Below are positions 1-39,641 of a DNA stretch of 39,641 nucleotides, piece by piece. The DNA is taken from positions 1 through 39,641 of IMG/VR virus record IMGVR_UViG_3300022204_000009, one strand, 5' to 3'. The position numbers and the translations under genes are program-made. This stretch comes from a virus. Below the pieces are notes generated by a model that saw only the letters and a list, made by a program, of their open reading frames with translations, made no database searches and was not told where the DNA came from. The stretch's first letter is position 1; the number at the start of each line of letters is the position of its first letter.

Positions 1-154
1 TTCACCGGCAGTGCGTGAGCAGGTTGCGCGGCTGGCGCGTGTTCGGCCTGATGTGGCGGTTGAGGTTGTGGCTGATGATGATGCGCGGCTGACTGATCGT
101 GACAAGCATTTTAATACCGGCGTGACCAGGGCGCTGCTGGCTGCGGCGGCGGTT
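1..154. repeat. Terminal redundancy, left copy
   Basis: These 154 bases recur at 39488-39641 with four mismatches (positions 10, 23, 25 and 28) and are identical from 29 to 154. Both copies lie in the same reading frame of one primase gene, so the sequence closes into a circle. The mismatches are two silent changes and one Val/Ile change, which looks more like natural strain variation than random error. Confidence 0.9.
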
Positions 155-202
155 GATGGTGATGTGGTGATTCCGAGATTTGATAAGGAGGCTGGCCAGT
201 GA
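2..202 (+). CDS. Toprim primase, C-terminal part (continues from the 3' end of the window)
   Basis: This open frame has no start here. It continues the primase that begins at 38697 and runs off the right end, in the same frame through the 154-base overlap. Joined, the protein is about 330 residues. The segment covers the end of the Toprim domain and the tail, which is rich in Ala, Val and Asp and ends DKEAGQ. The stop codon overlaps the GTG start of the zinc-ribbon gene at 199, so the two are translationally coupled. Role: priming of phage DNA synthesis, by analogy with P4-alpha/TraC-type Toprim primases. Confidence 0.85.
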   Translation, partial: SPAVREQVARLARVRPDVAVEVVADDDARLTDRDKHFNTGVTRALLAAAAVDGDVVIPRFDKEAGQ

Positions 203-366
203 ATAAAGTGACTTGTTGTTGTTTGTGCGGTGACGAAGATAAGCCGTTAAAACGAATCTATGGTGATTGGTACTGTGACGAATGCGAAGAGTTTGATCGT
301 ACCTGTGATATTGATGCTTATGAAGAGCAGAAGCGCGCTCGAATCGCTGAAGAAAATGAATATTAG
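199..366 (+). CDS. Small zinc-ribbon protein
   Basis: A 55-residue protein not recognised by name. It starts at a GTG that overlaps the primase stop (GTGA), with a strong AAGGAGG site at 185-191, seven bases upstream. It has two cysteine knuckles, CLCG near residue 8 and CDEC near residue 30, typical of a zinc ribbon, and a charged helical C-terminus ending AEENEY. Its place between primase and the VapE-type helicase suggests an accessory to replication, but that is inference from context. Start and overlap are clear; function is not. Confidence 0.7.
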   Translation: MNKVTCCCLCGDEDKPLKRIYGDWYCDECEEFDRTCDIDAYEEQKRARIAEENEY

Positions 367-399
367 TTTGATAACAATAATAAATAACGAGGCTGAAGC

Positions 400-1914
400 A
401 TGAGTGATAAGCCGACTGATTTTAATGATCTGGCGCAGGTGCAGGGTGTTGAGGCGCTCGGTGTGCAGATCACTAAAGATTTGCATGATATTACGGTCGA
501 CCGACGACGCGAAGTTGACGCGCCAGCGCAGCTTTCGGAGGGGGTGAAGGCTGTTTCTGATATGGGCAATGTGGTTCCATTTGATAAAAACAGCAATCTA
601 CCCAACGAAAACGCTGCGCGTGATGACGAATTTGAGCGTGTATGGCGTGGCAAGTTTGAACGAACTAATTCTGGCAGCCTGAAAGGCTCGGTGCGTAACA
701 CTGAGCTGGTGCTGCGACATGATAAGCATTGGGCGGGGGTACTGGGGCTTTGTGAGTTTAGTCATCGTGTTTTGAAGTTGAAGCCGCCACCGATGTCGGA
801 TTCGTGCGCGGGTGAGTGGAATGATATGGATGCGGGGTCTTTGCGGCTTTGGTTGGCTGAGCAGTATGGGTTTACGCCTAACCACGGTGATGTGACTGAT
901 GCGCTGGTGACGGTGGCGCGATCGAATAGTTTTCATCCTGTCCGGGAGTATCTTGAGTCGATTAAATGGGATGGTGTGCCACGGTTAAAAGACTGGTTGA
1001 GGCTGGCGTTTGATTCAACGGAGCCGGAGGGCTATCTGGCGTTGGTGGGCCCGAAGATTCTGGTGGGCGCGGTGGCGCGTGTGATGCGACCTGGCTGTAA
1101 GGCTGAGGAGGTGATGATTCTCGAAGGTCGGCAGGGGCGTGGTAAGTCAACGGTGATTTCTATTCTGTTCGGTGACTGGTTTTCTGATTCGCCTTTGCCG
1201 ATTGGTAAGGTGGCGGCGCAGGAGCTTATCCAGGGTAAGTGGTGTTTTGAGATTGCGGAGCTGGACGCCTTTCATAAAGCGGAGGTGACGGCGTTGAAAC
1301 AGTTCCTGTCGCAGCAGATTGACAGGTTCCGACCGGCGTATGGTCGGAGCGCGTTGGATTTTCCGCGCCAGACGCAGTTTTGGGGATCGACTAATCAGGA
1401 TACTTATCTGCGCGATTACACGGGTAACCGAAGGTTTTGGCCGGTTTTTTGTGCGACCGTGAATAAAGAGTGGGTGCGCGAACATCGGGACCAGTTGTGG
1501 GCTGAGGCTTTGCAGCTTTATGAAAACAAGTTTCAGTGGTGGGTTTCTCGGGAAACGCCGGAGCGCGAAGCGGAGTGGTTGCTGGTGACGGATGTCCAGG
1601 ATTCGAGAATGCAGGCCGATCCCTGGGAGGGGTTGCTCATTAAGTTTTTCGCTAAGTCCGTCAATGAGTATTTTCATGCGCATGAGATTCTTGAGGGGAT
1701 TGGTGTTGATGGTGGGCACCAGACTCAGGCCCATGTAAACCGGATTGCGCCGATACTGAGGTCGTTGGGCTGGAAAAATACACGCAAGCGAATTCCTGAT
1801 GGAAACGGCAGAAAAGTGCAGGCGCGGGTGTGGATTAATCAAGATCTGCTGGATGAGGTTCCGTTAAGCAGTGATAAAAACGAACAATCGGGTGATGAAT
1901 TATGGGATATGTGA
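400..1914 (+). CDS. VapE-type replicative helicase/ATPase
   Basis: A 504-residue protein of the virulence-associated E family, superfamily 3-like helicases that replace DnaB-type helicases in many phages and islands. Visible landmarks are KWDGVPRL (189-196), which leads into the domain, Walker A GRQGRGKST (243-251), Walker B FEIAELDA (283-290), a sensor-like QFWGSTN (326-332) and an arginine-finger-like GNRRF (342-346). The first 75 residues look disordered. The C-terminus resembles a small winged-helix region (GWKNTRKRI). It directly follows primase and the zinc-ribbon protein, forming a replication module, and its last codons run into the repeats at 1910-2153. Confidence 0.92.
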   Translation: MSDKPTDFNDLAQVQGVEALGVQITKDLHDITVDRRREVDAPAQLSEGVKAVSDMGNVVPFDKNSNLPNENAARDDEFERVWRGKFERTNSGSLKGSVRNTELVLRHDKHWAGVLGLCEFSHRVLKLKPPPMSDSCAGEWNDMDAGSLRLWLAEQYGFTPNHGDVTDALVTVARSNSFHPVREYLESIKWDGVPRLKDWLRLAFDSTEPEGYLALVGPKILVGAVARVMRPGCKAEEVMILEGRQGRGKSTVISILFGDWFSDSPLPIGKVAAQELIQGKWCFEIAELDAFHKAEVTALKQFLSQQIDRFRPAYGRSALDFPRQTQFWGSTNQDTYLRDYTGNRRFWPVFCATVNKEWVREHRDQLWAEALQLYENKFQWWVSRETPEREAEWLLVTDVQDSRMQADPWEGLLIKFFAKSVNEYFHAHEILEGIGVDGGHQTQAHVNRIAPILRSLGWKNTRKRIPDGNGRKVQARVWINQDLLDEVPLSSDKNEQSGDELWDM

Positions 1915-2153
1915 CACCTGTGACGGCCTACGGTTTGAGGGTGTCACAGCTACAGGCTAGACGGGGCGCGGGTTGTGACGGCGTGACGGCTGTGACGCCG
2001 GTTTCCCGTGCACGTAGGCGCGCACACCTACGCGCGCGCACGCATGCGGATGCGAATATATGTGTCACAGGTGTCACTACTGTCTTATATAAGCAAAATC
2101 AGGAAGTTAGAGTGTGACGGCCTCAAATTGTAGGGTGTCACAGGTGTCACAGG
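1910..2153. repeat. Iteron-like repeats, possible replication origin
   Basis: Variants of TGTGACACCTGTGAC and its complement recur. In the forward sense they are at 1910-1925, 1974-1980, 1983-1989, 1991-1997 and 2113-2120; in the reverse sense (GTGTCACAG type) at 1941-1949, 2061-2078 and 2134-2153. A GC-rich hairpin with arms CGTAGG (2013-2018) and CCTACG (2027-2032) lies in the middle, followed by a short AT-rich stretch near 2055-2063. Position next to primase and helicase suggests an origin bound by the helicase or another initiator; this is inference. An open frame of 71 codons through it encodes only repeat-derived VTPVTA/VTAVTP and is not called. Confidence 0.6.
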
Positions 2154-2506
2154 GGTTTGAGTGGTATCGAGCTGATCTTTACAGCGTTGAAACAGTGGAG
2201 GGTTATCGAGTGATGGTGCAGAAGGTTGGTGGTCGGTGGGTTTATTCTGCATTTAGTCCATGTGAAAAAATTATCAGGAATGGTGATCGCTGGTTTTTTC
2301 GTGGCTTTGAGTACAAAGATCGGTATGAGATTGGTGAGCAGGTGCCACCGGCTTTTGATTTTCGAGGCATGACGGCTTCGATGCCGTTGGGTTGTTTTCG
2401 TGATGTTGATTTCGGTGGCACTGAGCCTGCGATGGCGGCTGCGAAGGATGCTTGTTGGTTGGATTGGTTAAATAATAATAACGGGGTGTGTGATGGCGAA
2501 GATTAA
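2114..2506 (+). CDS. Hypothetical phage protein
   Basis: A protein of up to 130 residues. The start is uncertain because the first 15 codons run through the GTGTCACAG repeats; a GTG within them could be the real start. The body is well-formed and coding-like: an aromatic, beta-rich segment (YRVMVQKVGGRWVYSAF, then WFFRGFEYKDRY) followed by a helix containing EPAMAAAKDACWLDWL. Phages often carry small proteins with a similar layout next to replication genes, but no function is known to me. The stop overlaps the start of the Q-like regulator. Confidence 0.65.
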   Translation: MTASNCRVSQVSQGFEWYRADLYSVETVEGYRVMVQKVGGRWVYSAFSPCEKIIRNGDRWFFRGFEYKDRYEIGEQVPPAFDFRGMTASMPLGCFRDVDFGGTEPAMAAAKDACWLDWLNNNNGVCDGED

Positions 2507-2894
2507 AACGATTGATGAACGGTTGTATGAGTGGGCGGATTTCGTGAGGGACAATAAAAAAGATTTGTTGTTTGCAAATAAATCACCTGAACAGCAAACG
2601 GCTGGCGGTGGTGATGTTAGTGATGGTTATATGCCGGAACACGTGGTATTGATGGAACTGGCTGTATTGCAATTACCTGTTGATTGCCGTGAGGCGGTGA
2701 AAGCTAAGTACATGGGATGCCAGGATAACCAAGCTGATCAGGCGCGCCAGCTGTCTGCCGCGCTAAAGAAAAAGATTTCTCGGCGGCGATTTAGCGAGAT
2801 GATCTATTACTCGCATCTGTTTATCGCTGGGATTTATACAGGACTGGAAATGGCTATTGAAAAAAGTGTTGACAATGCCGCCCAGAAACCTTAA
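2493..2894 (+). CDS. Probable Q-like late regulator (HTH)
   Basis: A 133-residue protein from ATG 2493 (a GTG lies just before it). The second half reads like a sigma-region-4/antiterminator helix-turn-helix: LPVDCREAVKAKYMG, then ARQLSAALKKKISRRRFSEM, then a final amphipathic helix. Phage Q-type antitermination proteins have this pattern. Position supports the role: it ends the replication block and is followed at once by a strong intrinsic terminator at 2954-2983, beyond which lie the lysis, packaging and structural genes. Family assignment is by pattern only. Confidence 0.55.
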   Translation: MAKIKTIDERLYEWADFVRDNKKDLLFANKSPEQQTAGGGDVSDGYMPEHVVLMELAVLQLPVDCREAVKAKYMGCQDNQADQARQLSAALKKKISRRRFSEMIYYSHLFIAGIYTGLEMAIEKSVDNAAQKP

Positions 2895-2953
2895 GTTTGC
2901 ATTCAGAGTGTGTTGTTGCGACTGAGGCACACCGAACAAATTAATAATCATCA

Positions 2954-2983
2954 AAGCCTGCGAATTTCGCGGGCTTTTTTTAT
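2954..2983 (+). terminator. Intrinsic terminator before late genes
   Basis: A GC-rich stem (AGCCTGCGA against TCGCGGGCT, with one G-T pair) is followed by a run of seven T. It separates the replication/regulator genes from the late genes, where a Q-type antiterminator would be expected to act. Confidence 0.85.
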
Positions 2984-3006
2984 GTCTTTTTTCAGGAGGC
3001 GGGCCA

Positions 3007-3564
3007 GTGAATCTTAAGTCGGTATTGAAAACTATCGGTGTGGGTTTGCTGGCCAGTAACCCAGTGGGCGCAGGTGTGTTGTCTGTGGTGAATGCGTTCC
3101 TGCCTGATGATGAGAAGTTGGATGCTGGCGTGGCAACGGGTGCGGATGTTCATTCTGCTATCGATAAGTTACCAGCTGATGTTCGTGAACGGTTAATGCA
3201 GGCTGAGATTAATTTAGAAGTTGAGCAGGAGCGCGGTCGCACTGCTCGTTACCAGGCGATGTGTTCTGCTGATGGCCAGCAGACTCGGGCAAAGATTGTA
3301 CAGATGGCCATGTGGTCGCTGATCGGGTTGACGATGGTGTTCATGTTGTTTGTTGGTTTTGTGTATGTCGAGAAGGGCGCAGCTGAGGCTTTCAGTGCTG
3401 AGATGGTAGCGTTTTTCTTTGCGCTGTCTGGCACGTATGCCTATGTGATCCGCGCGTACTTTGGTGACCTTAAAGCTGAAACGCAATCACGACACGCCAC
3501 GATTGATGACAAGCCACAACATCCGAAAGGATTGGCTGGTTTGTTTTCAGCGATCAGGGGTTAA
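3007..3564 (+). CDS. Holin-like membrane protein (3TM/GTA holin type)
   Basis: A 185-residue protein starting at GTG 3007 behind an AGGAGG site (2995-3000). It has a hydrophobic N-terminus (residues 5-30), a charged helical stretch with VRERLMQAEINLEVEQE, then two clear membrane helices (around 101-122 and 130-150) and a hydrophilic tail. This resembles the three-membrane-segment holins described for gene-transfer agents and many proteobacterial phages. A second small holin-like gene follows three bases later. Expected role: permeabilising the inner membrane to time lysis. Confidence 0.7.
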   Translation: MNLKSVLKTIGVGLLASNPVGAGVLSVVNAFLPDDEKLDAGVATGADVHSAIDKLPADVRERLMQAEINLEVEQERGRTARYQAMCSADGQQTRAKIVQMAMWSLIGLTMVFMLFVGFVYVEKGAAEAFSAEMVAFFFALSGTYAYVIRAYFGDLKAETQSRHATIDDKPQHPKGLAGLFSAIRG

Positions 3565-3566
3565 GG

Positions 3567-3788
3567 ATGTCAGATATCAAACAGCAGGCTGTATCGACTA
3601 TCGATCATGTCAAACATACGATGGATGCGGGTGCGTTTACTATTACAGTTGGCGCGCTGGCTGAGATACTGCCAGCGTTCGCGGCGTTGCTGTCTATTGT
3701 CTGGATGATGATCAGAATTTATGAGACGCGCACAGTGCAAAAGCTGCTAGGTAACACTGTTGTTGTTGATGATGAGCAGGATGATTAG
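3567..3788 (+). CDS. Small holin-like membrane protein
   Basis: A 73-residue protein with a single strong hydrophobic region (about residues 22-50, AFTITVGALAEILPAFAALL), a short basic-aromatic boundary (MIRIYETRTVQ) and an acidic tail (VVDDEQDD). This is the usual plan of small phage holins or holin partners. It sits between the larger holin-like protein and the HNH nuclease. No endolysin follows, which is unusual; the only lysin-like gene found is on the other strand at 29889. Confidence 0.72.
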   Translation: MSDIKQQAVSTIDHVKHTMDAGAFTITVGALAEILPAFAALLSIVWMMIRIYETRTVQKLLGNTVVVDDEQDD

Positions 3789-3790
3789 TC

Positions 3791-4138
3791 GTGCCTGAGT
3801 CGCCTCCGCGATTAAGTTGTAAATCAAAAACAAAACGTGCGGTGGTGAAGGTTGCTGAAAAGCGTGAGTCAGCCGCTAAGCGCGGTTATGGTCGAGCATG
3901 GCAGAAAGCTCGTGAAGGTTTTTTGCGTAAGCATCCGTTGTGCGAGTGTGATGAGTGTCAGGCTGGCGTGAAGCGAGTGATGGCCGCGACGGTTGTAGAT
4001 CATAAGGTTCCGCATAGAGGTGATAAGGTTTTGTTTTGGGATCGAAACAACTGGCAGGCAATGGCCGCGAGTTGTCATAACAAGAAAACCGCGCGAGAAG
4101 ATGGCGGGTTTGGAAACCGAACCGCATCGACCAGCTAG
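3791..4138 (+). CDS. HNH endonuclease (packaging-associated)
   Basis: A 115-residue protein starting at GTG 3791. It has a basic N-terminus, then RGYGRAWQKAREGFLRKHP, a CECDEC zinc knuckle, the HNH core with VVDHKVPHRGD and a second half WQAMAASCHNKKTARED. HNH genes beside P27-type small terminases are common in HK97-like cos phages, where the HNH protein is needed with terminase for cos cleavage. The probable cos region follows directly. Confidence 0.88.
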   Translation: MPESPPRLSCKSKTKRAVVKVAEKRESAAKRGYGRAWQKAREGFLRKHPLCECDECQAGVKRVMAATVVDHKVPHRGDKVLFWDRNNWQAMAASCHNKKTAREDGGFGNRTASTS

Positions 4139-4362
4139 GCATGGGGGGTGTAAATCCTTACAGCCGCGCGCACTGTAGACCGAGTCCCTACCTCCATTTT
4201 TACGTGGATAGTTTTGAATAGAGATTCACCACTTGCTGATTTTGTTAAAAGTGGTGATAGAAAAGCAGGATAGTCAAGAAATATTTAGTAGTTAATAAAA
4301 GTTTTTAATTTTAAATTTGTTTCACGTATTAATTCAGGGATTATTTTTATCAGGCAATCATC
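4139..4362. other. Intergenic region, probable cos site
   Basis: This 224-base stretch has no credible gene. Its first part has a GGGGGG run (4142-4147), AAATCC, a GC-rich patch and CCCTACCTCC before TTTTTACG, an arrangement I associate with cos regions between HNH and small-terminase genes. The second part is AT-rich, with an inverted repeat of CACCACTT (4228-4235) and AAGTGGTG (4250-4257). The exact cut position cannot be read from one sequence. Confidence 0.5.
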
Positions 4363-4818
4363 ATGACGAAGAAAGCAGATCCAAACAAAGGGAACGTATC
4401 TCAGTTCCCTGGGGATTATGCTGGGCACTCTGATGATTGGCATATACAGCAAGCGGCAGATATGCGGCCTGCTGGTTTAAAGGCTGAAGAGTGTGATGTT
4501 TGGGATGTGATTGCTCCTGAGTTGAGCAAGGTAGGGCGGCTTAAAAAACTGTATATCGAAGTGATCTGCGAATATTGCCGGATCGTTGCAAAGTTGGCTG
4601 AGGCCCGTGAATACCTGGATCGCGAAGAATGGACTTATGTCACCACTGGCCGTCATGGGTCACAGGAAAAATCACGACCAGAAGTTGCTCAGTTGAATGA
4701 TGACTGGCGAAAATTCCGTTCATTAGTGAGCGAGCTGGGCCTGTCGCCTGCGGCTGAAAAGAGCCTGAATAGCAAACAGGGTGATCTGTTCGGGCCGAAC
4801 CCTTATTCAGATTTGTAG
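4363..4818 (+). CDS. terS: Terminase small subunit (P27 family)
   Basis: A 151-residue protein with the P27-family pattern: a polar N-terminus, RPAGLKAEECDVWDVIAPEL, a helical core around YIEVICEYCRIVAKLAEAREYL, and the conserved C-terminal end RKFRSLVSELGLSPAAEKS. It recognises phage DNA ends and presents them to the large subunit. Its TAG stop overlaps the GTG start of the large subunit by one base, so the pair is coupled. Confidence 0.93.
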   Translation: MTKKADPNKGNVSQFPGDYAGHSDDWHIQQAADMRPAGLKAEECDVWDVIAPELSKVGRLKKLYIEVICEYCRIVAKLAEAREYLDREEWTYVTTGRHGSQEKSRPEVAQLNDDWRKFRSLVSELGLSPAAEKSLNSKQGDLFGPNPYSDL

Positions 4819-6527
4819 TGGTCGCGAAAAGTCAGCACATCAAAGACATTGATAAATATGTCAACGATGTCATAGCAGGGCGCAAGCTCGCTAACAAATG
4901 GGAAATTTTAGCGTGTAAGCGTTACAAAAAAGATTTAAAACGCTCGCGCACTACTGGTTTCGAATACGAGTTTGATCGGCAGAAAGCTGAGCACGCGATC
5001 AAGTTCATCGAGACATTGCCGCACACCAAAGGAAAGTGGGCCACGCTCACAGGTAAAGATCGTCTGATCAGACTGGAAGGCTGGCAGAAGTTCATTATTG
5101 GAAGCATTTTTGGTTGGGTTCACAAAAAAACTCGGCTTCGCCGGTTTAGAGTCGCGGATGTTTATGTGCCGCGAAAAAACGGTAAGAGCGTTATTGCTGC
5201 AGGCATCGGGCTTTATATGCTCACCGCTGACGGTGAGTTTGGCGCTGAGGTTTATTGCGGTGCGACTACCGAAAAGCAAGCCTGGGAAGTATTTAAGCCA
5301 GCTAAATTGATGGCTGAAAGGTCGCCAATGTTTCGGCGGCATTACGGCGTTGAAGTGACCGCGCGTTTTCTAACACGGCCTCGTGATGGCTCGGTGTTCG
5401 CGCCAGTCATAGGCAAGCCTGGTGACGGAGCGTCACCCTCCTGTTCGATCGTTGATGAGTTCCATGAACACGATGACGATGAGCTTTACGACACTATGAT
5501 CACAGGCATGGGCGCGCGCGAACAGCCGCTCATGCTGGTGATCACAACGGCGGGCTCGAATATCGCCGGGCCCTGTTATCAAAAACAAAGAGACCTCGAA
5601 AAAGTTCTCGAAGGTGTTTTTGAAAACGATCAGCTGTTTGGTGTTATCTACACCATCGACAAAGAAGATGACTGGAAAGCAGAGTCGTCACTGATTAAAG
5701 CCAATCCAAACTACGGCGTATCAGTTGGAAAAGATTTCCTGAGAAACCAAATTCGTGACGCTGAGCAATCACCACGAAAAATAAACACGGTCAAACGTAA
5801 ACATTTCAATATCTGGGTCGGTGCTAAAGACGCCTGGATGAACATGGACTTGTGGAACGCGCAAGGCGACTCAACGCTTCAGCGTGAAGACTTCGTTAAC
5901 GATCCCTGCAACAAGGCGCTCGATCTATCGAGCAAGCTCGACATCACGGCTGATGTCGATATGTTCACGCGCGTCATCGACGGCAAAGATCATTATTATG
6001 TTTTCGGCAAATACTATCTGCCTGAAGACAGAGTCAACGAAGACGGCAAAGAACATTACCAGGGCTGGGTCAACGACGGTCATCTGATTACAACTGACGG
6101 CAACGTCATCGACTACCAGACGATTGAAGACAACGCGGCTGCCGACGGTAAGAACTACCAGATCGAACAGGTTGGATATGATCCCTGGGGCGCAACCGAT
6201 CTGGCGCAACGCCTGCAGGACAGTCACGGCATGACCGTGGTAGAAATCCCGCAAACCACAAAGTATTTATCCGAGCCGATGAAGTGGGTCGAATCAATGG
6301 TGCTCGCTGGTCGTTTTCATCACGACAACAACCCGGTGCTGTCATGGATGATCTCGAACGTAGTCTCGAAAGAAGATGCAAACGAAAACGTGTATCCGCG
6401 CAAAGACGGTAAAGAAAATAAAATCGATGGCGCAGTAGCCACCATCATGGCCATGCTGTTATCGATGAAAGAAGAATCTGAAGAAGGCCCGAGCGTTTAC
6501 GAAGAACGAGGAATAATAGCATTTTGA
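4818..6527 (+). CDS. terL: Terminase large subunit
   Basis: A 569-residue HK97-type packaging motor. The ATPase has Walker A VPRKNGKS (117-124), Walker B CSIVDEFHEH (209-218) and a coupling motif ITTAGSN (242-248). The C-terminal nuclease part carries acidic positions in LDITADVD and GYDPWGATD. Length is normal for the family. The gene starts at a GTG overlapping the small-subunit stop; an ATG start would drop conserved N-terminal sequence. It packages concatemeric DNA into the prohead and cuts it. Confidence 0.96.
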   Translation: MVAKSQHIKDIDKYVNDVIAGRKLANKWEILACKRYKKDLKRSRTTGFEYEFDRQKAEHAIKFIETLPHTKGKWATLTGKDRLIRLEGWQKFIIGSIFGWVHKKTRLRRFRVADVYVPRKNGKSVIAAGIGLYMLTADGEFGAEVYCGATTEKQAWEVFKPAKLMAERSPMFRRHYGVEVTARFLTRPRDGSVFAPVIGKPGDGASPSCSIVDEFHEHDDDELYDTMITGMGAREQPLMLVITTAGSNIAGPCYQKQRDLEKVLEGVFENDQLFGVIYTIDKEDDWKAESSLIKANPNYGVSVGKDFLRNQIRDAEQSPRKINTVKRKHFNIWVGAKDAWMNMDLWNAQGDSTLQREDFVNDPCNKALDLSSKLDITADVDMFTRVIDGKDHYYVFGKYYLPEDRVNEDGKEHYQGWVNDGHLITTDGNVIDYQTIEDNAAADGKNYQIEQVGYDPWGATDLAQRLQDSHGMTVVEIPQTTKYLSEPMKWVESMVLAGRFHHDNNPVLSWMISNVVSKEDANENVYPRKDGKENKIDGAVATIMAMLLSMKEESEEGPSVYEERGIIAF

Positions 6528-6664
6528 AAATAATCCCTGACATCTTAGGAATCGCGGGTCTTGGCCTGGTTGGTTATGGCGTTGCTCAATGGAGCGTGCC
6601 TGCGGCCTGTGTGGTGGTCGGTGTAGTCCTGATGTTTTCCGCCTACCGAATGGCTAAAAAATAA
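6524..6664 (+). CDS. Small two-helix membrane protein
   Basis: A 46-residue protein whose TTG start overlaps the terminase stop (TTGA). It has two hydrophobic stretches, residues 4-19 and 24-40, and a basic end MAKK. Small membrane proteins between terminase and portal are common in HK97-like phages, but their function is unknown. An ACGAGG site lies about 12 bases upstream, a long spacing, so expression probably depends on coupling to terminase. Confidence 0.6.
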   Translation: MKIIPDILGIAGLGLVGYGVAQWSVPAACVVVGVVLMFSAYRMAKK

Positions 6665-6666
6665 TT

Positions 6667-7863
6667 ATGTTTCTCGATAGAATTGCGAACCCGCAAGCGG
6701 CGATCACTGAATCCAGCGAGCTGGCTAAAATGATTTATGGCTCGCAATCAAATGCGGGCGTGACCGTCACTACCGATAGCGCCATGCGTCAAAGCGCGGT
6801 TTATGCCTGCGTGTCCGTTATCAGCGAAACCGTTGCGCAGTTGCCGTTAATTCTTTACATGCGTGATGGTGATAGAAAACAACGTGCGATCGCAAACCGT
6901 TTGTACAGTTTGTTGCACGACGCGCCGAATGATTTTCAAACCAGCTTCGAGTGGCGTCAGACAAAAACTGCTCACCTTTGTCTACGCGGTAAAGCGTTCA
7001 GTTTTATCAATCGGTCAGTAACAGGCGAAGCGCTTGAGTTGTTACCTATGCACCCTGATCGGGTAAAAATAAAACAGCATAAAGATTATCGGCTTGAATA
7101 CGAATTCACCGATGCCGACAACATCAGACATATACTGCGGCAGGATCAGGTGTTTCGTCTCACTGGTCTGTCGTTTGATGGCGTGAACGGCATCAGCCCG
7201 ATTGCTTACCATCGTGAAACCGTTGGCACGGGCATTGCTGCAGATAAGCACACCGCGTTGTCGTTTAAAAACGGCGCGAAGATGAATGGCGTGCTGAGTA
7301 ATCCCGGTCACTTCAGCACTACTGAAGTCGCTAAGCGAGTCAAAGAAAGCTGGGACGAAGCGCACAGTGGCGACAACGCCTTTAAAACACCGTTGCTCGA
7401 AGATGGTTTGTCATGGATACAAACTTCAATGAACAACCGTGATGCTCAATACATCGAAACCCGTAAATTTCAGACTGAAGAAATAGCGCGAATTTTTCGA
7501 GTGCCGCCGCATAAAATCGGTCATCTTGAAAAAAGCACCAACAACAACATTGAGCATCAGGGTTTAGAGTTTGTTACCGATACCATGATGCCCTGGCTGC
7601 GCCGTTGGGAGCAGGCGATTGCTCGTGACTTACTAGGCCGGTCTGATAGCCGAAAGTATTTCTCTGAATTTTTGGTTGATGGTTTGCTGCGTGGCGACTC
7701 AAAGAGCCGCGCAGAATATTACGCGCGCGCGGTCGGTAGCAACAACGGCCCTGCATGGTTAACGGTTAATGAGATTCGCGCAATGGAAAATAAAAATTCG
7801 ATTGAAGGTGGCGATGTTTTATACGTGCCTTCATCCGTTATGCCTGCCGGAGAGAATAAATGA
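6667..7863 (+). CDS. Portal protein (HK97 family)
   Basis: A 398-residue portal protein. Family signs include SAVYACVSVISETVAQLPL, the GISPIAYHRETVG segment, RDAQYIETRKFQTEEIARIFRVPPHKIG, and the C-terminal LTVNEIRAMENKNSIEGGD. It forms the dodecameric ring at one head vertex that terminase docks on and DNA passes through. Its stop overlaps the start of the protease gene (ATGA). Confidence 0.95.
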   Translation: MFLDRIANPQAAITESSELAKMIYGSQSNAGVTVTTDSAMRQSAVYACVSVISETVAQLPLILYMRDGDRKQRAIANRLYSLLHDAPNDFQTSFEWRQTKTAHLCLRGKAFSFINRSVTGEALELLPMHPDRVKIKQHKDYRLEYEFTDADNIRHILRQDQVFRLTGLSFDGVNGISPIAYHRETVGTGIAADKHTALSFKNGAKMNGVLSNPGHFSTTEVAKRVKESWDEAHSGDNAFKTPLLEDGLSWIQTSMNNRDAQYIETRKFQTEEIARIFRVPPHKIGHLEKSTNNNIEHQGLEFVTDTMMPWLRRWEQAIARDLLGRSDSRKYFSEFLVDGLLRGDSKSRAEYYARAVGSNNGPAWLTVNEIRAMENKNSIEGGDVLYVPSSVMPAGENK

Positions 7864-8726
7864 TTTTAGGAAAACACCGCGATCAACGCACGGCTGAATC
7901 AGTGGCTCGTTTCTGGGGCAAGACTTTATCCAAAGATGAAAAACAGTGGTACAGCATCAACACCACGAACAGCGACCAGGCTGAGATTTTAATTTATGAC
8001 GTGATCGGCTGGCCGTTCATCGATGCTGAAACCTTCGTGCGCGAACTGACCGCGATCAATGCACCGAACATTAAAGTGCGCATCAACAGTCCAGGTGGTG
8101 ATGTCATGGATGGCACGGCTATCTATAACGCACTGCGCGCGCATCCTGCACAAGTCACCACCGTTGTCGAAGGCATGGCCGCATCAATGGCCTCAGTAAT
8201 TGCGTTAGCGGGTGATCACGTCGAGATTGCCGACAACGCTTACTTCATGATTCACAACCCGTGGACAATCGGCTGGGGTGACGAACACGCACTGCGCGAC
8301 ATTGCAGACTTACTCGGTCGCATTGGCAACACACTGGCGCAAACCTACGCCAAAAAAACTGGCAGCAAAGTCGCTGACATTAAAGCATTGATGGATGCTG
8401 AGACCTGGTTCATCGGCAGCGAAGCCAAAGACGCTGGCTTTGTCGATGCTGTTGTCGGTGATGTAGAAGCTACCGCACGATTTGAACTGGGCATGTTTGA
8501 CCATGCACCTAAAGCGCTGAAATCGGCACCGCGTTCATTCGCGGAAAACCCGCCCAGTGCAAAAGAATTAGAACAGCTCCTGCGCGATGCAGGTTTTAGC
8601 CGTTCACAGTCCGCTGCTATTACCAGCAACGGACACAAGGCCATTCGCCAGCGCGATGCTGATGAGGATGTTCTTCTCGCAATACAAAACTTAACTTTAA
8701 CAATGAATACCGGAGAACAATTATGA
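7860..8726 (+). CDS. Head maturation protease, ClpP-like (S14)
   Basis: A 288-residue serine protease of the ClpP-like prohead type. The INSPGGDVMDG segment (76-85) forms the oxyanion region, the nucleophile is probably Ser109 in GMAASMAS, and the catalytic His is probably His132 in FMIHNP. The C-terminal 80 residues are variable. It should cut the N-terminal delta domain off the major capsid protein during maturation. It overlaps portal and capsid genes by four bases on each side. Confidence 0.94.
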   Translation: MILGKHRDQRTAESVARFWGKTLSKDEKQWYSINTTNSDQAEILIYDVIGWPFIDAETFVRELTAINAPNIKVRINSPGGDVMDGTAIYNALRAHPAQVTTVVEGMAASMASVIALAGDHVEIADNAYFMIHNPWTIGWGDEHALRDIADLLGRIGNTLAQTYAKKTGSKVADIKALMDAETWFIGSEAKDAGFVDAVVGDVEATARFELGMFDHAPKALKSAPRSFAENPPSAKELEQLLRDAGFSRSQSAAITSNGHKAIRQRDADEDVLLAIQNLTLTMNTGEQL

Positions 8727-9949
8727 GTGAAGCACTCGCAAAGGCTGTCGAAAATCTTGGCAGTAGTTTTGAGCAGTTTAAAAACGCCAACGATCTGCGT
8801 CTGGCTGAAGTAGAAAAGAAAGGCACGGCTTCCGCTGAACTAAGGGAAAAGGTTGATACCATCAGCGCGGCGGTGGGTGAGTTCCAGAAAATCAAAGACC
8901 AGATCGATGCTATCGAAGCCGCTGCCAATCGTGGCGCTCTGGGCGGCGGTGGTGCGGTTGATAGCAAAGCCATCATCGAACACAGCGAAGGCTTCAACGG
9001 CTTCATGCGCCGTGGTATTGATGACGGTCTGCGTGCCCTGGAAATTAATGCGGGCCTGACTACACAGTCAGATCCTGATGGCGGCATGATTGTGCCGGTT
9101 GAAGTGGACAAGGAAATTGTTCGCCTCGCAGGCACGATGTCGGTCATGCGGTCACTGGCCACGGTGCGTCCTGTTGGTTCTGCGGTTTACAAAAAAATCA
9201 TCAATAAAGGCGGCTCGACTTCCGGATGGGTTGGTGAGGAAGAAACTCGCTCTGAAACAAACACACCTGTTTTGGCCGCGCTTGAATTTCCAACTATGGA
9301 ACTTTACGCCGAGCCACATGCTACGCAGACGATGCTGGATGACAACGAATTTAATGTTGAGTCGTGGTTAGCTGACGAAGTCGCTATCGAGTTTGTCGAA
9401 CAGGAAGGTGCGGCCTTTATTACCGGCAACGGCGTTAAACGGCCGCGTGGTATTTTGGGCTATGACACAGTAGCCAATGCCTCATGGATACACGGCAAAC
9501 TGGGTTTTGTTACCTCGGGCGCGGCGGCTGATTTTGCGGCAGCACCAGACGGCGGCAATGCGCTAATTAATCTGCAGCACTCACTCAAGTCAGTCTACCG
9601 TAGCAACGGCACGTTCCTGATGAATGACCTGACGATGGCGGCAGTGCGTCAACTCAAAGACGGTAACGGCGCTTACCTATGGCGTCCGGGTATAGAGGCA
9701 GGCGCATCCAATACCCTACTGGGCAAACCTGTTGCGATTGATGACACCATGCCGGATGTTGCTGCTAACGCATTTGCAATTGCCTTCGGTGATTTCCGTC
9801 GTGGTTACGTTATCACTGACCGCATGGGCGTGCGCGTGTTGCGTGACCCATACACAAATAAGCCGTTCGTCAAGTTCTACACCACCAAGCGCGTTGGTGG
9901 CGGTGTGCAAAACTTCCAGGCTATCAAGTTGCTGAAAATCGCAGCTTAA
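8723..9949 (+). CDS. Major capsid protein (HK97 fold)
   Basis: A 408-residue capsid protein. The first 100 or so residues are a charged coiled-coil scaffold (delta domain: LRLAEVEKKGTASAELREKV), which the upstream protease would remove. The HK97 body follows, with GGMIVPVEVDKEIVRLAG, ARXX-like capsid segments, GNGVKRPRGIL and the typical end GDFRRGYVITDRMGVRVLRD with FVKFYTTKRVGGG. An intrinsic terminator follows. Confidence 0.96.
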   Translation: MSEALAKAVENLGSSFEQFKNANDLRLAEVEKKGTASAELREKVDTISAAVGEFQKIKDQIDAIEAAANRGALGGGGAVDSKAIIEHSEGFNGFMRRGIDDGLRALEINAGLTTQSDPDGGMIVPVEVDKEIVRLAGTMSVMRSLATVRPVGSAVYKKIINKGGSTSGWVGEEETRSETNTPVLAALEFPTMELYAEPHATQTMLDDNEFNVESWLADEVAIEFVEQEGAAFITGNGVKRPRGILGYDTVANASWIHGKLGFVTSGAAADFAAAPDGGNALINLQHSLKSVYRSNGTFLMNDLTMAAVRQLKDGNGAYLWRPGIEAGASNTLLGKPVAIDDTMPDVAANAFAIAFGDFRRGYVITDRMGVRVLRDPYTNKPFVKFYTTKRVGGGVQNFQAIKLLKIAA

Positions 9950-9970
9950 TCGTAGCCACGCAGTAAACCG

Positions 9971-10003
9971 AAACGGCGGCCAGTTGGTCGCCGTTTTCTT
10001 TTT
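9971..10003 (+). terminator. Intrinsic terminator after major capsid gene
   Basis: An 11-pair stem (AAACGGCG 9971-9978 with CGCCGTTT 9989-9996, extended by GCC/GGT) closes on AGTT and is followed by a T-rich run. It would reduce read-through after the highly expressed capsid gene. Confidence 0.85.
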
Positions 10004-10036
10004 GAATATTTATTTTAAGAACGAGGAAAAATAATC

Positions 10037-10456
10037 ATGCGCGATTTGCATAACAACATTAACCCAACTGGAGTAGCTGTTACCGCTAACACGGATAACA
10101 CTGCAACGGTTTCCGGCATCATCGATTTACAGGGCTACGGTTCGCTGGAATTCCTGATTGCCACCGGCACACTGGCTGACGCTGATGCCACCTTCACTAC
10201 GCTAGTTGAAGAAGGTGACGTTGCCAATTTGTCCGACGCTGCAGCCGTTGCTGATGGCGACTTGCTAGGCACTGAAGCGCTGGCTTCATTCACCTTTGCT
10301 GAAGACGATTCTGTTTTCAAAATCGGCTACACCGGCAACAAACGCTATGTTCGCTGCACCGTGACACCGGCAGCAAACACAGGTGCAGCGCCTTTGGCGA
10401 TCATCCCTGTGTTGGGCCATCCCAACATCATACCTACTGATAACCCGCCTGCGTAG
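10037..10456 (+). CDS. Capsid-adjacent beta-rich protein, possible head decoration
   Basis: A 139-residue protein. It begins MRDLHNNINP and contains SGIIDLQGYGSLEFLIATGTLADADATFTTLVEEGD and KRYVRCTVTPAANTG, an all-beta pattern. Similar proteins lie directly after the major capsid gene in many siphoviruses and are usually left unnamed. A decoration or head-surface role is inferred from position and beta content only. Confidence 0.75.
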   Translation: MRDLHNNINPTGVAVTANTDNTATVSGIIDLQGYGSLEFLIATGTLADADATFTTLVEEGDVANLSDAAAVADGDLLGTEALASFTFAEDDSVFKIGYTGNKRYVRCTVTPAANTGAAPLAIIPVLGHPNIIPTDNPPA

Positions 10457-10457
10457 T

Positions 10458-10509
10458 CCGTAAGCAACGGAGCTGGCCGATAAGGCTGGCTCTGTTGTTG
10501 TGGTTACGG
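10458..10509 (+). other. Long structured inverted repeat between genes
   Basis: Nested pairing arms: CCGTAA (10458-10463) with TTACGG (10504-10509), CAACGGAGC (10465-10473) with GCTCTGTTG (10489-10497), and GCC with GGC around loop GATAA. There is no T-run after it, so it is not a normal intrinsic terminator. It could be an mRNA processing or stabilising structure. Confidence 0.6.
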
Positions 10510-10537
10510 GTTTCCTGAGAAACAAAGGAGCAAAACC

Positions 10538-10903
10538 GTGAAAGATTACACAGTTATAAAAGGCTTCAAAGGTTCACGCACCGGCGCGACCGTTGAAGAG
10601 TTTGTCGAAGGCAAGGTTGTGCAGCTTGATGGTGACCTTGAAAAAGTCGCTATTGACAACAAATGGGTGAAACCATCAAAAGGGCAGGCACCGCAAAAAA
10701 CTGAAAAAGTTAGCATCGATGATGATCGGGTTTTTAAACTGGTTGATGCTATTCGGGCGCTGGAATTAGATAACAAAGAACACTGGACAAATTCCGGTGC
10801 ACCGGAATGCGCAGCACTGGCGGATCTGACTGGCTCAAAAGTAAGTGCCGCTGAACGCGACGCTGCTTACCAGTATTTTATTGATAATAAAAATTACCTG
10901 TAG
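10538..10903 (+). CDS. Hypothetical head-module protein with FluMu-like C-terminal segment
   Basis: A 121-residue protein starting at GTG 10538 behind AAAGGAG. The N-terminal half (KGFKGSRTGATVEEFVEGKVVQL) looks like a small beta domain. The C-terminal half carries LVDAIRALE, HWTNSGAPECAALADLTGSKVSAAERDAAYQYF, a motif seen in Mu-like/FluMu small head proteins. Function is unknown; position between capsid and connector genes suggests a head-completion role. A strong terminator follows. Confidence 0.7.
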   Translation: MKDYTVIKGFKGSRTGATVEEFVEGKVVQLDGDLEKVAIDNKWVKPSKGQAPQKTEKVSIDDDRVFKLVDAIRALELDNKEHWTNSGAPECAALADLTGSKVSAAERDAAYQYFIDNKNYL

Positions 10904-10924
10904 AGGTAATTTTTAATTGTACAA

Positions 10925-10953
10925 AAAGAGCCGCGTATTGCGGCTCTTTTTTT
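10925..10953 (+). terminator. Intrinsic terminator
   Basis: A perfect ten-pair stem, AAAGAGCCGC (10925-10934) with GCGGCTCTTT (10940-10949), closes on GTATT and is followed by a run of T. Confidence 0.9.
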
Positions 10954-10975
10954 ATAACCAGAAGAAACAAAAATC

Positions 10976-11518
10976 ATGCGAAATGAAATAGTCACCGCTC
11001 CTGCTGAAGAACCCATTGCCCTGGCTGAAGCTAAGGCGCACGTAAGGGCCACGGATACATCAGAAGACGCATTGATCACCTCGCTGATTATTGCGGCTCG
11101 TGAATATGTCGAGGCGTACATATTAAGAAAGCTCGTTACTCAACGGTGGCGTGTTTATTACAACGATTTTTATGAACTGGTGCTGTTCGATCTAACACCA
11201 GTGTCATCCGTGTTATCGGTTAAGTATATCGACGCCGATGGCGTACTCACCACGCTGGCAGCAGATCAATACAAATTATTAAAATCTGCACCGGCCAACG
11301 TCATCGCCGCTTACGGTGTGACCTTCCCGTCGCCACGCAACGAAGCCGAAGCGGTATATGTCGAAGTTGAATGTGGTTACGGTGGTGCAGCGGCTGTGCC
11401 AGTGGCCATTAAGCAGGCCATGTTACTTTTTATTGGGCATCATTACGAAGACCGTGAAGCCGAAACACCGGCAGCCGTTAACGCCTTGCTGTCACCTTAC
11501 CGGGTGGTCACGTTCTAA
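10976..11518 (+). CDS. Head-tail connector (HK97 gp6-like)
   Basis: A 180-residue protein with the gp6-like start PAEEPIALAEAKAHVRATDTSEDALITSLIIAAREYVEAY and a beta-rich second half (VLSVKYIDADGVLTTL, VYVEVECGYGG). Such proteins form the ring below the portal. The TAATG overlap at 11518 couples it to the next connector gene. Confidence 0.9.
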   Translation: MRNEIVTAPAEEPIALAEAKAHVRATDTSEDALITSLIIAAREYVEAYILRKLVTQRWRVYYNDFYELVLFDLTPVSSVLSVKYIDADGVLTTLAADQYKLLKSAPANVIAAYGVTFPSPRNEAEAVYVEVECGYGGAAAVPVAIKQAMLLFIGHHYEDREAETPAAVNALLSPYRVVTF

Positions 11519-11838
11519 TGAAAGCAGGCACCTTACGTCACCTGGTCTCATTACAAAGCGCCACCAAAACCGAAGGTGATTATGGCGAAGACACGGAAAC
11601 ATGGACACAGTACGCAGCGCCTCGCGCCGCTATCGTACCGCTGCGCGGCGCAGAGTTTTACGCGGCTCAACAGGTCAACGCGGAAATAAATGTAAAAATA
11701 ATAATCAGATACCGTGCTGATGTAAAAGCCTCGCACCGTGTCGTGTTCGGCAGCATCACCTACGAAATCGCAGCACCACCGATCAACCCGCAAATGAAAA
11801 ACATTGAACTGCACTTAATGTGCAAAATCATTAACTAA
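11518..11838 (+). CDS. Head-tail joining adaptor
   Basis: A 106-residue head-tail adaptor of the SPP1 gp16/HK97 gp7 type. It opens MKAGTLRHLVSLQSATKTEGDYGED, then has TWTQYAAPRAAIVPLRGAEFYAAQQVNAE and a beta-rich end. It extends the connector and closes the head. The next expected genes (gp10-like, tail terminator) are delayed until 14635 by an inserted three-gene block. Confidence 0.9.
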   Translation: MKAGTLRHLVSLQSATKTEGDYGEDTETWTQYAAPRAAIVPLRGAEFYAAQQVNAEINVKIIIRYRADVKASHRVVFGSITYEIAAPPINPQMKNIELHLMCKIIN

Positions 11839-11856
11839 TAAGTACAGGAGAGAATA

Positions 11857-12372
11857 ATGGAACAGAGATTATTTGTTGGTTATGACGATGCGGGTAATAA
11901 GGTTTATCAAGTGGTTGTTGATGAGGCGAAGAAGGTTATAGAAAATCCCCTCATTGGCGTATCAGAATCATACACGATTACTATAAATGCTGCGGCTGAG
12001 TTGCCTGCAGATAGCACAGCAGTAACGCCAGCAGAGGTAATTACAGTCACGCCAACCGCAGGATTTAAACGGTGTATTGTGACTTTTTTCGCAGATGAAG
12101 GCATGACTCCATTTGCCGTTGGTGCAAATGTTACGCTCAATGCCAATGACACAACGATTGCTGCTTCTCGACTTTCCATTGCCGATTATACAGAAGGGGC
12201 TTCATTGACCAGTGCTGCATCTAAAGATGCCCACAAAGTAAGTAAAAACCGAGGGTTAATGTATGACCTTTCAGGGCTTGATTCGACAATCGAAAAAATT
12301 AGTCTTGTTGGTATTGCAACTGGTGGCACAGGTGCAGCATCTAAATCTCACATTGAATTGGTGTTTATCTAA
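11857..12372 (+). CDS. Unknown beta-rich protein, first of an inserted three-gene block
   Basis: A 171-residue protein I do not recognise. It opens EQRLFVGYDDAGNKVYQVVVDEA and is mostly beta and small residues, with many Thr, Ala and Val and a segment TITINAAAELPADST; it ends GAASKSHIELVFI. A good AGGAGAG site precedes it and its stop overlaps the next start (TAATG). The three genes look visibly more A+T-rich than the connectors before and tail genes after them, suggesting a later insertion. It may be a virion or fibre-associated protein. Confidence 0.7.
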   Translation: MEQRLFVGYDDAGNKVYQVVVDEAKKVIENPLIGVSESYTITINAAAELPADSTAVTPAEVITVTPTAGFKRCIVTFFADEGMTPFAVGANVTLNANDTTIAASRLSIADYTEGASLTSAASKDAHKVSKNRGLMYDLSGLDSTIEKISLVGIATGGTGAASKSHIELVFI

Positions 12373-13145
12373 TGAAAAACAATCTACTCACACTCGGACA
12401 AAAAGACCGTAGCTTAATTTTGCCATCCGTTTTAGGCAAAGGATTTTTCTACGGAATGTACGCGGGCAATACCAGCATTGTTGATAAATTTGGTTTGGCT
12501 GCTGATATAGGCAAGACTGGTGTTACTGGTGATGTCAGTACAAATGCAGGCTGGTTTACAGGTAATGGTGCAGACCATTATGAAAGTCTAACTGATACTC
12601 ACATGCACGATGTGTTAAGTCTAGGCTTGACAGAGCAATTAATACTGACTTTTGATTTGTTTCTTGCTGCCGGATGGGCAGCAAATGATGCAGCTATGTC
12701 ATACGGCAGATACACTTCAACAGTCGGCGGGTTTGTCGCAATGGTACTAAGCACAAACAGGGTTCGATTTGACTATCGAGCTGTAGGTGGTAGTCAGTTA
12801 AGTGTTGCCACTTCAGCGGTGATGGCCAACGATGTGCGGCACACAGTTACTTTTGATGTAAACGTGGGCGCAGGTACAGTTGACACTTATGTGGATGGTG
12901 CTGTTTCTGGCGGGGCTTCTGGCGTTGCTTTTGGCACTCCAGTGACAAATGAACAAACAGGTGGTTTATTTATCGCTGCCCGCATGGGAGCATCAGCAGC
13001 AGATAGCCAAATGGATGCTACTGGCAGAATGGCAAACCTACTTGCTTTTAAACCTGCGGTTGTGGATACCTCTTTGGCACTAGCAATAAACACTGAAATG
13101 TATAATCAGCGCCATGAAATTCCGTGGGCAATTGAGGGTAAATAA
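12372..13145 (+). CDS. LamG/concanavalin-like domain protein
   Basis: A 257-residue protein. A jelly-roll lectin-like pattern is visible: NAGWFTGNGADHYESLTDTHMHDVLS, TEQLILTFDLFL, then RHTVTFDVNVGAGTVDTYVDGAVSG and GGLFIAARMG, the usual strand order of LamG-type domains that bind glycans or surfaces. It is coupled by TAATG overlaps to the unknown gene before and the PhoD-like gene after. A likely idea is a virion-displayed binding protein working with the metallophosphatase; this is inference. Confidence 0.7.
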   Translation: MKNNLLTLGQKDRSLILPSVLGKGFFYGMYAGNTSIVDKFGLAADIGKTGVTGDVSTNAGWFTGNGADHYESLTDTHMHDVLSLGLTEQLILTFDLFLAAGWAANDAAMSYGRYTSTVGGFVAMVLSTNRVRFDYRAVGGSQLSVATSAVMANDVRHTVTFDVNVGAGTVDTYVDGAVSGGASGVAFGTPVTNEQTGGLFIAARMGASAADSQMDATGRMANLLAFKPAVVDTSLALAINTEMYNQRHEIPWAIEGK

Positions 13146-14491
13146 TGGCTATCACTGACTGGTGGTTAGGTGATGCTGGCGTTGACTCTGCCAGCGTGGT
13201 ATTGCGTTCAGATACCAACGGCGCAATAACAGCCAGCAAAAGTTTTTCTGGTGATACTGTGGCTGATACGTCTATTGAGGATGGGCTTGTCAGAATTGAT
13301 TTTGCAAATGTTGTCGCTGATGAAAGTGTAGATATTACTATTTCAGGTAGCACAATTACTGCACAATTAAAGCTAATGCCTGTAGATACTCCATTTTGTA
13401 TTGGCTGGTATTCCTGCATGGAAATCGGGCTACGCATGATTGCAGGCAACCAAATGATAAATAAACACAATGTTGTTGCTTCATTCGGTGAGGGCGATTT
13501 GCCATACGTGGAAAATAATATAGCTCACTGGGGAGTTTCCAAAGTTGGGGCAAGTAAAAGTGGTGGGCAAACACAAGCTAATGCCTCAGCCCACTACAGG
13601 GCTTTTATGCGTAACCCAGGCGTAAAATATTTATCTCAAAATGCGCCATTCTTTCGTATGGGTGATGATCATGAGTGGCCGGGGGACGATTGGGATCACA
13701 CAGTTGCAAACGCAAACGATCAGGGTTTAACGTTCACATTGCAATCAGAAGTAGATGACTTATTCGACAAGTTCAATAAAGCACTGACTGGCTACCAGAA
13801 AGGTAATCCGCAAAACAGTTATCCAACAGCTACGGCACAAAAGCCGTCAAACGCTGATGCAGGCACAGATGTTAATAACTATCCGCCGTCGTATTTTCGT
13901 AAACGTATCGGCAATGCTGAATTTTTCATGCTTGATTGCATATCCCATCGAAATCCTATTGCCGCCGTTGATGATGAAAATAAACACATGCTCGGTAGTG
14001 TTCAAGAGGCGTTGTTGCTTTCCGCGCTATCCGATTCCACAGCGGATTTCAAATTCATAGTGTCAAGCAAAGTATTTTTTGCTGCTGCATCGACATTTGC
14101 AAATCAGGATTCATGGGCGTGGTATCAAACCCGTCGTGACGTAATACTGGATTACATACGTGACAACAATATAACAACTGTTGCTATTTTGTCTGGCGAT
14201 CAGCACACGCCGCAAATAAGTTACGCCTTGCAATCAGAAGGTGACAACTGGGATATGTTTGAAGTTTGTGCCTGTCCTGTTGGCGTACCATTAACAGGCG
14301 TAATTGACACAGCAACAGAAAATAAAGAGCTGCTGGTTTGGGCGAATCAGGTCTACGGGATAGTTCAGGTTTTTGATACTCATTGCCTTATTGAACAATA
14401 TTCTATTGATGGCAAACGAGCGTCGAGCACAAGATTAAATGCAGGAAGTAATATCCCTGTCTTAACAAACAACCAAATTGCATTTGGATAA
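13145..14491 (+). CDS. PhoD-like metallophosphatase/phosphodiesterase
   Basis: A 448-residue protein with a beta N-terminal domain (about 1-78) followed by a metallophosphatase domain of PhoD type. Metal-site motifs: GEGDLPYVEN (115-124), RMGDDHEWPGDDW (171-183) and LSGDQHTPQIS (349-359). The PhoD-type LGSVQEALLLSALSDS lies in between. No signal peptide or Tat motif is present, unlike secreted bacterial PhoD. PhoD enzymes split phosphodiesters or phosphomonoesters in teichoic acids, phospholipids or nucleic acids. Its place among virion genes suggests a structural enzyme acting on the host surface, or a moron gene; neither is shown. Confidence 0.85.
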   Translation: MAITDWWLGDAGVDSASVVLRSDTNGAITASKSFSGDTVADTSIEDGLVRIDFANVVADESVDITISGSTITAQLKLMPVDTPFCIGWYSCMEIGLRMIAGNQMINKHNVVASFGEGDLPYVENNIAHWGVSKVGASKSGGQTQANASAHYRAFMRNPGVKYLSQNAPFFRMGDDHEWPGDDWDHTVANANDQGLTFTLQSEVDDLFDKFNKALTGYQKGNPQNSYPTATAQKPSNADAGTDVNNYPPSYFRKRIGNAEFFMLDCISHRNPIAAVDDENKHMLGSVQEALLLSALSDSTADFKFIVSSKVFFAAASTFANQDSWAWYQTRRDVILDYIRDNNITTVAILSGDQHTPQISYALQSEGDNWDMFEVCACPVGVPLTGVIDTATENKELLVWANQVYGIVQVFDTHCLIEQYSIDGKRASSTRLNAGSNIPVLTNNQIAFG

Positions 14492-14506
14492 TAGAAGAAA
14501 ACCGAA

Positions 14507-14563
14507 ATGAAAAAACTACTAGCATTAATGTTGTTCACATCCATTGGCTTAATGCTGATCTGA
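14507..14563 (+). pseudogene. 18-residue signal-peptide-like remnant or leader ORF
   Basis: An 18-codon frame starting ATG 14507 reads MKKLLALMLFTSIGLMLI and stops at 14563. This is the shape of the start of an exported or lipoprotein gene cut short. It may be the relic of a gene lost at the edge of the inserted block, or a tiny peptide. About 70 bases without a gene follow before 14635. Confidence 0.35.
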
Positions 14564-14634
14564 AATGACCACACAGCAAACAATAAAAGTTTTCTTCGCC
14601 ATGCTGAAGCATTGATCTGCAATATCTGAGTCCA

Positions 14635-15177
14635 ATGATCTCCACCAACTTCACCCCTTCAATTCCCGATCTAATCAAAGAGATTGGTGCGCTCGAAGAA
14701 GGTTTACAACGCAAGGCTGTCACCTCGGGTTTAACCGCTTCAGCGAAACCGTTGAAAGATCGGCTGAAACAAAACGCGCCATCAGACAGCGGTGCGTTGA
14801 AAGGTTCTATCGGTCAGGTGGTGTTGTCATTAACCGCGAAAGCGCGGCTGGGTTTTGCTGCAGACGTTCGCGCCATTCTGGTCGGGCCGGTGCGTAAAGC
14901 TAATTCAACACTGGGCGGTGTGACTAAAAAACGCGCACAGGGTTATAAGGCTCACTGGTTAGAAGAGGGTACGAAAGCTCACACTATAAAGCCGCGAAAA
15001 AAAGGCGGTCGCAAGGCGCTGAGTTTTGGTGGTGGTTTTGTTAAAGAAGTGAATCATCCTGGTATTAGCGCCACGCATTTTATGGGTAACGCTTACCAGC
15101 AAACACAAGCATCGGTTAACGATAACTTTTACCAGGGGCTGTCGAGATACCTCGATAAAATCCGCAAGGTAGCATAA
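14635..15177 (+). CDS. Tail completion/neck protein (HK97 gp10 family)
   Basis: A 180-residue protein of the gp10-like family: DLIKEIGALEEGLQRKAVTSGLTASAKPLKDRLKQNAPSDSGALKGSIG, then YKAHWLEEGTKAHTIKPR and HPGISATHFMGNAYQQT. These positively charged gp10-like proteins join head and tail. The start ATG 14635 is chosen because conserved sequence begins soon after. The stop overlaps the next gene (TAATG). Confidence 0.9.
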   Translation: MISTNFTPSIPDLIKEIGALEEGLQRKAVTSGLTASAKPLKDRLKQNAPSDSGALKGSIGQVVLSLTAKARLGFAADVRAILVGPVRKANSTLGGVTKKRAQGYKAHWLEEGTKAHTIKPRKKGGRKALSFGGGFVKEVNHPGISATHFMGNAYQQTQASVNDNFYQGLSRYLDKIRKVA

Positions 15178-15905
15178 TGACTGTTTCATTTATTACCACC
15201 AAGCTGACGGCTACTGCCGCGTTTCAGCAGGTTGCTGCTGCGCCTGTGTCTGTGGGTAAGCCGTCACTCGATACCGCTAAAGCATTAAAAACATTATTGC
15301 GCGCCACGTTCACGGGTGGCAGTTTCGATCCGTTAACACTGGGCAGCGAGCCGGTGCATCCGTCATTGGTATATCAACTGGTGAGTAGTGGCTGGTTGCG
15401 CCTGCAGGGTTTCGCGGTGGCTTATACCGAAACTTATGTGCTGTTCATTCGCGCGGCAACTATGTCGGCGTTAGTGACTAAAGTCGATGCCGTGGTCACG
15501 GTGATCGAAGCCGGTAGCAACGCCATCGAAGTCACTGACATGCTCACCGAATTTGATGACGTGCAAAAACTGTATCGCTGCAACATGGAAATCGCTTTCA
15601 CGCAACCGGCGGGCGATGGCACGCTGGCGGCGGCGCTGGTGTATCCGTTAGCAATCGACGGCACGCCTAACCAGTACGATGCTGATTGCTCACAACGCCG
15701 CATCAATAGCTATGGCGTCATCACGCTCACCACCGGCAACAACGTCACCACTTTGCGCGACACAGCAGAAGCCGCGCTGGTCGGTCAGTCGATGGGCGAA
15801 CAGTTCACACCGCTGCAACTGAAATCAGGCTCAGCACTGGAATTACCCGGTGGCCTGCAAGCCTGGCACGACATTTATTTTGAAACTCAATACACCACTA
15901 ACTGA
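15177..15905 (+). CDS. Tail terminator-like/minor tail protein
   Basis: A 242-residue protein in the slot of the tail terminator. Mixed alpha/beta composition with YTETYVLFIRAATMSALVTKVDAVVTVIEAGSNAIEVTDM and a C-terminal LKSGSALELPGGLQAWHDIYFETQYTTN, a pattern I have seen in siphoviral proteins placed between gp10 and the tail tube. It is longer than typical terminators (about 130-150 residues), so it may be a minor tail protein instead. Confidence 0.65.
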   Translation: MTVSFITTKLTATAAFQQVAAAPVSVGKPSLDTAKALKTLLRATFTGGSFDPLTLGSEPVHPSLVYQLVSSGWLRLQGFAVAYTETYVLFIRAATMSALVTKVDAVVTVIEAGSNAIEVTDMLTEFDDVQKLYRCNMEIAFTQPAGDGTLAAALVYPLAIDGTPNQYDADCSQRRINSYGVITLTTGNNVTTLRDTAEAALVGQSMGEQFTPLQLKSGSALELPGGLQAWHDIYFETQYTTN

Positions 15906-15916
15906 GGAAGCTAACT

Positions 15917-16132
15917 ATGTACCAACGCAAAGACAAAGACGGCAAAGTGATTACCGAGCGTGCCACTGTACAACCCACACCCGAGCAGGCGCAGAAGCAA
16001 AAGTTTCAGCGCATTGCTGATGATAATAAACAGCGTGAAGCCTTTTTGAAATCACGCGAATCGAAACCAGCGGCGGCTGAACCGGCTCCGGTTAAATCTG
16101 CAATCACCCACAAACCCGCTGCCACCGTTTAA
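15917..16132 (+). CDS. Small hypothetical protein
   Basis: A 71-residue hydrophilic protein, rich in Lys, Gln, Ala and Pro, with no predicted fold: PEQAQKQKFQRIADDNKQREAF followed by an Ala-Pro-rich tail. A GAGGAAG ribosome site precedes it. Its place before the tail tube suggests a small tail-related or assembly factor; function unknown. Confidence 0.65.
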   Translation: MYQRKDKDGKVITERATVQPTPEQAQKQKFQRIADDNKQREAFLKSRESKPAAAEPAPVKSAITHKPAATV

Positions 16133-16172
16133 CAGCAGCTCTTAAAAATTATTAATAGCAGGAGTTAGAAAA

Positions 16173-17123
16173 ATGTCTGATATTCAAGTAGCGGATAACC
16201 GGATCTACGTCAAAGATGAAGTCACGTATGGAACGGATAGCGTACCCACCGCAACCGATCGTGTTCGCACCAGTGACCTCGACATCGTGCCTTACGATGG
16301 CCCTCGTATCGAAAAAGCGTATGACGGTGACGGCGGTCGTGATCGTAACAGCATCAACACTGGCCCGTTTACATCATTGACCTGCAAAGTAGATTTCGCA
16401 GGCTCTGGCACTAAGGATATTGAGCCGACTTATGCGCCTTTATTGCGTAGCTGTGGTGTGGGTGTTGTTGAAACCGCGCTTACTAATACAACGATTACAA
16501 CTGGCACGGGCGTGATTACCGACAGCTCATCAATTTATTTTGTTGAAGATCTCGCTGGTGAGCTGGAAAAATCAGCACTACTCGGTGTGCGCGGCACAGC
16601 AGGGCTGGACATTAGTCGCGGTGCCGTTCCGCAATGGGATTTCAGCTTACTGGGTACATACAACCAGCCCAGCCACATTGCCTCCACGTTAGCCGGTGCG
16701 CCTGCTGCACAGCTCAAAGGCATCCCGGTCACTAATGCCAACACCGCCACGGTCACGCTCGACGGCGCAACGGTTTGCCTGGAGTCGCTCAAGTTCGACA
16801 ACATGGGTTACACCACTGACTTTGTTAACGGGCCAAACTGTTTAGAGGTTAAGTCGTCCCCGACACAAATCAAAGGCACCATCGTCATCAAAGACGAAGG
16901 TTATGCAACGAAAAATTTCGTGGCCTTAGCGGAGTCACACGGAGGGGTAACGGAAGTCGCGCTGGCGGTAACGCACGGCACGGTGACTGGAAATATTCTC
17001 AGCGCCTCGGTTGCGACTATCCAGATCACCGACATCAAGCGCACCAGCCTCAACGGTATCAAAGGCTGGACCATGACCTTCGGCCTGACCAGCAACGCGC
17101 CACTGGTTATCGTACAAACTTAA
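16173..17123 (+). CDS. Major tail tube protein
   Basis: A 316-residue protein of the phage tail tube type: NRIYVKDEVTYGTDSVPTATDRVRTSDLDI, a central beta domain (GLDISRGAVPQWDFSLLGTY) and a C-terminal half ending IKGWTMTFGLTSNAPLVIV. Placement directly before the tail assembly chaperones and tape measure fits the polymer that forms the tail tube. A good AGGAG site precedes ATG 16173. Confidence 0.85.
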   Translation: MSDIQVADNRIYVKDEVTYGTDSVPTATDRVRTSDLDIVPYDGPRIEKAYDGDGGRDRNSINTGPFTSLTCKVDFAGSGTKDIEPTYAPLLRSCGVGVVETALTNTTITTGTGVITDSSSIYFVEDLAGELEKSALLGVRGTAGLDISRGAVPQWDFSLLGTYNQPSHIASTLAGAPAAQLKGIPVTNANTATVTLDGATVCLESLKFDNMGYTTDFVNGPNCLEVKSSPTQIKGTIVIKDEGYATKNFVALAESHGGVTEVALAVTHGTVTGNILSASVATIQITDIKRTSLNGIKGWTMTFGLTSNAPLVIVQT

Positions 17124-17210
17124 AGCATTCGCTTTGGTGGCTTGGGCTTCCCGTGGCCCTTGCTGCCGATTCATTTCACACGGGCTTTTATTCATTAAAG
17201 GTAAATAGTT

Positions 17211-17462
17211 ATGCACTACAGAAACGGAAGAGCCGCAGTAAACGGTGACAAGATTGTTTCATTGAACGGTGGCGAGGTCGTGGCAGCGGGTACGCTGTAT
17301 GACGCGGTGCCTGGTAATGATTATTGCAACGGCCACATCATGGTCGGATACGAGCAAAGCGGCAGCGATCCGGTTGCCTGCATGTGCGATTGTTTGCATG
17401 TCGATGATCTGGCGGCAATTCTGGCTGAGAAAGGTCTGGGTAATCGTCCAGACGGAATGTAA
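17211..17462 (+). CDS. Small hypothetical tail-module protein
   Basis: An 83-residue protein: RNGRAAVNGDKIVSLNGGEVVAAGTLYDAVPGNDYCNGH, then ACMCDCLHVDDLAAILAE. It has four Cys but no regular zinc motif. Small proteins of this kind occur near phage tail genes and are of unknown function. It lies between tail tube and tail chaperone genes and is followed by a terminator. Confidence 0.7.
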   Translation: MHYRNGRAAVNGDKIVSLNGGEVVAAGTLYDAVPGNDYCNGHIMVGYEQSGSDPVACMCDCLHVDDLAAILAEKGLGNRPDGM

Positions 17463-17475
17463 TTCATTAGCTGAG

Positions 17476-17511
17476 AAAAGCAGAAGCATCTACTCCTGCT
17501 TTTTGTTTTTT
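17476..17511 (+). terminator. Intrinsic terminator before tail chaperones
   Basis: Stem AAAAGCAG (17476-17483) with CTGCTTTT (17496-17503), a 12-base loop and a T-rich tail. It separates the tail tube genes from the less abundant chaperone and tape measure transcripts. Confidence 0.7.
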
Positions 17512-17536
17512 AATTTTATTATCACGGGAAAATATT

Positions 17537-17989
17537 ATGTCATTCCAAATTGGAAAAAAAACCATCAAGTGCAATGTCGGCTTTAAGGCCGAAGGGGATC
17601 TTGACGAACAGGTCGATGTTTCGATCGTGCTGGTCTATCAGCGGCCTTCAGTAAAAGACGCCAAAGAATTCAGCAAACTCAATGCCGAATTTGCCGACGC
17701 GGTGAAGTCACTGTCTGCGCCAGGCGCTGATACATCAATGGTCGAAACCAGTGAAGCCATCAACGCCATTGAACAGAAAATGTCCGACTTTGTGCGCATC
17801 CGTATTTCCGGCTGGGATAAAGTACAGGGCGGTGAGGGTGAAGCGTTAGCGTTTAACCCGGAAAACCTCGACCTGTTATTTAATGACAAGGATGCCAGGC
17901 GCGCAGCCTTTACCCGTTACACCGACCTGGTTAACGGACGCAAAAAGGAGGCAGACGAAAACTTAAAAAAATCGGAAGCTACTGGGTAA
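17537..17989 (+). CDS. Tail assembly chaperone, short form (gpG-like)
   Basis: A 150-residue protein: FQIGKKTIKCNVGFKAEGDLDEQVDVSIVLVYQRPSVKDAKEF, a helical middle and ISGWDKVQGGEGEALAFNPENLDLLFNDKDARRAAF, followed by NGRKKEADENLKKSEATG. This is the standard gpG-like chaperone that coats the tape measure protein during tail assembly. The last codons include the slippery A AAA AAA at 17965-17971, where a share of ribosomes move to -1 to make the longer form. Confidence 0.85.
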   Translation: MSFQIGKKTIKCNVGFKAEGDLDEQVDVSIVLVYQRPSVKDAKEFSKLNAEFADAVKSLSAPGADTSMVETSEAINAIEQKMSDFVRIRISGWDKVQGGEGEALAFNPENLDLLFNDKDARRAAFTRYTDLVNGRKKEADENLKKSEATG

Positions 17990-18339
17990 CGGCAAAGGAA
18001 CCAGTAGATGAAGAGGAAAAAAGGGAACGTGAGTCCGCAGCTTTGCGGCTTATGAATTTCACGGAAGAACAAATTAAAGAAGAGCTGGCTCAAGAAGAAG
18101 GCGGGCCAGATAAAGACTGTGAAATATGGCCTGAGCATGTTGAGGCGCTGGATTTGTTTCTCAGCGTGCAGCGGCGATGGGTGTATCCAGCTATGTCGAG
18201 CCGCCCGGTTGGGCTGGATCCGGCATGGGTAACACTCAAGGCTGAACTGATGTTTCCTGAGAAACAAAATCGGCTTGAGGTTATTAACCAGGTAGAGCTG
18301 ATAGAGAGAGGTGCGCTCGGTGCATGGCCAAAGAGTTAA
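17537..18339 (+). CDS. Tail assembly chaperone, frameshifted fusion (gpGT-like)
   Basis: A -1 shift at A AAA AAA (17965-17971) joins the short chaperone (145 codons) to an overlapping frame that runs from 17971 to the stop at 18337-18339, about 267 residues in all. The second part reads KIGSYWVTAKEPVDEEE, FTEEQIKEELAQEEGG, then EALDLFLSVQRRWVYPAMSSRPVGLD and ends GAWPKS. There is no stop in the -1 frame between slip site and end. Length and order match the lambda G/GT plan. The downstream part has its own TTG at 18043 but no convincing ribosome site. Confidence 0.85.
17945..18007 (+). promoter_or_regulatory. -1 programmed ribosomal frameshift signal
   Basis: Three parts in the right order: an AAGGAGG internal Shine-Dalgarno (17945-17951), 13 bases later a perfect A AAA AAA slippery heptamer in frame (17965-17971), and after a 7-base spacer a stem of CTACTGG (17979-17985) with CCAGTAG (18001-18007) and 15-base loop. 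All three match the dnaX-type arrangement. Confidence 0.88.
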
Positions 18340-18355
18340 GGTGTAATATTTAAAC

Positions 18356-18385
18356 TTGACATTCGGTAGCCGGATGGATTATTGT
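18356..18385 (+). promoter_or_regulatory. Candidate sigma-70 promoter for HNH insert
   Basis: TTGACA (18356-18361), an 18-base spacer and TATTGT (18380-18385). The transcript would begin near 18392, at the first stem of the structured RNA, and lead into the unknown ORF and HNH nuclease. Confidence 0.55.
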
Positions 18386-18391
18386 TTCTCT

Positions 18392-18585
18392 GCACTAGCA
18401 AAATCTAGTGCCGGAATTGGTCTTCCGTTTGGTCAGAGAGCAGGGCTCTCATTCGATGAGCTTTTTTTGTGCCTGTAGAAATATGGCAGGCTGTGCGGGG
18501 CTTCCTTCGGGAAGGCCGATCCTCTGACCGGTAAGACCAACCCCGTGCAGTCTGCCACCCTATTGATTGGTCTCGATGGTGGCAG
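18392..18585 (+). ncRNA. Candidate structured RNA upstream of HNH operon
   Basis: No gene is evident here, but pairing is dense. Arms: GCACTAG (18392-18398) with CTAGTGC (18405-18411); TTGGTCTT (18417-18424) with AAGACCAA (18533-18540); GGTCAGAG (18431-18438) with CTCTGACC (18522-18529); CTTCC-TTCG-GGAAG (18501-18514); GGCAGGCTGTGCGGGG (18485-18500) with CCCCGTGCAGTCTGCC (18541-18556, three G-T pairs); CTGCCACC (18552-18559) with GGTGGCAG (18578-18585). The 16-pair stem crosses the two long-range stems, so the RNA forms a pseudoknot or switches. A second TTGGTCT (18567-18573) competes for AGACCAA. No known riboswitch, ribozyme or group I/II intron core was recognised. Confidence 0.55.
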
Positions 18586-18613
18586 TTCTTGAACATATTC
18601 AGAGGACGCTACT

Positions 18614-18997
18614 ATGTCGGCACAAGTAATAAAACTAAAAGAGTATTCACCCGGTATCCAGCAAGCCACTATTAAGCTTGAGTGGCAGGTGTCCAGTGAT
18701 GCACCTAAAACAGTCGATGATTTATATTTCACGAAGCGCGAACCAAACGGTTGTATCAATTGGTGGGCTGTAACTAAGCCTAGCAATTATTATAGTGCGA
18801 ACTATATGGTAGGAAGGGCGCATGCGTTTGATGTAATTGAGTTAATGTTTAATCCAAAAGCAAAAAACTTAAATGATGGGCTGCTTAGTAATATCGCTAT
18901 AAACATGGCTGAAAACCACAAAACAGACGATGGTGTGATGCGTGGTTTCTTTAGTGCGTTCAGTGAGTTATTGCTAAATGGGAAAGTAGTGCGTTGA
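18614..18997 (+). CDS. Hypothetical protein in HNH insert
   Basis: A 127-residue protein starting ATG 18614 behind AGAGGA, right after the structured RNA. Visible features: IKLEWQVSSDAPKTVDDLYFTKRE, a WW pair in CINWWAVTKP, the helical YMVGRAHAFDVIELM, and a C-terminal GVMRGFFSAFSELLL. Some phage proteins share the WW...GR.YA and GFF.A..E pattern, but the function is unknown. Its stop overlaps the TTG start of the HNH gene (TTGA). Confidence 0.7.
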   Translation: MSAQVIKLKEYSPGIQQATIKLEWQVSSDAPKTVDDLYFTKREPNGCINWWAVTKPSNYYSANYMVGRAHAFDVIELMFNPKAKNLNDGLLSNIAINMAENHKTDDGVMRGFFSAFSELLLNGKVVR

Positions 18998-19782
18998 GTA
19001 GCGCAATTGATATTACTGGACAGCGGTTTGGGAAATTACTAGTAGTTAAACGGGTTGAAAACGATAGTAGTGGTTTCGCTATGTGGTTGTGTCACTGTGA
19101 TTGCGGTAACTCGAAAGTCATCCGTGGTGTTTCTTTGAGAAACGGCAATACAAAAGGTTGTGGCTGTATTGCTGCGCCCGATCATACGGGTAAGCGATTT
19201 GGTGGATTGGTGGTTTTAAAAAAGTTAGCCAATAAAAAGTCGCATTCTAATTGGTTATGCAAGTGCGACTGTGGCGCCACAACTAAGGTTACGAATACTC
19301 GCTTGGTTAGTGGTGCCACGAAATCATGCGGTTGCGGCAGAAAGTCTTTGGATGGGCTAAGCACGTCCAGTCCTCGTGAATACCGAAGCTGGCGAGCGAT
19401 GCTTGCGAGGTGCAATAACCCGGAAACAAGACATTACGAGCATTATGGTGGTAGGGGAATAAAAGTTTGTGATCGCTGGTTGGATTTCACGTTGTTTCTG
19501 AAAGATATGGGACGCAACCCCGGTAGGTTTCACACGCTTGATAAACAGGATAATAATGGTAATTACGAACCGGGTAACTGTGCGTGGGTAGATAAGAAAG
19601 CCCAGGCAAGAAATACACGGCGTAACTTTATTCTTTCATATAAAGGTAAAAAGAAGTGCCTTGCTGAATGGTGTGAGTTGCTAGGTTTAAAATATCACAC
19701 TGTATATTGTCGATTGCGTAATGGTTGGTCGGTGCAGTCGGCACTTGAAGAACCGAAAAAAGTAAACCAGTTTTCAGAATAA
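18994..19782 (+). CDS. HNH homing endonuclease with duplicated zinc ribbon
   Basis: A 262-residue protein starting TTG 18994, overlapping the previous stop. Two tandem AP2-like/zinc-ribbon units open it: TGQRFGKLLVVKRV...LCHCDCGNSKV...GCGC (about 6-57) and TGKRFGGLVVLKKL...LCKCDCGATTKV...SCGCG (about 63-112). The HNH domain follows (YRSWRAMLARCNNPETRHYEHYGGRGIKVCDRW, LDKQDNNGNYEPGNCAW), then a NUMOD-like HTH (AEWCELLGLKYHTVYCRLRNGWSV). It is probably a free-standing homing enzyme that brought the segment 18340-19810 between chaperone and tape measure genes. Confidence 0.9.
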   Translation: MSSAIDITGQRFGKLLVVKRVENDSSGFAMWLCHCDCGNSKVIRGVSLRNGNTKGCGCIAAPDHTGKRFGGLVVLKKLANKKSHSNWLCKCDCGATTKVTNTRLVSGATKSCGCGRKSLDGLSTSSPREYRSWRAMLARCNNPETRHYEHYGGRGIKVCDRWLDFTLFLKDMGRNPGRFHTLDKQDNNGNYEPGNCAWVDKKAQARNTRRNFILSYKGKKKCLAEWCELLGLKYHTVYCRLRNGWSVQSALEEPKKVNQFSE

Positions 19783-19808
19783 AAACAAATTATTTTTAAT
19801 AAACAAAA

Positions 19809-19832
19809 GCTCACTTCGGTGGGCTTTTTTAT
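19809..19832 (+). terminator. Intrinsic terminator with TTCG loop
   Basis: AGCTCAC, loop TTCG and GTGGGCT followed by a run of T. It ends the HNH insert just before the tape measure gene. Confidence 0.85.
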
Positions 19833-19845
19833 TGGCGTCGATAAA

Positions 19846-22800
19846 ATGGCTCAGACATATAAAACGGGAATAATCCTGACCGGGTCAGCCGATGGAGCGA
19901 TCAGAGCGGTCAAATTAACGGACGAGCAACTTAAAAAATTAAACTCGACCGAAAAGAAAGGGCACGATACTCAGAAAAAAACCCGCGCGGAAACTAAAAA
20001 AACCAGTCAGTCGATGGGTGATTACGCGGGCAAACTAGGCCTGGTTACGTCTGCAGCTTCTATATTAACCGCCGCGTTGGGCGGGTTGTCTATAGCGAAT
20101 ACCGTGCGCGAAACAGTGGCTTTAACGCGGGAGACCAACGCCTGGGCGGCGGCGGTAGGTGTGACTACGCAGGAATTGCGGGCTTCGGAATATGCGGCCC
20201 AGTCTTTGGGGTTGTCTCAAGGCAAGATCGCGGACATTTATAAAGATACGGCTGAAAAAATTTCTGACGCTTATATCAATGGCGGAGGTGAAGCGGTTGA
20301 GGCTTTGCGCAATATCAATCTTACCGCTGCGGATCTCAATAGTTTGTCTCCTGATCAGCAACTTATGGCTATTGCTAACGGCCTGGATTCTATTGGTGAT
20401 CACAACAACAAAATCCAGATTTTGGAATCGCTTGCTTCTGATGCCAGCCTGTTAATCCCTTTACTGGAAAACTCCGGTGAAAAATTTAAACAATTAAAAC
20501 AGGAAGCGATTGATTCTGGCAGGGCCATGTCGAATATCGACGCGGCTGTTGTCACCTTGCTCGATGTTGAATTTCGTAAATTGTCAGCTTCATCTGACGG
20601 CTTTGGTAATAGCCTCACCGCAGGTTTAGCGCCTGCTATTTATGGTGTGACCAAAGAAATTAATACACTGACATTGGGCTGGGGTAGCGCCAGCGAGATA
20701 ACTGCGAAAGCGATAGATATTACCGTTACGGGGTTGGGTTTTGTGCTCGATGCAGGGCATGATGTTTTGACCACTGTGAAGCTGATAGAAATCGGTTGGC
20801 TGCATGTGGGTAATGTTGGCGTGTCAGCGTTTATTGGAATGGGTAATGTCGGCGTTGATTTTGTTAATAACTTCCTGCTTCCGTTTCGTGAAACACTGGG
20901 GTCAATTACTGAAGGCTGGGGGTATCTGCTTCAGTTAGCGGGTGACTTTACGGGTAACACCGCCTGGCAGGAAGCTGGCGAATTTATGCTGGGTTACAGC
21001 AAGGCTATTAAAGAAACCCGTTTTGAGATGGCGGATTTTATTGGTCTGCAAAAAGATTTGCAGGGTCAAATCGCAAAGTCCAATGATGAGCTGCTGGCAA
21101 TGCTCAACGCCAAAGCGCCGTCAGATGAAATAAAAAAATGGCTGGCTGAGCAACGCGCAGAAGTTGAAAGACTGGCAGCAGCGAACGTGGCTGCGGCTGA
21201 AGCACGAAAATTGCTGACTGATGAAGAAAAAAAGGCAGCGGAGTCCTCTAAAGAATTAAGAATAGCGGCTGATGCGACCGCGCAAGTTTATAAAGACACA
21301 GCATCATCCATTCGTAATTCATTCAGCGGTGCGTTTCGTGACATTCTTGACGATCAAAATACTTTTGTTGATCGTATGTTTGATTCAATTAAAAACCTGT
21401 TTGCTGATATAGCAACATTACAACTGACTAAACCGTTCATCATTCCATTTACAGCGGGTATAGCAGCATCAACCGGCGCTAACGCTGAAGAACAGTTAGC
21501 GGCTGTCAGCGGAATGGGCGGCACCGCCGCCGACACTAAAGGCGTAATGGCTGATGTCGGTGAATACATTGGCGCAGGCATGGTTGGTTACATGGCTGGT
21601 GGTATGGCCGCGAAAATGTTTGATGTGGCGAACCCTGGCATGGCGCAAAACCTATCGGGCATTGGTGCCATGATCGGTCTGTCGATGGGTAATCCATTTA
21701 TTAGCGCTATCGCCGGTTTTGTTGCAGGTTCATTATTCAAAGGCGACTGGGTTACTGATGCTGAAAAATTAAACCTTTATTACACGCGTGGTGCGGGTGT
21801 TTCGGGTAATCGCGAAATCAGCCAAAGTCGTGATGGTGGTGCTTTTAATTCAGACGACAGCCAGACTATTATTCGTACACTGGATGCGGCTTTTACTCAG
21901 CGCCTGTCGCTAACCTTTGGCCAGTTTGAGGACAGCCTGGTCAATCAGCTTCATTTGTTGAACATCGGCAATCTTAATGCGTTGATGGATTTTACTTCGT
22001 CAGTGGCGCTGGATATTACCGGTCTCAATTCTGAGCAGGTCAATGACGTTATTACGCAATGGGCGGGTAATGTCTCTGTTGAAATGGCAGCGGCGTTATT
22101 GCCGGGGCTGGATGCTTTCAGGCGTGTAGGCGAGACAGGTGTAGAGACGATTGATCGACTTACTCAATCACTAGGTTTGATGTACAGTTTTGGTCGCAAT
22201 CTTGATATTACTATTGCGAGTTTGACGGCGGGCAATAATGCTGCAGCTCAGTTTGGTATTCAGATTCAATATGCCACGGCGGATATTGTTGCGACCGCGA
22301 ATCAGTTGGCGAATACGCAGGACATGCAGACACGCATCGAGCTGGAACAGCAATATGCTGACCAGGTGCTGGCGCGTTATAAATTAGAGCAGGACATGCT
22401 TACTGCCCTGCAGGCAAGCGTGGTTTCGATCAGCAACGACATCTCTGGTTTGCGCGCGACTATTGGTGGTGATATCGCCAGCATTACCGGCGGCTTTGCA
22501 CCGCGTAGTGCTTCGTCTATTGCTTCTGATTTAGCAGGTATCTCTGGTGGTAGTGCGCCTGATTTGACCCGGTACATTAACTTAACAGGCAAACTGGATA
22601 CGGTTGGAGCGCAGAGTACAGCAATGCTGGCTTTGATTAATGAAAAAAACAGTGCGAAGAATGAACTGGAAATAGCGAAAGCTGATTATGAAATTGATTT
22701 ACAGGGCCAGATTGATGATTTAGTTTCAAAAATGACCAGTGCGTCATTTGATGATGCGGTAAATGGGTCGGTTGATAGGTGGTACGCTGAAACTCTATCG

Positions 22801-23862
22801 TTAACGGCTGAGCTTGCCGATGGTCTGGCTGAATTCGACGCGCAGATTGCGCCCGTTGCGGGTTCTATTAGTGCGCTGAAGTTAGAGTTTGCGGCCTTAC
22901 TGGATAAGGTGACGAGTTTACAAACCAAAGCTGATGCTGCGCTCACTGATTACAACGCCTCAATGCTGGATTATTTGTCTTTGACGTCCGACCAGGTTGA
23001 TCAGTTGCAAAGTTTGCGTGAAGAAACACTGAACTATTACAACACCATGAAGCAGCTCGATGGTGCCATGACCAGCGCAGCGGCTAACATTGGCAGCACA
23101 CTTGAATCGTTACGCCTGGGCACGCTTTCACCGTCGGCACGGCTGGCGGATCTCACCGGGCAGTTCACCAGTTTAACTTCCAGCGCCAGTGGGGCTACGG
23201 GTTACGATTTGGTTTCGATCAGTGAGCAGTTGAATGCGCTGGTTAATCCGTTGTTGTCTGAGGCTTCAACGCTCTATGCGAGCGGGCAGGGTTATCAGGA
23301 TATTTTCAACATGATCACCTCAAGCCTGGGTGATGTGCAGCAGATGTTAATTGATGGTGCGCCGCAAGGTTATGAAGAAAGCTCGATTACATTATTAACT
23401 TCTATTGATAGTTTGTTGGGCGGTTTGCAGGATGTACTCAGCGCCGCTGAGTTGGCCATCATCGACGCGATCGATACCAGCCGGATTCACACCGTGGCCA
23501 CGTTGCAGGACATTCGTGAATTGCTCGGTGGTGAAAAACGCACGTTATCGAGCTTTGATGTCGGCACATCGTATGTGCCCAACGATATGACCGCGAATAT
23601 TCATCAGGGTGAAGTGATCATCGATCCACAAAGCTCGGATATTCTGCGCCGCTACGGCATACAGGTTTCGGGTGGTGGTGATTCTCGTATGGTGGAAACT
23701 TTGAATCGGATTGAGCGTTTGTTGTCGGAAAATTCGGGCGACTTGCGTCTGACGGTAGTGACGGCTGACGGCAAAGTGATCAAAGAAGAAGTAATTCGAG
23801 ATATTAAAAAACGCAGTAAACGTGGCGAGTCAATCGTACATGCTGCTGGAGTCGTTGCTTAA
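19846..23862 (+). CDS. Tape measure protein
   Basis: A 1338-residue tape measure. It begins with coiled-coil sequence (LTDEQLKKLNSTEKKGHDTQKK), then a hydrophobic stretch about 42-66, long helical segments with a central hydrophobic region (about 565-650, GAGMVGYMAGGMAAKM) and a C-terminal end VGTSYVPNDMTANIHQGEVIIDP, typical of tape measure tails. Its length suggests a tail of roughly 200 nm by the usual rule of thumb. The ATG 19846 is chosen because an upstream GTG (19819) lies inside the terminator stem. It overlaps the next gene by TAATG. Confidence 0.92.
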   Translation: MAQTYKTGIILTGSADGAIRAVKLTDEQLKKLNSTEKKGHDTQKKTRAETKKTSQSMGDYAGKLGLVTSAASILTAALGGLSIANTVRETVALTRETNAWAAAVGVTTQELRASEYAAQSLGLSQGKIADIYKDTAEKISDAYINGGGEAVEALRNINLTAADLNSLSPDQQLMAIANGLDSIGDHNNKIQILESLASDASLLIPLLENSGEKFKQLKQEAIDSGRAMSNIDAAVVTLLDVEFRKLSASSDGFGNSLTAGLAPAIYGVTKEINTLTLGWGSASEITAKAIDITVTGLGFVLDAGHDVLTTVKLIEIGWLHVGNVGVSAFIGMGNVGVDFVNNFLLPFRETLGSITEGWGYLLQLAGDFTGNTAWQEAGEFMLGYSKAIKETRFEMADFIGLQKDLQGQIAKSNDELLAMLNAKAPSDEIKKWLAEQRAEVERLAAANVAAAEARKLLTDEEKKAAESSKELRIAADATAQVYKDTASSIRNSFSGAFRDILDDQNTFVDRMFDSIKNLFADIATLQLTKPFIIPFTAGIAASTGANAEEQLAAVSGMGGTAADTKGVMADVGEYIGAGMVGYMAGGMAAKMFDVANPGMAQNLSGIGAMIGLSMGNPFISAIAGFVAGSLFKGDWVTDAEKLNLYYTRGAGVSGNREISQSRDGGAFNSDDSQTIIRTLDAAFTQRLSLTFGQFEDSLVNQLHLLNIGNLNALMDFTSSVALDITGLNSEQVNDVITQWAGNVSVEMAAALLPGLDAFRRVGETGVETIDRLTQSLGLMYSFGRNLDITIASLTAGNNAAAQFGIQIQYATADIVATANQLANTQDMQTRIELEQQYADQVLARYKLEQDMLTALQASVVSISNDISGLRATIGGDIASITGGFAPRSASSIASDLAGISGGSAPDLTRYINLTGKLDTVGAQSTAMLALINEKNSAKNELEIAKADYEIDLQGQIDDLVSKMTSASFDDAVNGSVDRWYAETLSLTAELADGLAEFDAQIAPVAGSISALKLEFAALLDKVTSLQTKADAALTDYNASMLDYLSLTSDQVDQLQSLREETLNYYNTMKQLDGAMTSAAANIGSTLESLRLGTLSPSARLADLTGQFTSLTSSASGATGYDLVSISEQLNALVNPLLSEASTLYASGQGYQDIFNMITSSLGDVQQMLIDGAPQGYEESSITLLTSIDSLLGGLQDVLSAAELAIIDAIDTSRIHTVATLQDIRELLGGEKRTLSSFDVGTSYVPNDMTANIHQGEVIIDPQSSDILRRYGIQVSGGGDSRMVETLNRIERLLSENSGDLRLTVVTADGKVIKEEVIRDIKKRSKRGESIVHAAGVVA

Positions 23863-25316
23863 TGGATATGATCACACTGTTAAATGATCCGAACTCTGAA
23901 AAAATATTACAGCTCGAAATTGACGGCACGCATTATTTATCGGACACAGCTTACTATTCCGAGCCAACCGACACACCGGCTAATCAGCCTTATGCGCCGG
24001 TCATTGCTCAGGGTGGTATTCCGAGTTACCGCCGCCGCATACAGGAGCTATGGGGTGGACGCTCACTAGCGAGCTGGGGCGAAGTTTCTCTGGCGAGTGA
24101 AATCGTTAATGGTGTTGATTTTTCTACCACCAGTATTCGCGGCAAACTGGTCGAGGGTTTTGTCACCGGCAAACGCAACCTGGTGGCGCTGGCTGATCGT
24201 TTGCAAATTATAAAAGGCGTGATCGGCTCTAAAAGCGTGAATGCGGACGGCGGTATTAGTTTTGATGTGATCGATGATCAATCAAAATTTCAGGCCACTG
24301 AGTTTCCACCAAACCGTTACGATTCAGCCACGGAGGTCGCGGGGTTTCCGGTAGCCAATCACGGCTTGAGTAAACCGGTTTGCCTGGGCCGTTGCAAAAA
24401 CGTACCCGCTACCTTAGTCGATGCAGGCACGTGGACTTACCAGGTGAATGATCCCGCCACGGGTTCGATCAATGCAATCTCTGCCGTGTACGATAACGGT
24501 GTCGTGGTCTCGACCAGTTCGATTGATCTGGTCAATGGAAAATTCACACTCACTTCTGCGCCGGTCGGTATTGTTACCGCTGATGTGGACGGTGTTAAAG
24601 ATGGCGCGACATGGTTATCAACCACCACGCTGATCGTTGACTGGTTGGCGCGTAATTATGGTGGCGTCGCTGGTGCTGATGTCGATATTTCAGGTCTGCC
24701 GTCTGGTGTTGTTGGTATTTTTTTAAATTCATCTACCACGCTCGATACCGTTATCACCAGTTTGTTGCAGGGCTGTTTGGGGTGGTGGCAATTTTCATCC
24801 ACGGGCCAGCTCCGTGTTCGTCAGATTTCCGCGCCTGTTTCGGGCGGAAAAATCTTTAATGAAAAAAAACAGTTATCAGAATTAGTTTTTACTGAAGACG
24901 ACGAACTCTATTGGTCGGTGCCGTTGTTGTATCAACGCAACTGGCAGCGATTAGAGCCTGCGTCGTCTGTGGCAGCGAATCAGGCAACCTGGTTGCGCTC
25001 AGAAGGTTATGAATCACGTACTGAAGATGCAGCCATCCTCGCTGCTTACGATTATGCGAGCACAGCTTCACGGCTCGAAACTTACTTTGACGTTAAGGCT
25101 GACGCTGAAACGGTAGGCACTTTGGCGCTCGCTATGTTTGGCGTGCCGCGTTATCGGACTGTAGTCGATCTACCACTCACGGCTCCGTTAACTCAGCTGG
25201 GTGATTCAATAGAGTTTCAGGATGCGGGGATTTTTGATGGCGATTATTTAGCGATTGGCTTAACTGATGAATGGGATGAAGAGCTCCCGGTTGTTAAAGC
25301 GGAGGTGTGGGGATAA
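23862..25316 (+). CDS. Distal tail protein, possible hub
   Basis: A 484-residue protein directly after tape measure. Features: LQLEIDGTHYLSDTAYYSEPTD, IPSYRRRIQELWGGRSLASWGEVSLAS, a central beta-rich domain and a C-terminal VVDLPLTAPLTQLGDSIEFQDAGIFDGDYLAIGLTDEWDEELPVVKAEVWG. Many siphophages have a tip protein with this layout between tape measure and fibres. No enzyme motif is seen. The TAATG overlap with the next gene and a GGAGG site at 25301-25305 support one operon. Confidence 0.7.
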   Translation: MDMITLLNDPNSEKILQLEIDGTHYLSDTAYYSEPTDTPANQPYAPVIAQGGIPSYRRRIQELWGGRSLASWGEVSLASEIVNGVDFSTTSIRGKLVEGFVTGKRNLVALADRLQIIKGVIGSKSVNADGGISFDVIDDQSKFQATEFPPNRYDSATEVAGFPVANHGLSKPVCLGRCKNVPATLVDAGTWTYQVNDPATGSINAISAVYDNGVVVSTSSIDLVNGKFTLTSAPVGIVTADVDGVKDGATWLSTTTLIVDWLARNYGGVAGADVDISGLPSGVVGIFLNSSTTLDTVITSLLQGCLGWWQFSSTGQLRVRQISAPVSGGKIFNEKKQLSELVFTEDDELYWSVPLLYQRNWQRLEPASSVAANQATWLRSEGYESRTEDAAILAAYDYASTASRLETYFDVKADAETVGTLALAMFGVPRYRTVVDLPLTAPLTQLGDSIEFQDAGIFDGDYLAIGLTDEWDEELPVVKAEVWG

Positions 25317-26200
25317 TGGCTATCGATAAAACAAAGCACGTTATTTTTATGGCTGACAATATGCTGGATCGGGCAACCGCGCTCACGGCTTCGTCAGAGG
25401 TTGCGTCGTTACCAGTAACCAATTTGCAAAATCATCAGCGCACAGAATTGTTTCGCACCGATGGCAACGTCGCGGGGCAGGTGGATATTGATATAACACT
25501 GAATGCTAGCGAAGGCAGCGTCGGCGGGTTAGCGGTTGTTGATCATAATTTATCATTGGCCGGTTCAATTCGCATACAGGCATGGACTGATGCTCACGAC
25601 GGTGCTGCGCAAGTGGTGGATGAAATTATTCAGCCGTATGCGCCGATATATGCTTTTGGTGATGGTGTTTTTGGTGAAGGTCTCTTTGGCGGTTATGCAT
25701 CTCTGGGGCCGTTCAGTTCGTATTCGCCACGCTCATATCTACGCGTAATTTCATTTTTACAACTCGTTGCTGTTATTGATGCCGACTACTGGCGCGTGAC
25801 ATTGATTGATTCAACGCTGGATTATATTCAATGTGGTCGTTTATTTATTGGTGAAGTGTGGCAACCAGAAACCAATTATTCATGGAGCAGCAAACTGTCT
25901 CGCAAACCGGAATCAAAAAAGCGTCGTAGTCGTGGAGGGCAGGATTATGGTAATCCGAAGCCTGGTCGTATGGCGCTGGAATTCAATCTTGACTGGTTGC
26001 AGCTCAACGATCAGCAACGGCTTTGGGCTGCTTATCTTTATGTGGAATCGGACACGCCGGTCATTGTAATTCAGAAACCCGATACCGATTCGTTTGACCG
26101 TGAATTGCGGTCACTCTATTGCACATTCGACGGACTTAGTGTCGAGGCCGCGTTCGAGGGTAATCATCGTTCATCTATTAAACTTATTGAGGCATTGTAA
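25316..26200 (+). CDS. Tail tip protein
   Basis: A 294-residue protein from ATG 25316 (a GTG nine bases upstream would lie inside the ribosome site). It is a beta-rich protein with SLPVTNLQNHQRTELFRTDGNVAGQVDIDITL, a glycine-phenylalanine rich loop (FGDGVFGEGLFGGYASLGPF) and TNYSWSSKLSRKPESKKRRSRGGQ. Similar proteins follow the distal tail protein in siphovirus tips. Function beyond tail tip structure is not evident. Confidence 0.7.
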   Translation: MAIDKTKHVIFMADNMLDRATALTASSEVASLPVTNLQNHQRTELFRTDGNVAGQVDIDITLNASEGSVGGLAVVDHNLSLAGSIRIQAWTDAHDGAAQVVDEIIQPYAPIYAFGDGVFGEGLFGGYASLGPFSSYSPRSYLRVISFLQLVAVIDADYWRVTLIDSTLDYIQCGRLFIGEVWQPETNYSWSSKLSRKPESKKRRSRGGQDYGNPKPGRMALEFNLDWLQLNDQQRLWAAYLYVESDTPVIVIQKPDTDSFDRELRSLYCTFDGLSVEAAFEGNHRSSIKLIEAL

Positions 26201-26202
26201 AA

Positions 26203-26955
26203 ATGGCTGATACACCTACTGATAATTTTAGCATTGTAAAACCTGAGATTGGTGTCGGTGGTCACGGCCCTAAAGTTCATACATTTTTGGACAAAATAGA
26301 CAGCGAACTGCTTTCTATTTTTGTGATGGGCCAGCTTTCTGTCATCGACAAAGACCTCACCGCGCCACCCGGCTCACCGGCTGATCGTGATGTTTATATC
26401 GTTGCGGCAGGAGCAACCGGTGCATGGGCAGGTCTCGATGGCGACGTCGTAGTGTGGAGCGCAGGCGCGGCGGCGTGGGCAACCTTAACGCCGCTCGAAG
26501 GCTGGTTGGCGTGGGTCGTTGATGAGGGGGTTGAGTATCGTCATGATGGGGCGGCTTGGGTAGCGATAACCCTGTCCGGTATATGGACGCCAGTTGTTTA
26601 CAGCGGAGCCAATGTAGCTGTTCTATCTTCGTCAGGGGGGCGTTATCGCTACTCCGGAAAGAAGTGTTTTGTTTCCTTTAACTTCACCATGACAAGCAAA
26701 AACGGTATGTCCGGCACTATTTCAGTTAGTGGGTTTCCTCTTACGCCAGATGTAACATACGCGCCTTATCCCATTTTTTCGACAGAGTACGCCGGTGCCA
26801 ATTTGGCGTTGGGGAGTCACCTGGTGGCTAGCATGGCAATAGGTGGGGGTATTACTTTTCGCTATATTAATAATACCGGTGGCGGAAATGTTACTGATGC
26901 AATGATTACAGATACTTTAACTGGATATTTTAGGGGAGAGATACTTTTACCATGA
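26203..26955 (+). CDS. Tail fibre-like protein with DUF2793 domain
   Basis: A 250-residue protein. The segment LTAPPGSPADRDVYIVAAGATGAWAGLDGDVVVWSAGAAAWATLTPLEGWLAWVVDEGVEYRHDGAAW (about 53-120) is a DUF2793-type domain, common at the base of tail fibres. The C-terminal 130 residues form a beta-rich head (SSSGGRYRYSGKKCFVSFNFTM, FRYINNTGGGNVTD) that could bind the host. It is the last virion-type gene in the late block and the best candidate here for receptor binding. Confidence 0.75.
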   Translation: MADTPTDNFSIVKPEIGVGGHGPKVHTFLDKIDSELLSIFVMGQLSVIDKDLTAPPGSPADRDVYIVAAGATGAWAGLDGDVVVWSAGAAAWATLTPLEGWLAWVVDEGVEYRHDGAAWVAITLSGIWTPVVYSGANVAVLSSSGGRYRYSGKKCFVSFNFTMTSKNGMSGTISVSGFPLTPDVTYAPYPIFSTEYAGANLALGSHLVASMAIGGGITFRYINNTGGGNVTDAMITDTLTGYFRGEILLP

Positions 26956-27362
26956 TCTCAACCACAAACTACCTGTCACAAACCCAGTCCTTACTTGATT
27001 TAGACGAGTACACGGACGGCTGCACAACACCGTTTAAAACATTCATCCATAGATGGTTAAAGAAATCGCGCGTACTCTGCGCGGCGCATGACTTTGGTGG
27101 GCGGGGTTTAATTAAAGGTGTTCGTCCTGGTTGGCACAACAATTTGCACACGCTGATTGCTCACTGGTCGCAGCCAGCGCCGATCTATTGGGTATGGGGT
27201 TCAGTAGTTGCTTTTTTTACTTTGTTTTGGGCCGTGTGGCATCATGATTGGGGGATCAATTTTTTTGACCTTGTTGGTTTTCATGTTTTTCTTTTAATGA
27301 TTATTGCTGTTTGTTTATTGGTTAAATACAAGCTGCTGATATTAAGTTGGGGTTGGGTTTAA
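26952..27362 (+). CDS. Membrane protein with phospholipase-A2-like C..HD motif
   Basis: A 136-residue protein overlapping the fibre gene by four bases (ATGA). The N-terminal half has TDGCTTPF (21-28) and VLCAAHDFGG (41-50), recalling the DGC...C..HD core of small phospholipase A2-like domains, whose His-Asp pair is catalytic. The second half has two membrane helices (about 77-97 and 107-130). It may act on membranes at lysis or entry, but one short motif is weak proof. It ends the late operon, five bases from the convergent integrase gene. Confidence 0.6.
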   Translation: MISTTNYLSQTQSLLDLDEYTDGCTTPFKTFIHRWLKKSRVLCAAHDFGGRGLIKGVRPGWHNNLHTLIAHWSQPAPIYWVWGSVVAFFTLFWAVWHHDWGINFFDLVGFHVFLLMIIAVCLLVKYKLLILSWGWV

Positions 27363-27366
27363 TAAA

Positions 27367-28332
27367 TCAATCCAACTTAGCCGCAATCTCTTCCGCGCTC
27401 GGGTTGTAATAAATCATCAAGCTCTTTGGATCTCGGTGGCCGACCATGCGCGCTAGATCGAGAACGTGCAGCTTCTGCGCTAATCGGGTCAACGCTTCGT
27501 GGCGCGAATCGTGAAAGGTCATATCTTTGATGCCGGTCTCAATTCGTGCCTTTCTAAATGTGGATGAAAGCACGCCGCTGCTAATGTCGAGCCGGTGATC
27601 GGGTAGGCGCTGAAACAACTCAACCGCGCGGCTGGTCAAAGGTACGTCGCGCCGGTCACTATTCTTCGTGTCGATCAAAGACACAAAGCGTTTTTCAGGA
27701 AACACCTTGTCGCTGTCCAGGCTAAGCAGTTCACCCGCGCGCATAGCTGTTTCAATCGCAATCAACCAGGCATAAGCCGTCACCTGTTTTTTATTCTCAG
27801 GCGGCTGGCCCTCAACATAACCGAGCTGCTTCAACATGGTCTCGATCTCATCAGGTAGTACACGCCGGAATCGATGCTTCGGCGTCGTTGGTGCTGCTAC
27901 GCCTTTCATTGGGTTAACCTCCAGCCATCCCCATTCCTTGCGCGCGATCTCAAACACAGACCGCAGCAAATTCATTTCACGCTTCACCGTACCTGATGCC
28001 ACCTTCCTCAACGCCGCGTCACGCCATTTAGCGATATCCGACGTCTCTATTTTATTCATGGGCAAAGCAATAAACTGGATCTCTTTCTCAAGTTTATGCA
28101 AACGAATCGCCTCCCAGCGCGCCCCTTTTTTCGTTGGCGATACCTCCTTTGCATATCGTTTTAACGCCGCCAACATCGAATGCGCACCAGTACCAGCATC
28201 AACACCATTCAGCTCCTGCTCAACCGCCCAATCACGACACGCCGTTTTAGTATCAAACGTAGCAGACCGCCGTGCACCATCGATGCAAACCTCAACCCTC
28301 CACTTCTTCCCGCGCTTCCTGTATGCAGCCAT
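27367..28332 (-). CDS. int: Tyrosine integrase
   Basis: A 321-residue site-specific recombinase. It has an N-terminal arm-binding part (AAYRKRGKKWRVEVCIDGARRSATFDTKT), a core-binding helical domain and the catalytic domain. Catalytic residues visible: Arg198 (AMRAGELLSL), Lys223 (DTKNSDRRDVPLT), His274 and Arg277 (HDSRHEALTRLA), His299 (MVGHRDPKSL) and Tyr309 (MIYYNP). It integrates the phage at the tRNA matching the attP core at 28511-28526. Start ATG 28332 is preferred over a TTG six bases upstream. Confidence 0.95.
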   Translation of the reverse strand: MAAYRKRGKKWRVEVCIDGARRSATFDTKTACRDWAVEQELNGVDAGTGAHSMLAALKRYAKEVSPTKKGARWEAIRLHKLEKEIQFIALPMNKIETSDIAKWRDAALRKVASGTVKREMNLLRSVFEIARKEWGWLEVNPMKGVAAPTTPKHRFRRVLPDEIETMLKQLGYVEGQPPENKKQVTAYAWLIAIETAMRAGELLSLDSDKVFPEKRFVSLIDTKNSDRRDVPLTSRAVELFQRLPDHRLDISSGVLSSTFRKARIETGIKDMTFHDSRHEALTRLAQKLHVLDLARMVGHRDPKSLMIYYNPSAEEIAAKLD

Positions 28333-28347
28333 AATCAATACCCATGT

Positions 28348-28585
28348 TTGGCGTAAATTCTGGCGTAAAGTGTGCGGGAACGGGCGTAAATAATCAAGTT
28401 TAGCGGGTTGCAGCGTAGTTATGCGGGAGTTAGCGGAAAGCGTAACCGATTGAAAAACAAATAAAAATCATGCTTTTCAGTAGGTTATAAAAGTTGAGTG
28501 TTTTTTGAGGTGGTGCCCAGGAGAGGCATAACAACTATTAAATAAATCAGTTAGTTATAATTGCTTGGCGTAAATTTGGCGTAGA
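28348..28585. other. attP: attP region with arm-type repeats
   Basis: TGGTGCCCAGGAGAGG at 28511-28526 is, on the - strand, the 3' end of a tRNA gene including CCA; its acceptor stem implies a tRNA starting GCCCAGG. Around it lie five same-direction copies of TTGGCGTAAA or close variants at 28348-28357, 28360-28369, 28381-28390, 28565-28574 and 28576-28585. Such decamers flanking a core are typical integrase arm sites. There is no gene between 28333 and 28586. Confidence 0.82.
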
Positions 28586-28586
28586 T

Positions 28587-28799
28587 TTATCGACCGTTGT
28601 TGTTGATCCAGTTCAGCATGTCTTCTTTTTTCCAGCGTTTTAGGCTGCCCATTATGCGGGGGTTTAGTGGTTGTGGAAAGCCGGTTCTTTTGACGAGGCG
28701 CTCAAGTACCTGGCGTTTGCTGCATCGTAATAATTCGGCTACTTCGTCCGGTGTGAGTAGTTCTATTTCTGTGGTTGTTTGTTGGGTGCTGGGGTTCAT
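28587..28799 (-). CDS. Excisionase-like/AlpA-type HTH protein
   Basis: A 70-residue winged-helix protein: IELLTPDEVAELLRCSKRQVLERLVKRTGFPQPLNPRIMGSLKRWKKEDMLNWI. This is the MerR/AlpA-like fold used by many excisionases, with the recognition helix in CSKRQVLERL and the GSLKRW wing. Its stop is beside the arm-type repeats and it precedes integrase in the same operon, so it probably directs excision. Confidence 0.85.
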   Translation of the reverse strand: MNPSTQQTTTEIELLTPDEVAELLRCSKRQVLERLVKRTGFPQPLNPRIMGSLKRWKKEDMLNWINNNGR

Positions 28800-28807
28800 G
28801 GTGGTTC

Positions 28808-29626
28808 CTATTTTTTTATAACGGTTCTGGTGCCGTTGGTTTCTTTGCTTACGATGCTGTTGCTGGCCATGATGTCGAGCAGCTGGGCGGCGTGGGCGTA
28901 GGTTGTTTTTAATTTTTTATGCAGGCCGTCGGTGGTGACTATTTGCTGTGCCGTGACTATGGCAACGGCTTCGTCATACACTGGATCGGTTTTGCCTGTT
29001 GCTATTACTGTTCGACTGCCGTCTGGGTTTAGGTCGCTGATTATGCCGTCGGTTTCCATTGTTTCAATTAGTCGGGCGGCTCTGTTGTAGCCGACTTTCA
29101 GGTGGCGCTGCAGGCCTGATATGGTTGCTGAGTTTTGTTCTCTGACAAATTCGACTGCCGCGTCATAGAGTGCGTCGGGTTCACCATTATTGCTTTCACC
29201 CTGGCTAGCTGTGTGGCTGCTGGTGGCTTGATTAGCTACTGGCTCAGCGGTTGGCTCGGTTGTGTAGTCGGGTAACGCTCTGAGCGTGTCAGTGCCTTTG
29301 TTGTCGAGTTTTTGTATAGCGTATGCCCGGATCTCGGTGAAGTATCTTTTTACGCCGTTGTCCATCCAGTCTCGGGTGCGCTTGCTGCCTCTGGTGTAGA
29401 TGAGGTTGCCTTTGCGCATGTACTGATAAGCGTGTTCGGCTTGTTGGTTGAAAAGTTTGACGACGTGCCACTCAACTTCTTCGATGTATTTACCTGATTG
29501 TTTACTGGTGTAGCTTTCATCGGTGACGACCAGTAGTTTGCAGACGGCACTACCATTTGGGTTGCGACGGATTTCCGGGTCTTTGGTTAGAGTGCCGATG
29601 ATTTGTATATCGTTAAGGCTTGGCAT
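28808..29626 (-). CDS. SSB fused to two FtsK-gamma-like domains
   Basis: A 272-residue protein from ATG 29626 (upstream frame overlaps the previous gene and is not used). Residues 1-110 are a single-stranded-DNA-binding OB fold (NDIQIIGTLTKDPEIRRNPNGSAVCKLLVVTDE, IEEVEWHVVKLFNQQAE, GNLIYTRG). A flexible Thr/Glu/Ser linker follows. Then come two winged-helix units like the FtsK gamma domain: 151-208 (DALYDAAVEFVREQNSATISGLQRHLKVGYNRAARLIETME) and 214-271, more diverged. Unit 1 keeps N181, R185 and E188 at the positions that read KOPS in FtsK; unit 2 has Ala, Gln and Asp there. The usual acidic SSB tip is missing (ends TVIKK). Confidence 0.88.
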   Translation of the reverse strand: MPSLNDIQIIGTLTKDPEIRRNPNGSAVCKLLVVTDESYTSKQSGKYIEEVEWHVVKLFNQQAEHAYQYMRKGNLIYTRGSKRTRDWMDNGVKRYFTEIRAYAIQKLDNKGTDTLRALPDYTTEPTAEPVANQATSSHTASQGESNNGEPDALYDAAVEFVREQNSATISGLQRHLKVGYNRAARLIETMETDGIISDLNPDGSRTVIATGKTDPVYDEAVAIVTAQQIVTTDGLHKKLKTTYAHAAQLLDIMASNSIVSKETNGTRTVIKK

Positions 29627-29628
29627 GG

Positions 29629-29886
29629 TTAAGCAACCTTGTAACCGAAGTGCTCTTCGGCGCATTCTTTGCAATAGAAAACGCCGCAATATAAACAACG
29701 GTACATATAAAGGTAATTAACTAGCTTGAGACATCCGCACCGTATTTTCGTATGTACTAGCGGTATGTTGTCTTTCTCCTGCAGCTTGATAAATTTAATT
29801 TGTTCATGCATCCATTTAAGTTTTTGCTCACGCTGCTCAGGTGTGGCGTTACTCTTATAGGTAGGCAGCTTTGCTGCTGTATCCAT
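29629..29886 (-). CDS. Small cysteine-rich (zinc) protein
   Basis: An 85-residue protein. The N-terminal half is charged and helical (PEQREQKLKWMHEQIKFIKLQEK); the C-terminal half holds CGC, CLYCGVFYCKECAEEHFG, a likely zinc-binding cluster. It ends three bases before the SSB start and begins just after the endolysin gene behind GAGGTG. The role is unknown; the neighbours do not decide it. Confidence 0.7.
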   Translation of the reverse strand: MDTAAKLPTYKSNATPEQREQKLKWMHEQIKFIKLQEKDNIPLVHTKIRCGCLKLVNYLYMYRCLYCGVFYCKECAEEHFGYKVA

Positions 29887-29888
29887 GT

Positions 29889-30362
29889 TTACACCTCAAT
29901 CAGTTCGATGTGTGGTAGATCGTCAAAGGTCTGGTCGCGGTAGTCGCCGTCGCCATCCCAGTCGGCTCCGAGTCGGAGATCGAAATTAGCCTCTATATCT
30001 GGGAAGTTTTTGCACATTTGCGACCAGGTGAAGCGGAATAGGGCGATTACTTCATAAAATTTCACGCGCTCCTTCCAGTCGAGATCACGCGTTTTGGTTG
30101 TCTGGCCTTTGAGGTCTCCCCAGCCTTCAGGTATTGGGTACGGTGCAACGTCTACGGCCATTGATGGGTAACTGTTATGTTTACTTTGTGGCCATTGTTT
30201 GGTGCTGTTGCCTTTTTTAAAGGCGTCGGTCTGTTCTGTCTCGGTGCGGTGGCCGACCAGGATGGTGATGTCGTGATGTTTGACTACGCGCTGGCAGAGT
30301 TCCTGTAATACTGGGTGACAGGTGTCGAGCTTACGTCTTGAGCTGGGGCCGAAGTCGGGCAT
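29889..30362 (-). CDS. Endolysin, M15-type peptidase
   Basis: A 157-residue zinc peptidase of the VanY/L-alanyl-D-glutamate endopeptidase type. Metal and catalytic residues: His62 and Asp71 in SKHNSYPSMAVDVAPYP, and His151 in DDLPHIEL; TILVGHRTETEQTDAFKKG is the usual N-terminal part. No signal peptide is seen, so it needs a holin to reach the wall. It is the only lysin found, yet it is in the leftward early operon rather than with the holins at 3007-3788. AAGGAG lies upstream. Confidence 0.9.
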   Translation of the reverse strand: MPDFGPSSRRKLDTCHPVLQELCQRVVKHHDITILVGHRTETEQTDAFKKGNSTKQWPQSKHNSYPSMAVDVAPYPIPEGWGDLKGQTTKTRDLDWKERVKFYEVIALFRFTWSQMCKNFPDIEANFDLRLGADWDGDGDYRDQTFDDLPHIELIEV

Positions 30363-30376
30363 GGTGTTATCTCCTT

Positions 30377-30658
30377 TTAATTGTTTTCTTTGATTGAGAG
30401 GTTGTAACCGGCGCAGAATGAATAAAAGGCCAGTTGCGTGTTTAGTTCCAGGTAGAACAGGGCGCTGAATTCGTCTTCATCGGTTTCAAGATGGAAGTCG
30501 TTGAGGTCGTTATTGATTACCCATGCCTCAAATTTATCCATCATGATTTTGATGTGGCTTTCTGTCCTGGCTTTGGTGATAGCTTTGTCTACGATTTCAG
30601 TGGGTATGGCACTCACTGGCTTGTTGTGGTCATGTCTGCTTGTGTGTGATTGGCTCAT
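30377..30658 (-). CDS. Hypothetical early protein
   Basis: A 93-residue protein with a polar His/Ser-rich N-terminus, EIVDKAITKARTESHIKIMMDKFEAWVINND and a C-terminal YLELNTQLAFYSFCAGYNLSIKENN. It appears mostly helical. A GGAGA ribosome site precedes ATG 30658. Function unknown; it lies between an unnamed early gene and the endolysin in the leftward operon. Confidence 0.65.
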   Translation of the reverse strand: MSQSHTSRHDHNKPVSAIPTEIVDKAITKARTESHIKIMMDKFEAWVINNDLNDFHLETDEDEFSALFYLELNTQLAFYSFCAGYNLSIKENN

Positions 30659-30673
30659 GGTGTTGGTCTCCGG

Positions 30674-31093
30674 TTATCGTTGAGGGGTTGAACGCAGCAG
30701 TTGTTGTGCGTTTTCGATGGGTAATATGTGTGGTGAGTACGGTGCTTTGTACGGTGGTTTTTTGCTGGTGAATAACAGCGTGCCGAATTCTTCATTCACC
30801 CTGTCTTCGCCGTTCCAATTTAAAATAACGTGGGTGGCTTCAAACCATTTTTTCAGGCGTTTCACCAGTGCTTCGTCTGGCTCTTTTTCGTAGTGGATGA
30901 CGATCATGTGTTTGATTCTCTTTTCAATCAGGACGGAGGCACCGAATTGTTTTTGCATGGCTTCGATAAATGGATCGGTGGCCAGCATGTTGAATAGTTC
31001 TGGACGGTTCTTTTCCATGCGCTCGATGATGTTGATGCGTTGCTCGGAGGTAATGGCACACAGGTCGATGTAACGTTGGTCAGCTGTACTCAT
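30674..31093 (-). CDS. Hypothetical early protein
   Basis: A 139-residue protein from ATG 31093, which overlaps the stop of the 25-residue peptide gene (ATGA). It contains ITSEQRINIIERMEKNRPELFNML, HMIVIHYEKEPDEALVKRLKKWFEATHVILNW and FTSKKPPYKAPYSPHILPIENAQQLL. Not recognised; mixed alpha/beta with no enzyme motif. A start further upstream is possible but would overlap the tiny peptide gene. Confidence 0.65.
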   Translation of the reverse strand: MSTADQRYIDLCAITSEQRINIIERMEKNRPELFNMLATDPFIEAMQKQFGASVLIEKRIKHMIVIHYEKEPDEALVKRLKKWFEATHVILNWNGEDRVNEEFGTLLFTSKKPPYKAPYSPHILPIENAQQLLRSTPQR

Positions 31094-31167
31094 AATGGTT
31101 GCTCCCAGTCTTTGCGGCGTGGCTTGGTAAGAAACACCCAAAGCGCGATGATTAGTTTTTTAATCAT
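31090..31167 (-). CDS. 25-residue coupled membrane peptide
   Basis: MIKKLIIALWVFLTKPRRKDW then EQPL, in a frame whose ATG overlaps the stop of the P-loop gene and whose stop overlaps the next start, both as ATGA. Such a double overlap is strong evidence that it is translated, although it is too short for most gene finders. It has one hydrophobic helix and a basic C-terminal half. Function unknown; it may be a membrane peptide or serve only to couple translation. Confidence 0.6.
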   Translation of the reverse strand: MIKKLIIALWVFLTKPRRKDWEQPL

Positions 31168-31400
31168 GCTGGTGCCTGTGTTCTGTTCATGTGATCGATG
31201 GCGACGGTTATATGGATAACCGCTGCGCCATTGATGTTGAACGGTGGCATGCAGCTGGTGATCGCTAAGCCTTCATCGGGAATAAAGCTGGAGCCATCCC
31301 ATTCATCGACTACGGATTTGCAGCCGTAGAATTTCTGTAGCTGTTTGGCGTCGGCTGTTTTTCCGCTGGCCTGTTTGCCGTAGATGATAACTATGCTCAT
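31164..31400 (-). CDS. Minimal P-loop ATPase-like protein
   Basis: A 78-residue protein from ATG 31400 (CGGAG upstream). It opens SIVIIYGKQASGKTADAKQL, a good Walker A (GKQASGKT), then SVVDEWDGSSFIPDEGLAITS, a Walker B-like hhDE. This is about as short as a P-loop protein can be and it lacks visible further motifs. It follows the ParB-like gene. It could be a stripped ATPase partner or regulator; there is no classical ParA. Confidence 0.7.
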   Translation of the reverse strand: MSIVIIYGKQASGKTADAKQLQKFYGCKSVVDEWDGSSFIPDEGLAITSCMPPFNINGAAVIHITVAIDHMNRTQAPA

Positions 31401-31425
31401 GGGTTGGCTCCGGTTGGTGGTTGGT

Positions 31426-32964
31426 TTAGTTGTTGTCGCCGCGATACATCGCTGCCAGGTCTTCGGGTACACCGTAGATGCCAGCTTTTTCGAGTAGCTT
31501 GTTCTGGATTTCTTCAACGGGTAAATTGCGGATCTCGTTTACCCATCCGATGGCACCGAATGAGTCGATGATGGCTGAAGGCGTGGTAGTGACCAGTTCT
31601 TCTTTGTTTTTGAGTTTTAAATAATCTCTGTCGATGGTGTAGAAACCTTCGAGCTGGATATTGCAGTGGTGGGCTAGTCTTCGCAGGTTGTCGCGATCCA
31701 TGCATCTGACGATCTCATAGCAGGCCATGACTTCTAGCTGCGCCGGGTCGATGGCTTGCTTGAGCGTAATATCGATACCCTTGTCTTCGATGTCGTTATC
31801 AAGGTTTAGGTATACGTCTTCGAGCAAGCAATCATAATGACCTGGCGCACCACTGGCCATCCACAAGACAACCTGGCTGCGGGTTGTCTGGCTCAATAAC
31901 AAGCAGGCGTTTATTTGAGGGCGAAGCCATTCATCGAGGTATTCTTGCGTGTTTTCGATTAAGGCCAGTTCTTTTTGGTCAACGGGAGCGCGAAGTACTT
32001 TGTTGGTTTTTTTTAATTCATCAACAGAGACGCCTAACTGTTTTGCTTCGGCAGCAAGCTCCTTTTCTTTTTGTTTTTTGCTGGCAGCGGCCTCGCGTTT
32101 TTTAGCTGCAGCTATTTTTTTCTCTGCGGCTTCCTGTTTTTCGTCGTAACACTCTTCATTGAGGCAGTAGATGCGCTCATAGAAATCATTAATTTTGATA
32201 TGTTTACAGGTTTTGCAGCCCTTGCATTCTGCTCTATCGAAGGCCGTGCGCACGGGCGCGACCTGTCCTTCTTTGGGCTTACCTGGACCGATAACCAGGT
32301 GGTGCTCGTGAAAAGCATTCTCAATTTCTTCGTCCAGCTCACTGATTGAAATTATTTTTTTCTGTTTCTCAAGAAACGCCTGCATGTGCGCCATGACTTT
32401 GTCGCTGGCGAGGGCAGGCAATAAATATTTGCCATGCGCAGCGGTGAGCTTGCCTTGCTGGATCATTAGTTGCGTCCATTCTGGAAGCTGTAACAGGCGA
32501 CGGATGTTGCTGATGTAGCTGCGGTCGAAGGGTTTGAAGCCACACTTGACCAGTTCTGCAGGTAGCTTGGTGGCTTGGACGCCGTGATTGGTGATCATGG
32601 TTTCAAAGAAGATGGCCATTTCAATGGCGTTCAGGTCGCGGCGCTGGAAGTTCTCGCTGACCTGATCGAGCAGGCGCGCCTTTGGGTCAGGGGCGTTGCG
32701 GTACAGGCATGGCACTTCTTTAAGGCCTGCCAGCTGGGCCGCGCGCCAGCGGCGTTCACCGGCCAATATGAACCATTGCTCTTTGCCGTCGGTCTCTTCT
32801 ATAAAGTAGAGAATCGGCTCCATGATGCCGCGCACCTTGATGTCGTCAGCCAGTTCCTGCAAGGCTTCAGGGTCAAAGTATTTGCGGGGCTGGGCTGGAT
32901 CTGGGTTCAGGTCCTTTGGTTTGATGTATTCGATTGCTTCTATTTCTGGTGCTGCTTGTGTCAT
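31426..32964 (-). CDS. ParB-like DNA-binding protein with Cys cluster
   Basis: A 512-residue ParB/Spo0J-type protein from ATG 32964; an upstream start would lie before the likely transcription start. Features: N-terminal ParB box (LNPDPAQPRKYFD, 19-31), GERRWRA (69-75), ENFQRRDLNAIEMA (105-117), an HTH region about 135-180, then Cys247, 250, 253, 267 and 272 in a zinc-type cluster, a lysine/alanine coiled stretch (277-310) and an unknown C-terminal 190 residues. It is the first gene of the repressor-controlled leftward operon. No ParA is present, so partition is doubtful; a regulator or nuclease-like ParB role is possible. Confidence 0.85.
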   Translation of the reverse strand: MTQAAPEIEAIEYIKPKDLNPDPAQPRKYFDPEALQELADDIKVRGIMEPILYFIEETDGKEQWFILAGERRWRAAQLAGLKEVPCLYRNAPDPKARLLDQVSENFQRRDLNAIEMAIFFETMITNHGVQATKLPAELVKCGFKPFDRSYISNIRRLLQLPEWTQLMIQQGKLTAAHGKYLLPALASDKVMAHMQAFLEKQKKIISISELDEEIENAFHEHHLVIGPGKPKEGQVAPVRTAFDRAECKGCKTCKHIKINDFYERIYCLNEECYDEKQEAAEKKIAAAKKREAAASKKQKEKELAAEAKQLGVSVDELKKTNKVLRAPVDQKELALIENTQEYLDEWLRPQINACLLLSQTTRSQVVLWMASGAPGHYDCLLEDVYLNLDNDIEDKGIDITLKQAIDPAQLEVMACYEIVRCMDRDNLRRLAHHCNIQLEGFYTIDRDYLKLKNKEELVTTTPSAIIDSFGAIGWVNEIRNLPVEEIQNKLLEKAGIYGVPEDLAAMYRGDNN

Positions 32965-32993
32965 TTTGGTGTTCTCCCGTGTTGTTTTGTGAG

Positions 32994-33022
32994 AGAGTAC
33001 AACCAAGAGTTGTATTAGTCAA
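32994..33022 (-). promoter_or_regulatory. Leftward early promoter
   Basis: On the - strand: -35 TTGACT (33022-33017), a 17-base spacer and -10 TACTCT (32999-32994). Transcription would start near 32987, giving a 23-base leader to the ParB-like ATG. Two operators cover the promoter. Confidence 0.6.
32998..33014. promoter_or_regulatory. Operator OL1 (repressor/Cro type)
   Basis: A 17-base palindrome with arms TACAAC and GTTGTA and 5-base spacer CAAGA. It lies between -35 and -10 of the leftward promoter. The arms match the operators at 35714 and 35738. Confidence 0.8.
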
Positions 33023-33037
33023 CAAGTTTAAGTTGTA
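33021..33037. promoter_or_regulatory. Operator OL2
   Basis: Imperfect copy: AACAAG, spacer TTTAA, GTTGTA. It overlaps the -35 of the leftward promoter. Centre-to-centre distance to OL1 is 23 bases, about two helical turns. Confidence 0.65.
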
Positions 33038-33117
33038 TTTTTTTTGGTGTTTCCTGGGAAACAAGGGATAAGGAGAACCTTAAATATTACCGTTCGTCGG
33101 GAAGTGTATTTATTGGC

Positions 33118-33145
33118 TTGCAATCCACTCAATGAGTGGTAATAT
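33118..33145 (+). promoter_or_regulatory. Promoter with palindromic operator in the spacer
   Basis: TTGCAA (33118-33123), 16-base spacer and TAATAT (33140-33145). The spacer contains a perfect palindrome, arms CCACTC and GAGTGG around AAT (33125-33139). It differs from the OL/OR operators, so another regulator probably binds it. It would drive the genes from 33198. Confidence 0.55.
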
Positions 33146-33197
33146 ATAACCGTAGTCAACGAACAGGGTCAAAGGCCCGCCTAACAGGAGAAACGAC

Positions 33198-33551
33198 ATG
33201 AACAACACTATCGACATTAATACTACAGCTGGTCAGGTTGCTGGCCGTATGATTCTGGCTAACGACGGTCTTTACCAGTTGATGCAGTCTGCATTCGGTG
33301 GCGAGGAAGATTGCGAGGGCACTATCTATCGTGTGAGAGAGCCAGCAAAACCACTTAAAGGTCGCGGGAATAGCCGTCACGAATTTGAGATGAATCAGCC
33401 GGGGGCAAAGAAGTTCTATGAAGAGCTGCCGGTTGCGCATCGCGACCAGATCAGCACCCGTCACAACAGCAACCACAATCGTTATTCATGGGAGTACGTC
33501 ATTTCCGATGAGGCGAAGTTAATCTGGGAACTTTATCATGACGCATTTTGA
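33198..33551 (+). CDS. Hypothetical early protein
   Basis: A 117-residue protein behind AGGAG. It starts with IDINTTAGQVAGRMILANDGLYQLMQSAF and has basic, polar middle sequence (RNHNSNHN-like, SRHEFEMNQPGAKKFYEEL). Not recognised. Its stop overlaps the start of the HTH protein gene by 14 bases, so the two are coupled. Confidence 0.65.
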   Translation: MNNTIDINTTAGQVAGRMILANDGLYQLMQSAFGGEEDCEGTIYRVREPAKPLKGRGNSRHEFEMNQPGAKKFYEELPVAHRDQISTRHNSNHNRYSWEYVISDEAKLIWELYHDAF

Positions 33552-33996
33552 GTTGAAGCAACTGCGCCGAGCCATCGGCGCAAGCATTTCCCGCATGGCC
33601 GAGCTGCTCGGTCTTGCGGGTGATAACGCGGCGGATGCGTTGCGCAAAATGGAAAACGGTGGCAAGCCGATATCTGGCCCGATTCATCGGCTGGCTAAAT
33701 ACATGCAGGAAGGCGTGGCCGATGGGCGTATGTCGGCAGCGTTGCCGGAGTTCCTGATCTGTGACGACATGGGTGGTGATTTGAATATTGAGTGGGTGTT
33801 TCACACCCGCTACCCGCGCTTCCTGGCGGCAGTGACTGATTCGCCGGTTGATGGCACGGTGAGTGCATCGCTGGATAATCTTGAATGGCTATCGGTGGCA
33901 ATGTGGATAGACGAGCCGGTGGACGATGCTGAGTCGGTGGTTGTGCAGGCGGCCGCAGCCTTTGCGGATTATACGACCGAGGCGATGGATGGCTGA
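33538..33996 (+). CDS. HTH regulator
   Basis: A 152-residue protein. The N-terminus is an Xre-like HTH: LKQLRRAIGASISRMAELLGLAGDNAADALRKMENGGKPISGPIHRLAKYM (about 6-56). The rest is an alpha/beta domain (FLICDDMGGDLNIEWVFHTRYPRFLAAVTD). Proteins with this HTH pattern occur often in phage immunity/accessory regions. It may bind the palindrome at 33125. It overlaps the next HTH gene by eight bases. Confidence 0.8.
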   Translation: MTHFELKQLRRAIGASISRMAELLGLAGDNAADALRKMENGGKPISGPIHRLAKYMQEGVADGRMSAALPEFLICDDMGGDLNIEWVFHTRYPRFLAAVTDSPVDGTVSASLDNLEWLSVAMWIDEPVDDAESVVVQAAAAFADYTTEAMDG

Positions 33997-34225
33997 CGCA
34001 GCGCAAACTGATCACCGTGCCTGGCTCATTCAGTGGAAGCGTGACAACAATAAAACCAATGCTGAAATCGCGGCACTGTTAAGCGAACGAACCGGTGACC
34101 GGATCAGTCAGCGCTCGGTTGAGAACTGGCTGGGTGATCCGGCTAAGGCTTCGTCGCGGCGCTGCCCTGGTTGGGTGGTGTTTGTTTTGCGCCGCCATTG
34201 TCAACCGCCGCAAGGAACCCCTTAA
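33989..34225 (+). CDS. Small HTH protein
   Basis: A 78-residue protein from ATG 33989, in a frame overlapping the previous stop, with CGAGG upstream. The sequence AWLIQWKRDNNKTNAEIAALLSERTGDRISQRSVENWLGD looks like a helix-turn-helix followed by a short wing. It overlaps a possible small - strand gene at its 3' end. Probably a DNA-binding accessory regulator. Confidence 0.65.
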   Translation: MADAAQTDHRAWLIQWKRDNNKTNAEIAALLSERTGDRISQRSVENWLGDPAKASSRRCPGWVVFVLRRHCQPPQGTP

Positions 34226-34286
34226 TATAAGCACCTGGCAGGGTGAACACCTCTTCACCGGCTTTGCCGATTAGTTTGAATTTCAT
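34143..34286 (-). CDS. Possible small protein antisense to HTH gene end
   Basis: A 47-residue frame: MKFKLIGKAGEEVFTLPGAY then IKGFLAAVDNGG and a Pro/Gln/Ala tail. Its N-terminus looks like a real beta-helix unit rather than a random frame. It lies downstream of the lipoprotein gene on the same strand but has only a weak ribosome site (AAAGA), and it overlaps the end of the + strand gene. Confidence 0.4.
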   Translation of the reverse strand: MKFKLIGKAGEEVFTLPGAYIKGFLAAVDNGGAKQTPPNQGSAATKP

Positions 34287-34298
34287 GTCTTTTTAGCG

Positions 34299-34598
34299 TT
34301 AATTGCATTTATAGGCATTGCCAGAAACATAAGGCGAGCTGCCACCGATGCTGTTTGTGATAACTATGTGTGTCGCGCCTAGTTCTGCCGCTTTCTCTAT
34401 CGCTTCGTTTCTGGCGTTTTGAATGCCTTGCGAAATCATTAGCCCGCTAACAGTCGATGAGCCTTCGACTGTATTTAGTAGCTGGCATTCTTTGACCATG
34501 TTGGTATCGGCCAGCTGGACTGATAACGCTTTGTCGCTAAGCGTGGTTGCACAGCCTGTTAGTAATGAGATCGTTATTATGATTGCTGATTGTTTCAC
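34299..34598 (-). CDS. Lipoprotein, DUF4156-like
   Basis: A 99-residue protein starting GTG 34598 behind AGGAGA. It has a lipoprotein signal ending LLTGC (Cys16). The mature part has VKECQLLNTVEGSS, NARNEAIEKAAELGATHIVITNSIGG, a DUF4156-type pattern. It is on the same strand as, and downstream of, the repressor and BRCT genes, so it may be made in lysogens and change the cell envelope. Confidence 0.8.
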   Translation of the reverse strand: MKQSAIIITISLLTGCATTLSDKALSVQLADTNMVKECQLLNTVEGSSTVSGLMISQGIQNARNEAIEKAAELGATHIVITNSIGGSSPYVSGNAYKCN

Positions 34599-34607
34599 TT
34601 TGTTCTC

Positions 34608-35231
34608 CTATAGTGATTTTACCCAGTGCTGTTCAGATATGATGTTAATCAACGAGCCCTTGTTGTTTAGCTCGACGGCCTTTTCTATTTTGCGACCAAA
34701 GGTTGAGTGTATCCAGTCGCGACTGCCGACTTCGCCGATGATCAGGTAATCTGTTTTTTTCGTTGGTTTCGTTGTAGCGGAACCGAGCCGCTCTTCGATA
34801 ATGCCGGTCACCTGGTCGCGGGTTCCGGTGATGAATTTGCCGGTGGCGCAAAAGATGCGGCCATCGTATTCGATTGGCGGTGGCGGCTGGGTCAATGGCA
34901 GCTCGGTGCTGGTGCTGGGTTCGTTGTAGAGGTGGGCGGCGGGGCCGGTTGTTTCTATGAGTAGATCCAGCAGTTCGGCCTGTTCGTTGTTATCCAGCTT
35001 GCCATCGCTGAGCATACGCTCGATTCGGCAGTACAGGATGTTGGCCGGCCACTGGTCGGCGGCGTGACGGTTGGTTTCCATCCATTTCAGCATCATCTCG
35101 GCTTCAGCCTGTACCACGGCGCCGTCGAATAGTACGCCTTTGCAGATGCCGATGAGCTCATCGATGTTTCGGTCGATAAGACGCGATCTGGATAACAGTA
35201 GATTGAGTGGTTGTCCGTTTTGGTCGAGCAT
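34608..35231 (-). CDS. BRCT-domain protein
   Basis: A 207-residue protein. The C-terminal half (about 122-207) is a BRCT domain like those of NAD-dependent DNA ligases: GRIFCATGKFITGTRDQVTGIIEERLG, KTDYLIIGEVGSRDW, GRKIEKAVELNNKGSLINIISEQHW. The N-terminal half is helical (IDELIGICKGVLFDGAVVQAEAEMMLKWMETNRH), with no nuclease or ligase motif. A perfect AGGAGG precedes ATG 35231. It follows the repressor and may be expressed during lysogeny. Confidence 0.85.
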   Translation of the reverse strand: MLDQNGQPLNLLLSRSRLIDRNIDELIGICKGVLFDGAVVQAEAEMMLKWMETNRHAADQWPANILYCRIERMLSDGKLDNNEQAELLDLLIETTGPAAHLYNEPSTSTELPLTQPPPPIEYDGRIFCATGKFITGTRDQVTGIIEERLGSATTKPTKKTDYLIIGEVGSRDWIHSTFGRKIEKAVELNNKGSLINIISEQHWVKSL

Positions 35232-35263
35232 GTTGCCTCCTTTCTGCCGGGAAGTGGATCAGG

Positions 35264-35698
35264 TTATTCGTGGTTGCCGGTGTCTTTGTCCAGCTTTGGA
35301 TTAAGCGCTGCAATAATGCCGCTCAGGCGCGCACGATCAGCAGGGTCGAGTTCGTGTATTTGGTTTAATAGTTCGACATCTTCCTTGCTGTACGGCGCGC
35401 TGGCTTCCTTGACTCCTTGTGTTTGTTGACCTGCTGTTTCGTCACCTAGCAGGTATTCGGCGGTGCTGTTGAGTCCTTTAGCTATGGCGCTGATCCGTTT
35501 TGTGTACGGCATCGAGTCGCCGTTCAGCCATTTCCTGCACGCTTCATAAGATATTTTAATGTTGAGGTTGCCTTTGATGAAGTCGTGAAACCACCGGGCC
35601 CTTCCAGCGTTCTTCTTGGGCGCGCCCGCTATATCAAGCAGCTTGTTCAGCCTGGTGGCAAATCTCTCAGCTTCAGTATGTTCAACCATAGGTTGCAT
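35264..35698 (-). CDS. Phage repressor (HTH, no peptidase domain)
   Basis: A 144-residue protein from ATG 35698 (MQPMVEH; ATG 35689 also possible). The N-terminal two-thirds is an HTH DNA-binding region: AERFATRLNKLLDIAGAP, ISYEACRKWLNGDSMPYTKRISAIAKGLNSTAEYLLG. The C-terminal part (EDVELLNQIHELDPADRARLSGIIAALN) looks like a helical pair. There is no S24/LexA peptidase domain and thus no RecA-dependent cleavage. It is divergent from the Cro-like gene and should bind the TACAAC-N5-GTTGTA operators. Confidence 0.85.
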   Translation of the reverse strand: MQPMVEHTEAERFATRLNKLLDIAGAPKKNAGRARWFHDFIKGNLNIKISYEACRKWLNGDSMPYTKRISAIAKGLNSTAEYLLGDETAGQQTQGVKEASAPYSKEDVELLNQIHELDPADRARLSGIIAALNPKLDKDTGNHE

Positions 35699-35713
35699 GT
35701 TACTGATAATTAA

Positions 35714-35730
35714 TACAACAATCAGTTGTT
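35714..35730. promoter_or_regulatory. Operator OR1
   Basis: TACAAC, spacer AATCA, GTTGTT; one mismatch from the perfect palindrome. It overlaps the start of the rightward -35 (35729-35734) and the -10 region of the repressor promoter. Confidence 0.78.
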
Positions 35731-35758
35731 GACAGTAAACAACTCTTAGTTGTATATT
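35729..35758 (+). promoter_or_regulatory. Rightward early promoter for Cro-like gene
   Basis: TTGACA (35729-35734), an 18-base spacer and TATATT (35753-35758). The start would be about 35765, immediately before ATG 35766, so the message is essentially leaderless; no Shine-Dalgarno is present. Confidence 0.7.
35738..35754. promoter_or_regulatory. Operator OR2
   Basis: AACAAC, spacer TCTTA, GTTGTA; one mismatch from the consensus. It lies between -35 and -10 of the rightward promoter, 24 bases from OR1 centre to centre. Confidence 0.78.
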
Positions 35759-35765
35759 TGCAGCC

Positions 35766-36023
35766 ATGAAGAACGCAGCGATGATAAAAGCAATAAAAAT
35801 TGTTGGTGGTCAGGCCGCGCTGGCTGGCGCGGTAAGCAAAATAATGGGGATTGATCCACCGCTCACTCAGCAAGCCGTTTCCAGGTGGCTGGATAAAGGT
35901 TGCCCTTATAACAGGGTGCTGGCTGTTGAGCGCGCTACCGTTGAGGCTGGCAGCGATGAGTTTGTGTCTCGTCATGAGCTTGATCCTGATCTTTACCCGC
36001 AGGATGAAGAGGCTGCGGCATGA
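35766..36023 (+). CDS. Cro-like/YdaS-type regulator
   Basis: An 85-residue YdaS/Cro-type HTH protein: MIKAIKIVGGQAALAGAVSKIMGIDPPLTQQAVSRWLDKGCPYNRVLAVERATVEAGS, then an acidic tail ending EDEEAAA-like residues (PQDEEAAA). It is divergent from the repressor gene, shares its operators and is probably leaderless. It should favour lytic growth by blocking repressor transcription. Confidence 0.88.
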   Translation: MKNAAMIKAIKIVGGQAALAGAVSKIMGIDPPLTQQAVSRWLDKGCPYNRVLAVERATVEAGSDEFVSRHELDPDLYPQDEEAAA

Positions 36024-36208
36024 GTCTGGCCATCGATCGCCTTAGTGCGAATCTTGCGAGCTGGGCGCGGTCACCAGCTGTTCGGCAAATTGTTCGACAA
36101 CGTCGCAGGCGCCGTGTATTTCTGGCGGCAGGTGTTGCTGCATTTTTGTTTTTGCTTGCTGCAGGTCTATGGCTAGCGCCTGCGCCAGCGTTGGGTTGGT
36201 GTCCCTGA
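36020..36208 (+). CDS. Possible small membrane protein after cro
   Basis: A 62-residue frame that starts at an ATG overlapping the Cro-like stop (ATGA), with AAGAGG upstream at 36006-36011. It has a basic stretch (RQIVRQRRRRRVF) and one membrane helix (about 33-52). It overlaps on the opposite strand a frame of 107 codons that also looks coding, so only one may be real. Confidence 0.35.
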   Translation: MSLAIDRLSANLASWARSPAVRQIVRQRRRRRVFLAAGVAAFLFLLAAGLWLAPAPALGWCP

Positions 36209-36365
36209 TGTTGTTGCATAAGCAAGCAACAAAGGTATCTAGCGCGATGAGTGTTTCTAAGGTTTTTTTGTGGTCGAGCATGTTTCTTGCGGCTTCGGCT
36301 ACGTTGGTCATGGAGCGATTCCTATTTTTAGTTTTATCTATGTTTGGCGCATGTAAGTCTAGCAT
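36042..36365 (-). CDS. Possible antisense-strand helical protein
   Basis: A frame of 107 codons (start 36365, with GGAG nine bases upstream; a second ATG at 36311 has AGGA). It reads MTNVAEAARNMLDHKKTLETLIALDTFVACLCNNIRD, then PTLAQALAIDLQQAKTKMQQHL, an all-helical protein with coding-like composition. It runs against the early rightward genes and overlaps the possible small membrane protein. No promoter was found for it. Confidence 0.5.
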   Translation of the reverse strand: MLDLHAPNIDKTKNRNRSMTNVAEAARNMLDHKKTLETLIALDTFVACLCNNIRDTNPTLAQALAIDLQQAKTKMQQHLPPEIHGACDVVEQFAEQLVTAPSSQDSH

Positions 36366-36425
36366 TAGGTTTCGCTCCTGTTTGAATTCATCGGATGACC
36401 TTCCGGTGATTGGTGAGAAAAGGGT

Positions 36426-36460
36426 GCCTCGTACAGGTAATGCTGGCGGGGCTTTTTTTC
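36426..36460 (+). terminator. Possible terminator between cro and cII-like genes
   Basis: GCCTCG (36426-36431) pairs with CGGGGC (36447-36452) across a 15-base loop and is followed by a T-run. A 7-pair hairpin, CATCGGA/TCCGGTG, lies upstream near 36390. This resembles the lambda tR1 position. Confidence 0.5.
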
Positions 36461-36534
36461 GTTTACGGTTTTCATAGGTTTATTAAAGCAGCCCGGTAGA
36501 AAGGTTGCGAGGTTAAAAAAGGGGAATTAACTCG

Positions 36535-36993
36535 ATGAGTAATAAAAAAGAACAAAGCGTTGATTGTGATGATGTGCATTTTGCGATGCATAGCGCGGTT
36601 AAGAATAATCAATCGGTTAAGTTTTCTGACCTGGCCACGGAGACGGGCCAGAACAAGCAGACGTTTATCAATCGGCTGAATTATAAGGATACAGAGCATC
36701 CGCCCACTGTTGAAGATTTGGAACTGGTTGTGCGTCGCACGGGTGACACTACGCCAATCGAGATTCTTTGCAGTATGTTTGGTGGTCGGTTTACCAGTGC
36801 CAGCAAGGATGTGTCTGAGTCAGTCATGTCGGCGGTGCTGCATGCGGCCAGTGAGCAGGGTGATGTATATGCTGCCATCGAGAAAGCAAAGCCGGGTGGA
36901 TATAGCAGAAAAGAAAAAGTCGAAATCAATCGGCAGATTAGTGAGGCCGTTGCGGCGCTTAATAAATTAAAAAACACAGTGAACCAGGAATAG
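36535..36993 (+). CDS. CII-like regulator
   Basis: A 152-residue protein with a P2/CP76-type CII pattern: DVHFAMHSAVKNNQSVKFSDLATETGQNKQTFINRLNYKDTEHPPTVEDLELVVRRTGDTTPIEILCSMFGG. The N-terminal half is an HTH; the C-terminal half is helical and probably drives oligomers (VSESVMSAVLHAASEQGDVYAAIEKAKPGG). It follows the Cro-like gene in the rightward operon, so it may help the lysis-lysogeny choice or control replication genes. Confidence 0.85.
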   Translation: MSNKKEQSVDCDDVHFAMHSAVKNNQSVKFSDLATETGQNKQTFINRLNYKDTEHPPTVEDLELVVRRTGDTTPIEILCSMFGGRFTSASKDVSESVMSAVLHAASEQGDVYAAIEKAKPGGYSRKEKVEINRQISEAVAALNKLKNTVNQE

Positions 36994-36997
36994 GGCA

Positions 36998-37186
36998 ATG
37001 CCTGATCTGTATCGCAACCCACCGCTGGAATATGCAATGCGCGCAGAGATTCGTGTTAAAGGCTGCAGCTGCTGTTCGCGAAGTGTTGAGGTGTTGAAGG
37101 GCGCGTTTAGTTGTCCTGTGGATAAAAAGTTTCCAGCCTGCCAGCGTGACGTAAAGGGTTTTCAATATGACGAAGGGGATGCGTGA
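36998..37186 (+). CDS. Small zinc-type protein
   Basis: A 62-residue protein. CSCCSRSVEVLKGAFSCPVDKKFPAC contains CxxC and C...C spacings like a small zinc finger. It begins four bases after the CII-like stop and ends overlapping the next start (GTGATG). Unknown function; conserved position in early phage operons. Confidence 0.65.
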   Translation: MPDLYRNPPLEYAMRAEIRVKGCSCCSRSVEVLKGAFSCPVDKKFPACQRDVKGFQYDEGDA

Positions 37187-37536
37187 TGCCAGCGATGAAT
37201 ATTAGAGATGAGGCAGCGGACAGTGTTGAGCGTGCTGAAATTTTTGCAGCGATTTGTGGCGGTGATTGTTACCGGGTGAATGATGTTCTGTATTTGTATA
37301 AGGGTGTGTTCACAAAGAGCGCCAGGCGAATCAGGAACACGCATTGTGATGAGGTGAAGAGTATCCACATCAACGGTAGCAATAAAGCGGTGATTTTAGA
37401 TAACCGTTTGTTGACGGTTGATGAAAAAGAAAAGCTGGCACTGGATACAGGATTTAAAAACTTCGAGGCGTTGTTGAGTTTTTTTAAAGATAAAAAACGT
37501 CTGCCGCTGGATGGGCAGTTGGTGAGGTGGTTGTGA
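37186..37536 (+). CDS. Hypothetical early protein
   Basis: A 116-residue protein from ATG 37186 (GTG 37183 also possible). Features: DEAADSVERAEIFAAICGGDCYRVNDVLYLYKGVFTKSARRIRN, then LLTVDEKEKLALDTGFKNFEALLSFFKDKKRLPLDGQLVRWL. The C-terminal F..FF....LP..GQL..W pattern occurs in several phage early proteins, function unknown. Its stop overlaps the next start (GTGA). Confidence 0.7.
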   Translation: MPAMNIRDEAADSVERAEIFAAICGGDCYRVNDVLYLYKGVFTKSARRIRNTHCDEVKSIHINGSNKAVILDNRLLTVDEKEKLALDTGFKNFEALLSFFKDKKRLPLDGQLVRWL

Positions 37537-37715
37537 AAGCGAAACTATTAATGGTAACCGCGTTAAGTATAGCGGCCAGTGCTGGTGTTTCGTTGCATGT
37601 GCCTGGCTCAAGAAAAATAAAGAAGGCGACGGATGCTGATCGTGATCGGTTGGTGTTGGCTGGTCAAAAGCGCCAAAGAAAAAAAGAGCGTCAGCTTAAG
37701 TTGGCGGGGCGGTGA
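37533..37715 (+). CDS. Small basic protein
   Basis: A 60-residue protein from GTG 37533, overlapping the previous stop. It has a hydrophobic first 20 residues (LLMVTALSIAASAGVSLHVP) and a strongly basic C-terminal half (GQKRQRKKERQLKLAGR). The hydrophobic part could be a membrane anchor. A 15-codon frame follows at 37717-37764 and is too short to judge. Confidence 0.6.
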   Translation: MKAKLLMVTALSIAASAGVSLHVPGSRKIKKATDADRDRLVLAGQKRQRKKERQLKLAGR

Positions 37716-37764
37716 CATGGTTAGTGATTTTAGTGATCATGTTTTAAAGGTAGTGGGTGAGTAG

Positions 37765-37863
37765 GTGTTTTTCTTCTACATAATATTAACCGCCATCGCC
37801 ATAGCCGGTGCAATGCTTTGCGTTGAATTTTATTATGCGCTGTTTAAGTTTGATGAAGAATAA
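37765..37863 (+). CDS. Very small membrane protein
   Basis: A 32-residue frame starting GTG 37765: FFFYIILTAIAIAGAMLCVEF then YYALFKFDEE. One membrane helix covers most of it. Its TAA stop forms part of the first attC-like hairpin, as is common for genes in integron cassettes, so it may have entered with that block; no cassette boundary was found upstream. Confidence 0.45.
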   Translation: MFFFYIILTAIAIAGAMLCVEFYYALFKFDEE

Positions 37864-37926
37864 CGTTCGAGCTGTGGGGTGAGGCGCGTTTTTTGCGCCG
37901 AGTCCCACATGAGCGAATTGTTAGGT
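37861..37926 (+). other. attC-like hairpin A (left cassette boundary)
   Basis: Nested arms: TAAC (37861-37864) with GTTA (37920-37923); TTCG with CGAA; TGTGGG with CCCACA; GGCGC with GCGCC around loop GTTTTTT. The right end GTTAGGT (37920-37926) fits the integron core GTTRRRY. The bulges between arms fit extrahelical bases. The left core is only TAAC, weaker than the full RYYYAAC. Confidence 0.68.
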
Positions 37927-37947
37927 TTTTTTGATGAGAGGTGAAAT

Positions 37948-38187
37948 GTGAAAATAGAGCAGAATATAAATATACACGGCATTATTTGCGTTCTTTCTTT
38001 TGAAGTTTCTCACGAAGATTTACGAGAGCTACTAGGAGGCTCAGAATGCGAGTGTTCATTCGAAGAACTGGAAGATCTTCTCCTTCAATGTGGCGAGAAA
38101 ATTCATTTGATGCTTTCTCAATCAGCGAAATCGTTTCATTTAGATCTGTTGACTTCATATGCTAATGCTCTCCGTGATAAATGTTAA
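37948..38187 (+). CDS. Cassette 1 gene, hypothetical protein
   Basis: A 79-residue protein starting GTG 37948 behind GAGAGGTG. It is acidic and helical: VSHEDLRELLGGSECECSFEELEDLLLQCGEKIHLMLSQSAKSFHLDLLTSYANAL. It is not recognised. It sits between two attC-like hairpins, 22 bases after the core GTTAGGT, exactly the layout of an integron cassette with one gene close to its start. Confidence 0.7.
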   Translation: MKIEQNINIHGIICVLSFEVSHEDLRELLGGSECECSFEELEDLLLQCGEKIHLMLSQSAKSFHLDLLTSYANALRDKC

Positions 38188-38193
38188 TCATGA

Positions 38194-38277
38194 ACCTAAC
38201 GCCTATATGAAGCCGCGCCGCACAGGCGCTAAAAAGAATGCCGACAATACCGCGTCGGCTTGCATTAATTGTTAACT
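38194..38277 (+). other. attC-like hairpin B (end of cassette 1)
   Basis: It starts with a perfect RYYYAAC core, ACCTAAC (38194-38200), and ends GTTAACT (38271-38277). Inner arms ATG-AAGCCG (38207-38215) pair with CGGCTT-G-CAT (38256-38265), leaving single extrahelical bases; AAGCCG/CGGCTT is also the arm found in classical aadA-type attC sites. A long loop region fills the middle. Confidence 0.72.
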
Positions 38278-38293
38278 GACAACGGTGAATACC

Positions 38294-38587
38294 ATGATGG
38301 AAGTAAAAGATTATCTGCTGGCATGTCTTAGCGAAGAAAGCGGGGAGATTGCGCAAGCCGTTGGTAAAGCGCATCGGTTTGGGCTGCTAGACAAAAACCC
38401 AGTATCAGGGCTCACAAATTGGGTTGAGCTGAGGGGAGAGGTTCACGACCTTATCGCCGTCTATGAAATGCTGTGCGATAAGTTTGACCAGGCCGAGGCA
38501 TTAGACCGCAAGTTGATCGAGGTCAAAAAAGAGAGGGTTACGGATTACATGGTCTACTCCCACGGCCTTGGGCGGCTTGCCAGTTAA
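38294..38587 (+). CDS. Cassette 2 gene, MazG-like pyrophosphohydrolase
   Basis: A 97-residue all-alpha NTP pyrophosphohydrolase of MazG type (ATG 38294; 38297 possible). Metal ligands: Glu14, Glu15 and Glu18 in SEESGEIAQAVGKAHRFG, and Glu49 and Asp52 in ELRGEVHDLIAVYEM. Length fits single-domain members. Such enzymes remove pyrophosphate from unusual or excess NTPs. It is placed between two attC-like hairpins; MazG-type genes are known cargo of integron cassettes as well as of phages. Its TAA stop runs into the third hairpin. Confidence 0.82.
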   Translation: MMEVKDYLLACLSEESGEIAQAVGKAHRFGLLDKNPVSGLTNWVELRGEVHDLIAVYEMLCDKFDQAEALDRKLIEVKKERVTDYMVYSHGLGRLAS

Positions 38588-38643
38588 CACCTCAATATGA
38601 TGCTTAGCGTTTTTTGCTAAGTCTTCATATTGATTTGTTATGC
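38583..38643 (+). other. attC-like hairpin C (end of cassette 2)
   Basis: TAAC (38585-38588) pairs with GTTA (38637-38640). TCAATATGA pairs with TCATATTGA over nine bases; CTTAGC pairs with GCTAAG around loop GTTTTTT, the same loop as in hairpin A. The right core is GTTATGC, seen also in Vibrio-type repeats. After it the sequence leads directly to the primase ribosome site. Confidence 0.7.
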
Positions 38644-38696
38644 AATGGACTGCTGGTTTTAAGAATAAAAAATAATAATAACAGAAGGTTTTTATT

Positions 38697-39641
38697 TTGA
38701 TTCTCGATGATGTTTATAAATTAGCTGATGACCTGGGGCTGGAAGTTGACAAGCTCAAGCTCGATGGTCAGTGGCATCGTGTGCCGGTGATCGGTAAGAA
38801 AAAGAGTAATAAAAGCGGCTCTTTTTGCTTAAGTGAAATCACGTTGAAGTCTGGCGATACGGTGGTGGTTGGTTTGTTGTGTAACTGGTCGTCTGGCCGC
38901 GAAGAACGTTTGACGCTGGATGATGTGGTTGGTGCTACGTCTGATGAAATTGATGAAGCCAGGCGTCGGGCACGCGCGGCGGCTGAGGCTGGTAAAAAAG
39001 AAAAGGAAAAACTGCAGACGGAGACGGCTAAACGTGCTGAAGAAATTTGGAACCGTTTACCTGAGTCGGGCATGTCGCATTACCTGGGAAACAAGAAGGT
39101 GCTGAATTATGACGTGCGGTTTTCCCGTGGCTCGATTGTGGTGCCTGCGCGTGATGTCGATGGCAAGCTGTGGACGTTGCAGTATATCAATGCTGAAGGT
39201 GAGAAGAAGTTTTTAACCGGCGGCGCGAAGCGTGGCCGGTTTCATTTTATAAAATGTCCCGCAGGGACTCATTATTGTTTTGGGGTTGCTGAGGGTTATG
39301 CAACGGCTGCGTCGTTATTCGATGCGATGGCGCAGCGTTTTTCTATTGCGGTGGCATTTGATGCTGGCAATTTATTGCCGGTTGGCGAAGCCTTGCGTTC
39401 GCGGTATCCCGATTCTCGAATTATCTTTTTTGCTGATCACGATATTTATAAAGGCTATCCGCAGGCTTTAATTCGCGCGCGTGATGCTTCACCGGCTGTG
39501 CGTGAGCAGATCGCACGGCTGGCGCGTGTTCGGCCTGATGTGGCGGTTGAGGTTGTGGCTGATGATGATGCGCGGCTGACTGATCGTGACAAGCATTTTA
39601 ATACCGGCGTGACCAGGGCGCTGCTGGCTGCGGCGGCGGTT
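38697..39641 (+). CDS. Toprim primase, N-terminal part (runs off the window end)
   Basis: An open frame of 315 codons from TTG 38697, with AGAAGG eight bases upstream. It continues at position 2 of the window, for about 330 residues total. Features: a short N-terminal region; MSHYLGNKKVLNYDVRFSRGSIVVPARDVDGKLWTLQYINAEGEKKFLTGGAKRGRFHFI; and the Toprim part with EGYATAASL and FDAGNLLPVGEALRSRYPDSRIIFFADHD. This is the Toprim_3-type primase of P4-alpha/TraC kind. It has no zinc knuckle; the separate zinc-ribbon protein at 199 could supply one. Confidence 0.92.
   Translation, partial: MILDDVYKLADDLGLEVDKLKLDGQWHRVPVIGKKKSNKSGSFCLSEITLKSGDTVVVGLLCNWSSGREERLTLDDVVGATSDEIDEARRRARAAAEAGKKEKEKLQTETAKRAEEIWNRLPESGMSHYLGNKKVLNYDVRFSRGSIVVPARDVDGKLWTLQYINAEGEKKFLTGGAKRGRFHFIKCPAGTHYCFGVAEGYATAASLFDAMAQRFSIAVAFDAGNLLPVGEALRSRYPDSRIIFFADHDIYKGYPQALIRARDASPAVREQIARLARVRPDVAVEVVADDDARLTDRDKHFNTGVTRALLAAAAV
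39488..39641. repeat. Terminal redundancy, right copy
   Basis: Matches 1-154, with four mismatches all in its first 28 bases. It shows that the contig is circular or circularly permuted. Confidence 0.9.

Follow-up and report, generated by a model that had tools for sequence, protein, structure and literature searches.

A C4-type antisense RNA ahead of an HNH endonuclease gene among the tail genes of a temperate phage

A stretch of about 195 bases, seemingly non-coding and lying before an HNH endonuclease gene in viral DNA, raises the question of which RNA it encodes and what that RNA controls. The DNA that was analysed, here called the window, is the whole 39,641-nucleotide (39.6 kb) stretch of IMG/VR record IMGVR_UViG_3300022204_000009. 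It carries genes for a terminase, a portal protein, a major head protein, tail proteins, an integrase and an endolysin as well as a repressor-like gene, a gene content that marks it as a tailed temperate phage or as a prophage. The cassette of interest (18356 to 19828, Table 1) is located between a tail gene (DUF1799, phrog_680) and a long gene whose size and place suggest the tape measure gene. The GTG listed as the start of this putative tape measure ORF falls inside the terminator-like hairpin (window 19819-19846), and translation more likely begins at the ATG at 19846.

C4 antisense RNA is a phage control RNA that was first found in phage P1. The initial annotation had described the region as a possible new structured RNA for which no known class was recognised, but comparison with Rfam placed it in this known family. 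The C4 model (RF01695) matched 18479-18562 over model positions 1-87 with 65.6 bits, where 45 is the gathering score, and P1 C4 scored 68.8 bits with the same model in the same kind of search. C4 alone reached its gathering score in the window, and within 18300-18640 only C4, isrK and c4-a1b1 matched at E values up to 1. Neither a tRNA nor a tmRNA was found in the window. Because the C4 match exceeds the gathering score, a new RNA class was rejected; a match to a well-known RNA was among the outcomes that the initial annotation had named as refuting its proposal. Both C4 and c4-a1b1 are listed in a 2010 survey of structured RNAs (PMC2864571). The RNA itself is ordinary and belongs to an already-known family, and the unusual part is the genes under its apparent control.

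The long stems that first drew attention to the region are present and can be assigned to parts of a C4 locus. The 16-pair stem (18485-18500/18541-18556) consists of 13 Watson-Crick and 3 G-U pairs and is the C4 closing stem; the two 8-base complements that cross it are exact and correspond to the b1/b' and a1/a' pairings; and the second copy of TTGGTCT is target a2. In the predicted fold of 18485-18559 the long closing stem encloses two inner hairpins, and the a' and b' loops are complementary to a2, before the next gene, and to b2, the Shine-Dalgarno region of that gene. By analogy with the annotated P1 C4, the mature RNA is expected to span approximately 18485-18559. The sequence at 18485, the expected cleavage site, is GGC rather than the usual GGW; the study that gives GGW as the RNase P cleavage motif also has GGC at two of its RNAs (PMC5320573).

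The segment ahead of C4 resembles the leaders that accompany this RNA elsewhere. The isrK model (RF01394) matched 18392-18468 over its full length with 46.1 bits (E 5e-9), below the gathering score of 50 and so unlike formal isrK members, and the c4-a1b1 model (RF03163) matched 18379-18431, also over its full length, with 39.0 bits (E 1.4e-8) against a gathering score of 46.7. By these matches the leader is closely related to isrK and c4-a1b1, the RNAs known to accompany C4, short of formal isrK membership.

Table 1. Features of the C4 cassette in window coordinates.
Feature	Position	Strand	Basis and remarks
Candidate promoter, TTGACA-18-TATTGT	18356..18385	+	10/12 consensus positions
isrK/c4-a1b1-like leader RNA with 3' hairpin and T run (candidate terminator)	18392..18468	+	RF01394/RF03163 matches, predicted fold
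Target a1, TTGGTCTT	18417..18424	+	Complement of a' (18533-18540); -9.9 kcal/mol
Target b1, GGTCAGAG	18431..18438	+	Complement of CTCTGACC (18522-18529); -14.0 kcal/mol
C4 antisense RNA	18479..18562	+	RF01695, 65.6 bits; predicted structure; P1 reference
Antisense loop b', TCCTCTGACC	18520..18529	+	Complementarity, pairing energies
Antisense loop a', AAGACCAA	18533..18540	+	Complementarity, pairing energies
Target a2, TTGGTCT	18567..18573	+	Pairs with a', -9.2 kcal/mol
Hairpin covering the Shine-Dalgarno region and the first part of the ATG	18576..18615	+	Predicted fold
Target b2, TCAGAGGA, Shine-Dalgarno region of ORF127	18599..18606	+	Pairs with b', -13.0 kcal/mol
ORF127, first gene of the unit	18614..18997	+	ORF list; weak phrog_11753 match, E 0.018
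HNH endonuclease, start TTG	18994..19782	+	phrog_374, E 4.8e-84; aligned with relatives
Candidate cassette terminator, 10-pair hairpin, TTCG loop, T run	19805..19828	+	Predicted fold, z -5.05

Folding was assessed by prediction. The predicted fold of 18392-18585 was more stable than all 200 shuffled sequences (z -4.57), as was that of the C4 part alone, 18485-18559 (z -5.23; 0/200). C4 in isolation is predicted to take the three-stem C4 form. In the predicted fold of 18392-18585, a1 and b1 are paired to a' and b'; in the lowest-energy fold of 18392-18650, C4 is folded, the a1/b1 pairing is open and the ribosome site of ORF127 is closed in a hairpin. The region had been interpreted as a pseudoknot or a switch. 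The pairings are mutually exclusive, which fits a switch or pairing in trans, and the pseudoknot can be set aside. Cofolding the whole C4 with its target gave no gain over the separate folds (-66.6 vs -67.2 kcal/mol), and single loop-target pairings, at -9 to -14 kcal/mol each, were favourable only when loop was set against target. Antisense pairing by loop contact is therefore plausible, but it is not proven by energy.

A promoter-like -35/-10 pair had also been reported just upstream, and the motif is indeed present. A scan found 3 promoter-like sites against a mean of 3.2 in shuffled sequence, so the candidate promoter is not evidence when taken alone. Its placement lends it support, as the isrK match begins 7 bases further on, and transcription is expected to start near 18392, the first position of that match. 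Neither the candidate terminator of the leader nor that at 19805-19828 was picked up by the pattern scan.

We compared the locus with C4 loci from whole genomes. C4 was carried by 24 of the 369 genomes in a class-wide sample, by 72/398 and 54/399 genomes in samples of two orders, and by 1/24 and 1/4 genomes in two further order-level searches made with other centres. The C4 of the window is the sole match in its own genome, which in turn is the sole C4 carrier among 54 genomes of its order. Several other genomes (G325, G417, G312, G984 and G1009 among them) hold up to at least 10 copies, mostly before short uncharacterised ORFs. For the analysis of individual loci, 51 of the 55 listed matches of the class-wide sample were used, three on contig G312:C9 and one on G325:C163 being left out, and the two order samples (398 and 399 genomes) contributed 58 new loci, a part of their listed matches.

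Own and foreign flanks were compared across 110 loci, among them P1, by the longest exact complement that each offers to the C4 loop region, and 5000 permutations were run. Downstream, own flanks gave a mean of 7.64 bases and foreign flanks 5.66; upstream, the means were 7.93 and 5.93, and on neither side was any of the 5000 permutations as good. Own complements of at least 7 bases were present downstream in 88/110 loci and upstream in 108/110. Pairing as long as that of the window's loops occurred in none of the 109 foreign downstream flanks and in 2 of the 109 foreign upstream flanks. Loops and target sites thus co-vary from locus to locus. No good downstream match for the C4 loops was found at some loci, L113-L117 and L128-L130 among others. 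At L113, L115 and L122 (G417) the upstream site matches and no downstream site does, as if the RNA paired elsewhere.

Covariation among homologues, the check proposed with the initial annotation, was found: in the consensus C4 fold, built from 26 of the then 52 loci, 21 of 27 pairs showed two-sided changes. That the region encodes a real structured RNA was borne out by a stability beyond all shuffles, by these compensatory changes and by pairing with the flanks beyond that of any permutation.

The genes behind C4 differ in part from the HNH operon that had been announced there. An HNH gene is present, but it is second; the first gene is ORF127, an orphan frame of 127 codons. The HNH start overlaps the stop codon of ORF127 by 4 bases (TTGA, 18994-18997), and alignment with its relatives showed that the gene is open and keeps their conserved columns; its product is a normal phrog_374 member. 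For ORF127, no usable relative was found in Pfam, NCBIfam, the phage and plasmid collections, viral contigs or genome contigs. Membership of ORF127 in a group of short phage proteins sharing a W-V-GNY-GR pattern was considered and dropped, as no search supported it. Because ORF127 lacks a recognisable relative, the frame may be spurious or may not code for protein. This orphan state, which held in every collection searched, would suit a decayed locus in which the RNA still folds, ORF127 is no gene and nothing is controlled any more. We consider such a remnant improbable, since neither the four target copies nor the two loops are damaged, the HNH gene remains open with its conserved columns and the 4-base overlap of the two genes has been kept.

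The cassette genes have G+C contents of 0.40 and 0.44, against 0.505 and 0.482 for the flanking tail genes, as would be expected from composition for a cassette that was added late. No cassette-free site was found, relatives of ORF127 and of the flanking tail proteins being absent outside the own genome; this applies both to the 98-residue product of the tail gene ahead of the RNA and to the tail protein encoded at 16173-17123. The phage collection held no DNA similar to 18300-19830.

The C4 switch is best known for controlling phage antirepressors. The P1 c4-icd-ant locus (AF234172) has the same order as the window, namely a1, b1, C4, a2, b2 and then two genes (icd and ant1 in P1), and icd and ant1 likewise overlap by 4 bases (48688-48691). 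The two loci differ in loop sequences, in setting, the P1 unit lying in the immunity region and that of the window among tail genes, and in the controlled genes, which are icd and ant in P1 and apparently ORF127 and HNH here. Searches of Pfam and phrog identified no antirepressor among the two downstream genes. The gene overlap of a P1-type operon is therefore found without its antirepressor, and the role of C4 in P1 is not simply transferable to the window.

Work on P1 and on Acinetobacter baumannii describes how such an RNA operates. Full repression of ant in P1 requires C4 (PMC8198154, 2021), and according to the 2016 A. baumannii study RNase P cleaves C4, whose loops mask the ribosome site and provide specificity (PMC5320573). 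The Gifsy-1 isrK-orf45-anrP locus, as described in PMC4825925, resembles the window in that a terminated leader RNA is complementary to a processed RNA behind it. According to that account the Gifsy-1 RNA can adopt two folds, its ribosome site is masked by a helix and orf45 is coupled to anrP, and the window has predicted counterparts in its alternative folds, hidden ribosome site and a first ORF that is probably coupled to the next gene. In Gifsy-1, however, the short RNA is an activator and coupling extends to an antirepressor gene, whereas in the window it would extend to the gene for an HNH endonuclease. The CI RNA of P4 with seqA and seqC, described in the same source, is likewise an antisense RNA that is released by processing and has complementary sites to either side of it, but it causes early termination of transcription, unlike the action proposed for the C4 of the window; this comparison concerns function and the layout of the sites (PMC4825925).

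We conclude, with a probability of about 90%, that the locus is a temperate-phage C4 control module of the same kind as the P1/P7 c4 locus and the Gifsy-1 isrK locus. Its most likely action, by analogy, is that the prophage C4 switch blocks translation of ORF127 and, through coupling, that of the HNH gene. Processing, repression, coupling and the timing of expression are modelled here on P1 and Gifsy. A single promoter would yield the isrK-like leader RNA with a1 and b1, most of which would be terminated, and read-through would supply C4, to be excised from the transcript. C4 would then display its two short antisense loops, which could pair in trans with a2 and b2. Pairing at b2, the Shine-Dalgarno sequence, would block translation of ORF127, and the HNH frame, which starts inside the ORF127 stop codon, would then remain untranslated too. 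The upstream copies a1 and b1 would compete for the same loops, so that the long transcript could fold in either of two ways. ORF127 and HNH would stay off in a lysogen, where C4 is already at hand, and could be expressed when the phage has just entered a cell that lacks it.

C4 might instead act chiefly in trans, giving immunity against related phages or controlling another transcript, with ORF127 and HNH as a by-standing read-out. P1 C4 acts in P1/P7 heteroimmunity (PMC12197685), and for the C4-like RNAs of A. baumannii other targets have been proposed (PMC5320573). Matching targets are nevertheless present in cis at the right places, and this C4 is without a second copy in its genome; we therefore hold an action chiefly in trans to be unlikely, though with an appreciable chance of being correct.

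The frequency with which C4 and HNH genes occur together bears on the claim that the RNA belongs to an HNH-linked class. Family searches were made with 82 of the 99 extracted downstream ORFs, 17 short or doubtful ones having been omitted by hand. HNH families matched 2 of these 82 proteins, and antirepressors formed the largest named group. Primase and helicase families were also seen among proteins after C4, among the matches listed, and are reminiscent of satellite elements; at L003:1833-3086 a long ORF after C4 looks primase-like by eye. Of the 57 families of downstream proteins the first 25 were listed; HNH genes were therefore counted by a profile search of all ORFs of at least 40 residues in the 110 loci, three of which have less than 900 bases downstream. 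This profile was built from the window HNH, the HNH of locus L017 and nine viral relatives, and covers proteins like its members rather than every HNH type. HNH genes of this family adjoined C4 in 2/110 loci, the window and L017, which are both found by construction, and no third was detected. Conversely, no C4 match occurred in the 78 viral records with related HNH genes, many of which are fragments. The two counts together indicate that the C4-HNH link is real but rare. No literature joining C4 antisense RNA with HNH was found among open-licence papers, the looser searches covering titles and the starts of abstracts.

A new structured-RNA class tied to HNH homing genes, of a HEARO-like or intron-like mobile kind, has next to no probability. 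Such a class would account for the position before an HNH gene and for the long crossing stems; it is refuted by the C4 match above gathering score together with the layout of a2 and b2, and C4 occurs without this HNH family in 108/110 loci as well as being missing from the 78 HNH records. The Rfam check for HEARO and group I introns gave no match in the window at the gathering threshold. The apparent tie to HNH reflects the genes that happen to lie downstream.

The second locus, L017 in the G270 prophage, shares with the C4 control module of the window the order C4, first ORF and HNH with a 4-base overlap (HNH at L017:253-1002 on the minus strand vs 18994-19782 in the window). The two HNH proteins are 28% identical, the first ORFs are unrelated by sequence search, and the L017 unit is located beside an integrase gene rather than among tail genes. 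The window and L017 prophages belong to bacteria of different families. This distant similarity may point to C4 and HNH having been joined more than once.

The genes that follow C4 modules are more varied than antirepressors alone, and in at least two prophages, from bacteria of different families, an HNH endonuclease gene overlaps a C4-targeted ORF; the RNA need not be pursued as a new class. We offer tentatively, as a doubtful reading, that a C4 switch was joined to a homing-type HNH cassette in the tail genes to give an RNA-gated endonuclease that detects whether the cell already harbours its own prophage. If so, the unit would be silent where a matching C4 is already made and turned on when the phage enters a C4-free cell. 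If the control is real, the locus would show a phage immunity RNA gating an endonuclease gene.

Follow-up and report, generated by a model that had tools for sequence, protein, structure and literature searches.

The analysed stretch of DNA (hereafter, the window) is an entire phage contig of 39,641 bp (C35), one of 99 contigs in the 2.69-Mb, 98% complete assembly of an uncultured gammaproteobacterium. This contig encodes a terminase, a major head protein, a gene of tape-measure size, a VapE-like protein, a primase, a CII-like regulator (Phage_CP76) and a phage integrase, and this gene content, the integrase and the regulator included, suggests that C35 is likely a temperate phage. The two ends of the contig share an overlap of 154 bp (97.4% identical), as expected for a circular phage genome; the 4 mismatches between positions 1-154 and 39488-39641 might reflect heterogeneity of the phage population or the presence of two assembled variants. 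A C4 antisense RNA, the immunity RNA of the P1/P4 type, is found amid the tail-region genes (18479-18562, plus strand; RF01695, 65.6 bits). The tape measure gene is adjoined by a 262-aa ORF (18994-19782, plus strand) in which Cys-rich stretches recur and which is AP2/HNH-like in appearance; as judged by eye, this ORF resembles an insertion of the homing-endonuclease type. A search of the host for the attB site of the phage integrase yielded no convincing match.

Within the row of plus-strand genes, with the CII gene and several small genes on one side and the primase on the other, the window contains three hairpins, which the preliminary description had interpreted as attC sites bounding integron gene cassettes. 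All three are present, with limits that we refine to 37858-37926 (attC1), 38194-38277 (attC2) and 38582-38643 (attC3). The left flank is a small, intact phage ORF of 32 aa (37765..37863, plus strand), whose stop codon lies in a TTATTC half-core at the junction. The right flank is the N-terminal part of the phage DNA primase (38697..39641, plus strand; PHROG 2249, E 1.9e-53; matching phage primases), which starts only about 50 bp from attC3 and continues over the contig end.

The hairpins were compared with two covariance models, both home-made and subject to a short calibration: R1, which was built from 15 attCs of plasmid integrons only, and R2, in which 11 attCs from host arrays were added to the R1 set, so that R2 includes no phage site but is not independent of the host. 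An ad hoc combination of a sequence pattern with a fold filter produced an excess of chance matches and was replaced by these models. In an unfiltered scan of the whole window with R1, the best match is attC2 on the minus strand (39.5 bits, E 5.4e-8), followed by attC1, also on the minus strand (16.8 bits, E 0.04), a 25-bp palindrome elsewhere in the window (16.7 bits) and attC3, again on the minus strand (14.3 bits, E 0.18), so that all three hairpins are among the top four matches. With R2, attC1 reaches 39.0 bits (E 1.5e-6), attC2 28.2 bits (E 3.5e-4) and attC3 13.9 bits (E 0.52). With these home-made models, attC2 scores above background with R1 and attC1 with R2 (marginally with R1), whereas attC3, the outermost and weakest of the three, does not on its own. 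The attCs in array positions in the host score between 16 and 43 bits with R1, including two at 16.1 and 17.6 bits, which places the phage sites within or just below the range of the host sites. Across 1.09 Mb from 82 sources, namely the window itself plus 81 viral contigs related by terminase or VapE, the two models gave no match besides attC1 and attC2; a search of other viral contigs for attC patterns of the genus type also found none. For attC2, R1 (plasmid integrons only) gives a stronger match than R2 (host attCs included), which suggests that the respective cassette (B) may derive from a different bacterial lineage than the other cassette (A).

Compared to dinucleotide shuffles, hairpins 1 and 3 are markedly stable (z of -3.8 and -5.8, respectively); hairpin 2 (z of -1.6) is no better than the shuffles, and its lowest-energy form consists of two small hairpins, with the attC fold lying about 2.5-3 kcal/mol above it. 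The share of the bottom-strand ensemble in which the R boxes are paired is 0.59 for attC1, 0.06 for attC2 and 0.91 for attC3, compared to 0.02-0.96 among accepted attCs. The apical loop GCGTTTTTTGC is, as noticed previously, common to two of the hairpins, namely 1 and 3, and its two occurrences there are the only ones in the window (0.15 expected). The 11-base apical motif GCAAAAAACGC is present in the window only at attC1 and attC3, in the same strand (0.15 expected), and also in attCs of the same genus, again in the same strand; the sharing of this motif with attC1 and the same-genus sites supports the weak attC3.

The core-like motifs reported in the preliminary description are indeed found, GTTAGGT at 37920-37926 and ACCTAAC at 38194-38200. 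Read on the minus strand, attC1 has the R'' box ACCTAAC (complement of 37920-37926) and the R' box GTTATTC (complement of 37858-37864), attC2 has AGTTAAC and GTTAGGT, and attC3 has GCATAAC and GTTAACT. The AAC and GTT of the R'' (RYYYAAC) and R' (GTTRRRY) consensus are present in all three sites; the 4-base core tails fit fully in R'' of attC1 and R' of attC2 and deviate by 1-2 bases elsewhere, as they also do in the host sites. Taken together, these features indicate that all three hairpins are true attC sites of the integron type, with sites 1 and 3 marginal with R1.

The polarity of these sites is shown by the model scores and by alignment. All three score on the minus strand only, and the alignment of attC1 with the same-genus sites fits minus polarity only (0.84 vs 0.59). 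The opposite polarity was considered and rejected, given that no plus-strand scores are listed at the sites and given this alignment. Accordingly, the previous view of two units running in the same direction as their genes had to be abandoned: the plus-strand ORFs are antisense to the attCs.

The strongest indication that the DNA between the hairpins consists of integron cassettes comes from the core boxes. Because a true cassette opens with the tail of its own core, its initial core and its R'' box are complementary. In the same-genus arrays, all four variable core bases match across 31 of the 34 neighbouring pairs, and a match within the hairpin is seen in only 5 of the 56 hairpins. The phage units show the same pattern, with all 4 variable bases matching across each unit (GTTAGGT/ACCTAAC in A and GTTAACT/AGTTAAC in B) and only 1, 2 and 1 of the 4 matching within hairpins 1, 2 and 3. 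Cores that match across the units but not within the hairpins imply that A and B were joined as cassettes. This pattern is the decisive sign for cassettes and is compatible with their joining either in the phage or prior to capture. The cassette boundaries can accordingly be read off directly: cassette A, with attC1 as its recombination site, extends from the G|TT cut in R' of attC2 to the G of R' of attC1 (37864..38199, 336 bp, minus strand), and cassette B, with attC2, extends from the G|TT cut in R' of attC3 to the G of R' of attC2 (38200..38587, 388 bp, minus strand). With three sites in 0.8 kb, two of them strong, and no intI nearby, the locus has the organization of a CALIN (at least two attCs within 4 kb with no intI in the vicinity); it is not a complete integron, which would have intI and attI beside the array. 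The central claim of the preliminary description, that integron cassettes reside inside a phage genome that has no IntI of its own, is therefore well supported by the model matches and the core-box signature.

The gene content of the cassettes differs from the initial interpretation. Two plus-strand ORFs (37948-38187 and 38285-38587) exist as reported, but, being antisense, they neither begin where the cassette begins nor run up to its attC. Cassettes usually, although not obligatorily, carry a single gene in the attC sense, and this holds for the longest ORF of most cassettes in the same-genus arrays; in the phage, the gene of cassette B is antisense and that of cassette A is ambiguous. Cassette B encodes a MazG-like NTP pyrophosphohydrolase (38285..38587, plus strand), which lies antisense to attC2 and in the direction of the phage operon, and the stop codon of this gene is the final three bases of the cassette. 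The protein matches PHROG 4856 (E 7.5e-12), shows 35-42% identity to phage NTP pyrophosphohydrolases and contains the EExxE and ExxD motifs (EESGE at 14 and EVHD at 49); its match to the Pfam MazG family (E 0.037) is below the cut-off, and no sequence match above the threshold was found to solved MazG structures. The nearest homologs detected come from phages and plasmids. A search of the cassette ORFs for defence genes produced just a weak match (E 0.026), for the MazG-like protein. Conjecturally, this protein could have a nucleotide-cleaning or starvation-signal role during infection. In cassette A, the candidate gene in the attC sense encodes 58 aa (37982..38158, minus strand) and starts 36 bp past the attC2 core; homolog searches with this ORF found none. 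The alternative candidate, in the sense of the phage operon, encodes 79 aa (37948..38187, plus strand), is preceded by a GAGGTG-like ribosome site and gives a weak match to PHROG 17077 (E 0.01) with no convincing homologs. A codon-usage test did not separate the two strands of unit A. Neither cassette gene was found in the other integrons examined or as a close copy in plasmids. Both plus-strand ORFs follow the phage gene row and are probably read with it.

The absence of an integron integrase, also part of the preliminary description, applies to the phage, where the only tyrosine recombinase in the window is the phage integrase (27367-28338), not IntI, but not to the assembly. The latter encodes a 331-aa integron integrase (L009:3493-4488), whose score against TIGR02249, the integron-integrase family of the NCBI, is 430.6 bits (cut-off 265) and whose best PDB match is the solved IntI structure 2A3V (E 1e-86). 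An attC array adjoins this gene, and further attCs are located on other contigs; outside the phage, 16 attC matches are detected at E < 1e-3, one attC occurring twice, at contig ends, so that the host has at least 15 attCs. One of these matches attC1 directly, at 85% identity over 72 bp. More broadly, attC1 is 80-88% identical to same-genus attCs in 4 of the 6 other genomes of the genus, and in the rest of the family sample only weak matches are seen, in two genomes of other genera. The apparent pairing of this phage with this host depends on binning, that is, the common assembly, and on attC1. Several peculiarities of the arrays were also observed. The array ends on contigs C82 (L009) and C25 (L010) have a cassette start and an attC in common (C82:2032-2100, C25:45784-45852), which points either to the duplication of a cassette or to the coexistence of two variants of the array in the population, and in one same-genus genome (G001, L211-L216), several attCs are located outside the main array, on contigs C20, C47, C9, C23, C1 and C27, as if cassettes were dispersed through the chromosome.

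The reading that we favour, with a probability of about 0.78, is that the locus is a CALIN in a temperate phage and that the host IntI inserted the circular cassettes A and B at a G|TT site at or next to attC3. Under this scenario, the IntI encoded in the same assembly would act on the phage genome itself, recombining the circular cassettes (37864-38587) into a site between the 32-aa gene and the primase. When this segment is removed, attC3 is followed by TTATTC in the rebuilt empty site, and the cores of that site (GCATAAC with GTTATTC) pair better than the present cores of attC3 (GCATAAC with GTTAACT). Presumably, attC3 was in place before A and B arrived; alternatively, its R' might come from a third cassette that later lost its gene. 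The MazG-like gene would be expressed with the phage early operon, as the cassette happens to be reversed, and, should the phage infect another integron-bearing cell, the cassettes could be excised again, with the phage serving as a cassette carrier. Several observations count against insertion by IntI: attC3 is weak on its own, attC1 attains only 16.8 bits with R1, and the cassette genes occur in none of the integrons examined. A cassette-free sister phage was sought by DNA in a phage collection, by the primase, VapE-like protein, terminase and CII in IMG/VR, and by the primase and VapE-like protein in relatives of the host, and none was found; these searches returned distant relatives only, apart from one VapE relative at 68% on a contig that ends before the region.

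The main rival to this reading, which we consider unlikely, is that the phage acquired an existing segment of a bacterial array in one piece, through illegitimate recombination, homologous recombination or imprecise prophage excision, with no IntI acting on the phage. The core match across the units would look identical in this case, an arrangement of three attCs and two complete units would suit an excised fragment, and such routes have been proposed for some phages (Qi et al., 2023; PMC9892861). However, the left junction lies exactly at a G|TT core, directly past an intact phage stop codon, the short interval between attC3 and the primase comes with no truncated cassette gene, the cores of the rebuilt site pair better than those of attC3 do at present, and a matching array segment was not found in seven same-genus genomes or in the wider family sample. 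Insertion by the host IntI might also be part of a more regular process, a suggestion that we regard as doubtful, in which the phage would keep attC3 as a docking site in its early operon and obtain cassettes through the IntI of its hosts; reversed genes, antisense to the attC, would then be favoured because only these are read by the phage operon.

Two other explanations are far less probable. The interpretation of the hairpins as ordinary intergenic structures of the phage, such as bidirectional terminators, that resemble attCs by chance is disfavoured: hairpins 1 and 3 do form strong stems whose loops are rich in T, and parts of hairpins 2 and 3 are picked up by a simple scan for terminators (7 found vs 3.4 expected), but a palindrome maintained as a terminator should match itself, whereas here the cores mismatch within the hairpins and match across the units, and the E-values of the covariance models and the 85% match to a host attC would be left unexplained. 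Similarly, a chimera in which integron DNA was wrongly joined to the phage contig is conceivable for a 99-contig assembly but is highly improbable, given that no identical copy of either cassette or of attC1 is present elsewhere in the assembly, the flanking phage genes are undisturbed on both sides, and the contig ends overlap as in a circular phage genome.

Phage-borne cassettes have been studied previously, and the suggestion that they are rarely described is overstated. In a screen of 10,705 phage genomes, 17 CALINs were reported, one phage had attCs of divergent direction, and IntI1-mediated recombination at attI1 was observed for 5 of the 6 phage attCs tested (Qi et al., 2023; PMC9892861). 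The CALINs in Tetrasphaera phage TJE1, Polaribacter phage P12002L and Pseudoalteromonas phage PH101 from that study resemble the one described here in having at least two attCs, small cassettes and no integrase. In contrast to these, the C35 phage has its own tyrosine integrase and a CII-like regulator and is likely temperate, an integron with an attC closely resembling one of the phage sites is present in its assembly, and its plus-strand ORFs are antisense to the attCs. Prophages of Vibrio anguillarum carry pieces of the host chromosomal integron (PMC9892861) and are thus similar in that the phage-borne attCs are of the host's own integron type, but these pieces are parts of the host array that sit, together with intI, at the prophage edge, whereas the C35 cassettes do not occur in the host arrays that were seen and lie within the replication region. 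Cassette insertion at non-classical attG sites has been described in bacterial genomes (Loot et al., 2024, as presented in PMC12444791 and PMC12901181), and so far as these accounts go, this is likewise an insertion made by IntI outside the integron; the targets there are bacterial genomes, whereas in C35 a phage would be the target, with attC3 already bordering the inserted DNA. A MazG-type gene is also carried as a cassette in the integron of Vibrio sp. DAT722 (cassette 21; PMC2945992); in contrast to such integron-borne cassettes, the C35 protein has its closest detected homologs among phage and plasmid proteins. The two cassettes and three attCs of C35 look as if they derive from integrons similar to the chromosomal one of the host, and this phage-integron traffic is genuine but of a kind already described. 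The new elements in C35 are the presence, within one assembly, of an integron whose attC nearly matches a phage site, a concrete phage-host pair that makes the proposed phage route of cassette movement directly testable, and plus-strand genes that are reversed relative to the attCs and aligned with phage transcription, a possible rule for the survival of cassettes in phages.
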